From Synechococcus sp. MU1642 (GTDB lineage Bacteria > Cyanobacteriota > Cyanobacteriia > PCC-6307 > Cyanobiaceae): 64,000 nucleotides of DNA. Of this stretch, positions 1-64,000 are shown in pieces; within the stretch, counting starts at the first letter, position 1; the number at the start of each line of letters is the position of its first letter. The stretch is taken from positions 62,001-126,000 of the forward strand of contig NZ_VTKZ01000003.1 in the NCBI RefSeq assembly GCF_020514115.1, given 5' to 3'. The position numbers and the translations under genes were made by a program. The notes beneath the pieces are model-generated. The model ran no database searches. It saw only the letters and a program-made list of their open reading frames with translations, and was not told the DNA's origin.

Positions 1-243
1 CTGTTCGAACTTGAACTTGCCGTAGTCCATGATCCGGCAGACCGGCGGATCAGCCTTTTCGCTCACCAGCACCAGATCAAGTTCCCGGTCACTGGCCACA
101 TCCAGGGCTTCTTCGCGGCTGATCACGCCCAGCTGAGCGCCGTCTGAGTCGACCACCCGCAACTGGGGGTAGTTGATCCGGTCGTTGATGTTGGGCAGCT
201 CCCGAACCGGGGCACGACGGTCAAAACGGGGACGTGGTGGCAT
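1..243 (-). CDS. infC: Translation initiation factor IF-3, N-terminal part (partial)
   Basis: Only the first 81 codons are present; the gene runs off the left edge. IF-3 binds the 30S subunit, checks the start codon and keeps subunits apart. The translation shows the IF-3 N-domain: an INDRI motif near residue 20, then the GVISREEAL and [17 protein letters not shown](F) segments that end the N-domain and enter the linker. The start is an ordinary ATG (bases 241-243), not the rare AUU that enterobacteria use for autoregulation. The 57-base gap to miaA upstream on the same strand allows co-transcription or a short promoter. Family call is secure; the C-domain cannot be judged here. Confidence 0.95.
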
Positions 244-300
244 TCAGGCGGTAACGGGGACAAGTACAGACAACTTCGATCAATACAACGTCTGCATCTT

Positions 301-1251
301 TCACATTAGATGTTGCTCGATCAACGTCATCGCATCCGTCAGCGTCGCCTGGTCGGCCAGCCAGTGGGGATTGTGCTGACGCCGGAACCAGGTGCGTTGG
401 CGTTTGGCGAACTGACGGGTGCGTTGGCTGGTGACCCGCACTGCATCGGCTGGAGTGAGGCTGCCGGCCATCACCTGCAGCGCCTCGCCATAGCCGATGG
501 TCTGGAGCAGAGGCAGATCAGCGCCATAGCGCTCGCTTAGGCGCCAGGTCTCCTCCACCAGCCCATCGCGGTAAAGCTGCTCGGTGCGTTGCTGGATTCG
601 CTGGCGCAGGTTGGCAGGGTTGAGGCCTAATTCCAGCACCCGCCAGGGCGGAGGGTTGGCTGTGGCCTGGCGGCTCATCGGTTGCCCGGAGGCATAGAGC
701 ACCTCCAGGGCGCGCACGGTGCGCACCGCATCGGCTGGGGCGATTTTGGCGGCGGCTTTGGGGTCGGCGGCTTGCAGCAGAGGGTGGCAGATGCTCTGGC
801 CCAGTGCCGTCAGCTGCTGGCGCAGTTGCGGTTGGGGCGACACGGCCGGAGGCTGCAGGCCACTGGTGAGGGCCTTGAGGTACAAACCGCTGCCGCCCAC
901 CAGCATGGCCACGCCCCGCTGCTCCAGAGCAGCGTTGATGCAGGGGGTGGCGATCGCCTGAAACTCCTGCAGCGTGATCGGTTCATCGGGCGTGCGCAGG
1001 TCCAGCAGATGGTGCGGCACCCGCGCCTGTTGCTCCGCCGTCGGCTTGGCGGTGCCCAGATTCATCTCCTTGTAAAGCTGGCGGGAATCCACGTTGATCA
1101 CCGCTAGATCCAGTTGTTCAGCGATCTCAAGCGCCAGGGCGGTTTTGCCGCTGGCGGTGGGCCCGAGCAGGCTGATCACCAGGGGATTGGAACTGTTCAA
1201 AAGGGTGAGGGGGGGGTGCAGCCCGGCTTGGAATGGGCGCTGAGAGGCCAC
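301..1251 (-). CDS. miaA: tRNA dimethylallyltransferase MiaA
   Basis: MiaA puts the dimethylallyl group on A37 of tRNAs that read codons starting with U. Near the N-terminus the P-loop GPTASGKT is followed by the [17 protein letters not shown] segment (substrate tRNA/Asp motif), then the [10 protein letters not shown] and [14 protein letters not shown] motifs typical of the family. Length (316 codons) fits. The open frame starts at a GTG at 1249-1251, but the first 17 residues are not family-like; a TTG at 1198-1200, directly before [19 protein letters not shown], is an equally good start. Upstream of infC on the same strand and divergent from gyrB. Confidence 0.93.
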
Positions 1252-1354
1252 TGCGAGCCTCTATAGACAGCCAGTGGTAGATTGACATTGTCAGGTGTGG
1301 TTTAAGGCCGTTGCGCCCGCCAATGACCCGGTTTCCTGGCTTGAGACTTTCTGA

Positions 1355-3321
<1,967 letters not shown>

Positions 3322-3322
<1 letters not shown>

Positions 3323-3627
3323 TGGGGCCTGTTCTGCGGTGGAGTTGGCTGCTGGGGGTGGCGCTGATTGCTCCAGCCGCCCTGCCCGCCGGTGGAGCTG
3401 ATCGACGTCAACCTCAGCCCCGTCGCCGTGTGGCCTCTGGGCCTTTGCACACTAGTTCCGAACAGCCCCTGCGCCTCAGTCCGCTGGCCGTGGCACCGAG
3501 GCTGAGGACCCTCAAGGCGGGCTCATCCTTGCGATTGTTGCGGCATTGGTCTGCTGCCGATGGTCAGGATTGGCTCCACGTGCAAACCCTTTCCGGAGAG
3601 CAACGCCGTGGCTGGCTCCGTGCCTGA
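3322..3627 (+). CDS. Small secreted protein with SH3-like C-terminal segment
   Basis: A 101-residue product whose ATG overlaps the gyrB stop by one base. The first 24 residues form a signal-like segment (positive Arg, then a hydrophobic run [16 protein letters not shown]). The rest looks like a short bacterial SH3 domain: [27 protein letters not shown], then a [10 protein letters not shown] strand and a closing GWLRA, the usual last strand of SH3b repeats. Such domains often bind cell-wall peptides, so an envelope role is a guess. It overlaps the crcB-like gene downstream by 8 bases, making a tight chain gyrB, SH3, crcB, crcB, glycosyltransferase. Confidence 0.6.
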
Positions 3628-3988
3628 AGCGATTTTGGTGGGTCTGGGGGCGATCCCCGGGGCTTGGTTGCGCTTAAAAGTGGTGAACCACTTTTATCCG
3701 ATGGTGCCCAAGAAACATTGGGGCACCTTCCTTGTGAATGTGGTGGCCTGTTTCGCCCTGGGTCTGGTGTTGGGGCTCAATGAAACCTGTTCCTCCAGCA
3801 CCGGCATTGCCTTGCTGATGGGGGTGGGCTTTTTCGGCAGCCTCAGCACCTTCTCCACCTTTGCTGTGGAGCTGCTGAACGAGTTGCGGGCTGGCCAGGT
3901 CCTGATGGCATTGGTGCTGGCGCTGGCCTCGATCGGGTCGGGTTTGCTGGCCTCTGCTGTGGGTTACGGACTGGGGACCCATGCTTGA
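3620..3988 (+). CDS. crcB: Fluoride ion channel subunit CrcB/Fluc (first of a pair)
   Basis: Fluc proteins export fluoride through dual-topology dimers. This 122-residue copy has four hydrophobic segments, the early [11 protein letters not shown] motif (family GxxGAxxRy), the [14 protein letters not shown] helix carrying the conserved Asn, and the [15 protein letters not shown] signature near residue 75. I chose the GTG at 3620, which overlaps the previous gene by 8 bases; the longer open frame upstream has no family similarity. It overlaps the second copy by 8 bases. Two different adjacent copies normally mean a heterodimer with fixed opposite orientations. Confidence 0.88.
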
Positions 3989-4355
3989 AACCAAACCCAG
4001 CCTGCGTTTGGAATTTCAGGAGCTGTTGCTCGTTGGTGTGGGCGCCGTTTTCGGAGCTCTTTTGCGCTGGCAGCTGGCACTGCATCTGAGAGATCAGAAC
4101 CTGTTGGTGAACGTTCTGGGGGCTGCCCTATTGGGCTTGCTGACCGGATTGCCCGCGGCTCCGCGGCGCCAGTTGCTTATAGGCATCGGCTTCTGTGGCT
4201 CGCTTACCACCTTCAGCAGCTGGATGCTGGCGGCAATGAAGCACCTGAGTTCAGGTGATTGGGCAGCTGCATTGGGCTTGATCGGGCTGACCCTCGGGCT
4301 GGGACTTGGTGCCGCAGGGCTTGGGCTCTGGTGCGGTCGCCGCCTCAGCAACTGA
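3981..4355 (+). CDS. crcB: Fluoride ion channel subunit CrcB/Fluc (second of a pair)
   Basis: The second CrcB-type protein, 124 residues with four membrane segments. It shows [15 protein letters not shown], then the [17 protein letters not shown] helix, and [17 protein letters not shown], which aligns with [15 protein letters not shown] of the partner. A short charged N-terminus ([11 protein letters not shown]) precedes the first helix and differs from the partner, as expected if one copy sits inverted. Start and stop overlap (ATG at 3981 lies before the TGA of the first copy), so translation is likely coupled for a balanced heterodimer. The next start is 11 bases downstream. Confidence 0.88.
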
Positions 4356-4365
4356 ACCGTTCTGG

Positions 4366-5493
4366 ATGTTCTTTTACGTCGATCACACGACGCGCTTTGC
4401 CCACAACACAGGGATTCAGCGCTGTGTGCGACTGACGGCTCGGGCCTTGCTCGAGCTGGGCATTCCGTTACGGCCGGTCTGCTGGCGGCCTGATCAGGGC
4501 TTTGTGCTGGCGACTCCAGCTCAACTCCGACATCTGGAACGTTGGAACGGTCCGCCTGCTCATGCATGGACTCTGGATCTCGACACGACCATTGAGCCTG
4601 CCTGGCTCCTTGTGGTCGAACTGGTTCGAAGCCGTGTCGGGCCATCCGTCGCTGAGTTGACCCGGTCAGCAAGGACGCTTGGTCTCAAGGTGGCATGGGT
4701 GTTTCATGACGCCATTCCCATTCGTTTGGCCCATCTCTATGGGGGTCAGAACTCAATCGCCGCACGCTCCCATGCGGACTACATGCGCGGCCTGGCAAGT
4801 GCTGATCGGGTTCTGGCCAATTCCCACACCACGGCTGAGCATCTCCGCAGCTTCCTCAACCAGGAGCAGCTGCCCTTCGCCCACGTTCAGGGGCTTCCTT
4901 TGGCCCAAGCCTGTCCAGGGACTCAGCGGGTTCGACATATGGACCCTCATCAATCGGAGCCTCCTCTGCGACTCCTTTGTGTTGGCTCCTTGGAGTCGCG
5001 CAAGAACCATCGCACGATGCTGAAGGGCTTGGCCTGGCTGCTGGCGTTCAAGGAAAGGGCTGTGGATTTGCGAATCGTTGGATGGGCGAACGACCCTTCT
5101 ATCGCAGCGTTGGTGGAGCGTTCGATCTCCCTGGGGCTTCCTGTTGCCTGGATTCAAGATGCTGATGATGAGCGCCTCAATCAGCTCTATGCATGGGCGC
5201 AGTTCACGGTTTACCCCTCCATCGAAGAGGGTTTCGGTCTGCCCGTTGCTGAGAGCCTCTGGCATGGCCGCGGCTGCCTTTGCAGCGGTAATGGCGCCCT
5301 CGGAGAACTGGCCGTAGGGGGTGGATGCCTGACGGTCGACACCCGCAGCTGGCGATTGTTGGCGGAGGCCATCGGTTTCCTTGTGGCCTCTCCGGATCGC
5401 GTTGTCAATTTGAATGAAGCTGCTCAGCAACGAGTGCTTCGAACCTGGTCGGATTACGGCCAGCAGTTGCTGGCCGCATTGGATCTGTGCTGA
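4366..5493 (+). CDS. Glycosyltransferase, GT4 family
   Basis: A 375-residue GT-B fold sugar transferase. The N-terminal half has an NTGIQR motif near residue 14 (frequent at the acceptor side of this GT4 group) and a VFHDAIPIR segment. The C-terminal half has LLCVGSLESRKNH (start of the nucleotide-binding domain, about residue 204) and the E-x7-E signature, with E288 and E296 in EEGFGLPVAE. I chose ATG 4366, 11 bases after the crcB stop, because the longer frame lies inside crcB. Donor and acceptor are unknown. Position after gyrB and crcB genes is not informative about its job; an envelope polysaccharide role is likely. Confidence 0.85.
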   Translation: MFFYVDHTTRFAHNTGIQRCVRLTARALLELGIPLRPVCWRPDQGFVLATPAQLRHLERWNGPPAHAWTLDLDTTIEPAWLLVVELVRSRVGPSVAELTRSARTLGLKVAWVFHDAIPIRLAHLYGGQNSIAARSHADYMRGLASADRVLANSHTTAEHLRSFLNQEQLPFAHVQGLPLAQACPGTQRVRHMDPHQSEPPLRLLCVGSLESRKNHRTMLKGLAWLLAFKERAVDLRIVGWANDPSIAALVERSISLGLPVAWIQDADDERLNQLYAWAQFTVYPSIEEGFGLPVAESLWHGRGCLCSGNGALGELAVGGGCLTVDTRSWRLLAEAIGFLVASPDRVVNLNEAAQQRVLRTWSDYGQQLLAALDLC

Positions 5494-5967
5494 TCAGGCC
5501 GCCAGAGCTGCCTCAATTGCGGACTTGAGGTCTTCAGGGGTGACGCCGCTCTTGAAGCGTGCGATCACCGTGCCGTCCTTGCCCACCAGGAATTTCTCGA
5601 AGTTCCACTCCACATCACCGGCAGGGTCCATCTGATTGAGGGTGGTGTAGGGCTCGGTGGTGCTCCCCTTGGCATGCACCTTGTCGAACAGTTCGAAGTC
5701 AGCGCCGTAGGTGGTGGAGCAGAAGCCCTTGATCTCGTCCAGGCTGCCGGGTTCCTGTGCGCCGAAGTCGTTGCAGGGGAAACCCAGCACCGCCAGGCCT
5801 TTGGCGGCGTAAGTCTCATTCAGGGCCTGTAGGCCTGCGTACTGCTTGGTGAAGCCACAGCGGCTGGCCACGTTCACGATCAGCAGCACCTTGCCGGCGT
5901 AGTCGCCCAGGGATTTGCTGCTGCCGTCAGGGGTGGAGACGGAGACGGAGCTGACGCTGATCGCCAT
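5494..5967 (-). CDS. Glutathione peroxidase-like thiol peroxidase (Cys type)
   Basis: A 157-residue peroxidase of the GPX superfamily. The catalytic tetrad is visible: Cys37 in NVASRCGFT (Cys, not selenocysteine), Gln71 in LGFPCNDFGAQEPG, and Trp121/Asn122 in EWNFEKFLVG. Cys83 in GFCSTTYG is the likely resolving cysteine, which in plant and cyanobacterial relatives makes the enzyme use thioredoxin or NADPH rather than glutathione. No signal peptide, so cytoplasmic. The stop is immediately next to the convergent glycosyltransferase stop (5493/5494), with no room for a separate terminator. Divergent from mgtE. Confidence 0.93.
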   Translation of the reverse strand: MAISVSSVSVSTPDGSSKSLGDYAGKVLLIVNVASRCGFTKQYAGLQALNETYAAKGLAVLGFPCNDFGAQEPGSLDEIKGFCSTTYGADFELFDKVHAKGSTTEPYTTLNQMDPAGDVEWNFEKFLVGKDGTVIARFKSGVTPEDLKSAIEAALAA

Positions 5968-6040
5968 GTCTTAACAGGGAAGGAGCGCAGAGGTTAACCG
6001 GCTGTAACGGCCATACACTGGGCTCCCGGCCGGAGGGGGC

Positions 6041-7501
6041 ATGACGGAGGCATCGGGGCTGAGCAGTGCTGGCGTAAGCGTGGAGCCCGACTTGCTAGCG
6101 GAAGCTGTCTCTCAGGAGCTCGCCGCGATGCTCCTGGTGGGCAACTACGACACCGTGAAAATGCTGCTGGAACCGGTGCAGCCGGTGGACATCGCAGAGG
6201 CGATCGGCAGTCTTCCCGCCAACCTGCAGGCGATTGCCTTTCGTCTGCTCAGCAAGGACGAGGCCATCAGTGTTTACGAATACCTCGACACCGCCACCCA
6301 ACAGAGCCTGCTGAGCCTGCTGCGTTCCGGCGAAATGCGGGAGGTGATGGAGGAGATGTCCCCGGATGATCGGGCCCGTCTGTTTGAGGAGCTGCCCGCC
6401 AAGGTGGTGCGACAGCTGCTGAGCGAGCTCAGCCCTGATGAGCGCAAGGTGACCGCTGAGTTGCTGGGCTACCGCTCCGAGACGGCCGGTCGCTTGATGA
6501 CGACCGAATACATCGCCTTCAAGGAAAACCAGACGGCGGCTGTGGCGTTGGAGATCGTGCGGCGGCGTGCCCGCGACACCGAGACGATTTATTCCTTGTA
6601 TGTGACCGATGCGGAGCGACGCCTCACCGGCATCCTGTCGCTGCGGGATCTGGTTACAGCAGATCCTCAGGCCCGCATCGGCGATGTGATGACGGAGGAG
6701 GTGCTCAGCGTCAGCACCGACACCGATCAGGAGAAGGTGGCCCGCACGATCCAGCGCTACGACTTCCTCGCGGTTCCCGTGGTGGATCTGGAACAGCGTC
6801 TGGTGGGGATCGTCACCGTGGATGACGTAATCGATGTGATCGAACAGGAGGCCACCCGTGATCTCTACGCCGCAGGGGCTGTGCAGGCCGGTGACGACGA
6901 CGATTACTTCAGCAGCAACCTGTTCACCGTTGCTCGCCGCCGCGTGGTCTGGCTGGCGGTGCTGGTGCTGGCCAGCTTTTTCACCTCAGAGGTGATCGCT
7001 GCCAATGAAGACGTGCTCCAGCAGGTGGTGCTGTTGGCGGCGTTCATTCCCTTGCTTGGTGGCACCGGCGGCAACGTGGGGGCCCAGAGCTCCACGGTGG
7101 TGATCCGTGGTTTGAGCACCCAGAGCATCTCCAGCCTCGGACCTATGCGGGCCATTGGCCGCGAAGCCATGGCGGGGGCGTTGCTGGGGGTGTTGATGAT
7201 GCTGCTGGTGGTCCCCTTTGCCTGGTGGCGCGGCGAAAGCGCTTTGGTGGGCCTCTCAGTGGGGATGAGCTTGCTGGCGATCACCACCCTCGCGGCCACA
7301 GCGGGTGCAGCGTTTCCACTTCTGTTTGACCGCATGGGTCTGGATCCAGCCCTGATGTCCACGCCCTTCATCACCACCTGCACGGATGTTGCTGGCACCC
7401 TGATCTACTTGAAGACTGCAGGGTGGCTGCTGGTCCACCTGCCGCAGCTGGTGCAAGCCACAAGTATTTCTACCCATTTCTTTGTTTTAGGCGTTTTCTG
7501 A
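6041..7501 (+). CDS. mgtE: Magnesium transporter MgtE
   Basis: A 486-residue homodimeric Mg2+ channel. Domains in order: N-terminal superhelical MgtE_N (about 40-150, with the DDRARLFEELP repeat), a pair of CBS domains (about 150-275, including TIYSLYVTDAERRLTGILSLRDL and VVDLEQRLVGIVTVDDVIDVI) that sense cytoplasmic magnesium, and five C-terminal membrane helices starting at about residue 300. The selectivity-filter region GGTGGNVGAQSSTVVIRGL matches the conserved MgtE pore loop. Starts at ATG 6041, divergent from the peroxidase with 73 bases between. Confidence 0.96.
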   Translation: MTEASGLSSAGVSVEPDLLAEAVSQELAAMLLVGNYDTVKMLLEPVQPVDIAEAIGSLPANLQAIAFRLLSKDEAISVYEYLDTATQQSLLSLLRSGEMREVMEEMSPDDRARLFEELPAKVVRQLLSELSPDERKVTAELLGYRSETAGRLMTTEYIAFKENQTAAVALEIVRRRARDTETIYSLYVTDAERRLTGILSLRDLVTADPQARIGDVMTEEVLSVSTDTDQEKVARTIQRYDFLAVPVVDLEQRLVGIVTVDDVIDVIEQEATRDLYAAGAVQAGDDDDYFSSNLFTVARRRVVWLAVLVLASFFTSEVIAANEDVLQQVVLLAAFIPLLGGTGGNVGAQSSTVVIRGLSTQSISSLGPMRAIGREAMAGALLGVLMMLLVVPFAWWRGESALVGLSVGMSLLAITTLAATAGAAFPLLFDRMGLDPALMSTPFITTCTDVAGTLIYLKTAGWLLVHLPQLVQATSISTHFFVLGVF

Positions 7502-7555
7502 GAGTCCGTTTACGTTTCTTAGGAGTACGCTTCACATAACTCAAAGAAGCACTCC

Positions 7556-8563
7556 ATGGCCCCGGCTGCGACCGCTGCTTCCAAGCCCAAAACTGCTGCG
7601 AAAGCAGTAAGAACCGTCACGGCAGACGTGGATCTGGTTCGTTCTTACCTGCGTGACATCGGTCGTGTGCCCCTGTTGACCCACGAGCAAGAGATCACCT
7701 TGGGGCGTCAGGTTCAGGATCTGATGGACCTCGAGACGCTCGAATCTGAGCTTGAGAGCAAGGTGGGTGAGAAACCCAGCCGTGATCAGCTAGCGAAGGC
7801 GTCAGGGCTGTCATCAATGCAGCTCAAGCGCAAGCTGCAGAACGGCCGTCGCGCAAAGGAGCGCATGGTGGCGGCAAACCTTCGCTTGGTGGTGAGTGTG
7901 GCCAAGAAATACACCAAGCGGAACATGGAACTCTTGGATCTGATCCAGGAAGGAACCATCGGTTTGGTGCGAGGTGTGGAGAAATTTGACCCCACCCGTG
8001 GCTACAAGTTCTCCACCTATGCCTACTGGTGGATTCGTCAGGGCATTACGAGGGCCATCGCCGAGAAGAGCCGCACGATCCGGCTGCCGATTCACATCAC
8101 CGAGATGTTGAACAAACTCAAAAAGGGGCAGAGGGAGCTGAGCCAGGAACTGGGACGCACCCCCACCGTCACCGAGTTGGCCGAGTTCGTTGAGCTTCCG
8201 GAAGACGACGTCAAGGATCTGATGTGCCGTGCCCGTCAGCCGGTGAGCCTGGAGATGAAAGTCGGGGATGGTGATGACACCGAACTGCTGGAACTGCTTT
8301 CCGGCGATGGTGATCTGCCCAGCGATCAGGTGGAGGAAGATTGCCTTAAGGGAGATCTGCGCAGCCTCTTGGGCCAGCTGCCCCATCTGCAGGAGCAGGT
8401 TTTGCGGATGCGTTACGGCATGGATGGGGAAGACCCGATGAGCCTTACTGGCATCGGCCGAATTCTGGGCATGAGTCGTGACCGTGTTCGCAACCTGGAG
8501 CGGGACGGTCTCGCTGGTCTGCGTCGGGTGAGTGATCAGGTGGAGGCTTACGTCGCCTGTTGA
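7556..8563 (+). CDS. RNA polymerase sigma factor, group 2 (sigma-70 family)
   Basis: A 335-residue sigma factor lacking the long region 1.1 of the main sigma. Region 1.2 begins at DLVRSYLRDIGRVPLLT; region 2 has NLRLVVSVAKKY, DLIQEGTIGLVRGVEKFDP and the -10 recognition segment FSTYAYWWIRQ(G)ITRA; region 3 follows with LPIHITEMLNKLKK; region 4.2 ends with LGMSRDRVRNLERDGLAGLRR for the -35 element. The short Ala/Lys-rich N-terminus is typical of cyanobacterial SigB/C/D-type non-essential factors; I cannot decide which. The last 16 bases overlap the convergent hydrolase gene. Confidence 0.93.
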   Translation: MAPAATAASKPKTAAKAVRTVTADVDLVRSYLRDIGRVPLLTHEQEITLGRQVQDLMDLETLESELESKVGEKPSRDQLAKASGLSSMQLKRKLQNGRRAKERMVAANLRLVVSVAKKYTKRNMELLDLIQEGTIGLVRGVEKFDPTRGYKFSTYAYWWIRQGITRAIAEKSRTIRLPIHITEMLNKLKKGQRELSQELGRTPTVTELAEFVELPEDDVKDLMCRARQPVSLEMKVGDGDDTELLELLSGDGDLPSDQVEEDCLKGDLRSLLGQLPHLQEQVLRMRYGMDGEDPMSLTGIGRILGMSRDRVRNLERDGLAGLRRVSDQVEAYVAC

Positions 8564-9468
8564 GCTGTTTTTGTCTTAATTAGCCTTTGCAGCACTGGAT
8601 TCACCTGATCTGGAGCTTCGTCGTGGGGGCAATGGCCTGCTTTTTCAATCACTGCTAGTGATCGAACGCAGCTCAGTGTTTGTTCCCAGCGCTCGGCCTC
8701 AGCGATTGGTTCCCATGGATCCTGTTTGCCCCAGATCAGATCAACTGGAAGATTTAGCTCTTCCATCAACTGTGGGGCCAAATAATCGTCGAATAGGTTG
8801 ATGAAGCCTCTAAAGGCTTCGGGGGCACCGTCGCGTTGGGTGGGTTGGAACAGAAGTTCCACCAGTGGCTCATCGATGTTGGCACCGCTGGGGTAGGCCT
8901 GCTTCAGCACGCTACGGATCACCCCAGGGCGTGCTGCATTGCGGAACAGAGCGGTGCTGAGCCAGCGCTGCCGCACCATTGTTTTCAGCAGCGGCCGGAT
9001 CCAGGCCATCCAGGCGGGTTGCTTGGCCAGTTGCTTGTCGTCCATCAAGCGCTGAGCGCAGTCGATCAGCACCACACCACTGCATCGTTCTCCCAGCAGT
9101 TGTGCGGCCCGCAGGGCCACAACACCACCGATCGAATTGCCCACCAACAGCACGGGCCGTTGCACCACCGCATCGCAGAAGTCAGCCACCTGCTGACCCC
9201 AGAGATCAAAGCCGTAATGAACGGAATCGTCTGCAGTGGGTTCATCCTTCAAGCGGGCCCGGGGTTGATCACTGCGCCCGAAGCCGAGCAGATCGATGGC
9301 GTAGGTGGGCAGCAGTTCGGCCAGCACCGGTTGGTTGAAACGCCAGTGGCTGGTGTTGGCCCCGAAGCCATGAATCAGCAGCACGGCCTCTTTGGCATTG
9401 GGGTCGCCCATCAGGCTCCAACCGATTAATCGCTCGTTCCAGCTCCAGAGGTTGTTGCTTGGGCTCAC
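8548..9468 (-). CDS. Alpha/beta hydrolase
   Basis: A 306-residue hydrolase of the alpha/beta fold. Oxyanion segment HGFGANTSHWR at about residue 33, nucleophile elbow VGNSIGG with Ser112, acid in WGKQDPWEPI and catalytic His in AGHCPHDEAP near the C-terminus: a full catalytic triad. The open frame extends upstream to 9630 but that part lies under mutY and is low-complexity; the GTG at 9466-9468 just before SPSNNLWSWNERL gives a family-like start. Substrate unknown; relatives include haloperoxidase-like and lipid esterases. It strongly resembles the product at 50262-51182, so these are paralogs. Convergent overlap with the sigma factor. Confidence 0.85.
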   Translation of the reverse strand: MSPSNNLWSWNERLIGWSLMGDPNAKEAVLLIHGFGANTSHWRFNQPVLAELLPTYAIDLLGFGRSDQPRARLKDEPTADDSVHYGFDLWGQQVADFCDAVVQRPVLLVGNSIGGVVALRAAQLLGERCSGVVLIDCAQRLMDDKQLAKQPAWMAWIRPLLKTMVRQRWLSTALFRNAARPGVIRSVLKQAYPSGANIDEPLVELLFQPTQRDGAPEAFRGFINLFDDYLAPQLMEELNLPVDLIWGKQDPWEPIAEAERWEQTLSCVRSLAVIEKAGHCPHDEAPDQVNPVLQRLIKTKTAQQAT

Positions 9469-9561
9469 GCTTTGGCTTGCTGCGCCAGTGCATCCTGGCG
9501 AGCCACCCGCTTGGATGGACGGTAGTTGCCCGGGCCCCGTTCTGATGCCAATGGCGAACCC

Positions 9562-10689
9562 ATGGACGCGTTGATCGAGACCGATGCAGCGGTTCTGTCG
9601 ACAGCCTTGCTGGCCTGGTGGGAGCGCCATGGCCGCGGCGGTATCCCCTGGAAGCAGTTGCCTGGTGGTGTGCGTCCAGCGCCGGAGCAGGACCTCGATC
9701 CCTATGGCATCTGGATTGCCGAAGTAATGCTGCAGCAGACCCAGTTGGCCGTGGCGCTCCCCTATTGGATGCGATGGATGGAGGCATTTCCAACTGTGGA
9801 AGAGTTGGCCGCGGCGTCCCTGGATCAGGTCCGTCTGCAGTGGCAGGGCCTTGGCTATTACTCACGTGCCCGCCGGCTGCATGAGGCGGCGCAGCTGCTG
9901 GTGGGTCGAGCCTGGCCCCACACCTTGGGGGAGTGGATGGTGTTGCCGGGCATCGGCCGCACCACTGCTGGGAGCATTTTATCCAGTGCCTTCAATCTCC
10001 GCTTGCCGATTTTGGATGGCAACGTCAAACGGGTTCTGGCGCGATTGAAGGCTCATCCGCGCCCGCCGGCCCGCGACGACGCCTTGTTCTGGTGCTGGAG
10101 TGAGGCTCTGCTTGATTCGGTTCGGCCACGGGATATCAACCAGGCGTTGATGGATCTAGGGGCCACGCTTTGCACCCCCCGCCAGCCGGACTGCCACCGC
10201 TGCCCCTGGCAATCCCACTGCGCTGCTTACGCTGCCGGCGATCCTCGCCTTTGGCCCGTGACCGAAGCCCTCAAGCCCCTGCCCTTCCAGGCGATCGGTG
10301 TGGGAGTCGTGATCAACGCGGACGGGGAGGTGTTGATTGACCAGCGCCTGGAGGAAGGTCTGCTGGGGGGGATGTGGGAGTTCCCCGGTGGCAAACAAGA
10401 ACAAGGCGAAACGATCGAAACCTGCATTGCCCGCGAGCTGAAGGAGGAGCTCGGCATTGCGGTGACGGTCGGCACTGAACTGATCACTGTGGATCACGCC
10501 TACAGCCACAAGAAGCTGCGCTTTGTGGTTCATCTCTGCGACTGGGTCTCGGGAGAGCCGCAGCCCCTTGCCAGTCAGCAGGTGCGTTGGGTGCGGCCGG
10601 ATGACCTAGGGAACTACGCCTTCCCATCCGCCAATGCGCGAATCATTGAGGCGCTGCTTGGCAGCTTGGAAAGCTCTGCCCACTCTTAG
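9562..10689 (+). CDS. mutY: Adenine DNA glycosylase MutY with C-terminal Nudix-like domain
   Basis: Removes A mispaired with 8-oxoguanine. Catalytic Glu54 lies in IAEVMLQQTQ, the helix-hairpin-helix in LPGIGRTTAG, and the iron-sulfur cluster cysteines follow the C-x6-C-x2-C-x5-C pattern in CTPRQPDCHRCPWQSHC. The C-terminal third is a Nudix fold with GGKQEQGETIET and ARELKEELGI, which here has an intact-looking Nudix box (REL.EELG), so MutT-like activity is possible but MutY usually only uses it to read 8-oxoG. I chose ATG 9562; a TTG at 9526 gives 12 more non-conserved residues. 21 bases before the sugar kinase ATG, so likely one operon. Confidence 0.93.
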   Translation: MDALIETDAAVLSTALLAWWERHGRGGIPWKQLPGGVRPAPEQDLDPYGIWIAEVMLQQTQLAVALPYWMRWMEAFPTVEELAAASLDQVRLQWQGLGYYSRARRLHEAAQLLVGRAWPHTLGEWMVLPGIGRTTAGSILSSAFNLRLPILDGNVKRVLARLKAHPRPPARDDALFWCWSEALLDSVRPRDINQALMDLGATLCTPRQPDCHRCPWQSHCAAYAAGDPRLWPVTEALKPLPFQAIGVGVVINADGEVLIDQRLEEGLLGGMWEFPGGKQEQGETIETCIARELKEELGIAVTVGTELITVDHAYSHKKLRFVVHLCDWVSGEPQPLASQQVRWVRPDDLGNYAFPSANARIIEALLGSLESSAHS

Positions 10690-10710
10690 GGAGTGTCAGG
10701 ATGCGGTCGG

Positions 10711-11667
10711 ATGGCGCTTGGTTCCGTTGTCGTCTGTCTCGGTGAAGCCTTGATCGATCGGCTTGGGCCGCCCGGAGGTAATCCCGAGGTGGATCGGCCG
10801 GTGGACGACCGTTTGGGAGGAGCGCCAGCGAATGTGGCCTGTGGATTGGCCCGCTTGGGGACCCCCGTGGCCTTTGTTGGTCGCTTGGGGCAGGACGCCA
10901 TCGGCGAGGCCTTTTCCAGATTGTTTGCTGAGCGTGGTGTCGATACCGAGCTGCTGCAGCGGGATGCCGAGCGTCCCAGTCGAATCGTGTTGGTGCGCCG
11001 TGCGCTGGATGGGGAACGGCAGTTTCAGGGCTTTGCCGGGGATCAAGGGGCTGGTTTCGCCGACCAGGCTTTGGAGCCGGCTGCGTTGCCTCAGGTCCGA
11101 TGGTTGCTGATTGGCACACTGCCTTTAGCAGCACCAACGTCGGCTTCGGGCTTGTTGTCGGCCGTGCGCCAGGCCCGGAGCCAAGGAACGGCGATGGCCC
11201 TTGATGTGAACTGGCGCCCCACTTTTTGGGATGTCACCGCTGATCCGGGGGCAGGGCCGTCCTCAGCAGCGAAGGCTGCGATTCAACCGCTTCTGGACCA
11301 GGCGGCTCTGATCAAGTTGGCGCGGGAGGAAGCGCTTTGGTTCTTCAACACTGACGATCCCGGCGCGATTCAGCAGGCTTTGCCCCAGCGGCCGGATGTG
11401 GTGGTGACCGATGGAGCGGCCCCCGTGCGCTGGCAATTGGGTGCTGACTCAGGTCAGCAGTGCGCCTTTCAGCCCTCCGCCGTGGTGGACACCACCGGTG
11501 CCGGCGATGCCTTCACGGCCGGGCTCTTGCACTGGTGGGCCGCCGCGCCCCCTGAGCGCATCCGTTTTGCTGCCGCCTGTGGTGCCTTGGTCTGCGGCGG
11601 TGCCGGTGCTATTGATCCGCAGCCCACGCAGGCTCAGGTGGAGGCCTTCCTGGGAGCGGTGAGCTGA
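10711..11667 (+). CDS. PfkB-family sugar kinase, probable fructokinase
   Basis: A 318-residue ribokinase-fold kinase. It opens with VVCLGEALIDRLGP, then the substrate-side GGAPANVACGLARLG motif and FVGRLGQDAIGEAF, and ends with the PfkB signature DTTGAGDAFTAGLL containing the catalytic Asp and anion hole. These features fit bacterial fructokinase (fructose + ATP to fructose-6-phosphate), which would process sucrose breakdown products; other ketoses are possible. ATG 10711 is preferred over the upstream GTG 10693. Its last 34 bases overlap the convergent tsaE gene. Confidence 0.85.
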   Translation: MALGSVVVCLGEALIDRLGPPGGNPEVDRPVDDRLGGAPANVACGLARLGTPVAFVGRLGQDAIGEAFSRLFAERGVDTELLQRDAERPSRIVLVRRALDGERQFQGFAGDQGAGFADQALEPAALPQVRWLLIGTLPLAAPTSASGLLSAVRQARSQGTAMALDVNWRPTFWDVTADPGAGPSSAAKAAIQPLLDQAALIKLAREEALWFFNTDDPGAIQQALPQRPDVVVTDGAAPVRWQLGADSGQQCAFQPSAVVDTTGAGDAFTAGLLHWWAAAPPERIRFAAACGALVCGGAGAIDPQPTQAQVEAFLGAVS

Positions 11668-12149
11668 GCGAGCCGGCCTTCGTCCTGGTGAATCAGCTCG
11701 AGCCTCCAGGCTTCCGGCAGATCAAGACCCAGCCGTTCCGGCCACTCCACGGCCATTAACGCTCCTGCCGCGCGCGCCTCTTCTTCTTCCTGCAGAAACA
11801 GCTCATCGGCGGCGGCCGGGTGCTCCAGGCGATAGAGATCGAGATGCACCAGCTGCGGTGTTCCCTGGGGATAGTGCTGCGCTAAGGCAAAGGTGGGGCT
11901 AGTGATCGGCTCGCTGATCCCGAGGCCTTCGGCCAGCCCCTGCACCAGCGATGTTTTGCCGGCCCCCAGGGGGCCACTGAGTAGAAGAATTGCTTCCCGT
12001 GGAAGTTCGCGAGCGAGGGATCGGCCTAGGGCCTGGGTCGTCTCAATGGTCTCAAGAGCCCAGACATGCCCTGTAGAGTCCGGCTCAAGCGAGCCCGAAG
12101 CCTCGGCGTCTCTGCAGAGATTCAACTCCACGTTTGCTTTAGGGAGCAT
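11634..12149 (-). CDS. tsaE: tRNA threonylcarbamoyladenosine biosynthesis protein TsaE
   Basis: ATPase that supports TsaD/TsaB in making t6A37 in ANN-reading tRNAs. The P-loop [21 protein letters not shown], the ITSPTF switch and the [10 protein letters not shown] Walker B-like segment are diagnostic. The start is uncertain: ATG at 12147-12149 gives 171 residues with a non-conserved N-terminal stretch, while the family usually begins about 20 residues before the [15 protein letters not shown] helix. The start region lies 7 bases from the divergent ahcY start, so the two genes share a very small regulatory space or each promoter sits inside the other gene. Overlaps the sugar kinase 3' end by 34 bases. 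Confidence 0.88.
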
Positions 12150-12156
12150 TAAAACC

Positions 12157-13587
<1,431 letters not shown>

Positions 13588-13621
13588 TCACGATCCAGCG
13601 GATCGAAATCTGATCCTCACG

Positions 13622-13668
13622 GCCCCATGGAAGACTTGCGCCATCCAGCGCAGTCTCCATGGGGCTTT
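13622..13668 (+). terminator. Long hairpin after ahcY that contains the dedA start codon
   Basis: The left arm at 13622-13641 (GCCCCATGG ... GCGC) and the right arm at 13648-13665 (GCGC ... CCATGGGGC) are almost perfect inverted repeats around a six-base loop, with one bulged base, and TTT follows. It fits an intrinsic terminator of ahcY, although the T-run is short. The annotated dedA ATG (13659-13661) lies in the right arm, so the structure could also block dedA translation. Confidence 0.65.
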
Positions 13669-14318
13669 CTGATTTGATCACACAGCTGCCGGAGTTGATC
13701 GGCCAGGCGGTTGAGGCGAACCAGTGGCTGGGTTACACCGCGATTTTCGCGGCGATGTTTCTCGAGAATCTGTTCCCGCCGATCCCGTCTGAGCTGATCA
13801 TGCCCCTGGGGGGCTTTTATGTGCAGCAGGGTCAGCTTGACCTTGTGCCTGTGGTCCTGGCCGGTTTGCTGGGCACGGTCCTCGGCGCCTTGCCCTGGTA
13901 TGGCATCGGACGGTTAATCAACGAGGAACGGATCGAAGCTTGGTTGCAACGTCACGGTCGTTGGATTGGCATCAGTGCCGATGAGTTGGCCCGCAGCCGC
14001 CGCTGGTTCAGCCGCTATGGCACCGCGCTGGTGTTCTGGGGGCGTCTGGTTCCTGGCATTCGCACGCTGATCTCAGTGCCGGCAGGCATTGAAATGATGT
14101 CGATGGCGCCGTTCCTGGTCTGGACCACTGCCGGCAGCCTGATCTGGACGGTTCTGCTCACCGTGGCAGGCATGGTTCTCGGAGAGGGCTACAGCAACGT
14201 TGAGATCTGGATTGACCCTGTCTCCAAAGCAGTGAAGGTGCTGCTGGTGGTGTCGGTGCTGGCTGGCGCGATTTGGGTGGGCCTGCGCATCTGGCGCCGG
14301 CGTCAGTCCTCCGACTGA
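13659..14318 (+). CDS. DedA family membrane protein
   Basis: A 219-residue polytopic membrane protein of the DedA/VTT family, whose members act as undecaprenyl-phosphate or phospholipid flippases and support envelope integrity. Conserved pieces: FLENLFPPIPSELIMPLGG, the amphipathic re-entrant segment with E and P residues, ALPWYGIGRLI, and the GRLVPGIRTLISVPAGIEMM motif with the functional Arg residues. The ATG at 13659 lies inside the hairpin after ahcY; TTG codons downstream (for example 13674) are possible alternative starts. Convergent with ssb, 34 bases apart. Confidence 0.88.
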   Translation: MGLSDLITQLPELIGQAVEANQWLGYTAIFAAMFLENLFPPIPSELIMPLGGFYVQQGQLDLVPVVLAGLLGTVLGALPWYGIGRLINEERIEAWLQRHGRWIGISADELARSRRWFSRYGTALVFWGRLVPGIRTLISVPAGIEMMSMAPFLVWTTAGSLIWTVLLTVAGMVLGEGYSNVEIWIDPVSKAVKVLLVVSVLAGAIWVGLRIWRRRQSSD

Positions 14319-14352
14319 TCACCGGCGTGGGGGCCTCCCTCTGGCCGGGGGC

Positions 14353-14730
14353 TCAGAAGGGGATGTCCTCATCGGAGGCCTGGCCGCCAAAGCTGCCGGC
14401 GGCCTCCTGGCTGTCGCGTTTGGAGCCGAGCAGTTCGAGCCGGTCAACACGCACCACAGGCTTGCTGCGCTCTTCACCGCTGGCACGGTCGGTCCAGCGA
14501 TCAAGCTTGAAGCTGCCAATGATGCCGAGTAGGGATCCCTTCTTCACGTAGTCCGCGGCGACCTGAGCCTGCTTGCCCCAGATCTCAAGGTTGAACCAGT
14601 CGGGCTCATCGTCGCGGCTGCGACGGTTCACCGCCATGGTGAGGTTGGCCACCATGCTGCCTGATTCGAAGTAACGCACTTCGGGATCGCGGCCGGCACG
14701 GCCGACGAGGGTGACTGAATTAACGCCCAT
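14353..14730 (-). CDS. ssb: Single-stranded DNA-binding protein
   Basis: An OB-fold SSB, 125 residues from ATG 14730 (NSVTLVGRAGRDPEVRYF start); an upstream in-frame ATG at 14760 would add 10 residues. The core shows SGSMVANLTMAVNRR, the DWFNLEIWGKQAQVAADYVKKG segment and the basic strand IGSFKLDRW. The end DEDIPF is the acidic-hydrophobic tip that recruits partner proteins. The linker is short, as in cyanobacterial SSBs. Divergent from mreB, with about 135 bases between. Confidence 0.95.
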   Translation of the reverse strand: MGVNSVTLVGRAGRDPEVRYFESGSMVANLTMAVNRRSRDDEPDWFNLEIWGKQAQVAADYVKKGSLLGIIGSFKLDRWTDRASGEERSKPVVRVDRLELLGSKRDSQEAAGSFGGQASDEDIPF

Positions 14731-14865
14731 AGACAATTCATCTCCGGAATTTGGACTCATGATGCGGCACCGGTTGAGTGACTGCTTTTAATGAGTTCCA
14801 CCCAAGCCGCTGGGTGTAACAGGCAAGTGCTCAGAACGCCCTTATGATCCGGCGACCTGACTGCG

Positions 14866-15924
14866 GTGTCTGTGTTCTTCCGTCGTTTCCAGCTGTCGCG
14901 CGACATCGGCATCGACCTGGGCACCGCCAACACTCTTATATACGTTTCAGGACGCGGCATCGTGTTGCAGGAGCCCTCCGTAGTGGCTCTCGACCTCGAG
15001 CGAGGCACCACCATGGCCGTGGGCGATGAAGCCAAGTTGATGCTTGGGCGTACCCCCGGAAACATCCGGGCTGTCCGTCCGCTGCGCGACGGGGTGATTG
15101 CGGATTTTGATGCCGCCGAACAGATGCTCAAAACCTTCATCACCAAGGGCAATGAGGGGCGCGGAATCATGGCGCCACGTCTGGTGGTGGGCATTCCCAG
15201 TGGCGTGACTGGCGTGGAGCGGCGCGCAGTGCGAGAAGCCGGTATGGCTGGTGCCCGTGAGGTACACCTGATCGATGAACCGGTAGCGGCAGCCATCGGT
15301 GCTGGTCTTCCGGTCACCGAGCCCGTCGGCACCATGATTGTGGATATCGGTGGCGGCACCACCGAGGTGGCTGTGTTGAGCCTTGGCGGAACGGTGCTGA
15401 GTGAATCCGTGCGTGTAGCCGGCGATGAAATCAGCGACTCCATCGGTGTGTACCTCAAAAAGGTGCACAACATGGTGGTTGGCGAGCGCACGGCTGAAGA
15501 GATCAAAATCCGCATTGGCTCCGCCTTTCCGGACGACGAATTCGATCAGCAGTCCATGGATGTGCGGGGTCTGCACTTGCTCTCTGGTTTGCCGCGCACC
15601 ATCAATCTCAAGGCCGGTGATCTGCGGGAAGCGATTGCAGAACCTCTCAACGTGATCGTCGAAGCGGTGAAGCGCACCTTGGAGCGCACGCCCCCCGAGC
15701 TAGCGGCAGACATCGTTGATCGCGGCATCATGCTGGCCGGCGGTGGCGCCCTGGTACGGGGCATCAGCGACCTAATCAGCCATGAGACCGGCATCTTTGT
15801 ACACATCGCCGAAGACCCCCTGCTCTGCGTGGTGAACGGTTGCGGCCAAGTGTTGGAGGACTGGAAGCGTCTGCAGCGGGTGGTTGATACCCCGGAATTC
15901 GTCCGCTCCGCAGCAGGCGCCTGA
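14866..15924 (+). CDS. mreB: Rod shape-determining protein MreB
   Basis: Actin-like filament protein guiding cell-wall synthesis. The 352-residue product starts with a GTG at 14866 and has the amphipathic SVFFRRFQLSRDIGIDLGTANTL N-terminus that binds membrane. ATP site: phosphate 1 DLGTANTLIY, phosphate 2 IVDIGGGTTEVAVLS and adenosine LAGGGALVRGI. First of a compact mreBCD operon: mreC begins 4 bases after its stop. Present even though marine Synechococcus cells are nearly coccoid. Confidence 0.97.
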   Translation: MSVFFRRFQLSRDIGIDLGTANTLIYVSGRGIVLQEPSVVALDLERGTTMAVGDEAKLMLGRTPGNIRAVRPLRDGVIADFDAAEQMLKTFITKGNEGRGIMAPRLVVGIPSGVTGVERRAVREAGMAGAREVHLIDEPVAAAIGAGLPVTEPVGTMIVDIGGGTTEVAVLSLGGTVLSESVRVAGDEISDSIGVYLKKVHNMVVGERTAEEIKIRIGSAFPDDEFDQQSMDVRGLHLLSGLPRTINLKAGDLREAIAEPLNVIVEAVKRTLERTPPELAADIVDRGIMLAGGGALVRGISDLISHETGIFVHIAEDPLLCVVNGCGQVLEDWKRLQRVVDTPEFVRSAAGA

Positions 15925-15928
15925 AGCC

Positions 15929-16675
15929 ATGGCCCCAACGCTCCGTCCCGGCAAGAGCCGCTGGCGTGGATTGGGGCAACTCATCCCCTGGCTGCTGTTA
16001 GTGGTGGGACTGTTGTTGGTGCGCTTAAGCAAGGGCGCTGGTTTCAGCGATGCCTACGCCTTGCTCAGCCGACCCTTCTGGCCTGGCTCTGCCCAGCGGG
16101 AATGGGTCACGGCTGCGGCGGATCTGGAGGAGCGCTCCCGTCTGCAGCTGTTGGAAAGAGATAACCGGCGCCTGCGCGGTCTGCTGGAGCTGCAGCAAAA
16201 GGGATTGGCCGATGGCGAGGTGTCAGCTGCTGTGATCTCCCGCTCGCCGCGGGGATGGTGGCAGCAGCTGCAATTGGGCAAGGGTTCGCTGCAGGGGTTG
16301 GGCCCGGGCGATGCTGTTTTGGGCCCTGGAGGCTTGGTGGGTCGCATCGCCAGCGTCACCCCTGCTACCGCTCGGGTGAAGTTGCTCACCGCGCCCGGCC
16401 ACGAAATCGGCGTTTGGCTTCCCCGCAGCCGTCGCCATGGATTACTTGTGGGCCGCGGCAGCAGTCGCCTGTCGCTCCGTTTCATCGACAAGGATCCCGA
16501 TGTGCGTCCGGGGGATCTCGTCGCCACTTCGCCGGCCAGCACCCTGTTGCCCCCCAACGTGCCGGTAGGGGTGATTCAGTCGGTGGATGAGCAGGCGGTT
16601 CCTGCGCCTACGGCGGTGGTGCAACTGATCGCAGCACCGGAGGCGATCGACTGGGTGCAAGTGCAGACGCGTTGA
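15929..16675 (+). CDS. mreC: Rod shape-determining protein MreC
   Basis: A 248-residue inner-membrane scaffold with one membrane helix (about residues 15-35, LIPWLLLVVGLLLVRL), a coiled-coil segment (about 60-90, rich in Leu, Arg and Glu) and the beta-barrel MreC core with the GPGDAVLGPGGLVGRI and DPDVRPGDLVATS motifs. ATG 15929 is chosen because the longer frame lies in mreB. It links MreB filaments to the periplasmic cell-wall machinery. Middle gene of the operon. Confidence 0.93.
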   Translation: MAPTLRPGKSRWRGLGQLIPWLLLVVGLLLVRLSKGAGFSDAYALLSRPFWPGSAQREWVTAAADLEERSRLQLLERDNRRLRGLLELQQKGLADGEVSAAVISRSPRGWWQQLQLGKGSLQGLGPGDAVLGPGGLVGRIASVTPATARVKLLTAPGHEIGVWLPRSRRHGLLVGRGSSRLSLRFIDKDPDVRPGDLVATSPASTLLPPNVPVGVIQSVDEQAVPAPTAVVQLIAAPEAIDWVQVQTR

Positions 16676-16676
16676 G

Positions 16677-17201
16677 ATGAGAACCACTGACATGCCTCGT
16701 CTGCACCGACAACCGATCTGTGTGGCCTCAGCCCTGGTAGTGCCGTTGCTGGCCTTGGCGTCGCCGCCTTGGTTGGCCATCGATGGGGTCGGTCCTGCCT
16801 GGGCCGTGCTTTGGCTGTTGCCCTGGGCTCTGGTCGACGGTCCTGTGTCGGGGGCATTGGCGGGTGTGACTTTGGGGCTGGTGCTGGATGGCCTCAACCT
16901 CGGTGGTTTGAGTCAGGTGCCGGCCTTGTTTCTGCTGGGCTGGTGGTGGGGCCGGCTGGGCCGGCGCGCAGCACCGATTCAACGCAGTCTGAATCTGGGT
17001 TTGTTGGCCTGGCTCGGTTCGGTTGGTCTTGGCTTGTCGTTGATCCTTCAGCTCTGGTTGCGTCAAGGCGGTGCATTGGATCCCCTCACCCAGAGCTGGG
17101 GTCTGCAGACTCTGTGTTGCCAGGCCCTGGTGACGGGTTTGTTGGCACCGTTGTTGGTGTCGTTGCAGTTGTTGCTCTGGCGAAGGAGGGTTCCCTCATG
17201 A
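16677..17201 (+). CDS. mreD: Rod shape-determining protein MreD (probable)
   Basis: A 174-residue, strongly hydrophobic protein with about five membrane segments, starting one base after the mreC stop. Sequence identity of MreD proteins is low; the call rests on position, size, topology and the GLVLDGLNLGGLSQVPALFLLGWWWG region, which resembles the family's conserved D-x(4)-G central helix. Its last four bases (ATGA) overlap the start of the solute-binding protein gene, so all four genes look like one transcript. Confidence 0.82.
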   Translation: MRTTDMPRLHRQPICVASALVVPLLALASPPWLAIDGVGPAWAVLWLLPWALVDGPVSGALAGVTLGLVLDGLNLGGLSQVPALFLLGWWWGRLGRRAAPIQRSLNLGLLAWLGSVGLGLSLILQLWLRQGGALDPLTQSWGLQTLCCQALVTGLLAPLLVSLQLLLWRRRVPS

Positions 17202-18505
17202 GGCTCACCCGTCGGGATCTGCTGCTGGGGGCAGCGGCTCTGGGACTCACGGCCTGCGGTCCGAAGAACCCAAGGACCAGGGCATTGGAGTTGTGGACCC
17301 TGCAATTGGCTCCAAATTTCAACCCCTACTTCGCGGATGTTTTGGGGGATTGGAGCCGCCTCAATCCGGGTGCCCCTGTGCGCTGGACGGATCTGCCCTG
17401 GGGGTCGGTGGAACGCAAGTTGCTGGCGGCGGTGTTTGCCCGCACGGCCCCGGATGTGGTGAATCTCAATCCGCCTTTTGCGGCCAACCTGGCCAGCAAG
17501 GGTGGACTGGCCGACTTGACCCCGCTGCTGCCGGCGGACGCCGCTGGCAGCTATCTGCCATCTGTATGGCAGGCCTGCCATGACCCCAATGCTGGCCAGA
17601 TCGCGGTGCCCTGGTATCTCACAGTTCGACTGAGTCTGGTGAACCGGGCCCTGTTGGATCAAGCCGGGATTGCGGCACCGCCCACCGGCTGGGACCAGGT
17701 TCCCGCTTTCGCCCGCCGCATCCGCGAGCGCACGGGCTGCTACGGCCTCTTCCTCACCACCGTTCCGGATGACTCGGCCGAGCTCCTGGAAACTTTGGTG
17801 CAGATGGGGGTGACCCTGCTGGATGACCAACGCAGGGCTGCCTTCGACAGCCCTGCGGGGCTTCGGGCCTTCCGTTTTTGGACTGATCTGTACCGGGAGG
17901 GGCTGTTGCCCCGCGAGGTGGTGAGCCAGGGGCAACGCCGGGCGATCGAGTTGTTCCAAAGCGGTGATCTGGCGCTGGCTGCTACTGGGGCGGAATTCCT
18001 GCGCAGCATTCAGACCAATGCGCCAGGGGTGGCCGTGGTGACGGAACCCCATCCCCCGGTGACCGGTGCAGATGGCACCGCCAATGTGGCCTTGATGACC
18101 TTGGCGGTGCCGCGTCAGAGCCAGCGCGCCCAAGAGGCCGTGGATCTGGCGCTTTTTCTCACCAATGCTGATCAACAGGCGCGCTTTGCAGCCGAGGCTC
18201 GGGTGTTGCCGTCGTCGCTGGAGGCCCTTGCCCGGGTGCGTGAGGCGTTGGAGCAGGAGGTTCCCGGTTCAGCCGCGGAGCGTCAGATTCGCCAGGCCCG
18301 TTTGTTGTCGGCCAGCACGTTGGACCGGGCCAGGGTGTTGGTGCCGGCGCTGCCGGGTATCAAGCGTCTGCAGAAAATCATCTACACCCAGCTGCAGCGG
18401 GCGATGTTGGCCCAGGTCAGCCCTCAGCAGGCTCTAGCAGCTGCCGCGTCGGAATGGAACAGATATGCCCGTTCTCGCTGGCCTGAGGTTGCCGGCAATT
18501 CTTAA
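17198..18505 (+). CDS. Sugar-type ABC transporter solute-binding lipoprotein
   Basis: A 435-residue extracytoplasmic binding protein of the bacterial SBP family 1. It starts TRRDLLLGAAALGLTACG: a twin-arginine pair, a hydrophobic core and a lipobox ending at Cys19, so it is probably a membrane-anchored lipoprotein. The mature part has LELWTLQLAPNFNPYF, the domain-crossing WTDLPWGSVERKLLAAV and the AVPWYLTVRLSLVNRALLDQAG hinge typical of sugar-binding members, with the C-terminal FLTNADQQ helix. No permease or ATPase gene is nearby, and it is translation-coupled to mreD by an ATGA overlap. The ligand is unknown. Confidence 0.85.
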   Translation: MRLTRRDLLLGAAALGLTACGPKNPRTRALELWTLQLAPNFNPYFADVLGDWSRLNPGAPVRWTDLPWGSVERKLLAAVFARTAPDVVNLNPPFAANLASKGGLADLTPLLPADAAGSYLPSVWQACHDPNAGQIAVPWYLTVRLSLVNRALLDQAGIAAPPTGWDQVPAFARRIRERTGCYGLFLTTVPDDSAELLETLVQMGVTLLDDQRRAAFDSPAGLRAFRFWTDLYREGLLPREVVSQGQRRAIELFQSGDLALAATGAEFLRSIQTNAPGVAVVTEPHPPVTGADGTANVALMTLAVPRQSQRAQEAVDLALFLTNADQQARFAAEARVLPSSLEALARVREALEQEVPGSAAERQIRQARLLSASTLDRARVLVPALPGIKRLQKIIYTQLQRAMLAQVSPQQALAAAASEWNRYARSRWPEVAGNS

Positions 18506-18597
18506 AACAATCGGTAAACCACCTGCGCGCCATGGTGTTTGCGTCGATCTCCATGTCCTGACAGGTAAGGTTGCACCTCGTTAAAGATTTTATTCGG

Positions 18598-19359
18598 ATG
18601 ACGGGCAACCTGCCCTCACAACCGAAAGCGACCATTCTTGTCGTTGATGACGAGGCTGCGGTCCGACGCGTTCTGGTGATGCGCCTGCAGCTGTCGGGCT
18701 ACCGCGTCATCTGCGCAGAAGATGGTGAGCAGGCTCTGGAGATGTTCCACAACGAGTCGCCCGATCTTGTGGTGCTCGATGTGATGCTGCCCAAGCTGGA
18801 TGGCTTTGCGGTATGTCGGCGCCTGCGGGCAGAATCCTGCGTACCGATTATTTTCCTATCCGCTGTTGAAGCGATCTCCGAGCGAGTCGCTGGATTGGAT
18901 CTTGGGGCTGACGACTATTTGCCCAAACCTTTTAGCCCCAAGGAACTGGAAGCTCGTATTTCAACAATTTTGCGCCGGGTGGGTCGGGGCAATGCTGTCG
19001 TTGAAAGCCGTGAATTGCCCACGGGGCAAGGTGTTTTGCGGCTGGGCGATCTGGTGGTGGATACCAACAGACGCCAAGTCACCCGAGGTTCAGAGCGGAT
19101 CAACCTCACTTATACGGAATTCAGCCTTTTGGAGTTGCTGTTCCGCGATCCCGGTCACGTTGTGCCGCGGGCAGAGATTCTTGAGCAGCTTTGGGGCTAT
19201 CCCCCCCGCCGTGCGGCAGACCTTCGCGTAGTGGATGTTTATGTGGCACGGTTGCGCGGAAAACTGGAGCCTGACCCCCGCAATCCCGAGTTAATCCTGA
19301 CAGTGCGGGGTATTGGTTATGCCTCCCAACGTATGGGTGAAGCTTCGGCAGCAGGTTGA
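18598..19359 (+). CDS. rpaB: Response regulator, OmpR/PhoB family, RpaB-like
   Basis: A 253-residue regulator with a receiver domain and a winged-helix DNA-binding domain. The acidic pocket is in ILVVDDEAAVRR, the phosphorylation Asp in LVVLDVMLPKLDG, and Lys in KPFSPKELEARI. The C-terminal domain has the YTEFSLLELLFRDPGHVVPRAEIL recognition region and ends with the VRGIGYAS motif. The FSPKELEAR linker and the long insertion between domains match RpaB (Ycf27), the high-light regulator of photosystem genes; FLSAVEAISERV replaces the usual MLTA stretch. ATG 18598 chosen. Gene name is likely, not proven. Confidence 0.85.
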   Translation: MTGNLPSQPKATILVVDDEAAVRRVLVMRLQLSGYRVICAEDGEQALEMFHNESPDLVVLDVMLPKLDGFAVCRRLRAESCVPIIFLSAVEAISERVAGLDLGADDYLPKPFSPKELEARISTILRRVGRGNAVVESRELPTGQGVLRLGDLVVDTNRRQVTRGSERINLTYTEFSLLELLFRDPGHVVPRAEILEQLWGYPPRRAADLRVVDVYVARLRGKLEPDPRNPELILTVRGIGYASQRMGEASAAG

Positions 19360-19403
19360 TTAACCCGCGGGCGGGCAGGATGGCGCCCGACTGACCTGCT
19401 TCT

Positions 19404-20912
19404 GTGTCTGAGCTGCGCGACACCCGTCTGGAAAAGGCGAAGATATTGGAGGAGATGGGGCAGGGTCCCTATGCCCTCACCTTCAACCTCAGCCACCGCA
19501 TGGCTGAACTGCAGGAGACCCACGCCGATCTACCCAAGGGGGAAGAGCGGGACGTGCGTGTTTCCGTGGCGGGACGGGTGATGACCCGCCGGGTGATGGG
19601 AAAGCTGGCCTTTTTCACCCTGGCTGATGAGACGGGCTCCATCCAGCTGTTTCTGGAGAAGGCGGGTCTGGAGGCCCAGCAGGAGGGATGGTTCAAACAG
19701 ATCACCGCGTTGGTGGACAGCGGCGACTGGCTGGGGGTGAGCGGCACCTTGCGTCGCACCGATCGCGGTGAACTGTCGGTGAAGGTGAGCGACTGGCGCA
19801 TGCTCACCAAGGCATTGCAGCCTCTTCCTGACAAGTGGCATGGTCTGGCCGACGTGGAGAAGCGCTACCGCCAGCGTTACTTGGATCTGGTGGTGTCTCC
19901 CGACAGCCGGGAAACGTTCCGGCGCCGGGCTCGCCTGGTGAGTGGCATTCGTCGCTGGCTCGATCAGCGCGATTTCCTCGAGATCGAGACCCCCGTGCTT
20001 CAGAGCGAACCTGGTGGTGCTGACGCTCGACCGTTTGAGACCCATCACAACGCCCTCGACCTGCCTCTCACCCTGCGGATTGCCACCGAGTTGCACTTGA
20101 AGCGCCTGGTGGTGGGTGGTTTTGAGCGCGTGTATGAGCTCGGCCGGATCTTCCGCAATGAAGGGGTCAGCACCCGCCATAACCCCGAGTTCACCTCGGT
20201 GGAGATCTATCAGGCCTACAGCGATTACCTCGGGATGATGGAGCTCACCGAGCAGATGGTCAGCGCGGTGTGCCAAGAGGTCTGCGGCATAACCACCATC
20301 ACCTATCAGGGCACCGAGATCGATCTGGCACCCCCGTGGCGGCGAGCCACGATGCATGATCTCGTGCAGGACGTGACGGGGCTTGATTTCAACAGCTTCA
20401 GCAGCCGGGAGGCTGCGGCGGCGGCGATGGCCGCTAAAGGCTTGCACGCCCCTGAGCTGGCCGACTCGGTGGGCCGTCTGCTCAATGAGGCCTTTGAGCA
20501 AGCGGTGGAGACGACCTTGATTCAGCCCACCTTCGTCACCGATTACCCGGTGGAGATTTCGCCCCTGGCTCGCCCCCATCGCAGCAAGCCCGGCTTGGTG
20601 GAACGCTTTGAATTGTTCATCGTTGGCCGCGAGCACGCCAATGCCTTCAGTGAGCTCACCGATCCCGTGGATCAACGCCAGCGCCTTGAGGCCCAGCAGG
20701 CGCGCAAGGCGGCGGGTGACTTAGAGGCCCAGGGGTTGGACGAGGATTTCGTCACGGCCCTGGAGGTGGGCATGCCCCCCACCGGAGGTTTGGGGATCGG
20801 CATCGACCGGCTGGTGATGCTGCTCACCGATAGCCCTTCGATTCGGGACGTGATCGCCTTCCCGCTGCTGCGGCCGGAGTCCCGCAAGGGAGAACCACCC
20901 TCAGTGGAATAA
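19404..20912 (+). CDS. lysS: Lysyl-tRNA synthetase, class II
   Basis: Charges tRNA-Lys. The 502-residue product begins at a GTG and has the N-terminal OB-fold anticodon domain ([27 protein letters not shown]) and the class II core: motif 1 near [18 protein letters not shown], motif 2 [17 protein letters not shown], motif 3 [13 protein letters not shown] at the C-terminus. The [14 protein letters not shown] loop is typical of LysRS. 44 bases after the rpaB-like gene and 27 bases before the small gene downstream. Confidence 0.96.
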
Positions 20913-20939
20913 TGGGAGAAGTGGCATGGTTCTATCCCC

Positions 20940-21203
20940 ATGAGTGGAGAACGCGTCGGGTTTCGCTTCAAGCACGCTGATGCCGTGGTCAAGCGGAATC
21001 CCCAGGGCCGTTCCCGCCGGGGATGGGTGATGGAGCCTGTGGAGCAGACCACCAGCCGTGGTACCAAAATGCCCGCCTACCGCATCCGCTGGCGCGACAG
21101 TGAGCGCCCGGAAATCGTGCTTCAGCACATGTTGATCGCTGATCCGGATCCCACACCTCCGCCCGAGGGGGTCAGTCTGGAGCCACCCGCGCCCAAGGCC
21201 TGA
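20940..21203 (+). CDS. Conserved hypothetical small protein
   Basis: An 87-residue basic protein that I do not recognise by function. It has RVGFRFKHADAVVKRNPQGR, then a GWVMEPVEQTTSRGTKMPAYRIRWRD segment which reads like a small beta-barrel, and a Pro-rich tail (DPDPTPPPEGVSLEPPAP). The pattern RWRDSERPEIVLQHML suggests an SH3/KOW-like fold. It starts at ATG 20940 after lysS and is probably in the same transcript. Its stop is one base from the convergent gene at 21205. Confidence 0.7.
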   Translation: MSGERVGFRFKHADAVVKRNPQGRSRRGWVMEPVEQTTSRGTKMPAYRIRWRDSERPEIVLQHMLIADPDPTPPPEGVSLEPPAPKA

Positions 21204-21204
21204 C

Positions 21205-21684
21205 TTAACTCAGCCCAGCGTCGCGGCGTAGTTGTTCAAGCTCCTGTTCTGCTTCAAACAACGCCCAGTCTTTTTCCAGTGTTGAAGGGCTGGGCGTTTG
21301 CTTTTGCTGGTGAAGCTCCTGCAGCTGTCCCTCCACCTCGTTGAAGCGGCGTCCCAGATCCTCCAGGTCGGCCCAGAGGGCACGGCCCTGGTTCATCAGG
21401 CTGGTGAGATGTTGTTCGGCTCGCCCGGCTAGATCGGCTGCGCCGGCTGCCTTGGCACGCTCCACCCGGCTGCGCCAGGCCCGTACGTCCTCGGCCAGCC
21501 TCAGCAGCTGCTGGCGTTGCTGCATCGCTTCGCCCTGCAGTTGCTGACGTTGCCGTTGCAAGGCTGCCGCCCGATCATTCAGGTGCTGTTCGCTGAACAG
21601 GTGCTCCTGGACGGGATTGTTGCGCAGAAAGGCGGAGAGCCGGGCGTCCAGTTCTCGCTCCAACTGCTCCAGCCAGCTGCTCAT
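21205..21684 (-). CDS. Coiled-coil protein of the hercynine-metabolism family
   Basis: A 159-residue, Gln/Arg/Glu-rich protein, mostly helical coiled coil (residues about 35-150), with no membrane segment. I match it from memory to the cyanobacterial family TIGR04376 (hercynine metabolism protein), which is known by its neighbourhood with egtB/egtD, not by function. It is the last gene of the egtB-egtD operon: its ATG overlaps the stop of the 77-residue gene (ATGA). No catalytic motif is visible; a scaffold or regulator role is a guess. Confidence 0.7.
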   Translation of the reverse strand: MSSWLEQLERELDARLSAFLRNNPVQEHLFSEQHLNDRAAALQRQRQQLQGEAMQQRQQLLRLAEDVRAWRSRVERAKAAGAADLAGRAEQHLTSLMNQGRALWADLEDLGRRFNEVEGQLQELHQQKQTPSPSTLEKDWALFEAEQELEQLRRDAGLS

Positions 21685-21914
21685 GCCTCGCCTGGGGTGG
21701 TGATCACCGGTTTTTCGATCTCTTTCTCCAGGGGTTCGATCGCGGCCGTTTTGGAGTTGAGGATCATCTGGGTGAGTTGCGCTGCTTTCACTTCTCCCAC
21801 TTCACCTTCCAGTTCTCCCAGGCGATCGAAGGCCGCCATGTAGACCGCCTCTAGGTCTTCGATTAGCTGCTCACGCTGTCCTTTGATGGCCTGACGCCGT
21901 TCGTCTGATTTCAT
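21681..21914 (-). CDS. Hercynine-metabolism small protein
   Basis: A 77-residue, highly charged helical protein: AIKGQREQLIEDLEAVYMAA, then FDRLGELEGEVGEVKAAQLTQ, ending KPVITTPGEA. It resembles the family TIGR04375 (hercynine metabolism small protein), found in cyanobacteria near ergothioneine-type genes. It begins 32 bases after the egtD stop and ends by a 4-base overlap with the next gene. Function unknown; Lys/Glu heptads suggest a coiled-coil partner for the next gene's product. Confidence 0.7.
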   Translation of the reverse strand: MKSDERRQAIKGQREQLIEDLEAVYMAAFDRLGELEGEVGEVKAAQLTQMILNSKTAAIEPLEKEIEKPVITTPGEA

Positions 21915-21946
21915 GCCGCCTGAGCTCCTGGGAGCAATGTCTGGGC

Positions 21947-22900
21947 TCAGTTTGCCGGCAAAAGCAGATGCAGAGCGATCTGCTGGTGTGGATCGGTCCA
22001 GCGTCGTTGGATCCGCCAGCCGGCCTGGGCTGCGAGGGCGGCTGCTGCGTCCGGGGAGTATTTGACGCTGTGTTCGGTGATCCAGGTGTCGCCCTGGCGA
22101 AAGAACCAGGCCTCACCGCCCAGCTGCACGGTCTGGTCCTGCGTGCTCACCAGTGCCATTTCAATGCGCTGTTGCTTTGCCTGCCAGTGGGCCCGATAGC
22201 GGAATTGCGTGGGATCGGCATCGCCCTGGAGTTCGCGGTTAAGCCGCTGCAGCAGGTTGCGGGCGAAGGCGGCGGATACGCCTGCGGCATCGTCGTAGGC
22301 GGCCTCCATTAGGGCCGGCTCGCGGGGTTGATCCAGCCCCATTAGCAGCGGCCCTCCAGCCAGCAGCTGCCGGGCATTGCGCAGAAAGTCAACAGCCTCC
22401 TCTGGAGTGAAGTTGCCCAATGAGCTGCCAGGAAAGAAGCCGATGCGTCGTTGGCCGTCCAGGCCGGGATGCTGCGGTAGCTGCTCCAGCCGGGTGTGGT
22501 CACAGCAGATACCCACCATGGCGGTGTTGGGGTGCCGGGCCGCGAGGCCGGAGAGGGCCTCCTTCAGGGCGCTGAGGCTGATGTCCAAGGCGGCGAAGAC
22601 GCTGCTGCCAAGAGCTGTGAGCAGCGGATCCACTTTGCGGGCGTTGCCGATGCCGAATTCCACCACCATCCCGGGGCCCGTGGCGGCGGCGATGGTGGCT
22701 GCGTTGTTTTCTAACAGGGCGATTTCGCGTTGGGTGAGCGTATATTCCGGCTGCCGGCAGATCTCGGCGAACAGCCGTGATCCCTCGGCGTCATAGAGCA
22801 TCCAGGCCGGCAGTTGGCGAGGGCTGCGCTGCAAGCCATCCCGAACCAGGCGCTGTAGATCCGCCGGGGGCGGGTGGAGGTTGAGCAGGCTGATGCTCAT
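21947..22900 (-). CDS. egtD: L-histidine N-alpha-methyltransferase (hercynine synthase) EgtD
   Basis: SAM-dependent enzyme that trimethylates histidine to hercynine, the first step of ergothioneine synthesis. The 317-residue product has the EgtD landmarks: PAWMLYDAEGSRLFAEICRQ, PEYTLTQREIALLE, the SAM site VVEFGIGNARKVDPLL, FFPGSSLGNFTPEEA and the C-terminal SVKYSPDAAAALAAQAGW. ATG 22898-22900 is chosen because it forms an ATGA overlap with the egtB stop; the longer upstream frame lies over egtB. Product SAH would go to AhcY. Confidence 0.93.
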   Translation of the reverse strand: MSISLLNLHPPPADLQRLVRDGLQRSPRQLPAWMLYDAEGSRLFAEICRQPEYTLTQREIALLENNAATIAAATGPGMVVEFGIGNARKVDPLLTALGSSVFAALDISLSALKEALSGLAARHPNTAMVGICCDHTRLEQLPQHPGLDGQRRIGFFPGSSLGNFTPEEAVDFLRNARQLLAGGPLLMGLDQPREPALMEAAYDDAAGVSAAFARNLLQRLNRELQGDADPTQFRYRAHWQAKQQRIEMALVSTQDQTVQLGGEAWFFRQGDTWITEHSVKYSPDAAAALAAQAGWRIQRRWTDPHQQIALHLLLPAN

Positions 22901-24045
22901 CGGGCCAGACGGATGCCGGCCGCCATCCAGCGGCTCGCTGGCGGGAAAAAATTGCGGTAGCTGTTGCGCTCGTGGCCCGGGGGCGTGAGCCAGCTGCTGC
23001 CGCGTAGCACCATCTGGGAGCTCATGAATTTGCCGTTGTATTCGCCGATGGCCCCTTCCACTGGGCGAAAGCCGGGATAGGGGCTGTAGGCACTGGCGGT
23101 CCACTGCCACAGCACCCTGTGGGCGTGCTGCATGGCAGCGCCATGCAGGCCAAGGGCGTGTTCCCATTCCGCTTCGGTGGGGAGCCGGGCACCGCTCCAG
23201 CGGGCATAGGCGTCCGCTTCGAACCAGCTCAGATGGCGCACCGGTGCCTTGGGGTCGTGGCGGCGGCGGCCCGCCAGGGTGAATTCGTGGTTGTACCCCC
23301 GCCAGTAGCGCGGCGCCTGCCATCGGTGCTGTTGCACCAATGCCCAGCCTTCACTCATCCAAAGTTCGGGCCGTTGATAGCCCCCATCGGCGATGAAGCC
23401 GGCGTAGCCGGCGTTGCTTACCAGACAGCTGCTCAGCTCAAACGGCTCCATCCACACCCGGTGCCGCGGCGTCTCGTTGTCAAAGTGGAACCCCTCGCCC
23501 TGGTGGCCGATCTCCGTCAGCCCGCCGGGGCAGGCCAGCCACTGTTCCTCCTCCAGGGTCACAGTCAGCTCAGCTTCAAGGTTGTAGACGGGTTCCAAGG
23601 GCTGGCGGTTGAAGCCATCCAAGAGGTCCATCAGCAGCAGTTCCTGGTGCTGTTGCTCGTGCTGCAGGCCGAGCTGCACCAAGACCTCAACTTCTTTAGG
23701 CGGCTCCTGCAGCAGTACCTCCAGACCGGCATCGACTCTTTGGCGCCAGGCCAGCACCGCGCCGATGGCCGGACGGCTGAGCAGCCCTCGCTGCGGCCGG
23801 GGGTGACGCGCTCCGACGGCGTCGTAATAGGAGTTGAACTGATAGCTCCAGAGCGGGTCGCAGGCCTGATGTCCAGCTGCATGGGGGTGCAGCACGAAGG
23901 TGTCGAAGAACCAGTTGGTATGGCCCAGATGCCATTTGGGTGGGCTGGCATCGGCCATCCCCTGGAGCATCAGGTCTTCAGGTTCCAGAGGTGCGATCAG
24001 TGCTTCGCTGCGGCGCCGCACCGCCAGCAGAGTGTCCAGCAGCAC
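22897..24045 (-). CDS. egtB: Ergothioneine-type sulfoxide synthase EgtB
   Basis: Iron enzyme that joins a thiol to hercynine with O2. The 382-residue product has an N-terminal DinB-like domain with the three-histidine iron site (H39 region KWHLGHTNW and HEQQHQE) and a C-terminal FGE-sulfatase fold (HLSWFEADAYARWSGARLPTEAEWE, VLRGSSW, RNFFP). It leads a four-gene operon, egtB, egtD, small protein, coiled-coil protein. No egtA, egtC or egtE is in the window, so the thiol donor (cysteine or gamma-glutamylcysteine) cannot be told from context. Confidence 0.92.
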   Translation of the reverse strand: MLLDTLLAVRRRSEALIAPLEPEDLMLQGMADASPPKWHLGHTNWFFDTFVLHPHAAGHQACDPLWSYQFNSYYDAVGARHPRPQRGLLSRPAIGAVLAWRQRVDAGLEVLLQEPPKEVEVLVQLGLQHEQQHQELLLMDLLDGFNRQPLEPVYNLEAELTVTLEEEQWLACPGGLTEIGHQGEGFHFDNETPRHRVWMEPFELSSCLVSNAGYAGFIADGGYQRPELWMSEGWALVQQHRWQAPRYWRGYNHEFTLAGRRRHDPKAPVRHLSWFEADAYARWSGARLPTEAEWEHALGLHGAAMQHAHRVLWQWTASAYSPYPGFRPVEGAIGEYNGKFMSSQMVLRGSSWLTPPGHERNSYRNFFPPASRWMAAGIRLAR

Positions 24046-24123
24046 GAGCCCGATCCATCCTTCGCGGACCCTAGGGGGTGCAGCAAACCATCGGTACCAT
24101 CAGCCCTCCATTTATTTGCGCTC

Positions 24124-25041
24124 GTGCCTGAGCCCACAAATTCGCAGCGAACAAGCCGTGCGCAAGCTCGCGCGCAGGGAGCGGAGGGTCGTCTCTGGCC
24201 CGTGGTGATCGCTCTGGGTCTTTTGGCGCTGGTGGGTTCCGCGATTGGATGGTTCCTGCTTCCCCGCAGTTCACCCGTCGACACTGCGCCTGATCGTGCG
24301 GTTCAGCAGCCTGCCGTCAGATTGCCGTCAGAGGAGTTTGATCAACGTGAGCAGCTGTACAGCCGCTTGCGGATGCTGCAGGTGGATCGCAGTTGGTTTA
24401 TTGAGCTTGTTGATGCCAGCCAGCTCAGCACGGAGTCGCAGCAGGATGCGCCGTTTCGCAGGGTCTGGACCGAGCTGGCCGAGCAATGGCTGGCTCGGAT
24501 TGCCTTGCTGCCGCCGGCGATTCGGGCCCAGTTGGGGCGTCTGAGGGCAGGGGACTGGCAGCAGCCGCGTCAGGCGCTGTTGAAACAGGGCGTTCATCCG
24601 CGGGTCGTGGAGCATCTTGTGAGTGCTGGAGCCCAGGATCTGCTGCCGGTGACCATGCGCGGCCGGAAACCCGCCGACCCCTTCCTTCAGCTCTGGATTG
24701 CAGCGGCGCTTCAGAGCCTTGATGAAGTCGAGATCGTGCGGCTCAGTGCGCGCCCGCTGGAACCCACCAACACGTCGTTGCGTATCTCGGCCGGTGGCGC
24801 GCGTTTGGTCCTGGTGGAGGCTCCAGCAGGTAATGCCGTGGCCCTGGGCATCAACGGCACACCGCTGATGCAGATGATGGTGTTCGGCGTCAATGGGCAG
24901 GTGGCGGAGGAGAGTGGCCCCCTGCGGGTTGCTCGGATTGCGCCGGACGCGGGCTCGCCGCTGCAGGTGTTGGTCACCAACCAAGGGGTCTCTTCGAGTC
25001 TGTTCACCCTGTCTTGTCGAGCGGACCCGCTCGATCAGTAG
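24124..25041 (+). CDS. Conserved hypothetical protein with one N-terminal membrane helix
   Basis: A 305-residue protein of unknown function. Residues 1-20 are polar and basic, followed by one strong membrane helix ([22 protein letters not shown], about 25-47). The remaining 250 residues are likely periplasmic or thylakoid-lumenal; they are helical up to about 180 and then beta-rich ([32 protein letters not shown] onward). No catalytic motif is recognised. GTG 24124 is used because the longer frame lies antisense to egtB. Divergent from egtB with 78 bases between, and it overlaps convergent smpB by 7 bases. Confidence 0.7.
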
Positions 25042-25535
25042 CGCTCCATCGCCGCTTTCACATCCTTTTTGGATTGCTTTTCCTTTTCGGCGGCGCGCTT
25101 GTCGTGCAACTTGCGACCTTTGCCCAGACCAATGGTGAGTTTGATCCAGGACCCCTTTAGGTGAATGTTGAGGGGGATCAGCGTCAGGCCTTTCTGATCC
25201 ACCAGGCCGCGCAGTTTGTCGATCTCACGGCGATGGGCCAGCAGTTTGCGGGTGCGCAGTGGGTCGTGGTTGAAGTAGCTCCCGGCGTGGGTGTGGGGTG
25301 AGATGTGCACGTTGTGCAGCTGAAGCTCTCCATTGCGGATCAGGCAGAAGCCATCGCGCAGGTTGGCTTTGCCGTTACGGATCGACTTCACCTCGGTGCC
25401 CACCAGCTCGATGCCGGTTTCCAGGGTTTCGAGAATCTCGTACTGGTGCCGTGCCTGTCGGTTGTCCGCCAGCATCCTATTGGCGGCGGCCCGTGCTGCG
25501 GCTGCGGCTGCTTTTTTCGCTCCTCCCTTGGCCAT
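25035..25535 (-). CDS. smpB: SsrA (tmRNA)-binding protein SmpB
   Basis: Partner of tmRNA in rescuing stalled ribosomes. From ATG 25533-25535 the product has 166 residues with the OB-fold segments [29 protein letters not shown] and [16 protein letters not shown], and the C-terminal tail [16 protein letters not shown] that enters the mRNA channel. The N-terminus ([17 protein letters not shown]) is Ala/Lys-rich and longer than usual. tmRNA itself is not in the window. Overlaps the previous gene's 3' end by 7 bases and is divergent from ruvB. Confidence 0.95.
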
Positions 25536-25585
25536 GGCTGCGGCTGCGTCTTCCGACCCTATCCAGGTCTGGGTACCCTGCCCGC

Positions 25586-26632
25586 ATGGCGATTGTCTCT
25601 TCCAGTTCAGGTCGCAAGCCACCACGCCGCCCTGAAGCGCTGGTGGACTCCCAGCCGGCTCCTGAAGAGGCGGTGAGTCGGCCGGAAGATCAGTTGAGGC
25701 CTCAGCGCCTCGACGACTACATCGGTCAGAGCGAACTCAAGCAGGTGCTGGTTATTGCGGTGCAAGCGGCGCTTGGCCGCGGCGATGCTCTTGATCATGT
25801 TCTGCTCTATGGCCCGCCGGGTTTGGGCAAAACCACCATGGCCATGGTGTTGGCCGGGGAAATGGGGGTGCAGTGCAAGGTCACCAGTGCACCGGCCTTA
25901 GAACGCCCGCGCGACATCGTTGGTTTGTTGGTCAACCTGCAGCCACGTGATCTGCTGTTCATTGACGAGATTCATCGCCTGAGTCGCGTGGCGGAGGAGC
26001 TGCTCTACCCGGCGATGGAAGACCGTCGCCTTGATCTCACCGTGGGCAAGGGCAGCACAGCACGAACCCGTTCCCTCGACTTGCCGCCGTTCACGCTCGT
26101 AGGTGCCACCACCCGTGCCGGATCGCTGAGCTCCCCGTTGCGGGACAGGTTTGGCCTGATCCAGCGGTTGGAGTTTTACGGCCAGGATGATCTGGAAGCG
26201 ATCGTGGAGCGTACCGCCGGGCTGATCGGGGTCACCCTCACACCGCAGGCCCGCAGCAGCATTGCGGCCTCCTGCCGCGGTACGCCCAGGATTGCCAACC
26301 GCCTGCTGCGCCGGGTGCGGGATGTGGCCAGCGTGCGCGGTGGTAGCCGTGGCGCCATTGATCAGGCACTGGTGGGAGAGGCCTTGAGCCTGCACCGTGT
26401 TGATCATCGGGGCCTCGATGCCAGCGATCGGCGCTTGCTGCAGCTGCTGATCGACCAACACGGTGGCGGCCCAGTGGGTCTGGAGACTCTGGCGGCTGCC
26501 CTTGGCGACGACCCCGTCACTTTGGAGACTGTGGTGGAGCCGTTTTTGCTGCAGCAGGGGTTGCTGATGCGCACTCCCCGCGGCCGGATGGTTACGGATG
26601 CGGCCCGCAGTCATCTGGCCGAGACAGCATGA
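25586..26632 (+). CDS. ruvB: Holliday junction branch migration ATPase RuvB
   Basis: Hexameric AAA+ motor of the RuvABC complex. The 348-residue product has [12 protein letters not shown] at the start of the core, Walker [11 protein letters not shown], Walker [24 protein letters not shown], the sensor region [21 protein letters not shown] with the arginine finger, and the winged-helix C-terminus ending [18 protein letters not shown] 25586 chosen; upstream extension overlaps smpB. Its stop overlaps the TPR gene start by 4 bases. Confidence 0.97.
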
Positions 26633-27393
26633 ACTGGTTTCTCGTCCTGGTGCTGAGTCTTGTGCTGGCCCTGCCGGTGCAGGCCCTCGACCTGCAGGGT
26701 CTCTATGAACAGGCGCTGACAGCAAGCCGTCAGGGGGATTTTGTGGAGGCGCTGCCCCTGTGGGACCGCTTTCTGGAGCAGGCCCCAGAGGACGCAGCAG
26801 CGCTGAGCAACCGCGGCAATGTGCGTCTGGCCCTGGGGGATGTGTCTGGGGCCATCAAAGATCAGAGCGCTTCGATTGATCTGGCGCCTGAGGAAAGCGA
26901 CCCGCATCTGAACCGGGGCACGGCAGAGGAAGCGCTTCAGGACTGGTCTGCTGCCGCGGAGGACTATCTGTGGATCTTGGAGCGTGATCCGCAGGATGCC
27001 TCAGCCCTCTACAACCTGGCCAATGTGCGCGGCTCGCAAGGGGACTGGCCTGGGGCGCGAGAGCTTTATGGCCAAGCGGCCTTCGCTCGCCCCGGCTTCG
27101 CCATGGCTCGCTCAAGCGAGGCCCTGGCGGCCTGGCAAGGGGGAGACCTCGATTGGGCGGAGGCGGAATTGCGCAAACTGATTCGTCGCTATCCCTTGTT
27201 CGCCGACGCTCGGGCGGCCCTTAGCGGCCTGCTCTGGCGTGAAGGATCCAGTGGTGAAGCCGAAAGCCACTGGGCCGCGGCGGCCGGGCTGGATCAGCGT
27301 TACCGCCAGGCCGACTGGCTGCAGCAGGTGCGCCGCTGGCCACCGCAGCCGACGGCGGACCTGATGGCGTTCCTGGCCTTGGAGGCGTCTTGA
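26629..27393 (+). CDS. Secreted TPR-repeat protein
   Basis: A 254-residue protein with a signal peptide ([17 protein letters not shown], cut near residue 20) followed by about four tetratricopeptide repeats: [60 protein letters not shown] and [20 protein letters not shown]. These act as protein-binding scaffolds; in cyanobacteria many help photosystem assembly in the lumen or periplasm. Function here is not known. Coupled to ruvB by ATGA and 1 base before the M20 hydrolase gene. Confidence 0.85.
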
Positions 27394-27394
27394 G

Positions 27395-28576
27395 ATGACC
27401 CAGGTGGCGGCCCTTTCCGATCGACTCAGCCGTGAGCTGCCTGAGCTGCTGGAGCTGCGCCGGCATCTGCATGCCCACCCTGAACTCAGCGGTGAAGAAC
27501 ACCAGACGGCTGCGCTGGTGGCCGGTGAATTGCGTCAGTTGGGTTGGCGTGTGCGCGAGGGTGTTGGCCGCACGGGGGTGCTGGCCGAATTGGGTCCTGA
27601 CCACGGCCCCACGGTGGGCTTACGGGTGGACATGGATGCCTTGCCGGTGGAGGAGCGCACCGGTCTGCCCTATGCCTCCACCCGCCAGGGCTTGATGCAT
27701 GCCTGCGGCCATGATTTGCACACCTGCACGGGCCTGGGGGTGGCGCGTTTGCTGGCCCAGGAGCCGAGTTTGTCGGCTCGGGTGCGCTTGCTGTTTCAAC
27801 CCGCCGAAGAGCTGGCCCAGGGGGCGGTGTGGATGCGGGATGCGGGGGCGGTGGAGGGCCTCAATGCTTTGTATGGCGTGCATGTGGTCCCGAATCTTCC
27901 GGTGGGCACCGTGGGGATCCGGCGGGGCTGTCTCACGGCGGCGGCCGGCGAGCTGGAAATCCTGGTGCAGGGAGAGGGCGGCCATGGTGCCCGTCCCCAT
28001 CAGTCGGTGGATGCTGTTTGGCTGGCTGCTCGGGTGATCACAGAGCTTCAGCAGACCATCGCCCGCCGCTTGGATGCATTGCATCCGGTGGTGATCAGTT
28101 TCGGCAAGGTGGAGGGTGGTCGTGCCTTCAACGTGATTGCCGATCAGGTGCGTTTGCTGGGCACGGTGCGCTGTCTGGATCTGCAGCAGCACGCCCTGCT
28201 GCCGGACTGGATCGATGAGACGGTGCAGGGAATCTGTGCCAGCGGCGGTGGTTCGGCTGTGGTCAATTACCGCTGCATTGCACCACCGGTGCACAACGAC
28301 CCGGAGCTCACGACCTTGCTCGAACGTTGTGCAGTGGATTGTCTGGGCCGCGACAAGGTGCTCCCCGTAGAACAACCCTCCCTGGGGGCCGAAGACTTTG
28401 CTGAGCTGCTTCGGGATGTGCCGGGAATGATGGTGCGGCTGGGGGTGGCTGGGCCCGAAGGGTGTGCGCCGCTGCATAACGGAGCTTTCGCGCTGGAGGA
28501 AGACGCCCTCGGTGTTGGCATTGCGGTGCTCACAGCCACCGTGCTGGCGTGGATCAAGGAGAACACCTCGGCATGA
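27395..28576 (+). CDS. M20-family amidohydrolase / aminoacylase
   Basis: A 393-residue metallohydrolase of the M20D group (hippurate, N-acyl amino acid and IAA-amino acid hydrolases). Metal and catalytic motifs: LRRHLHAHPELSGEE, GLRVDMDALPVEE, HACGHDLHTCTGLG with the bridging Cys-Gly-His-Asp, FQPAEE and the C-terminal SLGAEDFAELL; the dimerisation domain carries GHGARPHQSVDAV. It cleaves N-acyl bonds, but the substrate cannot be read from sequence. In an operon from ruvB to the HEAT gene with tight overlaps. Confidence 0.92.
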   Translation: MTQVAALSDRLSRELPELLELRRHLHAHPELSGEEHQTAALVAGELRQLGWRVREGVGRTGVLAELGPDHGPTVGLRVDMDALPVEERTGLPYASTRQGLMHACGHDLHTCTGLGVARLLAQEPSLSARVRLLFQPAEELAQGAVWMRDAGAVEGLNALYGVHVVPNLPVGTVGIRRGCLTAAAGELEILVQGEGGHGARPHQSVDAVWLAARVITELQQTIARRLDALHPVVISFGKVEGGRAFNVIADQVRLLGTVRCLDLQQHALLPDWIDETVQGICASGGGSAVVNYRCIAPPVHNDPELTTLLERCAVDCLGRDKVLPVEQPSLGAEDFAELLRDVPGMMVRLGVAGPEGCAPLHNGAFALEEDALGVGIAVLTATVLAWIKENTSA

Positions 28577-28796
28577 ACCAACGTCGTGCGCTGATTTGGG
28601 TTTCTCTTGGGGCTCCGTTGCTGGTCCTGCTCGCGTTGCTGGCCACAAACCAGCGTCAGGGTAAGGACCGGGTGCAGGTGCTCCCTGCGGTGCTTGTGGG
28701 TTCGGGTCTCATCATTAGCAGCGCCCTCGGTCGGCAGCGCCGCCGCGCCAGGCTGTTGGCCGATCTTCAGCGGGCGCGCATCCCCGGCGGCAACCC

Positions 28797-28800
<4 letters not shown>
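28573..28800 (+). CDS. Small two-helix membrane protein
   Basis: A 75-residue protein of unknown function with a membrane helix at about 8-25 (ALIWVSLGAPLLVLLALLA), a basic loop and a second hydrophobic stretch (VLPAVLVGSGLIISSAL, about 37-53), then an Arg-rich cytoplasmic tail (GRQRRRARLLADLQRAR). ATG 28573 overlaps the M20 gene stop and its own stop overlaps the HEAT gene start, so it is translated as part of the chain. Confidence 0.7.
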
Positions 28801-30996
<2,196 letters not shown>

Positions 30997-31022
30997 TTGC
31001 GTTGTCTGAATTCAGCTGTTGG

Positions 31023-31052
31023 CCCGGCGTCCTCTTGGACGTCGGGTTTTTT
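31023..31052 (+). terminator. Intrinsic terminator of thiC
   Basis: A ten-base stem CCCGGCGTCC / GGACGTCGGG (one G-T pair) around a TCTT loop, directly followed by six T. It lies 26 bases after the thiC stop. Confidence 0.9.
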
Positions 31053-31077
31053 GTGTAAGGCCATTGGCTTATGGCAT

Positions 31078-31110
31078 AAAAAAAGACCCCCTGCCGAAGC
31101 AGGAGGCTTT
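31078..31110 (-). terminator. Intrinsic terminator of tkt
   Basis: Read on the minus strand: GCCTCCTGC, a TTCG tetraloop, GCAGGGGGTC, then seven T. It lies just after the tkt stop and back to back with the thiC terminator. Confidence 0.88.
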
Positions 31111-31131
31111 GTCGTTGAAGTGTTCTGGTGA

Positions 31132-33141
31132 TCAGCCGAGCAGAGCCTTGGCTTTGGCTACCACGTTCTCTACCGTGAAGCCAAATTCCTTGAGGCAGGT
31201 GCCGCCGGGAGCTGAAGCACCGAAGCGGTTCATGGTGACGCTGTCGCCATCGAGACCGATGAAACGGTGCCAGCCAAAGGATTCAGCCGCTTCCACCACC
31301 ATGCGCTTGCGCACGGCGTTGGGGAGCACCTCTTCCTTGTAGGTGTCGGTTTGCTCGTCGAACAGTTCGACGCAGGGCATGGATACCACGCGCACTTTCT
31401 GGCCTTCGGCGGTGAGTTGCTTGGCGGCTTGGACGCAGAGGTCAAGCTCTGTGCCGGTGCCGATCAGGATCAGATCAGGGGTGCCTGCGCAGTCCTCGAG
31501 CACGTAACCGCCTAGTGCCACCTTTTCGATCGAGGAGTTGGCCTGGTTGGCCATGCCCTGACGGCTGAGGCAGAGGGAGCTGGGACGATTTCGGTTTTGG
31601 ATCGCCACCTTGTATGCACCACTGGTTTCGTTGCCGTCGCCAGGGCGGAACACCAACATCCCTGGCATCGCGCGGAGCGATGGGATGGTTTCGATCGGCT
31701 GGTGGGTGGGGCCGTCTTCGCCGACGCCGATCGAGTCGTGGGTGAGCACGTAAATCACACCCAGCATGCTCAGGGCAGACAGGCGCATGGAGCCGCGCAT
31801 GTAGTCGGCAAACACCAGGAAGGTGCCGCCGTAAGGGATCAAACCACTGTTGTGATACGCAATGCCGTTGAGGATGGCCGCCATGGCGTGTTCGCGCACA
31901 CCGAAGTGCAGATAGCGCTTTTCGGGGCTGCTGGCCTGATAGGAGCCGGTCTCGCCCTTGATGTCCGTGTAATTGGAATGGGTGAGGTCAGCGGAGCCGC
32001 CAATGAGTTCGGGCAGGTTGGGACCCAATGCACCCAGGCAGATCTGGGAGTGCTTGCGGGTGGCCAGGCCACCATCTTCCGGGGTGTAGGTGGGCAGGTC
32101 CTTGTCCCAACCCTCGGGCAGCTCACCGCGCAGCATCCGCTCGAATTCGGCGGCTTCCGTGGGGTACTTGGTGCGGTAAGCAGCCAGGGTCTGGTTCCAC
32201 TCAGCCTCGAGGCTGGCGCCGCGGTCGATTGCCTTGCGGAACTGGTCGTAGGCGTCCTGGGGGATTTCGAAGGGGGCGTAGTCCCAACCCAGTTGCTGAC
32301 GGGTTAGTGCGGCTTCCTCTTCACCCAGAGCAGCACCGTGAACACCCGCGGTGTCGGCCTTGTTGGGGGAGCCGTAGCCGATGATGGTGGTCACCTTGAT
32401 GATCGATGGCTTATCAGTGACGGCCTTAGCGGCTTCGATCGCCTTGGCGATGCCATCCACATCAGTGTTGCCCTCGGCCACGTGCTGCACGTGCCAGCCG
32501 TAGGCCTCGTAACGCTTCAGAACGTCCTCTGTGAAGGACACATCGGTGCGGCCATCGATGGTGATGCTGTTGTCGTCGTAAAGGGCGATCAGCTTGCCCA
32601 GCTTCAGGTGGCCGGCAAGGGAGGCTGCCTCTGAGGAGACGCCTTCTTGGTTACAGCCGTCACCCATCACCACGTAGGTGTAGTGATCCACCACGGTGGT
32701 ATCGGCCTTGTTGAACTTGGCGGCTAGATGGGATTCAGCGATGGCCAGACCCACAGCGTTGGAGATGCCGGCACCCAGGGGGCCGGTGGTCACCTCAACC
32801 CCGGGGGTTTCAAAGGTTTCGGGGTGACCGGGAGTCTTGGAGCCCCACTGGCGGAACTGCTTGACGTCTTCGATCGTCACCGAGTCGTAGCCAGTGAGGT
32901 GCAGCAGCGCATAGAGCAGCATGCAGCCGTGGCCAGCCGAGAGCACGAAGCGGTCGCGGTTGAACCACTTGGGGTTCTTGGGGTTGTGCTTGAGGAACTT
33001 GTCCCAAAGCGCGTAACCCATGGGTGCGCAGCCCATTGGCAGGCCGGGGTGGCCGCTGTTGGACTTGTTGATGGCGTCGACAGCCAGCATCCGAATGCTG
33101 TTGATGCAGAGCGTGTCGAGTGACGCGGGCGCAGCGACCAT
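31132..33141 (-). CDS. tkt: Transketolase
   Basis: Thiamin-dependent enzyme of the Calvin cycle and pentose phosphate pathway. The 669-residue product has the N-terminal SGHPGLPMG and [16 protein letters not shown] motifs, the ThDP-binding [10 protein letters not shown]...NS region, TTGPLGAGI, and the pyrimidine-domain motifs [13 protein letters not shown] and the catalytic stretch [17 protein letters not shown]. Third in an acpP-fabF-tkt minus-strand series, 54 bases after fabF, and followed by its own terminator. Uses the cofactor whose synthesis starts with the facing thiC. Confidence 0.97.
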
Positions 33142-33195
33142 GGTGTTAGAGGGAAAAGTTGGAGCGATTTTGACGCACGGCGTGAGCGCGGAGGC

Positions 33196-34443
33196 TCAGC
33201 TGGCGCGTTTGAAAGCCAGGCAGACGTTGTGGCCGCCGAAGCCGAAGGAGTTGGACAAGACGGTCCCGAGTGTCTGATCCCGCGCCGTATTCGGCACGAC
33301 ATCCAGATCACAGTCGGGATCCGGGGTGGTGTGGTTGCTCGTGGGGGGCACGACGCCGTGTTGCAGCGCCAGCACACAGGCCACGGCCTCGATGCCGCCG
33401 GAGCCACCCAGCAGGTGACCGGTCATTGATTTGGTGGAGCTCACTGGAATCTGTAGCGCTCGGTCGCCCAGGGCGCTCTTAATCGCCGAGGTTTCGTTCT
33501 TGTCGTTTGCCGGGGTGCTTGTGCCGTGGGCGTTGACGTAGTCAATTTCCGAAGGATCAATGCCGCCATCGGCCAGGGCCAGGCGCATGGCCTCGGCACC
33601 ACCCACACCACCCGGTGTGGGTGAGGTGATGTGGTGGGCATCGCAAGTCATGCCGTAACCCACAACTTCGCCGAGGATCGTGGCGCCACGGGCCTGGGCG
33701 TGCTCGAGGGTTTCAAGCACCAGCACGCCGGCACCCTCCCCGATCACAAAGCCATCCCGCTCCTTATCGAACGGACGGCTGGCCGTCGCAGGATCGTCGT
33801 TGCGGAACGATAGGGCCTTGGCGCTGGCGAAGCCGGCCACCCCCAGGGGAGTTATCGCCGATTCGGCGCCACCGCACACCATCGCGTCAGCCTTTCCCAG
33901 CTGCAGCAGCCGGAAGGCATCGCCAATCGCATTGGAGCCGGCAGCGCATGCGGTAGCCACTGCGGAGCTGGGCCCCTTGGTGCCCAGTGCAATGGCAGCA
34001 AGGCCAGTGGCCATGTTGGGAATCATCATTGGAACCGTGAACGGGCTCACCCGTCCAGGTCCACGACCCTCAAGCACGTGGGCTTGGGTCTCCATCGTCA
34101 GCAGACCGCCGACACCGGAGCCGATGATCGTGCCGATTCGATTTGCGTTCGCATCGTTGATCTCAAGGCCGGCATGAGCCACAGCCTGTTTGGCCGCTAC
34201 GACGCCGAACTTGCAGAACCGATCCCAGCGCTTGGCTTCCTTCGGTTCGATGAAGCCGGAAGGATCGAAATCCTTCACCTCCGCCGCAAAGCGACAGGCG
34301 TGCTCGGATGCATCGAACAGGGTGATGGCTTCAACTCCGTTCTTGCCGGAGGTGAGGCCGTTCCAGTAGTCCTGAACCGTGTTGCCGATCGGTGTGACCG
34401 CGCCGAGGCCGGTGATGACGACGCGATGGAGACCATCCACCAT
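33196..34443 (-). CDS. fabF: 3-oxoacyl-ACP synthase II
   Basis: Condensing enzyme that elongates fatty acids with malonyl-ACP. In the 415-residue product the active site Cys166 sits in VATACAAGSNAIGDA, one His in NAHGTSTPANDKNE and the second in SMTGHLLGGSGG; the gate segment GFGGHNVCLAF ends the protein. It is 8 bases downstream of acpP on the same strand, the classic acpP-fabF pair. Confidence 0.97.
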   Translation of the reverse strand: MVDGLHRVVITGLGAVTPIGNTVQDYWNGLTSGKNGVEAITLFDASEHACRFAAEVKDFDPSGFIEPKEAKRWDRFCKFGVVAAKQAVAHAGLEINDANANRIGTIIGSGVGGLLTMETQAHVLEGRGPGRVSPFTVPMMIPNMATGLAAIALGTKGPSSAVATACAAGSNAIGDAFRLLQLGKADAMVCGGAESAITPLGVAGFASAKALSFRNDDPATASRPFDKERDGFVIGEGAGVLVLETLEHAQARGATILGEVVGYGMTCDAHHITSPTPGGVGGAEAMRLALADGGIDPSEIDYVNAHGTSTPANDKNETSAIKSALGDRALQIPVSSTKSMTGHLLGGSGGIEAVACVLALQHGVVPPTSNHTTPDPDCDLDVVPNTARDQTLGTVLSNSFGFGGHNVCLAFKRAS

Positions 34444-34451
34444 TGCGTTGC

Positions 34452-34694
34452 TCAGGCCTGCTTGTCTTCGATGTACTTGACGGCGTCCCCAACGGTGGTG
34501 ATGCCTTCAGCGGCTTCGTCGGGAATCTCGATGTCGAAGGCCTCTTCCAGGGCCATCACGAGCTCCACGGTGTCCAGAGAATCAGCACCCAGATCGTTCT
34601 GGAAGTTGGATTCGGGCTTCACTTCGCCGGAGTCAACGCTCAGTTGCTCCGCAACGATCGAGCGCACCTTTTCGAGAATCGCTTCCTGGGACAT
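34452..34694 (-). CDS. acpP: Acyl carrier protein
   Basis: An 80-residue acidic four-helix protein that carries acyl chains on phosphopantetheine attached to Ser39 in the [16 protein letters not shown] motif. ATG at 34692-34694 gives the family start [17 protein letters not shown]; the frame extends upstream by 8 codons that are not conserved. Divergent from psaC with 146 bases between, which must hold both promoters. Confidence 0.97.
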
Positions 34695-34696
34695 AG

Positions 34697-35086
<390 letters not shown>

Positions 35087-35113
35087 TTTGCCCCGTTTCA
35101 CCTCATAAGCTCG

Positions 35114-35138
35114 GCCCGGCTTCAGCCGGGCTTTTTTT
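35114..35138 (+). terminator. Intrinsic terminator of psaC, abutting glmS
   Basis: Perfect stem GCCCGGC / GCCGGGC around a TTCA loop, then seven T. The T-run ends two bases before the glmS ATG, so any glmS ribosome-binding site would have to be inside this terminator. Confidence 0.93.
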
Positions 35139-35140
35139 GT

Positions 35141-37030
35141 ATGTGCGGAATCGTTGCCCTGGTGGGTTCCCGAGAAGCGGCGCCTCAGCTTCTGGAGGGC
35201 CTGCGGCAGTTGGAGTACCGCGGTTACGACTCGGCTGGGATCGCCACGGTGGCAGCCCAGGGGCAGCTGACCTGCCTGCGGGCCAAAGGCAAGCTGCGCA
35301 ACCTCACCGCCTCTTTTGAAGCAGAGGGGGCACCCGGCCGATGCGGAATCGGCCATACCCGTTGGGCCACCCACGGCAAACCGGAAGTGCGCAATGCCCA
35401 CCCGCACCGCAGTACTGACGGGGCGGTGGCTGTGGTGCAGAACGGAATCATTGAAAATCATCGTGCCCTGCGGGAGCAGCTGGAAGCTGCCGGGGTGGTC
35501 TTCCAGTCGGAGACCGACACCGAGGTGATTCCTCACTTGCTGGCAGCGGAGCTGCAGCAACTACAAGCCGAAGCTGGAACACCCGGGGGTGGCTTGTTGC
35601 TGGAGGCTTTGCAGCGGGTATTGCCCCAGCTGCAGGGGGCCTATGCCCTGGCGGTCATCTGGGATCAGGCGCCGGGGGCTTTGGTGGTGGCCCGCAAGGC
35701 TGCACCGCTGTTGATCGGCTTGGGGGAAGGGGAGTTCCTCTGTGCCAGCGACACGCCGGCCCTGGCGGGCTTCACCCGCACGATCCTCCCGATGGAAGAC
35801 GGCGAGGTGGCTTTGCTCTCACCCCTTGGCGTTGAGCTCTACGACGCGGCAGGAGCGCGCCAGCAACGCATGCCCACCCAGCTCAGCGGTGTGGACCACG
35901 TGGCGGACAAGAGGGAGTTCCGTCACTTCATGCTCAAGGAAATCCATGAGCAACCGGAGACCGCAGAACTTTGGGTGGCGCGCCATCTGCCCCAGGGCAT
36001 ATCAGCCGAGCAGCCGGTGGCGCTGCCGATGGATGAAGCCTTCTATGCCGGCATTGAGCAGATTCAGATCCTGGCCTGCGGCACCAGCCGCCATGCCGCG
36101 ATGGTGGGTGCTTATTTGCTGGAGCAGTTCGCTGGGATACCCACGTCGGTGCACTACGCCAGTGAATTTCGCTATGCGCCGCCGCCGCTGGCCCCCCACA
36201 CCCTCACCATCGGTGTGACGCAGTCTGGTGAAACGGCAGACACCCTGGCTGCTCTGGCCATGGAGGCGGAGCGGCGCTTGGCCAATGGGGATCCAGCGTT
36301 TGCTCCCCGTCAATTGGGAGTGACCAACCGTCCGGAAAGCTCCCTCTCACGTCAGGTTTCGCACATTCTCGATATCGGGGCCGGCATTGAAGTTGGCGTG
36401 GCGGCCACGAAGACGTTCCTCGGCCAGCTGCTGGCCTTCTATGGCCTAGCGATGGCGTTTGCCGCCCGTCGTGGGTCTCGCTCCGCAGCGGAGATCAAGG
36501 TTCTGGCGGATGAGTTGCGCAGCTTGCCCCGGCAGTTGCGGCAGTTGGTGGATTTGCACGATCAGCGTTCCGAGTCGCTAGCCCATCGCTTCGCCGACAC
36601 CCAAGATGTCATTTTTCTCGGGCGGGGAATCAACTATCCGATCGCCCTCGAGGGGGCGTTGAAACTCAAGGAGATCAGTTACATACATGCCGAGGGCTAC
36701 CCCGCCGGTGAGATGAAGCATGGTCCGATTGCCTTGCTGGATTCCCACGTGCCGGTGGTGTCGATCGCCGTGCCCGGTCTGGTTTTTGAGAAGGTACTCA
36801 GTAATGCGCAGGAGGCCAAGGCCCGCGATGCCCAATTAATCGGTATTGCTCCCCAGGGGCCCGACACCGATCTGTTTGATGAACTTTTGCCAGTGCCCTC
36901 GGTCAGCGAATGGATCAGCCCCTTGCTCACCGTGGTGCCTATGCAATTGCTTAGCTATCACATCGCCGCCCATCGAGGCCTGGATGTGGATCAACCCCGC
37001 AACCTGGCCAAAAGCGTGACAGTGGAGTGA
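35141..37030 (+). CDS. glmS: Glutamine-fructose-6-phosphate aminotransferase (isomerizing)
   Basis: Makes glucosamine-6-phosphate for peptidoglycan and LPS. The start is fixed by chemistry: the mature enzyme needs Cys at position 2 (MCGIVALVG), the nucleophile of the glutaminase domain. Further motifs: YRGYDSAGIA, GHTRWATHGKP, then two SIS domains with ACGTSRHAAMVGAYLLE and VTQSGETADTLAAL, and the end NLAKSVTVE. 629 residues, normal length. The ATG sits two bases behind the psaC terminator T-run. No glmS ribozyme is seen upstream. Confidence 0.97.
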   Translation: MCGIVALVGSREAAPQLLEGLRQLEYRGYDSAGIATVAAQGQLTCLRAKGKLRNLTASFEAEGAPGRCGIGHTRWATHGKPEVRNAHPHRSTDGAVAVVQNGIIENHRALREQLEAAGVVFQSETDTEVIPHLLAAELQQLQAEAGTPGGGLLLEALQRVLPQLQGAYALAVIWDQAPGALVVARKAAPLLIGLGEGEFLCASDTPALAGFTRTILPMEDGEVALLSPLGVELYDAAGARQQRMPTQLSGVDHVADKREFRHFMLKEIHEQPETAELWVARHLPQGISAEQPVALPMDEAFYAGIEQIQILACGTSRHAAMVGAYLLEQFAGIPTSVHYASEFRYAPPPLAPHTLTIGVTQSGETADTLAALAMEAERRLANGDPAFAPRQLGVTNRPESSLSRQVSHILDIGAGIEVGVAATKTFLGQLLAFYGLAMAFAARRGSRSAAEIKVLADELRSLPRQLRQLVDLHDQRSESLAHRFADTQDVIFLGRGINYPIALEGALKLKEISYIHAEGYPAGEMKHGPIALLDSHVPVVSIAVPGLVFEKVLSNAQEAKARDAQLIGIAPQGPDTDLFDELLPVPSVSEWISPLLTVVPMQLLSYHIAAHRGLDVDQPRNLAKSVTVE

Positions 37031-37033
37031 TCC

Positions 37034-38497
37034 TCAGCTCACATTAATTCTCATATCACTACGGCCATAACGGTCTTGGAAGCGCACGATGTCGTCTTCG
37101 CCGAGATACGTGCCGCTCTGGATCTCGATCAGTTCCACCGGGATCCGGCCTGGGTTAGATAGACGGTGTTTGCATCCCATTGGGATGTAGGTGCTCTGGT
37201 TTTCCCCCAACAGTTGCTCTTCGCCATCGCGTTCCACCAGGGCCGTGCCCTTCACCACAACCCAGTGTTCAGCACGATGGTGATGCATTTGCAATGAGAG
37301 GCTCGCGCCGGGTTTCACTGAAATTCGCTTCACCTGCCAGCGGTTGTCTTCAACGACACCGGTGTAGTGACCCCAGGGGCGATATATCTTTCGATGCGCC
37401 TTGCCCTCTGGACTGCCCGCGGCCTCCAGTTGCTTCACCACGGTCTTGATCTCTTGGGCTTTGGAGCGATCCGCAATTAAGACGGCATCGTCGGTTTCCA
37501 CCACTACCAGGTTTTCAACCCCCAGCCCAACCACTAGACGGTGTTCGCTCCGCAGATAGCAGTCGCGGCTGCCCTCGGCGATCACGTGGCCCTGCAGCAC
37601 ATTTCCTTGGGAATCCCGTTGTTCTGAGGTTTCCCAGAGCGCGCTCCAGCTGCCGACGTCGCTCCAGCCTGCATCCAGCGGAAGCACACTGCCTAGTTTT
37701 GTTTTTTCCATCACAGCTACGTCTATGGCCACGTTGGGGCACTTCGCAAATGCTTCCCGCTCCAGCCGATGGAATTCCAGGTCAGCCGTGTCTTGCTCGA
37801 GAGCTGCTCGGCAGCAGCTCACCAAATCTGGAGCCAGCCGCTCTAATTCAGCCAGCATGGCGCTTGCGCGGAACAGGAACATGCCGCTGTTCCAAGTGAA
37901 GCGGCCGGTCGCCAAAAACTGTTCTGCTGTGGCCTGATCGGGCTTCTCTACAAAGCGCTTGATCGGTACATGCGAGGGTCCATCAAGGGAGAACGGTTCG
38001 CTGGCCTCGATGTAGCCGTAGCCGGTTTCCGGTGCCGTTGGAACGATTCCAAAGGTCACCAGGCGCCCTTCTTCGGCGGGCCTACGGCCGGCGTTGATGG
38101 CTTGTCGGAATTGGGCGGCATCGCGGATCAGGTGATCCGCCGCTAGCACAAGCATCAGAGGATCTTCGCCATCGGCAGTGGCCTGTAGTGCGGCCACCGT
38201 TACTGCCGGGGCAGTGTTGCGGCCCATCGGCTCAAGCAATATCGCGGTCGGTTCGATCCCGATCTGTCGCATCTGCTCGGCCACAATGAAACGGTGGTCT
38301 TCGTTGCAGATCAGTAGAGGAGACGCCAGGGCCTCCAGACCATGGAGCCGTTGCTGGGTCAGTTGCAGCAGAGTCGCGTCGCTGTCGCCACTCAATGGCC
38401 AGTATTGCTTGGGGTAACTAGCCCGTGAGAGCGGCCACAGCCGTGTGCCGGTTCCTCCGCAGAGGATCACAGGAATCAGCTGTGTGGCGGCCATCAC
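37034..38497 (-). CDS. manC: Mannose-1-phosphate guanylyltransferase / mannose-6-phosphate isomerase
   Basis: A 487-residue two-domain protein. The N-terminal nucleotidyltransferase has PVILCGGTGTRLWPLSRASYPKQY and the FVEKPDQATAEQFL motif with the catalytic Lys; the C-terminal cupin has RPWGHYTGVVEDNRWQVK and LQMHHHRAEHW with metal-binding His residues for the isomerase. It makes GDP-mannose for surface polysaccharides, GDP-fucose and similar sugars. Convergent with glmS, only 3 bases between the stops. Confidence 0.94.
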   Translation of the reverse strand: MMAATQLIPVILCGGTGTRLWPLSRASYPKQYWPLSGDSDATLLQLTQQRLHGLEALASPLLICNEDHRFIVAEQMRQIGIEPTAILLEPMGRNTAPAVTVAALQATADGEDPLMLVLAADHLIRDAAQFRQAINAGRRPAEEGRLVTFGIVPTAPETGYGYIEASEPFSLDGPSHVPIKRFVEKPDQATAEQFLATGRFTWNSGMFLFRASAMLAELERLAPDLVSCCRAALEQDTADLEFHRLEREAFAKCPNVAIDVAVMEKTKLGSVLPLDAGWSDVGSWSALWETSEQRDSQGNVLQGHVIAEGSRDCYLRSEHRLVVGLGVENLVVVETDDAVLIADRSKAQEIKTVVKQLEAAGSPEGKAHRKIYRPWGHYTGVVEDNRWQVKRISVKPGASLSLQMHHHRAEHWVVVKGTALVERDGEEQLLGENQSTYIPMGCKHRLSNPGRIPVELIEIQSGTYLGEDDIVRFQDRYGRSDMRINVS

Positions 38498-38569
38498 GTC
38501 CTGAAAGCGGTGATCCAGATTCGCTTGCCCCAGGGGCTTCTGTCGATGGCCTGGGAGTGGAGGATTTTT

Positions 38570-39103
38570 TTAGAGCTCTAGCAGGCCAGGTGGTGGGGTG
38601 AGCAGCAGCCAGCCGTCCTCGAGCTTCACCTCCGGCACGATCGCCTCCACGAAAGGGATTAGCAGCTTGCGGCCGTCATTTGTGGTTACTTCCAGCAGGT
38701 CATTGCCGCCGCTGATTAGGTCGCTTACTGTGCCGATTGCAGGGCCATCGGTCGTGAGCCGTGCTTTCAGACCGACCAAATCGAGCAGGTGAAACTCTCC
38801 ATCCTCGAGTTCGGGCCGGTCATCTACTGACACCAGCAGTTCCTGTCCCACAAGTGCTTCGGCGGCGCTTCGGTTGTCGATTCCCTCGAAGCGCACCACA
38901 AATAACGATTTGCCTGGCAGTTGCCGGCCTTTCTTCAGCTGGATCTCCGTAGGCTCACCCCCCCTGGGGCTGCGCAGCCAACGTGGCCCCGGTTCCGTAA
39001 AGCGCTCGGGGAAATCACTGGCGGGGTTGACTCGCAGTTCTCCCTGGAGCCCTTGAACCCCAACGATCTTCCCGACGCTTAGCCAGTCTTCGCTCTCCAC
39101 CAT
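38570..39103 (-). CDS. rimM: Ribosome maturation factor RimM
   Basis: Helps fold the 30S head during assembly by binding S19. From ATG 39101-39103 the 177-residue product has the N-terminal barrel [19 protein letters not shown], the [24 protein letters not shown] segment and the PRC-barrel domain with [21 protein letters not shown] and [13 protein letters not shown]. The open frame extends 40 codons upstream over the divergent ndhS gene and is rejected there. 55 bases separate it from ndhS. Confidence 0.95.
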
Positions 39104-39158
39104 GCCATCTGTCGCATACTCTGCCGATAATGACGCCAGATCTGTCCACGAACGAGCC

Positions 39159-39344
39159 ATGGCGTCTACACCTGCTCCGATCCTTCCCGGCACCACCGTG
39201 ACCGTGGCCGATGCCACCTCCATCTACAACGGCTACACAGGCTTCGTTCAGAGGATCAGCGGCGACTGTGCGGCAGTTTTATTTGAGGGTGGCAACTGGG
39301 ACAAGTTGGTGACTATTCGTTTGAAAGACCTTCAGCCGGCCTAA
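39159..39344 (+). CDS. ndhS: NAD(P)H dehydrogenase-like complex subunit NdhS
   Basis: A 61-residue SH3-like protein matching the NdhS family (DUF3252, CRR31 in plants), which forms part of the ferredoxin-docking site of the photosynthetic NDH-1 complex. The body [26 protein letters not shown] and [21 protein letters not shown] is almost the whole family signature. ATG 39159 is chosen; the longer frame overlaps rimM. It is the last core gene before the AT-rich insertion; a weak GGCCT/AGGCC hairpin follows at about 39337-39367. Confidence 0.85.
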
Positions 39345-39964
39345 GGAGACGGACAAGGCCTTCTTTGTAACAGCGCCGTCATATTCGGGTGTTTCTGCTG
39401 AGTGTTTTGGCGGTCTTGGGGGAGTCTGATCACATTGGCAATTCGCCTCTGCTCCAGATGAATGTTTTTTTGAATCGATCAGGCGCAAAACCTCCGCTTG
39501 GGGTTTTTGCTGCGGACTTCGTTCTCAATCTGGTCTTGGCGAAGAAGACGCGCCACTACCTCTTTGGCTTTACTGGATTGCTCGATATCTCGGCCGTGCT
39601 GTGCTTTTTTGCTTCGTAGCTGTGTAGCGATAGTCTGCTTTAAGTGTTCAATTCTGGCCAAATTCGACGGTTACTCAAGCTGCTCAAGTTCATTGGCTAA
39701 GCCCGCTTATTGTAACAGAGGCTGAGGAGCATTGACCGCACCATTGGTGTTATCCTCTTCTTTTTTCTTCGCCTCTAATTGTTCTCGGATACAGCAGTAT
39801 TCTCGTGAAATAGCTCTTAGACTGAGATCTACCAATTTTGCTCTTGTGCCGGGGAAAGACTTATTTGGATCTTGTGATCAATCGGGTTTTGGTATTGGAA
39901 TATGCGTCAGAGGCTAGACTGATAATTATGTCCCTGCTATGATAAATAAGAAGTAGGTGTGAAA
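39345..39964. other. 620-base AT-rich stretch without a supportable gene
   Basis: Base composition falls here compared with the flanking core genes. Open frames are short (60-76 codons), use poor starts and show no recognised domain. A minus-strand frame at 39479-39661 (TTG start, charged helical) could be a gene remnant. The bases just before 39965 (AAGTAGG) can serve as ribosome-binding site for the next gene, so the operon promoter is probably here. I see no integrase, IS end or repeat. Confidence 0.6.
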
Positions 39965-41404
39965 ATGATTACCCATTTTGCTGATTTGACTGAAATCGGA
40001 ACTTGCTTGGCAAATTCTCTCGTTTGCAATGATCCACTGAATTCAGCTAAAAAAGTTAGTTATTTGATTGATAGAGCTGCATCCTCCTCGAAGGTTTCTA
40101 TAAAATTCAAAGATATACAGGATTTGAATCGCTGGGAAGTAAGCCGCCAAGATATAAGCCATGAAACTGGTAAGTTTTTTCAGATTGTTGGAATTGATGT
40201 TGCATGTCCTGAGCTAAATCTTTCATGGCAGCAGCCAATTATTTATCAGCCTGAAATAGGGATTCTAGGCCTTTTGTGCACTAAGATAAGAAATACTCTT
40301 TACTTCCTTGTTCAATTAAAAGTAGAGCCTGGCAATATAAATTATATTCAATTGTCTCCCACAATTCAAGCTACACGTAGTAATTTTCTTGCAGCACATG
40401 GTGGAAAATCGGTACCATTTCTGAATTATTTTCGCTTCCCTGGTCAACAAGAATCATGTAAAATACTAGTAGATCAATTACAGTCAGAGCAAGGCAGTAG
40501 ATTTCTGGCGAAGCGTAATCGCAATATAATTACTTACGTAGAAAATTTTGATAGCGATAAAATTCCGGAGAATTTTGTATGGCTTACATTGAGTCAAATT
40601 AAAGGCTTCTGCCTTCAGGACAACTGCGTAAATATGGATTTGCGAACAATTGTCTCGTGTATCAACTATTGCGACTTCATGGAAGGATGTGAATCTTTGA
40701 GTGAAATAATGCCTAACTCTAGAAATGCCGATGCTCTCAGATTTTATTTTAGTTGTTATAAACCAAATGATTCTGAGCGCAAAATTTTGCTATCACATTT
40801 AAGTACTTTAAAAAGCGAGCACAGTCTCTTTGTTTCAAAAATACCAATCAGTGAAACAGATAAGTGGGAATTAGTCAATGGAAAGCTAAGTCATCGCGAC
40901 TCTCTTTATTTTGATGTTCTTGGAGTGAATATTAGTCTGATGGGCAGGGAGGTGAAAGATTGGGATCAACCTCTTGTTGCTCCATGCTCAGTAGGTGAAA
41001 ACGTCTTATTTATTAAAAAAACTGCTGATAGCCTTCTTTGCCTTGTCCAATTTAAATTAGAATGCGGCACTAAAGACATTATAGAAATTGCGCCAACAAT
41101 TCAAACAAGTTCACAAAACAAGAAAAGTCCTGTAGAGCAATATCTGTATGATATGTATCATGCAACAATGCTTGAAAAAACTTCCATTATATGCTCAACA
41201 TTACAGTCAGAAGAAGGCGGTCGATTTTACAGAGAGGAGAATAAAAATATAGTTTTAGATGTTGCTGGAAAAGATATTGCGCTATCCAGTTCATATTATA
41301 TGTGGATTTCAATAGGCACGCTTTCAGACTTGTTGAGATACAATAACTTTGTTAATATACAGCTCAGAAGCCTTTTGAGTTTATTGCAGCCTTCAATGTT
41401 ATGA
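39965..41404 (+). CDS. NDP-hexose 2,3-dehydratase family protein
   Basis: A 479-residue protein made of two related halves, the hallmark of NDP-hexose 2,3-dehydratases (EvaA/TylX3/SpnO type). Half 1: RWEVS at about 56, HETGKFF 66-72, W88-Q-Q-P, LVQLKVEPGN 115-124, QLSPTIQAT 129-137. Half 2: KWELV at 300, LSHRDSLYF, DWDQP about 332, LVQFKLECGT 360-369, IAPTIQTSS 375-383. Such enzymes remove the C2 hydroxyl of an NDP-4-keto-6-deoxyhexose to give a 3,4-diketo-2-deoxy sugar. I start at ATG 39965; a GTG six bases earlier is possible. AT-rich unlike its core neighbours. Overlaps the next gene by ATGA. Confidence 0.88.
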   Translation: MITHFADLTEIGTCLANSLVCNDPLNSAKKVSYLIDRAASSSKVSIKFKDIQDLNRWEVSRQDISHETGKFFQIVGIDVACPELNLSWQQPIIYQPEIGILGLLCTKIRNTLYFLVQLKVEPGNINYIQLSPTIQATRSNFLAAHGGKSVPFLNYFRFPGQQESCKILVDQLQSEQGSRFLAKRNRNIITYVENFDSDKIPENFVWLTLSQIKGFCLQDNCVNMDLRTIVSCINYCDFMEGCESLSEIMPNSRNADALRFYFSCYKPNDSERKILLSHLSTLKSEHSLFVSKIPISETDKWELVNGKLSHRDSLYFDVLGVNISLMGREVKDWDQPLVAPCSVGENVLFIKKTADSLLCLVQFKLECGTKDIIEIAPTIQTSSQNKKSPVEQYLYDMYHATMLEKTSIICSTLQSEEGGRFYREENKNIVLDVAGKDIALSSSYYMWISIGTLSDLLRYNNFVNIQLRSLLSLLQPSML

Positions 41405-42357
41405 ATATAGGTCTTATTGGGGCATCTAAAATAGCCAATAAAATAATGGCAAAGTCGCTTATTGATGCAGGCTTTAATATCGTCGCAGTAGCATCATCGA
41501 ATCAATTGCGAGGAATAGAGCTTGCCGAAAAATATAACGCTAGATATTATCAAAATTATGCGGATTTAATATCTAGCGACGAAGTTAATTCATTGTACAT
41601 ATCGCTGCCAAATTCATTGCATTACTCTCTCGCGCGTTCGGCGTTGTCTGAGGGAAAAAATGTATTGATAGAAAAACCTATCACACTTACTTTATCGGAA
41701 TCACAAGAGCTTGTCAAAACTGCTCGAAGTAATAATCTCTCAATCATGGAAAATTTTCAGTTTCAATATCATGATCAGTTCGAATTTATTGCAAAAGAGA
41801 TTGAAGTCGGATCCCTTTCTAATATAAGGTCCATCTTCGTGAAGTTTGGATTTCCGCTATTTTCTGACAAAGGTAATATTCGCTATCAAAAAAGTCTTGG
41901 AGGCGGTGCGCTTTTAGACGCAGGTGCTTATATCTCGAAAGTCTCTTCGTTATTGATGAATGGTGATGACTATAAAGTCTTATCGAGCTTGTCTAGTCGG
42001 AAGAATTACGATGTTGATATGTTTGGCTCCTGTATCATAACCGAGAAAAATACAGACTTTTCTGTATTGGGTAGTTGGGGATTTTGCAATGAATATCAGT
42101 GCTCCTTAGAAGTTTGGTCAGAAGATTCCATTATGACATTTAATAGATTTTTCACTGCGCCCCCTGGCTTCCATGCACCAGTAAAAATTAAGTCGCTTGG
42201 ACAAGAAAAAGATATTTTTTTTAGTGACGATTGCTACATTAAGTCAGCAAATCAATTTCGGCTTTCAATTACAGATTCCACAATACGTGAGCGAAGTTAT
42301 TCAGCTAACATTAAACAGTCTCTCCTGTTAGAATTAATAAAATCGACGGCGATCTAA
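41401..42357 (+). CDS. Gfo/Idh/MocA-family oxidoreductase, probable NDP-hexose 3-ketoreductase
   Basis: A 318-residue NAD(P)-dependent sugar oxidoreductase. Rossmann start IGLIGASKIANKIM (Ala replaces the middle Gly), the family EKPIT motif with Lys92, and the catalytic-loop GGGALLDAGAYISK at 167-180. In deoxysugar pathways this family supplies the 3-ketoreductase that follows the 2,3-dehydratase (SpnN, TylC1 type); the assignment comes from the neighbour, not from this sequence alone. Overlaps both neighbours (ATGA upstream, TAATG downstream), so the three genes are translated as a unit. Confidence 0.85.
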   Translation: MNIGLIGASKIANKIMAKSLIDAGFNIVAVASSNQLRGIELAEKYNARYYQNYADLISSDEVNSLYISLPNSLHYSLARSALSEGKNVLIEKPITLTLSESQELVKTARSNNLSIMENFQFQYHDQFEFIAKEIEVGSLSNIRSIFVKFGFPLFSDKGNIRYQKSLGGGALLDAGAYISKVSSLLMNGDDYKVLSSLSSRKNYDVDMFGSCIITEKNTDFSVLGSWGFCNEYQCSLEVWSEDSIMTFNRFFTAPPGFHAPVKIKSLGQEKDIFFSDDCYIKSANQFRLSITDSTIRERSYSANIKQSLLLELIKSTAI

Positions 42358-43427
42358 TGCTCCAAGTAACATCTCCATCGCTCGCCCCGATCGAAGATTT
42401 TGCAAACATTCTATCTACCGCTTGGGAGAGTGGGGTGCTGACCCATAACGGTCCTCTCTTAAGGGATCTTGAGCATCAAATTAAAAACCGTCTGTCATTA
42501 GATAGATATATAGCCGTTGTCAATGGTACTTTGGCTCTTCAAATGGCTATTCGTGCTTTACATCTTAAGGGTACTATCATTGTTCCGGCATTTACATGGA
42601 TAGCATCAGTATCATCAATACAATGGGAGGGCTGTAAAGTTAAATTCTGCGATATTGATGAAGAAACTCTAAATATTAGCCTTTCGTCACTCGAAAAAGA
42701 GATTAATGAAGATGTAGTTGCGGTAATGCCTGTTCATGCTTTTGGTAATCCTTGTCCCGTCAAAGAAATTGCTGCTTTTGCAAAGAGATATTCAATTAAA
42801 GTAATCTATGATGCTGCCCATGCCTTTGGAAGTACTTACAATGGTAAATCAGTTCTTTCTTATGGTGATATCAGTTGTACTAGTACTCACGCGACTAAAA
42901 TATTTAATACAGGCGAGGGAGGGGGTTTGATCCCCAGCACAGATGCTTTAAGCAAAAGATTAGAGCGCCTTAGATTCTTTGGTTATAATTCAGATAAACA
43001 AATTGAGGATATTGGGACAAATGGCAAAATGACTGAAATACATGCTGCTTTGGGCTTGGCTAATTTGAAGTTCCTAGAAAAAACATTTCAACATCGCAGA
43101 ATATTGAACGAACTTTATAGAGACGAGCTGCAGTCTTTTGGGAGAGTTAAATTCCAGCAAATTTCAGAAGGAAGTAACTATTCCTACTTTCCATTGATTT
43201 TTAATTCGGCCGATGACATGCTTGCTGCGCAGTCAGCATTGATTGGAGACCACTTTATACCAAGAAGGTATTTTTATCCTTCGCTAAATACAGTTCCGCA
43301 GTGCGCTGATGATTCAACAATGCCTGCTTCAGAGTCAATAGCTTCGAGAATATTATGCATCCCTTGCTCGAACAGTGTTAGTGTCGATGACGCTTGGAGA
43401 ATTGCAAAATTAATTCGATCTAATTAA
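42357..43427 (+). CDS. DegT/DnrJ/EryC1-family sugar aminotransferase
   Basis: A 356-residue PLP enzyme that aminates a keto-sugar nucleotide. The phosphate-binding NGTLALQMAIRAL starts at residue 56, Asp162 of YDAAHAFG binds the pyridine nitrogen, and Lys181 in STHATKIFNTGEGG forms the Schiff base. FFGYNSDKQIEDIGTNGKMTEIHAALGLANL is the usual dimer/substrate loop. With the two preceding genes it would make a 4-amino- (or 3-amino-) deoxysugar. No cognate glycosyltransferase or nucleotidyltransferase lies beside it. About 135 AT-rich bases follow before rnc. Confidence 0.9.
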   Translation: MLQVTSPSLAPIEDFANILSTAWESGVLTHNGPLLRDLEHQIKNRLSLDRYIAVVNGTLALQMAIRALHLKGTIIVPAFTWIASVSSIQWEGCKVKFCDIDEETLNISLSSLEKEINEDVVAVMPVHAFGNPCPVKEIAAFAKRYSIKVIYDAAHAFGSTYNGKSVLSYGDISCTSTHATKIFNTGEGGGLIPSTDALSKRLERLRFFGYNSDKQIEDIGTNGKMTEIHAALGLANLKFLEKTFQHRRILNELYRDELQSFGRVKFQQISEGSNYSYFPLIFNSADDMLAAQSALIGDHFIPRRYFYPSLNTVPQCADDSTMPASESIASRILCIPCSNSVSVDDAWRIAKLIRSN

Positions 43428-43564
43428 TTTTTAAGGTATCTATATCTTGTCTTATTCGATAAAGCTCCTGCGATTATTTTGCATGAGGGTTTTTTGGAAG
43501 AGCAATACTCAATGTCGTGCATTGCATAATTTATGTGAATTAAATGACGGCGTTTATAGTATTT

Positions 43565-44278
43565 TTACGTCTCGTAGCCTTTGTCAAGAGCTTTAAGAGC
43601 AGCTGTAGCGGCATTTTGTTCGGCCTCCTTGCGTGAGCGGCCTTTTCCCTCCCCAAGTACCTGGTCTTGGATGCTCACCTGGCAGAGGAAGCGGTCTGGG
43701 TCACCGTGCTTGTGGCTGCATTCTTCTGTGAAGTAGTGAGGCAGTCCCAGCGCCTGACCTTGGCTCCACTCCTGCAGTGCTGTTTTGCCGTTGAACTGGT
43801 GGGGAGTGGCCAGCACCGCTCGGGCTGTGGAGTGCCAGTGGGGGGTTAGCCAGCGGTGAATGGCCTCAAGGTTCCCAAAGCTGGCGTAAATGGCACCTAT
43901 GAGTGCTTCGGTGGCATCGGCCCGCAGCCTGGATTGGGCAGAACGATCCCCTTGGGCGTGCCGACCCAGCAACAGGTGTTTTTCGATGGCAAGCGTTGCG
44001 CCAACGTCCGCCAGCCAGCGGTCGCTGACCAATTGTGCCCGCAGGTTGGAGCAGGCACCCACCGCGAGATCGGAGTAGTAGCGGTCTATAAATTCGGTGG
44101 CGGCTAGCCGCAGCACTGCATCCCCCAGAAACTCAAGCCGTTCCAGGTTGCGGGTCCGGCCGGTCGATATGTGGGTGAGAGCCTGGTCCACTAGGACCAG
44201 CAGTTCCGTTTCGATCGGGATCTGACTGCCGAGGCGCTGGATCAGGTCGGTGATCTCTGTGGCGCGGGATGTATCCAC
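43565..44278 (-). CDS. rnc: Ribonuclease III
   Basis: Double-strand RNA endonuclease for rRNA and mRNA processing. The 237-residue product has the catalytic signature LERLEFLGDAVLRLAATEF with its acidic residues, RADATEALIGAIY for the second metal group, and a C-terminal dsRBD (KTALQEWSQGQALGLPHYF to GRSRKEAEQNAATAALKAL). It starts 30 bases after the 3' end of rnpB on the same strand, so the two may be transcribed together. Confidence 0.95.
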   Translation of the reverse strand: MDTSRATEITDLIQRLGSQIPIETELLVLVDQALTHISTGRTRNLERLEFLGDAVLRLAATEFIDRYYSDLAVGACSNLRAQLVSDRWLADVGATLAIEKHLLLGRHAQGDRSAQSRLRADATEALIGAIYASFGNLEAIHRWLTPHWHSTARAVLATPHQFNGKTALQEWSQGQALGLPHYFTEECSHKHGDPDRFLCQVSIQDQVLGEGKGRSRKEAEQNAATAALKALDKGYET

Positions 44279-44307
44279 ATGAACTCCTTAGCAGCACTCA
44301 TAGGGGT

Positions 44308-44681
44308 GAAAGCAGGACATAAGCCGGGTTCTGTTCACGCCTCCGCAGAGGGTGGGTGGCTATCTATCTGGGACCGCCGTTGCCGACGGCCTCAAGCGGC
44401 GCGTTTAAGCGGAACGGGGCCAATGGCCAGCCGTCGTTCCTTGGCCTTGCTCCCAGCCGGGGTTTACCGAGCCAGCACCTCTCGATGCTGCTGGTGCGCT
44501 CTTACCGCACCTTTGCACCCTTGCCTGTGCCAGCGAACCGGCCATCGGCGGTGTGTTTCTGTGGCACTCTCCTCACGGTCACCCGCACTGGGCGTTACCC
44601 AGCAAGCCTGGCCATCAGGGAGCCCGGACTTTCCTCAGCCGACACTCAAAGAGATCGGCCGCAACCACCTCGCCTGCTTTC
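44308..44681 (-). ncRNA. rnpB: RNase P RNA
   Basis: About 374 bases, the size of cyanobacterial type A RNase P RNA. On the minus strand, helix P1 pairs GAAAGCAGG (5' end, 44681-44673) with CCTGCTTTC (3' end, 44316-44308). The universal GAGGAAAGTCCGGGCTCCC core lies at 44636-44618 and the conserved 3' core ACAGAACCCGGCTTAT at 44334-44319. Ends are set from P1 and may shift by a few bases. It cuts the 5' leader off tRNAs, including the tRNA-Arg next to it. Confidence 0.95.
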
Positions 44682-44703
44682 AGATCTCATCATGCCTCGC
44701 GGG

Positions 44704-44709
44704 CATAAT
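44704..44709 (+). promoter_or_regulatory. Candidate -10 box for tRNA-Arg
   Basis: CATAAT lies 10 bases before the first tRNA base. On the other strand CATGAT at about 44691-44686 could be the -10 of rnpB. No clear -35 hexamer is visible for either, so this is tentative. Confidence 0.4.
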
Positions 44710-44719
44710 TCAGAGGTCT

Positions 44720-44793
<74 letters not shown>

Positions 44794-44886
44794 TAGGAAT
44801 TGCTCAAGAGGTAGTGAACGCTACATCTGGTGGGGTGTGCAGATCGTTCACCACCGCTAGGGTTGTTGTAATCGGCTTGGGGTGCA

Positions 44887-45213
44887 ATGACCCTGCTTCA
44901 CGATCTCCGTCTGAGGCTGTTGGTGCAGCAGGAAAGTGAGCGGATAGCGGAGTCCCAGCCCACTGACCCTGATCTGTCGGTGGTTCAGGCCCGTTGTCTC
45001 TGCTGGCTGGCTCTCTTGGCGGAAGCCCATGAAGATCAAGCCAGTGATGCCGAACGTCGCGGCGACACCGAACAGGCTATGGGTTGGTTCGCTGATTCGA
45101 TGCGGCTGCGGGATGTGATCGGCGTGGTGTCCTCCATTGAGATCCCTTTGCCCGATACCGCTGGTGAGGATGGCCCCCAGGCTGAAGAGGATTTGGGCCC
45201 TCAGGCGGCTTAA
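44887..45213 (+). CDS. Conserved hypothetical protein, 108 residues
   Basis: Not recognised by function. The body is helical (LLHDLRLRLLVQQESERIAE, then ARCLCWLALLAEAHEDQASDAERRGDTEQAMGW), with a TPR-like single helix pair around residues 35-75, and the C-terminus is acidic and low-complexity (AGEDGPQAEEDLGPQAA). No membrane segment or signal. ATG 44887 follows the tRNA by about 90 bases. The next gene starts 37 bases later. Confidence 0.65.
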   Translation: MTLLHDLRLRLLVQQESERIAESQPTDPDLSVVQARCLCWLALLAEAHEDQASDAERRGDTEQAMGWFADSMRLRDVIGVVSSIEIPLPDTAGEDGPQAEEDLGPQAA

Positions 45214-45250
45214 TGGATGGCATAGTGGGGAATGACCGCGAGGGACTGCA

Positions 45251-45718
45251 TTGCCGGAAGAGCCCTGCCAGTGCCCGGATTGCCAACGGTTTTACCGGGA
45301 GCATGATCGGCTGATACGCGAATCGCCCACGCTTCGTCAGCAACAGGAGCTGAACTGGGCGGCACTCCAGTCTTTCCGCACATTGTCCGGTCGCGTGCTC
45401 GAGGATCTGCAAAAGCACAATGGGTCCCGTCAGACCGCCGATGCAGCTGCTTCGAAACCTGGAGCAGCCAGCGCGCTTGTGCCAGAGGAATCAGGTGATG
45501 CCATCCAGCAGGCGATTGCTGACCTGGAGAACATCAATGCTCATCTGTTCTCGATTGAGGCCTTGATGGAGCGGGTTTTTGATGTGCGTGTCCCCGAGGA
45601 AATCGAGAAGAAGTTCCGCGAACTGGCAGGTGAGTTGGCTCCTGACCCTCTAAATGTGGACCGTCTTCGACTCAACCGTTTGTTGCACCAGACTCCGGAC
45701 CTACCCGACCGGAACTGA
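45251..45718 (+). CDS. Conserved hypothetical protein with N-terminal Cys pair
   Basis: A 155-residue soluble protein of unknown function. It opens with CQCPDCQRFYREHDRLI, in which C-x-C-x2-C looks like a partial zinc or thiol site, followed by helices (QQQELNWAALQSFRTLSGRVLEDLQKH and DAIQQAIADLENINAHLFSIEALMERVF). The start used is TTG 45251; an alternative is not obvious. Probably co-transcribed with the preceding small gene and ended by the hairpin at 45739. Confidence 0.65.
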   Translation: MPEEPCQCPDCQRFYREHDRLIRESPTLRQQQELNWAALQSFRTLSGRVLEDLQKHNGSRQTADAAASKPGAASALVPEESGDAIQQAIADLENINAHLFSIEALMERVFDVRVPEEIEKKFRELAGELAPDPLNVDRLRLNRLLHQTPDLPDRN

Positions 45719-45738
45719 ATAACTACGTATCTATTCTG

Positions 45739-45767
45739 AGCCCTGGAGAGGAATCCAAGGCTTTTTT
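45739..45767 (+). terminator. Probable terminator after the small hypothetical genes
   Basis: Stem AGCCCTGG / CCAAGGCT with one mismatch around an eight-base loop, followed by a run of six T. It lies in the 59-base gap between this operon and the convergent glgP. Confidence 0.55.
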
Positions 45768-45777
45768 GAGGCTGTTT

Positions 45778-48300
45778 TCAGCGCACGTCGCAGGTGATCT
45801 CTACGTTCAGTGGATCCACGGCCCAGATGTTCTTGCAGTACTCGCCGATGGAACGATCGGAGGAGAAGAACCCCGTGCGGGCTGTGTTAAGCAGCGACAT
45901 TCGATTCCAGTGCATTGGGTCCCTCCAGGCACGGCTCACCGCCTCCTGTGCCTGCAGGTAGTCGGCGTAGTCGGCCATCACGTAAAAGGGGTCGTTCCCG
46001 GTGAGGTTGTCGAGTAGGGGTCGGAACAGTTCGCCGTCGCCGTTACTGAAGTGCCCCATCTCGATCAGCTTTAGGGCTTCCTGCAGTTCTGGCAGTGCAG
46101 CGATCACATCGCCGGGGCGGTAGCCGTTCTGCTGTAAGCCCGTTATCTCTTCTACGGTCTTGCCGAACAGAAAGAAGTTCTCGCTTCCCACCAGCTCGCG
46201 GATCTCCACATTGGCCCCATCAAGGGTGCCGATGGTGAGGGCACCATTCATAGCGAACTTCATGTTTCCGGTGCCGGAGGCTTCTTTGCCGGCGGTGGAG
46301 ATCTGTTCGGAGAGGTCGGAGGCGGGATATACCTGTTCCCCAAGCTTCACGTTGTAATCCGGCAGGAACACCACTCGCAGTAGGCCATCCATGTCAGGAT
46401 CAGCATTGATGGTGTCGGCGATGCCGTTGAGGAAGCGGATGATCAGCTTCGCCATGTAGTAGCCGGGAGCGGCCTTGCCGCCGAAGATCACGGTGCGGGG
46501 TGCCATGCCGTCGGTCTGGCCGTTCTTGATCCGCAGGTACTGGGTGATCACCTGCAGGGCGTTGAGGTGCTGGCGCTTGTACTCGTGAATGCGCTTCACC
46601 TGCACGTCGAAAAGGCTGGCGGGATCCACCAACACACCTGTGTTGCGATGGATGTAGGTGGCCAGCTTGCGCTTCACCGACAGCTTGGTGTTGCCCCAGA
46701 GCTCCAGGAAACCCTGGTCGTTCTGTCGTTCTTCCAGCTTGCGCAGGCTCTCCATGTTGGAGATCCAATCGAGCCCCACGTGCTCATCCAGTAAGGCGGA
46801 CATCTCGGGGTTGGCCAGGGCGACCCAGCGGCGAGGGGTGACGCCATTGGTGACGTTGGTGAACTTCTCCGGCCAGAGCGCCGCGAATTCCGGCAGCAGG
46901 TCGGTTTTCACCAGATCGGAGTGCAGCGCTGCTACACCGTTGACGTGGTGGGCGCCGATGGTGGCCAAGTGGGCCATGCGCACGGCTTTGCTGCCCTCTT
47001 CATCAATGATTGAGAGCTTGCGCTGGATGGCATCGTTGCCGGGGTAGCGCAGTCGAACCTGCTGCAGGAATCGACGGTTGATCTCGTAGATCAGCTCAAG
47101 ATGGCGAGGCAGCAGGCTGCTGAATAGGTTGAGGTCCCACTTCTCAAGGGCTTCCGGCAGCAGGGTGTGATTGGTGTAGGCCACGGAGCGGGACGTTATG
47201 TCCCAGGCCCGGTCCCACTCGAGATGCCGATCGTCTATCAGCAGGCGCATCAGCTCCGCCACGGCGATGGCGGGATGGGTGTCGTTGAGCTGAACCGTCC
47301 AGTAGTTGGGAAAGTCCTCGACGGCAAGCCCACGGTTGTCGAGGCTGCGCAGCATGTCCTGCAGCGAGCAGCTGACGAAGAAATGTTGCTGCTTTAGGCG
47401 CAGACGTCGGCCTTCGTCGGTTCCGTCATTCGGATACAGCACCTTGGAAAGGGTTTCGCTGCCCACCTTTTCCTCAACGGCGCCGTAGTAGTCGCCGATG
47501 TTGAACGCATAGAAGTCGAAGCTTTCGGTGGCATCGGCACGCCACAGCCGGAGCCGATCGCAGATGTTGACCCGGTAGCCCAGCACTGGCACGTCGTGGG
47601 GGATGCCGATGGCGTGTTCCGCTGGAATCCAGCGGGAGCGGTAATTGCCTTTGTCGTCGATGTAGCTCTCGGTGCGGCCACCGAAGCCCACAAAACAGGC
47701 CTCATCGGGTTGGGGCAGTTCCCAGGGCCAGCCTCCCTTGAGCCATTTGTCGGTGATCTCCACCTGCCAGCCATCGCGGATCAGCTGGTCGAAGATGCCG
47801 AATTCGTAGCGGATGCCGTAACCGGTGGCCGGGATTTTCAGGCTCGCTAGCGATTCCATGTAGCAAGCCGCCAGGCGACCGAGCCCGCCGTTGCCCAGAC
47901 CCGGTTCTTCCTCCACGTCCAGGATCTGCTGCAACGACTCGATGCCGAAATTCTTCAGTGCCTCTTCGGCCTCCTTCTGGATCCCCAAGTTCAGCAGGTT
48001 GCTGTGGAGCTGCGGGCCGATCAGGAATTCCGCCGACAGGTAGGCCACCGATTTCTGCGGGCGGGCCCTCATCGCTTCGGTGGTAGCCAGATAGCGCATC
48101 ATCAGCCGGTCACGCACTGCGTAACTCAGGGCCATGTAAAGGTCATGGCGACTGGCAGTGGGGGCGAGTTTGCCGAGCGTGAAGAACAGGTGCTCCGTCA
48201 TGCCGTCGAACACGCTCTTGGCATCGAGGCCGGCGCGTTCGGGGTCGTTGTGACAGCCGGGGGTCGGCAGACGCAGATCGAACGGTTGGGACGTGGTCAT
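45778..48300 (-). CDS. glgP: Glycogen phosphorylase
   Basis: PLP enzyme that releases glucose-1-phosphate from glycogen, the night and stress carbon reserve. The 840-residue product has ACYMESLASLKIPATGYGIRYEFG early, NDTHPAIAVAELMRLL, NGVTPRRWVALANPEM, and the PLP-lysine region SGTGNMKFAMNGALTIGTLDGANVEI. Normal length, no allosteric N-terminal extension recognised. Divergent from the antiporter with about 200 bases between. Confidence 0.97.
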   Translation of the reverse strand: MTTSQPFDLRLPTPGCHNDPERAGLDAKSVFDGMTEHLFFTLGKLAPTASRHDLYMALSYAVRDRLMMRYLATTEAMRARPQKSVAYLSAEFLIGPQLHSNLLNLGIQKEAEEALKNFGIESLQQILDVEEEPGLGNGGLGRLAACYMESLASLKIPATGYGIRYEFGIFDQLIRDGWQVEITDKWLKGGWPWELPQPDEACFVGFGGRTESYIDDKGNYRSRWIPAEHAIGIPHDVPVLGYRVNICDRLRLWRADATESFDFYAFNIGDYYGAVEEKVGSETLSKVLYPNDGTDEGRRLRLKQQHFFVSCSLQDMLRSLDNRGLAVEDFPNYWTVQLNDTHPAIAVAELMRLLIDDRHLEWDRAWDITSRSVAYTNHTLLPEALEKWDLNLFSSLLPRHLELIYEINRRFLQQVRLRYPGNDAIQRKLSIIDEEGSKAVRMAHLATIGAHHVNGVAALHSDLVKTDLLPEFAALWPEKFTNVTNGVTPRRWVALANPEMSALLDEHVGLDWISNMESLRKLEERQNDQGFLELWGNTKLSVKRKLATYIHRNTGVLVDPASLFDVQVKRIHEYKRQHLNALQVITQYLRIKNGQTDGMAPRTVIFGGKAAPGYYMAKLIIRFLNGIADTINADPDMDGLLRVVFLPDYNVKLGEQVYPASDLSEQISTAGKEASGTGNMKFAMNGALTIGTLDGANVEIRELVGSENFFLFGKTVEEITGLQQNGYRPGDVIAALPELQEALKLIEMGHFSNGDGELFRPLLDNLTGNDPFYVMADYADYLQAQEAVSRAWRDPMHWNRMSLLNTARTGFFSSDRSIGEYCKNIWAVDPLNVEITCDVR

Positions 48301-48500
48301 GGGGGGTCAGCGAGCCAAGGAGCGTGTAATCACCGTCAGGCCAGGGGTGCTCGGAGCCCAACTCAATGAATTACTCGGACCGTAGCGATCACAACTGGGG
48401 CTGCCTGCAAAAAAGGCCGCTTCTACAGCATCTCCAGTTAATTGGGATCGTCCAGCGAACAGTTCAGCGGTGGAATCACCATTAAGGTTCGGCGTGAGAC

Positions 48501-49889
48501 ATGCCCGGCTTGATGCTGCTGCCCACCCTGCTGAGCGAAATCAGCAGCCATGACCTCGAATTGGCGGAAACGCTGATCGGCGTCCTTCGCTTCATGCTCA
48601 TCTTCGTGGCGGCCCGCACCCTCGCCGAGGTGCTGGTGCGTTTCGAGCTGCCCACCATTCTTGGGGAGCTTCTGGCTGGCGTGCTGATCGGTGCCTCGGG
48701 TTTGCATCTCCTGGTGCCGCCGGAGACTCAGGTGCAGCTCTCTGGCGCTTTTTCCGAGGTTGTCTCCGGCTTGTCCCATGTGCCGGTGGACGAGATTCCG
48801 ATTCTGTATGACGAGAGCTTCGGAGCTTTGCAGGCAGTGGCCACGTTGGGGCTCTACTCCCTGCTCTTTCTTACAGGTCTCGAGAGCGAGCTGGAGGAAT
48901 TGATGGCGGTGGGGGCCCAGGCCTTCAGCGTCGCCGTCGTGGGTGTTGTGCTGCCCTTTGCCCTCGGCACCCTTGGCCTCATGGCCATCTTTCACGTTGA
49001 TGCCATCCCAGCGATCTTTGCGGGTGCCTCGATGACGGCCACCAGCATCGGCATCACCGCCAGTGTTTTCGGTGAACTCGGTTATCTGCGCACCCGCGAG
49101 GGGCAGATCGTGATCGGTGCTGCCGTTCTCGACGACATTCTCGGGATCGTCATCTTGGCCATTGTGGTGTCTTTGGGAGCTGGCGGAAGTCTGGAGATTG
49201 GCCCCATCGTCCAGTTGGTGGTGGCGGCGGTGCTGTTCGTGGTAGTGGCCCTTTTGTTGAGCCAGAAGGCCGCACCAGCTTTTGATTGGATGATCGACCA
49301 ACTCAAGGCCCCGGGCGCCAAGTTGATTGGTTCCTACCTGCTTCTGGCCCTCAGTTGTTTTGTTGCCTCAGCGATTGGTCTTGAGGCTGCTCTCGGGGCC
49401 TTTGCTGCTGGTTTGATCGCAAGCACTTCGAAGCACCGCCACGAGATTCAGGCGGCGGTCACCCCCATCGTTGGCCTGTTCGCCACCGTTTTCTTTGTTC
49501 TTGTGGGTGCCGGCATGGATCTGTCGGTGATCAATCCCTCCGACCCCAGTGCCCGTTCTGCTCTAGTGGTTGCGGCCTTCCTGTTCGTCGTGGCGATCAT
49601 TGGCAAGGTTGCTGCAGGCTGGGCCATTTTCAGCAAGGAAAAGACCAATAAATTGGTGGTGGGTCTTGGCATGATGCCCCGAGGCGAAGTCGGCCTGATT
49701 TTCCTGGGCCTAGGAACCGCTTCAGGCTTGCTCAGCCCTGGCCTTGAAGCAGCGATTCTGCTGATGGTGATCGGCACCACCTTCCTCGCACCGGTGCTGC
49801 TGCGCATCGTTCTGAAAGACAAGCCGCCCGAGGACGGCAACCAGGTGCCCGACGAATTTGCAGCGGATCCCCTGGCGGGTGCCTCCTGA
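48501..49889 (+). CDS. CPA2-family cation:proton antiporter
   Basis: A 462-residue membrane protein with about 12-13 helices of the NapA/KefB type. Visible landmarks: FELPTILGELLAGVLIGASGL (first repeat start), FLTGLESELEELM, GASMTATSIGITASVFGELG, the ion-site helix with two acidic residues GAAVLDDILGIVILAI, and LVVGLGMMPRGEVGLIFLG. It exchanges Na+ or K+ for H+; the DD pair would suggest electrogenic Na+/H+ exchange, useful in sea water. No C-terminal TrkA-N domain, so it is not a full KefB. Stop is one base from the convergent gene. Confidence 0.92.
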   Translation: MPGLMLLPTLLSEISSHDLELAETLIGVLRFMLIFVAARTLAEVLVRFELPTILGELLAGVLIGASGLHLLVPPETQVQLSGAFSEVVSGLSHVPVDEIPILYDESFGALQAVATLGLYSLLFLTGLESELEELMAVGAQAFSVAVVGVVLPFALGTLGLMAIFHVDAIPAIFAGASMTATSIGITASVFGELGYLRTREGQIVIGAAVLDDILGIVILAIVVSLGAGGSLEIGPIVQLVVAAVLFVVVALLLSQKAAPAFDWMIDQLKAPGAKLIGSYLLLALSCFVASAIGLEAALGAFAAGLIASTSKHRHEIQAAVTPIVGLFATVFFVLVGAGMDLSVINPSDPSARSALVVAAFLFVVAIIGKVAAGWAIFSKEKTNKLVVGLGMMPRGEVGLIFLGLGTASGLLSPGLEAAILLMVIGTTFLAPVLLRIVLKDKPPEDGNQVPDEFAADPLAGAS

Positions 49890-49890
49890 A

Positions 49891-50241
49891 TCAGTCGTCT
49901 TTTCTGGTATCGGCGAAGATGAGCAAAACACTCCAGCCCACGGCCACAACGCCAAGGCTTGAGGCCCAGCCGGGACCCAAGGCCCAGCTGAATGCGAGTT
50001 GGGTGACGACGCCGGTAGCCAGGGCCAGCAGAAGGCTGCTGATCACCAAGGTCGGTTGCCGCACCGATTCCGGGAGGTCACTGTCCTCCAGGCTTGATTC
50101 CAGCTTGCTGAGGGGGGCGCTCAGCGGCCCGTAAAAGGCGATGGCCCAGACCAAAGCTCCGCGCCAGACGGATGCGTCCGCCAGCGGTCCGCCCATGACC
50201 TCGTAGCTCACCATCCAGGCTGCCTCAGTGATGCTTAGCAT
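49891..50241 (-). CDS. Hypothetical membrane protein, 116 residues
   Basis: Unknown function. The frame has about three hydrophobic stretches: residues 28-40 (ALVWAIAFYGPL), 63-85 (QPTLVISSLLLALATGVVTQLAFS) and 90-108 (WASSLGVVAVGWSVLLIFA), with an acidic loop (SKLESSLEDSDLPES) between. ATG 50239-50241 is used; ATG 50214 is an alternative. Divergent from the hydrolase gene with 20 bases between the starts. Confidence 0.7.
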   Translation of the reverse strand: MLSITEAAWMVSYEVMGGPLADASVWRGALVWAIAFYGPLSAPLSKLESSLEDSDLPESVRQPTLVISSLLLALATGVVTQLAFSWALGPGWASSLGVVAVGWSVLLIFADTRKDD

Positions 50242-50261
50242 CGCGTCCCTCGCAGCAGGCT

Positions 50262-51182
50262 GTGGATCGCGTCACCTGGAGCCACCTAGGCCACGCCGTG
50301 CACACGGTGCAGCAGCATCCCGAGCAAGACACTGCCGATCGTCCAGCCCTTCTGTTGGTGCATGGGTTCGGGGCATCTACCGATCACTGGCGCCACAACA
50401 TTCCCGTGTTGGCCCAGACCTATTCAGTGCATGCGATTGACCTGCTGGGCTTCGGCAGAAGTGCCAAGCCAGCAGGGCTGAACTATGGCGGTGCCCTGTG
50501 GCGCGATCAATTGGTGGGTTATGTGCGCGAGCGGATCGGCCGTCCGACGGTGATCGCCGGCAATTCCCTCGGTGGATTCGCGGCCCTTGCTGCCGGGGCC
50601 GCATTGGGATCGGACTGTGCGGGGGTTGTGTTGCTCAATGCCGCCGGTCCCTTCAGTGATGAGCAGAAACCGCCGCAAGGCTGGGGCGCCATCGCCCGCC
50701 AGAGCATCGGCACGGCCCTGCTGAAGAGCCCAGTACTGCAGCGCTTGCTGTTCGAGAACCTGCGACGGCCCGCCACGATCCGCCGCACCCTCAATCAGGT
50801 CTATGTCGACAAAACCAACGTCGATGACTGGTTGGTGGAGTCGATCCGGCGCCCCTCCCTCGATCCCGGCGCTTTCGGGGTGTTCCGCACCGTCTTTGAC
50901 ATCCCTCGCGGTCAGCCCCTTGACGAGCTCTTCGCGGAACTGACCGCGCCGCTGTTGCTGCTCTGGGGCATCCGTGATCCCTGGATCAATGCCCCCGGTC
51001 GTCGTTCCACCTTCCAGCGCCATGCCCCGAAGGCCACCACCGAGGTGGTTCTTGAGGCCGGGCACTGCCCCCACGATGAGGTTCCGCATCAGGTAAACAT
51101 GGCTTTGCTGCAATGGCTGGAGGGTCTCAAGTCGGCTGTGGGACCGACAAATGCGGATCTGCTGGCTAAGGGAGTGAAGTAG
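50262..51182 (+). CDS. Alpha/beta hydrolase (paralog of the 8548-9468 product)
   Basis: A 306-residue hydrolase beginning with GTG 50262. HGFGASTDHWRHN near residue 34 forms the oxyanion hole, Ser102 in AGNSLGGFAALA is the nucleophile, the acid is in WGIRDPWINA and the His in AGHCPHDEVPHQVN. The product at 8548-9468 shares the same length, the AIDLLGFGRS stretch and the CPHDE ending, so the two come from a gene duplication. Substrate unknown; possibly a lipid or chlorophyll-related ester. 17 bases before the epimerase-like gene. Confidence 0.87.
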   Translation: MDRVTWSHLGHAVHTVQQHPEQDTADRPALLLVHGFGASTDHWRHNIPVLAQTYSVHAIDLLGFGRSAKPAGLNYGGALWRDQLVGYVRERIGRPTVIAGNSLGGFAALAAGAALGSDCAGVVLLNAAGPFSDEQKPPQGWGAIARQSIGTALLKSPVLQRLLFENLRRPATIRRTLNQVYVDKTNVDDWLVESIRRPSLDPGAFGVFRTVFDIPRGQPLDELFAELTAPLLLLWGIRDPWINAPGRRSTFQRHAPKATTEVVLEAGHCPHDEVPHQVNMALLQWLEGLKSAVGPTNADLLAKGVK

Positions 51183-51199
51183 CCACCCCGCATCGGCGG

Positions 51200-52054
51200 A
51201 TGCCCATGACCCTCGCCCAGCTTTCGGCCCCCTATGCCCACTGGGATTTCGTGCATCCCAGCAGCGGTGATCGGTTGCGGATCATCCCCGAGCGGGGCGG
51301 TTTGGTCAGTGGTTGGTGTTGCGGAGGGCGGGAGATCCTGTATTTCGATCAGGAGCGCTACGCCGATCCCACCAAAAGCATTCGCGGCGGTATTCCGGTG
51401 CTGTTCCCGATCTGCGGCAACCTGCCCGGCGATGTGCTCCCGGTGGATGGTGTCGACTACCCCCTCAAGCAACACGGCTTCGCGCGGGATCTCCCCTGGC
51501 AGCTTCAGTTGCTGGAGGATCAGAGCGGCGTGCGCCTCAGCCTGTCCAGCACCGAGTCCACCCTGGCGGCCTATCCATTCTCCTTCCTGCTGGAGATGGA
51601 GCTGCGCCCAGTTGCATCTGCGTTGGAGATTTCCACCATCGTGCATAACTCCGGTGATGCCGCCATGCCCTTCAGCTTTGGCCTGCATCCCTACTTCAAC
51701 GTCAGCGATCTGGCCCAGACCCGGCTCACCGGCTTGGCGGAGCGCTGCCTCAACCATCTGGAGATGGCGGATGCGTCCACGCTGGATCAGCTCAATCGGC
51801 TGCCGGAGGGGGTGGATTTCCTCTGCCGCCCAACGGGCCCAGTCAGCCTGATCGACGATGCCACCGGCCTGACGTTGGAACTGCAGCATCAGGCACCGCT
51901 GGATCTCAGCGTGGTTTGGACCGAGCCTCCGCGGCCGATGGTTTGTCTGGAACCCTGGACGGGGCCTAGGCAGGCCCTGGTGAGTGGTGATCGAAAACTG
52001 GTGCTGGAGCCAGGTGCCCAGCAGATCCTTCGTTGTTGCTATAGCATCTCCTGA
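51200..52054 (+). CDS. Aldose 1-epimerase-like / hexose-6-phosphate mutarotase-like protein
   Basis: A 284-residue beta-sandwich of the galactose mutarotase superfamily. The conserved landmarks are PERGGLVSGWCCGGREILYFD, IRGGIPVLFPICG, the HGFARDLPWQL segment with a catalytic His and Arg, FSFGLHPYFNVSD with the second His, and CLEPWTGPRQAL near the end with the Glu. These fit YeaD-type glucose-6-phosphate 1-epimerase better than GalM. The role is supply of the right anomer for sugar metabolism. The 3' end overlaps convergent glcE by 16 bases. Confidence 0.88.
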   Translation: MPMTLAQLSAPYAHWDFVHPSSGDRLRIIPERGGLVSGWCCGGREILYFDQERYADPTKSIRGGIPVLFPICGNLPGDVLPVDGVDYPLKQHGFARDLPWQLQLLEDQSGVRLSLSSTESTLAAYPFSFLLEMELRPVASALEISTIVHNSGDAAMPFSFGLHPYFNVSDLAQTRLTGLAERCLNHLEMADASTLDQLNRLPEGVDFLCRPTGPVSLIDDATGLTLELQHQAPLDLSVVWTEPPRPMVCLEPWTGPRQALVSGDRKLVLEPGAQQILRCCYSIS

Positions 52055-53190
52055 TTCACCCCCGGCAGCCGGCCGCGGCTGAGCTGCAGCTTGGGATCGA
52101 ACTGGCGTTTCACCGCTTCGATCAGCGGCCGGGAGGGACGGTCAAGCCAGGCCGGCACAGTTGAAGTGGCCGTGCGTTTCAACAGCGTCATTTCGCCGCC
52201 AAGGCCTATCACGTCGCGGCGCAGCGCCTCGAGTTGGTGATCCGGTGTTGCCGCATCGCACCAGCCATCACCGCAGCCGGCTCCTGCGGCCAGCTCCCAG
52301 CACCACAACTTGAGGGCCCTCATCGCCTCATTCCGCAACAACCGCTGCAACTGGGCCGGCGGCAGCACCAGCCGTACCAGCTGCTTTGAGGGGCTGGCAT
52401 CGAAGGTTGTGGTCAGGGCATTGGCGCAGGCCTGGCGTTCGGTGTTGAGCTGCTGTTCCGCCGCCATCGTCTCGAGCTGCTTCAGCTGGTCCTCCACCGC
52501 CTGCTCCGACACGCTGCTCACCACCAGCCGCAGCCGCCAGGCACCATCGCCGGTGTTGATCCAGTCACAGCGTTCCGGCGTCTGGCTGGAGCGCAGCAGT
52601 TCGCTGCGGAAGGCCTCCTGGGCTTTCAGGTCGCCGTCCACGAGCAGGCTGCTCCGGGCGGGACGCAGCGGTTGCAGCCGAAGGGTGAGTTCGGTGATCA
52701 GCGCCAGGCTCCCCCAGCTGCCGCAGAGCAGCCGCATCAGGTCGTAGCCCGCCACGTTCTTCACCACACGGCCACCGGCGTGGGCTTCGGTGCCATCCGC
52801 CCGCAACAGGCCGATGCCGATGATTTGATCGCGCACCCCAAGGTGGCGTTGACGTAGGCCCCCGGCCAGGCCCCGAGCCACCAGGCCACCGATGCTCCCG
52901 GGCGCGCCGGCCCGGGGCCAGTCAATCGGCAGCCATTGCCCCTGTTCCGCAAGCAGATCCTGCAGGTTCTGCAATGGCAGGCCGGCTTCCACCGTGATGG
53001 TCAGATCGTCCACGGCATGGTCGATCACCCGGTTGAGCTGACGGCAGGAGAGCACTTCATGGCGGGGATCCAGCGGTGGGCCCCAGTCCATGCGTGTGCC
53101 CATACCACTGGGGCTCCAGGGTGTGCCGTTCTGATGCCACTGGCGCACCAGGTCGATCAGAGCGCTTTGGTTGGAGGGGGAATGGATCAC
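52039..53190 (-). CDS. glcE: Glycolate oxidase/dehydrogenase FAD-binding subunit GlcE
   Basis: A 383-residue FAD protein of the VAO/PCMH fold. SPSGMGTRMDWGPPLD and LTITVEAGLPLQNLQDLLAEQGQWLPIDWPRAG are the flavin-binding start, APGSIGGLVARGLAGGLR and GGRVVKNVAGYDLMRLLCGSWGSLALITELTL follow. GlcE works with GlcD and the iron-sulfur GlcF to oxidise photorespiratory glycolate to glyoxylate; GlcD is not in this window. Divergent from the kinase gene with 14 bases between; glcF lies beyond it on the same strand. Confidence 0.9.
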   Translation of the reverse strand: MIHSPSNQSALIDLVRQWHQNGTPWSPSGMGTRMDWGPPLDPRHEVLSCRQLNRVIDHAVDDLTITVEAGLPLQNLQDLLAEQGQWLPIDWPRAGAPGSIGGLVARGLAGGLRQRHLGVRDQIIGIGLLRADGTEAHAGGRVVKNVAGYDLMRLLCGSWGSLALITELTLRLQPLRPARSSLLVDGDLKAQEAFRSELLRSSQTPERCDWINTGDGAWRLRLVVSSVSEQAVEDQLKQLETMAAEQQLNTERQACANALTTTFDASPSKQLVRLVLPPAQLQRLLRNEAMRALKLWCWELAAGAGCGDGWCDAATPDHQLEALRRDVIGLGGEMTLLKRTATSTVPAWLDRPSRPLIEAVKRQFDPKLQLSRGRLPGVNQEML

Positions 53191-53204
53191 GGCACGATGG
53201 TGCC

Positions 53205-54551
53205 ATGAAGGTTGTGGTCATTGACGACGATCCCACCGGCTCGCAGACGGTGCACAGCTGTCCGCTGCTGCTGCGTTGGGATGTCGACACCCTGCGCCGG
53301 GGGCTGCGCCATGCGTCGCCCTTGTTGTTTCTGCTGGCCGACACTCGGGCGCTGCCGCCAACGGATGCAGCGGAACGCAACCGCGATATTGCGGCGGCTT
53401 TGGATCAGGCGCTGCATCGGGAGGGGTTGGAGCGTGATCAGGTGTTGCTGGTGAGTCGTGGGGATTCGACCCTGCGCGGTCATGGGGTGCTGGAACCTGA
53501 GGTCTTGCAGGCGTCCTTTGGTCCCTTTGATGCCACCTTCCACGTTCCGGCGTTCTTGGAAGGGGGACGCACCACCGTGAACGGGGTGCATCTCCTCCAC
53601 GGGGAACCGGTGCACACCACGCCGTTTGCCCAGGACCGGCTGTTTGGGTTCAGCAGCAGTGATCTGCCCCGCTGGCTGGAGGAGAAAAGCGATGGCGCCA
53701 TTGCCGCGGCGTCAGTGCAGCGGATAAGTGGCCGCGACCTGGATGCCGCCTGTGATGCGGGGCTGCCGCTGTTGATCGATCGCCTGCGTGGTCTCCAGGG
53801 CAATGCAGCGGTGGTTGTGGATGCCGAGCGGCAGGAGCAACTCACCGCACTGGCCGCAGCGGTGCAGGCCCTGCAGAGGGAGAAACGGTTTCTGTTCCGC
53901 TCTGCCGCCAGCATGGTGAAGGCCCTGGCGGATCCGGGACCGCCGCCGCTTGATCCCGAGGGCTTGGCGGGGTTGCGGCGCTCGGCTGGCGATGGAACGC
54001 CTCTGCCTGGACTGGTGATGGTGGGCTCCCACGTGCCCTTGGCGGACCAACAGCTGGAGCTGCTGCTGGCGGAACCAGGATGCCAAGGGGTTGAGCTGCC
54101 GGTGCCGCGCATCGCCCGGGTGCTGGAGGGGCCGACACCTGATCTGCTGCTGGCCGATCTGGAGCGGGTCTGGCTGCAGCAGTTGCGAGCGCTGCTTGAG
54201 GCAGGCCTCACGCCGGTGTTATTCACCAGCCGTGGTGAGCTGCGCTGTGCTTCAGAGCAGGAGGGTCGGCGCTTGTCCTGCGCTCTGGCGGAGCTGATGG
54301 GGCGACTCGCGGCATCTCTCGTTCCTGATCTGGGTTATTTGATAAGCAAAGGCGGCATTACCACCCAGACACTGCTGGCCCGGGGCCTGGCCCTCGAGTC
54401 GGTGCAGCTGGAAGGCCAGCTGCTGTCAGGACTGTCTCTGGTGCGTCCGTCAGCGGGACCCTGCACTGGATTGTCGATTCTCACCTTCCCCGGCAATCTC
54501 GGCGTTGCTGGCACGCTGCGGGAAGCCTGGCAGCGGATGCAGGCCGGCTGA
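53205..54551 (+). CDS. Four-carbon acid sugar kinase family protein (DUF1537)
   Basis: A 448-residue kinase of the family whose members phosphorylate threonate, erythronate and related acids. It begins VVVIDDDPTGSQTVHS, the family's N-terminal signature, has SRGDSTLRGHGVLEPEVL (substrate side) and VPAFLEGGRTTVNGVHLL, and ends with the nucleotide domain (SKGGITTQTLLARGL, FPGNLGVAGTL). ATG 53205 is chosen; the upstream frame lies over glcE. It sits between glcE and glcF on the opposite strand, and its last 102 bases are antisense to glcF. The substrate is not known. Confidence 0.87.
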   Translation: MKVVVIDDDPTGSQTVHSCPLLLRWDVDTLRRGLRHASPLLFLLADTRALPPTDAAERNRDIAAALDQALHREGLERDQVLLVSRGDSTLRGHGVLEPEVLQASFGPFDATFHVPAFLEGGRTTVNGVHLLHGEPVHTTPFAQDRLFGFSSSDLPRWLEEKSDGAIAAASVQRISGRDLDAACDAGLPLLIDRLRGLQGNAAVVVDAERQEQLTALAAAVQALQREKRFLFRSAASMVKALADPGPPPLDPEGLAGLRRSAGDGTPLPGLVMVGSHVPLADQQLELLLAEPGCQGVELPVPRIARVLEGPTPDLLLADLERVWLQQLRALLEAGLTPVLFTSRGELRCASEQEGRRLSCALAELMGRLAASLVPDLGYLISKGGITTQTLLARGLALESVQLEGQLLSGLSLVRPSAGPCTGLSILTFPGNLGVAGTLREAWQRMQAG

Positions 54552-55808
54552 GGCGGCCAACAGTTCCATTGGGTGCTGCACATGGGCCCGATCGCCCAGA
54601 TGGCGCCGCAGCTGCAGGGTGCAACCAATGTTGGCGCTGGCCACCCATTCAGCGCCGGTGCCGCTGAGATCGTCGGCCTTGATCCGGCCCAGTTCGGCGG
54701 CTTCCTCCGGTTGCACCAGGTTGTAAATGCCGGCGCTTCCGCAGCAGACCCCCGCTTCGGTCGCTTCCCGCAGCTGAATGTCGGGGATGGCGCGCAGCAG
54801 CTGGCGGGGCTGGGCCTGGATTCCCTGGCCGTGAATCATGTGGCAAGCGTCATGCATGGCCACCACGCCGGGGAGAGGTTGTAGTTGGGCGCGGAACGCA
54901 TCGACGAGGCCGCGGTCAGCCAGGAATTCCTGCACATCCAGCACCGGGGCCCTGAACGCAGCTTTGCCGTTCAGCAGCTCCCCATAGGCTTTCATCGTGT
55001 GGCCACAGCCGGAGGCCGCCACCAGCACGGCATCCAGATGTCCCTGGATCTTGTTCATGCTGCGGACCAAATCCCTCGCCAGTTGGCGGGTGAGCTGCAG
55101 CTCACCCTGGTGATGGCTCACCGCCCCGCAGCATCCCTGGTCCTGTGGAATCACCACCTCAAAACCATTGGCCTGCAATACCTTCACCGTTGCGTTGCTC
55201 ACGCTGGGGTCGAAGCAGCGCTGCACGCATCCCAGCAACAGCGCTACGCGGCCGCGGCGTTCCCCGCTGGCGGGATTGATCTGGGGCAGTTGGTCGCTGA
55301 AGCTTTCCGGCACCAGGGGGGGAAGTAGTTGCTCCATCGCTTCGATTTCCGGCCCGAATAGACGGGTGAGACCCGAGCGGCGGGCCAGGATTTGCAGCGG
55401 TGTGCCGGCATAAGCCCGTAAGGGTTGCAGCAGGGCCCGCAGGCGATTGGGGTAGGGCAGCACCTGCAGCAGCAGGTTGCGGAAGCTGATCTGCCAACTG
55501 CTGCGCTGGTTGGTCTGATTTAGCTTGGGCCGGGTTGCCTCGATCAGCTGGTCGTAGCGGACTCCCGAAGGACAGGCGGAAACACAGGCGTAACAGCCCA
55601 GGCAAGTGTCGAAGTGGCTTGCCACCGTGGCATCCAGCTCCAGTTCACCGGCTTCGATCGCCCGCAGTGCATGGATGCGGCCGCGGGGGGAGTCCATCTC
55701 ACTGGCCAGAACGCGATAGCTGGCACAGGTTGGCAGGCAGAAGCCGCAGTGCACGCAGGGATCTGCAGCGCCAGGCGGTAGACCAGGAAGCTGGGTGGGA
55801 GAGGCCAT
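54450..55808 (-). CDS. glcF: Glycolate oxidase/dehydrogenase iron-sulfur subunit GlcF
   Basis: A 452-residue protein with two 4Fe-4S ferredoxin motifs (CVHCGFCLPTC near residue 18 and CLGCYACVSACP near 69) and two CCG domains (GCCGAVSHHQGE and GVCCGSAGIYNL). It takes electrons from the flavin subunits to quinone in glycolate oxidation. ATG 55806-55808 gives the family start; the frame extends upstream 21 codons. The C-terminal about 30 residues after HPMELLAASAG are not conserved in type and are encoded antisense to the kinase 3' end. Confidence 0.92.
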   Translation of the reverse strand: MASPTQLPGLPPGAADPCVHCGFCLPTCASYRVLASEMDSPRGRIHALRAIEAGELELDATVASHFDTCLGCYACVSACPSGVRYDQLIEATRPKLNQTNQRSSWQISFRNLLLQVLPYPNRLRALLQPLRAYAGTPLQILARRSGLTRLFGPEIEAMEQLLPPLVPESFSDQLPQINPASGERRGRVALLLGCVQRCFDPSVSNATVKVLQANGFEVVIPQDQGCCGAVSHHQGELQLTRQLARDLVRSMNKIQGHLDAVLVAASGCGHTMKAYGELLNGKAAFRAPVLDVQEFLADRGLVDAFRAQLQPLPGVVAMHDACHMIHGQGIQAQPRQLLRAIPDIQLREATEAGVCCGSAGIYNLVQPEEAAELGRIKADDLSGTGAEWVASANIGCTLQLRRHLGDRAHVQHPMELLAASAGLHPLPGFPQRASNAEIAGEGENRQSSAGSR

Positions 55809-55842
55809 CGCCTTAGTCTGGCGTGAATGGCAGCTCTGGTGA

Positions 55843-57267
55843 TTAGAAGCGCTGGATGATCGCCTCGGCAAAACCGCTGCAGCTCACCGGATCCACCTGG
55901 GGTTCCATTAGTCGGGCCAGGTCGTAGGTGACCTGCTTGTCCGCAATGGCGGCACTGAGGCCCTTGGTCACCAGGTCGGCGGCCTCTTGCCAACCCAGGA
56001 ACTCCAGCATCATCACGCCGCTGAGAATCACCGAGCCAGGGTTGATCCGATCGAGACCGGCGTGTTTCGGGGCAGTGCCGTGGGTGGCTTCGAAGATGGC
56101 GGCGTTCTCGCCGATGTTGGCGCCGGGGGCCATTCCCAGACCGCCCACCATCGCAGCTGCGGCGTCGGAGATGTAGTCGCCGTTGAGATTGAGAGTAGCG
56201 AGGATCGAATACTCCTGGGGGCGGGTCTGGATCTGCTGAAAGATGCTGTCGGCGATGCGGTCGTCTACCAGCACCATCTCCTTCCACTTGCCGCCGCCGT
56301 GGCTGCTGCAAATGGCATCGATCACCGCTTGCACCTCGGCATCGATGTCGGCCTTTTTCTCAGGAGTGAGGCTGTCGTAACCCGGCTCAATCATCCGGGC
56401 GTTGGCCTGTACGCTCAGATTGGGATCCTTCTCGAGGTTGCCGAGGATCCAGCTTTCCCGTTCGGTGATGCACACGTCGCGGAATTCGGTGGTGGCCAGC
56501 TCGTAGCCCCAGTCACGGAAGGCCCCTTCCGTGAACTTCATGATGTTGCCCTTATGCACCAGGGTTACGTGACGCTTGTCGCCCTGAAGGCGCAAGGCGT
56601 GCTGGATCGCCTTGCGGATGTGACGCTGGCTGCCGTATTTGCTCACGGGTTTGATGCCGATGCCGGATCCTTCGGGGATCTGGCGCTTGCCCAGCTTGCC
56701 GTTGGCGGGGATGACCACCTCGTTTAGATGCTTGCGCAGCTCCTGGCCGACGGCGTCATCGGCTTCCCATTCCACCCCCATATAGATGTCTTCGGTGTTC
56801 TCCCGGTAGACGATTACGTCCAGATCCTGGGGACGCTTGTGGGGGCTTGGGGTGCCCTCGTAGTAACGGCAGGGACGCACGCAGGAATACAGATCAAAGA
56901 TCTGACGCAAGGCCACGTTCAGCGAACGGATGCCCCCACCCACCGGAGTGGTGAGGGGGCCTTTGATGGCCACGCCGTAGGCGCGGATCGCTTCGAGGGT
57001 GTCCTCAGGCAGGTATTGGTAGGTGCCGTAGAGGTCGCAGGCCTCATCGCCGGCGTACACCTTGAACCATTCGATGCTCTTGCTGCTGCCGTAGGCCTTA
57101 GCCACAGCTGCATCCAGCACCTTCTGCGTTGCGGGCCAGATGTCTACGCCAGTGCCATCACCTCGGATGAAGGGGATGATCGGGTTGTTGGCCACTATGG
57201 GATGTCCGTTCTCGAAGCGGATGGGTGTGCCCTGGCTGGGGGCGGTGAGCTTCTCGAACTGGGCCAT
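55843..57267 (-). CDS. icd: NADP-dependent isocitrate dehydrogenase
   Basis: Makes 2-oxoglutarate, the carbon skeleton for ammonium assimilation. The 474-residue homodimer-type enzyme shows FIRGDGTGVDIWPA, the substrate Ser loop LTTPVGGGIRSLNVALRQ, YRENTEDIYMGVEWE, LVHKGNIMKFTEGAF, and the NADP-binding ATHGTAPKHAGLDRINP. A cyanobacterial insert near residues 300-320 (SLTPEKKADIDAEVQA) is present. Same strand as glcF, 34 bases upstream of its start. Confidence 0.97.
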   Translation of the reverse strand: MAQFEKLTAPSQGTPIRFENGHPIVANNPIIPFIRGDGTGVDIWPATQKVLDAAVAKAYGSSKSIEWFKVYAGDEACDLYGTYQYLPEDTLEAIRAYGVAIKGPLTTPVGGGIRSLNVALRQIFDLYSCVRPCRYYEGTPSPHKRPQDLDVIVYRENTEDIYMGVEWEADDAVGQELRKHLNEVVIPANGKLGKRQIPEGSGIGIKPVSKYGSQRHIRKAIQHALRLQGDKRHVTLVHKGNIMKFTEGAFRDWGYELATTEFRDVCITERESWILGNLEKDPNLSVQANARMIEPGYDSLTPEKKADIDAEVQAVIDAICSSHGGGKWKEMVLVDDRIADSIFQQIQTRPQEYSILATLNLNGDYISDAAAAMVGGLGMAPGANIGENAAIFEATHGTAPKHAGLDRINPGSVILSGVMMLEFLGWQEAADLVTKGLSAAIADKQVTYDLARLMEPQVDPVSCSGFAEAIIQRF

Positions 57268-57349
57268 GGCGGTTGGTCGGGCGTCAGCAGGCCGAGCCTA
57301 TGACTGAGCCGGGAGCTCTACGGTTTCAAACAGTGCAGACCGCGCATCA

Positions 57350-58300
57350 ATGGCTAGCGAGCAGGTGTGGGTGGTGGCGGCCTGCTTCAACGAAGCCGAG
57401 GTAATTACGCGATTTATCGATCGGGTGCTGGCGCTTGAGGAGGTGGATCGCCTCGTTTTGGTTGATGACGGTTCCTCAGATTCAACCCTTGGGGTGATTC
57501 GCAACTGGCAACGGAGCCATGCCGACCAGTCCGTCACCCTGTTGGAGCTCACCCGCAACTTCGGTAAGGAGGCCGCGATGCTGGCGGGGCTGGACTACTC
57601 CAACGGCCGCTGTGCCGCTGCGGTGCTGATCGATTCCGATCTGCAACACCCGCCGGAGCGGATTCCGGCGATGGTGCAGGCCTGGCGCAACGGCGCTGAG
57701 GTGGTCACCGCTGTGCGGGATGACCGCGATGCCGAAGGGCTAGTGAAGGTGGCCACGGCCTCCTGGTTCTATCGGGTGTTCAACCGCCTGGTGGATTCGA
57801 TCCAGCTTCAGGAGGGGGCCAGCGATTTTCGACTCTTGAGTGCTCCAGTGGTGGAGGCGGTGACCCAGTTGCGTGAGGCCACGCGCTTCTCCAAAGGGTT
57901 GATGCCCTGGACCGGCTACCGCAGTGAGGAGATCCCCTACAGCCGTGTGGCCCGCGTTGGTGGCACCACCTCCTGGAGCTTCCTCAAGCTCTGGCGCTAT
58001 GCCTTGGATGGAATCTTTTCGTTCACCGTAAAGCCCTTGAAGGTCTGGGGCGTGATCGGTGTGCTGATTTCGTTCTTGAGCTTTGTCTATGCCGCGCTGA
58101 TCGTGCTGCGCACTCTGGTTTTTGGAGTGGACCTGCCGGGCTACGCCTCACTGATCGTGGCGGTTCTGTTCCTCGGTGGTATCCAACTAACCGGTATCGG
58201 CGTGTTGGGCGAGTACATCGGCCGGATCTATATCGATGTGAAACGGCGCCCGCATTATTTCGTCAGAGCCGTGCATCAGGCTTCAGAGCTGTTGCGCTGA
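57350..58300 (+). CDS. GT2 glycosyltransferase, polyprenyl-phosphate type (GtrB/DPM1-like)
   Basis: A 316-residue enzyme: a GT-A domain (residues 1-230) with VVAACFNEAEVI, DDGSSDST at 40-46, the DSD metal motif at 95-97 in LIDSDLQHPP and GASDFRLLS, followed by two membrane helices (about 235-260 and 270-295) and the end GEYIGRIYIDVKRRPHY. This architecture transfers one sugar from a nucleotide to a polyprenyl phosphate (GtrB, ArnC and DPM relatives). It faces the GtrA-YdjC gene and overlaps it by 18 bases. Which sugar is used cannot be read. Confidence 0.9.
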   Translation: MASEQVWVVAACFNEAEVITRFIDRVLALEEVDRLVLVDDGSSDSTLGVIRNWQRSHADQSVTLLELTRNFGKEAAMLAGLDYSNGRCAAAVLIDSDLQHPPERIPAMVQAWRNGAEVVTAVRDDRDAEGLVKVATASWFYRVFNRLVDSIQLQEGASDFRLLSAPVVEAVTQLREATRFSKGLMPWTGYRSEEIPYSRVARVGGTTSWSFLKLWRYALDGIFSFTVKPLKVWGVIGVLISFLSFVYAALIVLRTLVFGVDLPGYASLIVAVLFLGGIQLTGIGVLGEYIGRIYIDVKRRPHYFVRAVHQASELLR

Positions 58301-59497
58301 CGTCCACTCCTTTTGACGGTTGGTTGAGTTGAAAAAGGCCACAGACTGCTGAAATATCTCCTGATCTATGCCTGCTGAGGCATCGATCAGGGCTGGGTGG
58401 ATCAGCACGACGGGCCGGGTATCTGGATGGATCGTGTTGGAGCTGTAGGCCGTTTCCCAGCTCCGGCGAAACGCTGTTCCGAACATCGACCCACTGAACA
58501 ACACCCCGGCGAAGCGCAGGTTGGTTTCAAGGCCAGCCCGGCGCAGACGGGGGATCGCCAGTCCGCTCAGCAGCTGCAGAACCAGCCACTTGATCAGGCC
58601 GCCTGTCTGCAGGCTGCGCCACCAAAGCCTGAGCGACAGACCTTCCGGCAGGGGTTCCCGCGTCGTGCGCATCCAGGTGATCGATTCGGAAGGGGCCAGA
58701 TCCAGCACGGCATCCAGCACCAGGGGTACAAGGTGGATGTGCTGGTGGCCATCGAGGCGGATGTGACTCAGGCCTGTGAGTTGGCGGTAGCGGCTGATCT
58801 GCTGCTGCAGAACCCTACGCAGCTGGGGGGCGATGCGTCGGCGCTGCCAGGGGAGGAGTGAGGCCAGCAGCAAGGTGCCGAATCCGCTCGGCAGATCCGG
58901 GCATTTGGCCAAACGATGCCCTTCGGTCAAGCAGAGGTGCAGGGTGAGTGGCGGTGGCTCGGCAAGGTTGCGCCAGGCCTCCATGGCATCGGCCGCACTG
59001 GGACCATTCGCCAGAAGGCTGGCGCCTTGAAGCCTTCCGCTTTGGGCGAGATCGATGATCGCCGCATCAACGCCTTCTGCTAAGCCGAGGTCGTCGGCGT
59101 GGAGCAGTGGGGGGTGGACGTTCTGTTGCTGACGGGCCTTGGCACTGAACTGAGCTGCTCGGCTCCAGATCAGGGCATTTAGCAGCGTGGGTGTGAACAC
59201 CAGCACCAGGGTCGGGGCTTTGAGCAGCGGCAGCAGGGCGCAAATGCTGATGTTGACGATGTATTGCAGCAGAAGCCAGCGACGGGCGAACTGGCGACCC
59301 CCCGTCTCTTCGCGGAAGGTGAGTAGGGCATGACCGAGATACCCCGCCACTGAGGCGGCCAGGAAGGCGATGGGGTTGGCCAGGCTCAAGCTCATCCACT
59401 GGCCCAGCATCAGCAGCACGCCGACGTGTACAGCTGTGGCCGTGCCTCCCACCACGCCGTAGCGCAGCACGCGGTTCAGCACAGGCATTATTTGCAA
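58283..59497 (-). CDS. GtrA-like flippase fused to YdjC/ChbG-type deacetylase
   Basis: A 404-residue fusion. Residues about 8-115 form four membrane helices of the GtrA family (RYGVVGGTATAVHVG, then NPIAFLAASVAGYLGHALLTF), which moves lipid-linked sugars. Residues about 130-400 form a YdjC-family carbohydrate deacetylase with the metal and catalytic sites HADDLG (133-138), HLCLTEG (187-193) and DGHQHIH (249-255). The ATG at 59497 overlaps the nucleosidase stop by 10 bases, so mtnN is upstream in the same operon. The two domains are normally separate genes; here they share one chain and face a GT2 partner. Confidence 0.85.
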   Translation of the reverse strand: MQIMPVLNRVLRYGVVGGTATAVHVGVLLMLGQWMSLSLANPIAFLAASVAGYLGHALLTFREETGGRQFARRWLLLQYIVNISICALLPLLKAPTLVLVFTPTLLNALIWSRAAQFSAKARQQQNVHPPLLHADDLGLAEGVDAAIIDLAQSGRLQGASLLANGPSAADAMEAWRNLAEPPPLTLHLCLTEGHRLAKCPDLPSGFGTLLLASLLPWQRRRIAPQLRRVLQQQISRYRQLTGLSHIRLDGHQHIHLVPLVLDAVLDLAPSESITWMRTTREPLPEGLSLRLWWRSLQTGGLIKWLVLQLLSGLAIPRLRRAGLETNLRFAGVLFSGSMFGTAFRRSWETAYSSNTIHPDTRPVVLIHPALIDASAGIDQEIFQQSVAFFNSTNRQKEWTSAQQL

Positions 59498-60243
59498 CGT
59501 TGGGGCGCGTCGTTGCAGCGCTGCAGCAGCCCCTCAATCAGCCGCCAGGCCTGCTGTTCGTAGCGCTTGACGAAGTCTTCGAAGCTCTGGGCGGCTGCCT
59601 CATCAGCACCATCGGAAATCACCCGCAGCACCAGCCAGGGGACGCCTTCCTGCTCGGCTACCTGTGCAACGGCGGCGCCTTCCATCTCAACGGCCCGTAG
59701 GTTAGGCAGGGCATCCCGCAGCGCTTTCAGCACTTCCGGATCGCCGATGAAGCGATCCCCCGTGGCGATCAGACCGCTGCTGGGCCGTGCGAACCCGTCC
59801 AGGTCGCCTGCGCTGTGGGCCTCTATCAGAGCGGTCTTGGCCCAGTCGAACCAGGCCGGCTTCGGTTGGAGTCGGTCTTGGTTCAGCGCTGGCAGCGTGA
59901 ACCTTGGGAATAAGGGTCGGGCATCCATGTCGTGCTGCACCACGGCATCGGCCAACACCACATCCCATTGCTGCAGGGCCGGGTCCGCAGCGCCGGCAAC
60001 GCCAGTGAACACCAGCAGATCGATGCTGGGATCACTGGCGAGCAGGCGTGTGGCGGCCCGTGCAGCGCTCACCTTGCCCCAGCCACTCCAGGCCAGGCTG
60101 AGGCGTACGGTGTCGCTCCACGAACCTGTGTGGATCCTTAGGTCGCCGTGCTCGCTGCAGCTCAGATTCTTGAGGTGGCTGAGGTCGGCGCCGATCTCCA
60201 CCTGCATGGCGCCCAGCAGGCCGAGGTGCAGAGGTTGCGTCAT
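59488..60243 (-). CDS. 5'-Methylthioadenosine/S-adenosylhomocysteine nucleosidase family protein
   Basis: A 251-residue nucleoside phosphorylase-fold enzyme: LGLLGAMQVEIGADLSHL carries the catalytic-type Glu, FTGVAGAADPALQQWDVVLADAVVQHDMDA the phosphate/purine loop, AVEMEGAAVAQVAEQEGVPWLVLRVISDGADE the MEG motif and the catalytic Asp. It cleaves adenine from MTA or SAH, or acts on a related nucleoside such as futalosine. ATG 60241-60243. Overlaps gtrA-ydjC by 10 bases. Together with AhcY it controls SAH levels. Confidence 0.88.
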   Translation of the reverse strand: MTQPLHLGLLGAMQVEIGADLSHLKNLSCSEHGDLRIHTGSWSDTVRLSLAWSGWGKVSAARAATRLLASDPSIDLLVFTGVAGAADPALQQWDVVLADAVVQHDMDARPLFPRFTLPALNQDRLQPKPAWFDWAKTALIEAHSAGDLDGFARPSSGLIATGDRFIGDPEVLKALRDALPNLRAVEMEGAAVAQVAEQEGVPWLVLRVISDGADEAAAQSFEDFVKRYEQQAWRLIEGLLQRCNDAPQRCK

Positions 60244-60299
60244 GGTTTCGTAAACCTCGGGCAACCGTAACGGCGACCTCTTGCTTCGCCCTGCACACT

Positions 60300-60764
60300 G
60301 TGCGGAATCAGGAGGTTGCAGTGAACGCGGGCGAGTCGGTATACAGCGTGGACCGGATGCGAGCACTGGCTTCCACCATCGCGCTCGTGCGCCGTCAGTT
60401 TCCGGCTGCGCAGGCCAACCTCAGCCCCTGGCGGGACGACCCGCAGACCAGACAGTGGAGCGAAACCGAATCGCTCGACCTTTCCTTTCACTTCCCTGGC
60501 TGGAGTCCGCGGTTGGAATGCCGCAGTTTGCTGATGCAATTGCGGATCAGCGCGGATCGGGGAGATGACCAGCTGCGCCTGCTGGGGGTGTTGATGCGGG
60601 GCATGACCTACGACGGTGAACGTTGGCGCCTCGCCACGGTCGGTGAATGGTTGCCGGAAGGTCCACACCTGCCCCAGCAGCAGCAGGTGAAGCAGCTTAG
60701 GCAGATCTGTCGCGAGCTGTTCGAACTGTTCGACCGACATGCGTCATCTGAACCAGCGGCGTAA
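60300..60764 (+). CDS. Conserved hypothetical protein, 154 residues
   Basis: No function recognised. A helical N-terminal region (RMRALASTIALVRRQFPAAQANL) is followed by a beta-rich middle (ESLDLSFHFPGWSPRLECRSLLMQLRI, LRLLGVLMRGMTYDGERWRLATVGEW) and a C-terminal helix (VKQLRQICRELFELFDRHA). No signal peptide. The start could be GTG 60300 or ATG 60357. It precedes ho1 by 75 bases and may share its transcript. Confidence 0.65.
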   Translation: MRNQEVAVNAGESVYSVDRMRALASTIALVRRQFPAAQANLSPWRDDPQTRQWSETESLDLSFHFPGWSPRLECRSLLMQLRISADRGDDQLRLLGVLMRGMTYDGERWRLATVGEWLPEGPHLPQQQQVKQLRQICRELFELFDRHASSEPAA

Positions 60765-60839
60765 CCCTTCGCAACGCTCGTGGCCACGCTTACGTGGACT
60801 GCTTATAGGGTCCTTCTATCGGTCCAATCACAAGCATTC

Positions 60840-61553
60840 ATGTCCGTTGCACTGGCTGCCCAGATTCGTGAAGGCACGAAAAAATCCCACACCATGGCCG
60901 AAAACACCGGCTTCGTGAGCTGCTTCCTGAAGGGTGTCGTCGACAAATCCAGCTATCGCAAGCTGGTGGCTGATCTCTATTTCGTTTACTCCGCCATGGA
61001 GGACGAGATCAGCAAGCTGACGGATCATCCAGTTGTTGGGCCTGTGGCCATGGCCCAGCTGAACCGTCGTGAGGCTTTGGAGCAAGACCTTACCTACTAC
61101 TTCGGTGAGAGCTGGAAGGAAGAAATCAAACCCTCCCCCTCGGCCGCGGCCTACGTGGAGCGTATTCACTCTGTGGCCCAGGAGTCTCCTGAGCTGTTGG
61201 TCGGTCATCACTACACCCGTTACCTAGGGGATCTCTCCGGTGGTCAGATCCTCAAGAACATCGCCCAGAAGGCGATGAATATGGAGGGGGATGCTGGCCT
61301 GCGTTTTTACGTCTTCGACGACATTGCCGATGAAAAGGCGTTCAAGGCGACCTATCGCTCCGCCATGGACACGCTGCCGATCGATCAGGCCATGGCAGAT
61401 CGCATCGTGGAGGAGGCCAACCACGCCTTCCACCTCAACATGAACATGTTCAAGGAGCTGGAAGGCAACTTGGTGGCCGCCATCGGCAAGGTGTTGTTTG
61501 GTTTCCTCACTCGCCGTCAGCGTGCTGGCAGCACGGAAGCAGTTACTGCTTAA
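60840..61553 (+). CDS. ho1: Heme oxygenase (biliverdin-forming)
   Basis: Opens heme to biliverdin IX-alpha, the precursor of phycobilins, using ferredoxin. The 237-residue protein has His17 in KKSHTMAENTGF as proximal ligand, the distal helix HYTRYLGDLSGGQILKNIAQ and the conserved EANHAFHLNMNMF. ATG 60840 gives the family start; the upstream frame extension is not conserved. Its last base is shared with the start of the glycosyltransferase downstream (TAATG), a strange partner for a pigment gene. Confidence 0.97.
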   Translation: MSVALAAQIREGTKKSHTMAENTGFVSCFLKGVVDKSSYRKLVADLYFVYSAMEDEISKLTDHPVVGPVAMAQLNRREALEQDLTYYFGESWKEEIKPSPSAAAYVERIHSVAQESPELLVGHHYTRYLGDLSGGQILKNIAQKAMNMEGDAGLRFYVFDDIADEKAFKATYRSAMDTLPIDQAMADRIVEEANHAFHLNMNMFKELEGNLVAAIGKVLFGFLTRRQRAGSTEAVTA

Positions 61554-62593
61554 TGGCATTGATTCATGAACCCGAAACGCCGTTTAAGGCGATTCGGGTT
61601 TTGGTACCTGGTCTTGGTTCACGTTTTCGTTGTGGCGGCTTAAGTGTGGCGAAGCAGACAGTTCGTTTGCTCGCAGAACTGCGGCCTACAACTCTTGTTA
61701 CCTACAGAGAGCGGACTGCCCAATGCCCCTTTCTTAAAGATCTGCTGAAAGAAGAGTCCAAAGATGCTAACTCTCTTTGGATAATTAGTTGGGGTTTTGA
61801 TGTTCCAAGGTTGCTTAAACTCCTCCGCGGAAAAAATCTTATTTACCACGCTCATAGTTCGGGATATGGTTTTAAACTTCCTCCCAATGTCCCGATTGTT
61901 GCGGTAAGTCGAAATACAATGGGTTATTGGGGCCATCATGCACCGAGAAATCCCTTATTTCTTGTATCTAATGCACTGGAATCTCAATGGATGGAGAGAG
62001 GAGATCTTGAGGGAGATTTTGAAGAGAGGCCTATAGATATTCTTGTTCAAAAAAGAAAGAGTAGTAATTACCTGTTATTTGAATTAGTACCGGCTTTGCG
62101 CGCCAAGGGTTTTCGTGTTGAAATTCAAAGCGATTGGGTGGAAGACATAGTTAATTTATTCAATAGTTCTAAGGTGTTTTTGTACGATTCTAGAGATCAT
62201 TGGTCTTCAGCTGGAGTAAGCGAGGGGTTCGGCCTTCCTCCTTTAGAGGCAATGGCATGTGGCTGTATAGTTTTCAGTAGTTTAAATCACGCACTTTCAG
62301 ACATTCTTACACCTGGGGAAATCGGACATCAAATTGGTTGCGCTTCAATATCTAATGATGTCGATAGAATTTCTGCTGCGCTCCTTAACCCAACTGAATG
62401 GAAGCCATCCGTGCAGAAATTAGGTTTTGCATTGCAAGACTTCACCGAAGAATTACACGTAAAACGGTGGAAATATGTTATCAAAAATCTTGAGCAATTT
62501 CTCCCCAATCTCAACCAATCTGATTTGATTAGAAGGCATTCTCGGTATCGCATTATTACCAGTAAATTGTTTAGCAAGTTTTTATATGTATAG
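61553..62593 (+). CDS. GT4-type glycosyltransferase, AT-rich
   Basis: A 346-residue sugar transferase with the E-x7-E signature at Glu224 and Glu232 in SEGFGLPPLEAMACG and the following GCIVFSS loop. The N-terminal half (ALIHEPETPFKAIRVLVPGLGSR) is atypical, lacks a clear GT-B acceptor signature and may bind an unusual acceptor. Base composition drops sharply after about 61700, unlike ho1, so the gene looks horizontally acquired, although its first bases overlap the ho1 stop. Donor sugar unknown. Confidence 0.8.
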   Translation: MALIHEPETPFKAIRVLVPGLGSRFRCGGLSVAKQTVRLLAELRPTTLVTYRERTAQCPFLKDLLKEESKDANSLWIISWGFDVPRLLKLLRGKNLIYHAHSSGYGFKLPPNVPIVAVSRNTMGYWGHHAPRNPLFLVSNALESQWMERGDLEGDFEERPIDILVQKRKSSNYLLFELVPALRAKGFRVEIQSDWVEDIVNLFNSSKVFLYDSRDHWSSAGVSEGFGLPPLEAMACGCIVFSSLNHALSDILTPGEIGHQIGCASISNDVDRISAALLNPTEWKPSVQKLGFALQDFTEELHVKRWKYVIKNLEQFLPNLNQSDLIRRHSRYRIITSKLFSKFLYV

Positions 62594-62925
62594 GTAAGTT
62601 TTTTGATTCTTGCTTTAGATAATTCTTGCTCGTCTTTTCAAGTATATTTCGACAGAATATTGCTTAAGCTCTTTCGAATCGGGTTTTTCTGTTAATACCT
62701 ACTATTTATGCTTACCTCGGAAAAATTTTTACGATATTTAAGGCCACGCGTGTATTTCAGGTTGAATTGGTTTCGAACTAACTTAATAGATTATCTAGAG
62801 GTGGTTTTTATCAGGCCTCTAGAGGTGAATATAGCTGAGCTAGTGGTCAATCAATTGAGTGGCTGTCTCCACTAGTCCGAAATTTGAGCTTAGGCATTTA
62901 AGTTGGACTTTATTAGCTGCTTAAT
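62594..62925. other. 332-base AT-rich gap
   Basis: Very AT-rich, with no open frame I can support and no terminator hairpin that I recognise. It separates the glycosyltransferase from the ABC exporter and probably holds its promoter. Confidence 0.6.
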
Positions 62926-64000
62926 GTGCAAAATCTTTTTGCAAGCAAGACAGTAGTCGGATTGAGGCAACTTATTAATTACATTGATTCAAATGTCTTG
63001 TTTAGACTTTGGTTTTTGCTGCCGGTCTCGATATTATCTGGATTTCTTGATTTTGCTGCAGTTGCAGTGATTGGAAGGCTAACCGGCAGCCTTGTTGGGA
63101 GTGATCTTGCAAATATTCTTCCTGGCATTAAAGTTTTCGGAGCTAGTATATATGAACAGTCTTTGTGGTTAATAGCAATCTTTATAATAGTCAATTGGCT
63201 TCAGTCAGTTGTCCGTCTAACGCTGCGTTTAATGCAAGAAAATCTCGCTGGTGAGTTATGGCTTGATTTATCTGGACGTATCTATAATCAGATTTTAGCG
63301 CAGCCATACGAAAGTCATCTTTCTGGGAATGTCACATCTCTAGCTTCTGATTTACTTTCTAATCTAGAGGCGCTACTTAGAGATATACTTACTCCCTCAT
63401 TGAGAGCAGCAAGCTGTTTAATTAGCATTGTCATGTTAGTAACTGGAATATTGTATGTAGGTGGAGGTGCGTCTTTCGTTTTAATAGTATCGATGCTTTT
63501 GATGTATGTTGCATTATCATATTTAATAACCCCTACGCTGCGTGTTGCGTCAAAGCTTAAAATTATCGCCAGGGAAAGATATACAAAAAGCTTTTTTGAA
63601 TCTCTTGGTTCGATTGCTGATCTTAAGCTTGGCTTGAATGAGCAATATTTTATTAGTCAATACATAGATGCGACACAAACTTATAAAAAGTCAGTTGTTA
63701 ATGCGATTGTATTTCCGGAAATTCCAAGGTTGTTTATTGAACCTTTGGGTATTTCTGCTATATTTTTGGTGGGTGTGTTGCCACAAGTCCTTTCAGGACA
63801 GCAAGAGCGAATTATTGAAGTACTTCCATTTTTGTCAGTATTAGCTGTTGGTGCTTTAAGACTGGCAAAACCCCTTCAAGATCTTTTCGCTTCTGTTTCA
63901 ATACTGAGGGGTGGACTTCCAGAAATAAATAATATCATATCTCTCGTCGATAAAACAAATACATTTAGACAATTCGATATTCGAAAAGATACTGTCTGTG
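62926..64000 (+). CDS. ABC exporter transmembrane domain, N-terminal part (partial)
   Basis: An open frame of about 358 codons from GTG 62926 to the right edge without a stop. It is the membrane domain of a type IV ABC exporter: LLPVSILSGFLDFAAVAVIG helix 1, LWLIAIFIIVNWLQSVVRL helix 2, LRAASCLISIVMLVTGILYVGG, a pair of helices near LIVSMLLMYVALSYLITPTLR, and FIEPLGISAIFLVGVLPQVLSG followed by the linker LVDKTNTFRQFDIRKDTVC. The ATPase half lies outside the window. The overall pattern recalls PglK/lipid-oligosaccharide exporters, but the ABC signature cannot be seen. AT-rich like the upstream glycosyltransferase. Confidence 0.8.
   Translation, partial: MQNLFASKTVVGLRQLINYIDSNVLFRLWFLLPVSILSGFLDFAAVAVIGRLTGSLVGSDLANILPGIKVFGASIYEQSLWLIAIFIIVNWLQSVVRLTLRLMQENLAGELWLDLSGRIYNQILAQPYESHLSGNVTSLASDLLSNLEALLRDILTPSLRAASCLISIVMLVTGILYVGGGASFVLIVSMLLMYVALSYLITPTLRVASKLKIIARERYTKSFFESLGSIADLKLGLNEQYFISQYIDATQTYKKSVVNAIVFPEIPRLFIEPLGISAIFLVGVLPQVLSGQQERIIEVLPFLSVLAVGALRLAKPLQDLFASVSILRGGLPEINNIISLVDKTNTFRQFDIRKDTVC

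Follow-up and report, generated by a model that had tools for sequence, protein, structure and literature searches.

Between ndhS and rnc of Synechococcus sp. MU1642 lies an acquired, probably co-transcribed cassette of three genes whose products, judged by sequence and fold comparison, would likely convert dTDP-4-keto-6-deoxyglucose into a dTDP-4-amino-2,4,6-trideoxyhexose, probably for a glycan of the outer surface. In the proposed pathway, the host RmlA and RmlB would supply dTDP-4-keto-6-deoxyglucose; the dehydratase (DH) would strip the C2 hydroxyl, giving a 3,4-diketo-2,6-dideoxy sugar; the oxidoreductase (OX) would reduce the unstable 3-keto group; and the aminotransferase (AT) would aminate C4. 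We infer the reactions, their order, any N-acylation and the acceptor glycan, and the stereochemistry at C3 and C4 would be gluco by analogy with DesI. A first-pass annotation of the window (the whole stretch of 64,000 nucleotides that was analysed) had proposed this same NDP-amino sugar, and the proposal gains support from the EvaA-like fold and residues of DH, from the KijD10 and DesI matches of OX and AT, and from rmlA and rmlB in the genome. If it is true, picocyanobacterial envelopes can contain 2-deoxy-4-amino sugars, whose chemistry is usually associated with antibiotics, by means of a short cassette that needs only ordinary rhamnose supply genes; the accessible parts of two reviews of cyanobacterial glycans name no such sugar.

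Cassette genes and their predicted products

The cassette comprises three coupled open frames in the order DH, OX, AT (39965-43427; Table 1), the first two overlapping by 4 bases (ATGA) and the last two by 1 base (TAATG), just as the annotation had described; DH starts with the ATG at 39965, an in-frame GTG at 39959 being an alternative start. Its assignment of a two-repeat 2,3-dehydratase, a Gfo/Idh/MocA oxidoreductase and a DegT aminotransferase with Lys181 is borne out by alignment and by the Pfam matches: PF03559 twice in DH (383.5 bits against a cut-off of 25), PF01408 (GFO_IDH_MocA) in OX (87 against 24) and PF01041 (DegT_DnrJ_EryC1) in AT (255 against 19.8). All the catalytic residues tested are retained (E121/E175 in DH, K92/Y177 in OX, Lys181 in AT), as are 102/119, 27/32 and 78/90 family-conserved columns, respectively. 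This gene set is real, probably functional and of a known type, and its layout makes co-transcription probable. The promoter scan (14 promoter-like sites versus 10.7, sd 2.9, in shuffles) and the terminator scan (2 terminator-like sites versus 4.3 in shuffles) provided no evidence. A TATGAT box is present upstream of DH, at 39938-39943.

Table 1. Features of the cassette, its junctions and the second AT-rich island (window coordinates)
Feature	Position	Strand	Basis
Decayed gene for a voltage-gated-type K+ channel (pseudogene, 7 in-frame stops), covering residues 33-192 of 275	39389..39874	+	Own-genome search with an intact relative
DH, predicted EvaA-type NDP-hexose 2,3-dehydratase, two Nudix-like domains, 479 aa	39965..41404	+	PF03559 twice, EvaA match, model
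OX, predicted KijD10-type Gfo/Idh/MocA sugar 3-ketoreductase, 318 aa	41401..42357	+	Pfam, KijD10 (3rbv) match, K92/Y177
AT, DesI-like DegT-family aminotransferase, 356 aa, Lys181	42357..43427	+	PF01041, TIGR04427, DesI profile match, model
AT-rich right junction, cassette to 3' end of rnc, 32% GC	43428..43564	.	Composition
Start of second AT-rich island: glycosyltransferase, ABC transporter (candidate glycan-assembly genes)	61553..64000	+	

DH is of the EvaA type in fold and in pocket-A residues, with 2,3-dehydratase as its predicted activity. EvaA from Amycolatopsis orientalis (PDB 4j7g/4j7h) was its only PDB sequence match, and the AlphaFold model of DH shares with it the whole-chain fold (VIA Z 45.0, 428 aligned, rmsd 2.0), two Nudix-like domains per chain and both pocket-A glutamates, E121 and E175 aligning with E139 and E190 of EvaA, whose mutation abolishes activity according to the accessible part of PMC8987622. 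The two proteins differ in that they are only 32% identical over the structural alignment, and in that DH belongs to a cyanobacterial host with no antibiotic cluster beside it. SpnO, TylX3, OleV and UrdS, all PF03559 2,3-dehydratases, form its known kin class. The annotation had named a dehydratase lacking activity as a point against its own reading; so far, the catalytic residues prove to be kept.

OX is predicted to be a sugar 3-ketoreductase of the KijD10 type. Among solved structures, KijD10 (PDB 3rbv) is clearly its closest match by sequence (284.6 bits by profile, against 155 bits for the next chain that is not KijD10), and K92 and Y177 of OX, both in conserved columns, align on an inferred chain offset of 18 with the active-site lysine and tyrosine of KijD10, which we take to be Lys102 and Tyr186. 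However, OX departs from KijD10 in its partner genes and at five family-conserved positions, retaining fewer conserved columns than five other cyanobacterial rows (31-32 of 32); three of the conserved glycines have become serine. In the tree, OX is on a long branch with no firm placement. Among curated NCBIfam models, 10 match OX, none near its cut-off and none for 3-ketoreductase activity. A grouping with WlbA, which the annotation had weighed against its reading, is so far not indicated: of 80 matches, the 60 listed include none by the name of WlbA, and neither do 23 profile matches.

By sequence, AT lies nearest to DesI, a C4 enzyme. DesI (PDB 2po3) is its best structure match by profile (257 bits, against 210 for the C3 enzyme QdtB), a sequence search gave 150 bits for DesI and 109.8 for WbpE, an acetamido-sugar enzyme of the WlbE kind, and TIGR04427 (PLP_DesI) is the best of 12 models, at 240.1 bits. 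Since the cut-off of that model is 650, AT is not a DesI equivalog and would belong to a neighbouring subfamily; TIGR04427 matches each of the 22 sequences in the AT alignment, none shown above the cut-off, and the PLP lysine, Lys181, is invariant in all 22 rows. Unlike DesI, AT would be expected to act on a substrate without a 2-hydroxyl. The AT model (pLDDT 94) separates it weakly from C3 enzymes by fold, the Z scores being 46.6 for DesI, 45.5 for WbpE, 44.2 for DesV and 43.6 for QdtB.

Composition and insertion site

The cassette is horizontally acquired. The annotation had found it far richer in A+T than its flanks, and indeed the GC content of the three genes is 36, 37 and 39% in a window of ~62% GC, with a GC3 of 30-34% as against 66-80% in four nearby core genes. 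NdhS upstream and RNase III (rnc) downstream were correctly named as its neighbours, but a decayed K+-channel gene between ndhS and the cassette had been overlooked. This remnant is 70% identical in nucleotides over 430 bases, and 56% in protein over 119 residues, to the channel gene of a relative (L037); in relatives the intact gene matches PF00520/PF07885. Comparison of the ndhS-rnc interval, which the annotation had suggested, covered the 25 other genomes of the genus in which rnc could be located: 22 have the channel gene as a single open frame of 272-283 aa, and 2 have large inserts at the same site. From these alignments, the 3' part of the channel gene gave way to the cassette, and the locus marks an insertion site used repeatedly in this genus. 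Nothing in the right junction resembles the L037 channel gene to a meaningful degree, no direct repeat brackets the cassette (repeats within 39250-44300 are of 28 bases at most), and the only DNA shared with the islands of the two genomes G541 and G227 is the flanking rnc. The window has a single tRNA, at 44719-44794, which lies beyond rnc as seen from the cassette.

Sugar supply and relatives of the cassette

A complete run of rmlBDCA is present on another contig (C12:9632-13313), each gene scoring above its TIGR cut-off (rmlB 431, rmlD 287, rmlC 224 and rmlA 495 bits), and by these matches a source of dTDP-4-keto-6-deoxyglucose is available in the genome. This agrees with the earlier expectation that the cassette must draw on genes elsewhere. 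Counting against the proposed pathway, the window's open frames include no dedicated glycosyltransferase adjoining the cassette, and a search of the genome for a PglD_N protein found none. Candidate glycan-assembly genes begin 18 kb downstream, in a second AT-rich island that continues beyond the window with an O-antigen-ligase-like protein and a GT2, and that may be linked to the cassette.

As occurs in the forosamine pathway (SpnO, SpnN, SpnQ, SpnR, SpnS), DH, OX and AT would carry the three activities of SpnO, SpnN and SpnR in the same logical order. In contrast to that pathway, the unit consists of three genes with the channel remnant, ndhS and rnc as neighbours, with neither a SpnQ-type C3 deoxygenase nor an N-methyltransferase, and its product would retain the 3-hydroxyl. 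The parallel with antibiotic clusters drawn by the annotation fails for the nearest kin, the closest cassettes being those of Bacteroidota and phages (best 80 loci, 9 viral); the bacteria that share the three genes include inhabitants of gut and water. Of 528 confirmed GTDB loci the best 80 were analysed, so that the counts hold only for its nearest members: 62/80 are Bacteroidota by title, and 23 have the order DH-OX-AT (AT >200 bits), which recurs in 9/9 viral loci, some of them near-identical contigs (5/9 were dropped before trees and conserved-column counts), and in L020, where rmlA and rmlB follow directly. A terminase is found on 7/9 viral contigs. In Bacteroidota and in large tailed phages, these cassettes have similar overlaps, and their AT is 45-51% identical to ours (20 aligned); they differ in that a hexapeptide acyltransferase (18/33) or an ATP-grasp protein (7/33) often accompanies them, and no such gene adjoins our cassette. 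Matches to rmlA or rmlB above 250 bits occur in the stretches of 14 of the best 80 GTDB loci and 2/5 other cyanobacterial loci, and are absent from 66/80 GTDB and 9/9 viral stretches, many of which end at contig ends. None of the 94 fetched stretches has a manC match.

Closer to home, the other 33 genomes of the genus have no dehydratase. Elsewhere in the family, three genomes have DH-OX pairs, two of which adjoin a WecE-type aminotransferase; G016 (L022) and G561 (L069, whose DH is a fragment spanning 74 profile positions) gave no OX or AT match by tblastn. Our DH, OX and AT are all on long branches in the trees. DH groups with viral, Fibrobacterota and other cyanobacterial sequences (9 rows in all), a grouping flagged for long-branch joining, and we therefore draw no donor from it. 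A recent donor was considered and rejected, the best identities being about 40-43% (DH), 38% (OX) and 53% (AT), with no near donor. The viral and genome contigs were found with an alignment query (A1); searches with our DH protein alone found none, including tblastn against named phages. AT matched 31 named phage records, of which the 15 listed, at 23-31% identity, we take to be general DegT kin.

A broader reading, to which we would give somewhat less than an even chance, is that the cassette circulates among the surface-glycan loci of Gram-negative bacteria, picocyanobacteria and large tailed phages, with the K+-channel/rnc junction as a recurrent landing site for glycan islands; the envelope of this strain would then carry a 2-deoxy-4-amino sugar, possibly selected by phages, and two other picocyanobacteria would achieve the same chemistry through a WecE-type aminotransferase. 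With the cassette present in large phages, exchange driven by phages, or the modification of glycans by them, becomes directly testable. Our search of the open-access literature found no report of this cassette in cyanobacteria or phages; the 3-dehydratase in the accessible part of PMC6124807 is a GDP-perosamine-type gene.

Alternative readings

Daunosamine- and vancosamine-type routes give 3-amino-2,3,6-trideoxyhexoses, and such a sugar would be made here if AT aminated the DH product at C3 and OX reduced C4. The DegT family includes both C3 and C4 kinds, with the close fold scores noted above, and DH is directly followed by an aminotransferase in Streptomyces akebiae and, as DH-AT-OX, in 8 of the best 80 GTDB loci. 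However, the aminotransferase of these 8 loci matches more weakly (84-114 bits), AT itself is closest by sequence to the model and structure of DesI, with QdtB lower, and a KijD10-like OX, as a C3 reductase, would leave C4 as the sole remaining ketone. Furthermore, the genome with the closest AT (G466, 53% identity) has no PF03559 match and carries AT 4.6 kb from a WbqC-family gene, a gene also found near AT relatives on 3/5 plasmids examined, a context that would fit a plain 4-amino-4,6-dideoxyhexose route. We regard amination at C3 as unlikely and favour C4.

The destination of the sugar and the state of the genes can be questioned too. The characterised 2,3-dehydratases that the accessible part of PMC8987622 mentions serve antibiotic or similar metabolite pathways, and the sugar might likewise decorate a small secreted metabolite, as in actinomycetes. 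This is very unlikely in our judgement: the window's open frames include none of polyketide- or peptide-synthetase size beside the cassette, the recurrent neighbours of 33 related cassettes are hexapeptide acyltransferases, flippase-like proteins (12), ATP-grasp proteins and glycosyltransferases, and our DH stands apart from three actinomycete sequences in the tree (long branches, quick method). With a surface glycan as the preferred destination, the cassette might still be a non-functional or decaying import, given its long branches, the departures of OX (5/32) and DH (17/119) from conserved columns and the lack of adjacent acceptor genes; we consider this rather improbable. Indeed, all three frames stay open through 1153 codons while the neighbouring remnant has 7 stops within 160 codons, a contrast that favours selection acting on the cassette, barring a recent arrival; the tested catalytic residues and the overlapping gene junctions are preserved; and two other picocyanobacterial DHs, L064 (17/119) and L065 (20/119), depart from the conserved columns equally often.

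The cassette and its predicted chemistry

The first-pass annotation had read these three genes as a sugar 2,3-dehydratase (DH), an oxidoreductase (OX) and a DegT-family aminotransferase (AT), and their Pfam domains bear this out; overall, its reading of the genes and of their predicted chemistry, from an NDP-4-keto-6-deoxyglucose to an NDP-4-amino-2,4,6-trideoxyhexose, was good, and none of the steps of the cassette is new in kind. The genes overlap by 4 bases (DH/OX) and 1 base (OX/AT), and have 36–39% GC, with a GC3 of 30–34% versus 66–80% in four nearby core genes. The window corresponds to positions 62001-126000 of contig C21 in a 2.1-Mb genome that, judging by its genes and relatives, is probably a picocyanobacterium's. 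PF03559 is represented in this genome by a single gene with two domain matches.

Features of the cassette and of a second AT-rich island (window positions)
Feature	Position	Strand	Domains or location
DH	39965-41404	+	two PF03559 domains (Pfam)
OX	41401-42357	+	GFO_IDH_MocA (Pfam)
AT	42357-43427	+	DegT (Pfam)
Second AT-rich island	61553-64000, continuing beyond the window (L018)		between heme oxygenase gene and UvrD-type helicase gene

By sequence search, EvaA is the sole solved relative of DH, and the AlphaFold model of DH (mean pLDDT 82) superposes on it with Z 45.0 and rmsd 2.0 across 428 residues. The next-best non-EvaA entries in the structure comparison are Nudix-type proteins with Z below 10. 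According to the review PMC8987622, mutation of E139 or E190 in pocket A of EvaA abolishes activity, whereas changes in pocket B do not. The alignment places E121 and E175 of DH at the positions of E139 and E190, and DH retains 102 of the 119 columns conserved among 84 relatives. The nearest solved structure to OX is KijD10 (123 bits with the single sequence; 285 by profile, versus 155 for the next entry), and K92 and Y177 of OX correspond to its active-site Lys and Tyr. OX is probably a KijD10-type 3-ketoreductase, a sequence-based assignment that we hold with less than full confidence because, of 32 conserved columns, OX retains 27 where the other five cyanobacterial rows retain 31–32.

Among curated models, AT scores highest with TIGR04427 (DesI), but its 240 bits fall well below the required 650 and leave it outside DesI membership; by profile against the PDB, DesI again comes first (257 bits), followed by a metagenome sugar transaminase (241) and by QdtB, a C3 enzyme (210). 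The AT model (pLDDT 94) is matched best by DesI, WecE and perosamine synthase (Z 46.6–46.0), and since C3 aminotransferases trail these by just 1–3 Z units, the fold scarcely separates C4 from C3 enzymes. The prediction that AT acts at C4 is based on its similarity to DesI and on the assignment of OX as a reductase of C3.

The unit had been expected to draw on genes elsewhere, and such genes are present: rmlB, rmlD, rmlC and rmlA form one run in the same genome (contig C12:9632-13313), each above its TIGR cut-off. As to the glycan, the portions consulted of two reviews (PMC4515613, PMC4390846) describe cyanobacterial LPS or exopolysaccharide as containing a range of sugars, among them glucose, rhamnose, glucosamine and galacturonic acid, and also name a 3,6-dideoxyhexose and a 2-amino-2-deoxy-heptose; a 4-amino-2,4,6-trideoxyhexose is not named in those portions. 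The second AT-rich island encodes a GT1, an ABC transporter, a Wzy_C (O-antigen-ligase-like) protein and a GT2, and a functional link between it and the cassette would be a guess.

The insertion site

Comparison with other genomes adds four things to the first-pass annotation: a replaced channel gene, an apparent site of repeated use, cassettes in Gram-negative bacteria and phages, and parallel DH-OX-WecE sets. The cassette had been placed between ndhS and rnc; these do flank it, but in most of the genus another gene separates them. A match to rnc was obtained in 26 of 34 genus genomes, own included (the eight without one are incomplete assemblies), and in 23 of the 25 others, all except G541 and G227, ndhS lies within the fetched stretch, 545–899 bases from rnc. 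The gap encodes an ion channel (PF00520). Of the 25 genomes, 22 (including G541 and G227) have it as one open frame of 272–283 aa. This K+-channel gene appears dispensable, because it is in pieces in G266 (L039) and G557 (L045) and was not found in G589 (L052). In the cassette-bearing genome, channel residues 33–192 alone are left (39389-39874, 7 stops); therefore, the cassette has replaced the 3' part of the channel gene.

Two further genomes carry insertions between channel and rnc, AT-rich throughout or in part, with cargo unrelated to the cassette. In G541 (L159–L160) the insert measures ~21 kb, an rnc 3'-end fragment is repeated at the channel side, and the genes, a cytidylyltransferase among them, span 33 to 62% GC; in G227 (L161) ~13.6 kb of 34–42% GC includes an RgpF/GT2 protein. 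We read the channel/rnc junction as a recurrent insertion site, from a small number of cases (three of 26 genomes).

Relatives in cyanobacteria, other bacteria and phages

Among the genomes scanned, PF03559 was found in 4 of 386 at the phylum level, in 8 of 400 at the family level (own included; one is a fragment) and, of the 34 in the genus, in the own genome only. DH adjoins OX in G408, G716 and G453, with rmlA and rmlB adjoining the pair in G716. The aminotransferases of G408 and G453 pass the threshold of NF008687, which models dTDP-4-amino-4,6-dideoxygalactose transaminases (394 and 406 versus 375 bits), but fall short of the one set for TIGR02379, the model of the WecE subfamily (333 and 354 versus 434.85 bits); these DH-OX-WecE sets are a parallel to the cassette. 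G437 (L068), G457 (L066) and G474 (L067) have stand-alone two-domain DH genes of ~70% GC, and neither an OX nor an AT match was found in the 19.5 kb fetched around them. In G345, from another family of the phylum, DH, OX, AT, rmlA and rmlB stand in series, with a flippase-like protein and a GT2 alongside. Of 300 family genomes, 30 have a cassette-type AT match with an E value of at most 1e-60, the best after own being that of G466 (L197:6136-7230; 53% identity), with a WbqC-family gene 4.6 kb off. PF03559 was matched in none of five genomes with a cassette-type AT, G466 included, a result weak alone, the control genomes being silent too; the same model did match the own genome in the genus scan.

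When GTDB genomes were scanned with an alignment of six sequences, 528 relatives were confirmed; the best 80 were retained, and 62 of these are Bacteroidota by title. Among these best 80 loci, the order DH-OX-AT (AT above 200 bits) occurs in 23 and DH-(other AT)-OX in 8; in 35, DH-OX is followed by a different gene, and in 2 the contig stops after DH-OX. In the remaining 12, neither neighbour was found or the contig ended. Identity to the own AT is 45–51% in 20 aligned cassette rows and 35% in the G345 locus. Of the 33 cassette loci (23 GTDB, nine viral and that of G345), 18 have a hexapeptide acyltransferase cluster and 7 an ATP-grasp cluster; one example of each was identified by Pfam. These neighbours suggest that the amino sugar is N-acylated there; no PglD_N match was found in the own genome.

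The cassette is present in all nine IMG/VR loci (L150–L158; several contigs near-identical), where DH and OX again overlap by 4 bases. These are large tailed-phage contigs, the longest of 254 and 207 kb, and seven encode a large terminase. One of the nine has rmlB above cut-off; the others may use the rmlB of the host, or may be fragments. In the tree, the GTDB and viral ATs included form one clade with the own AT (28 rows, 96/96).
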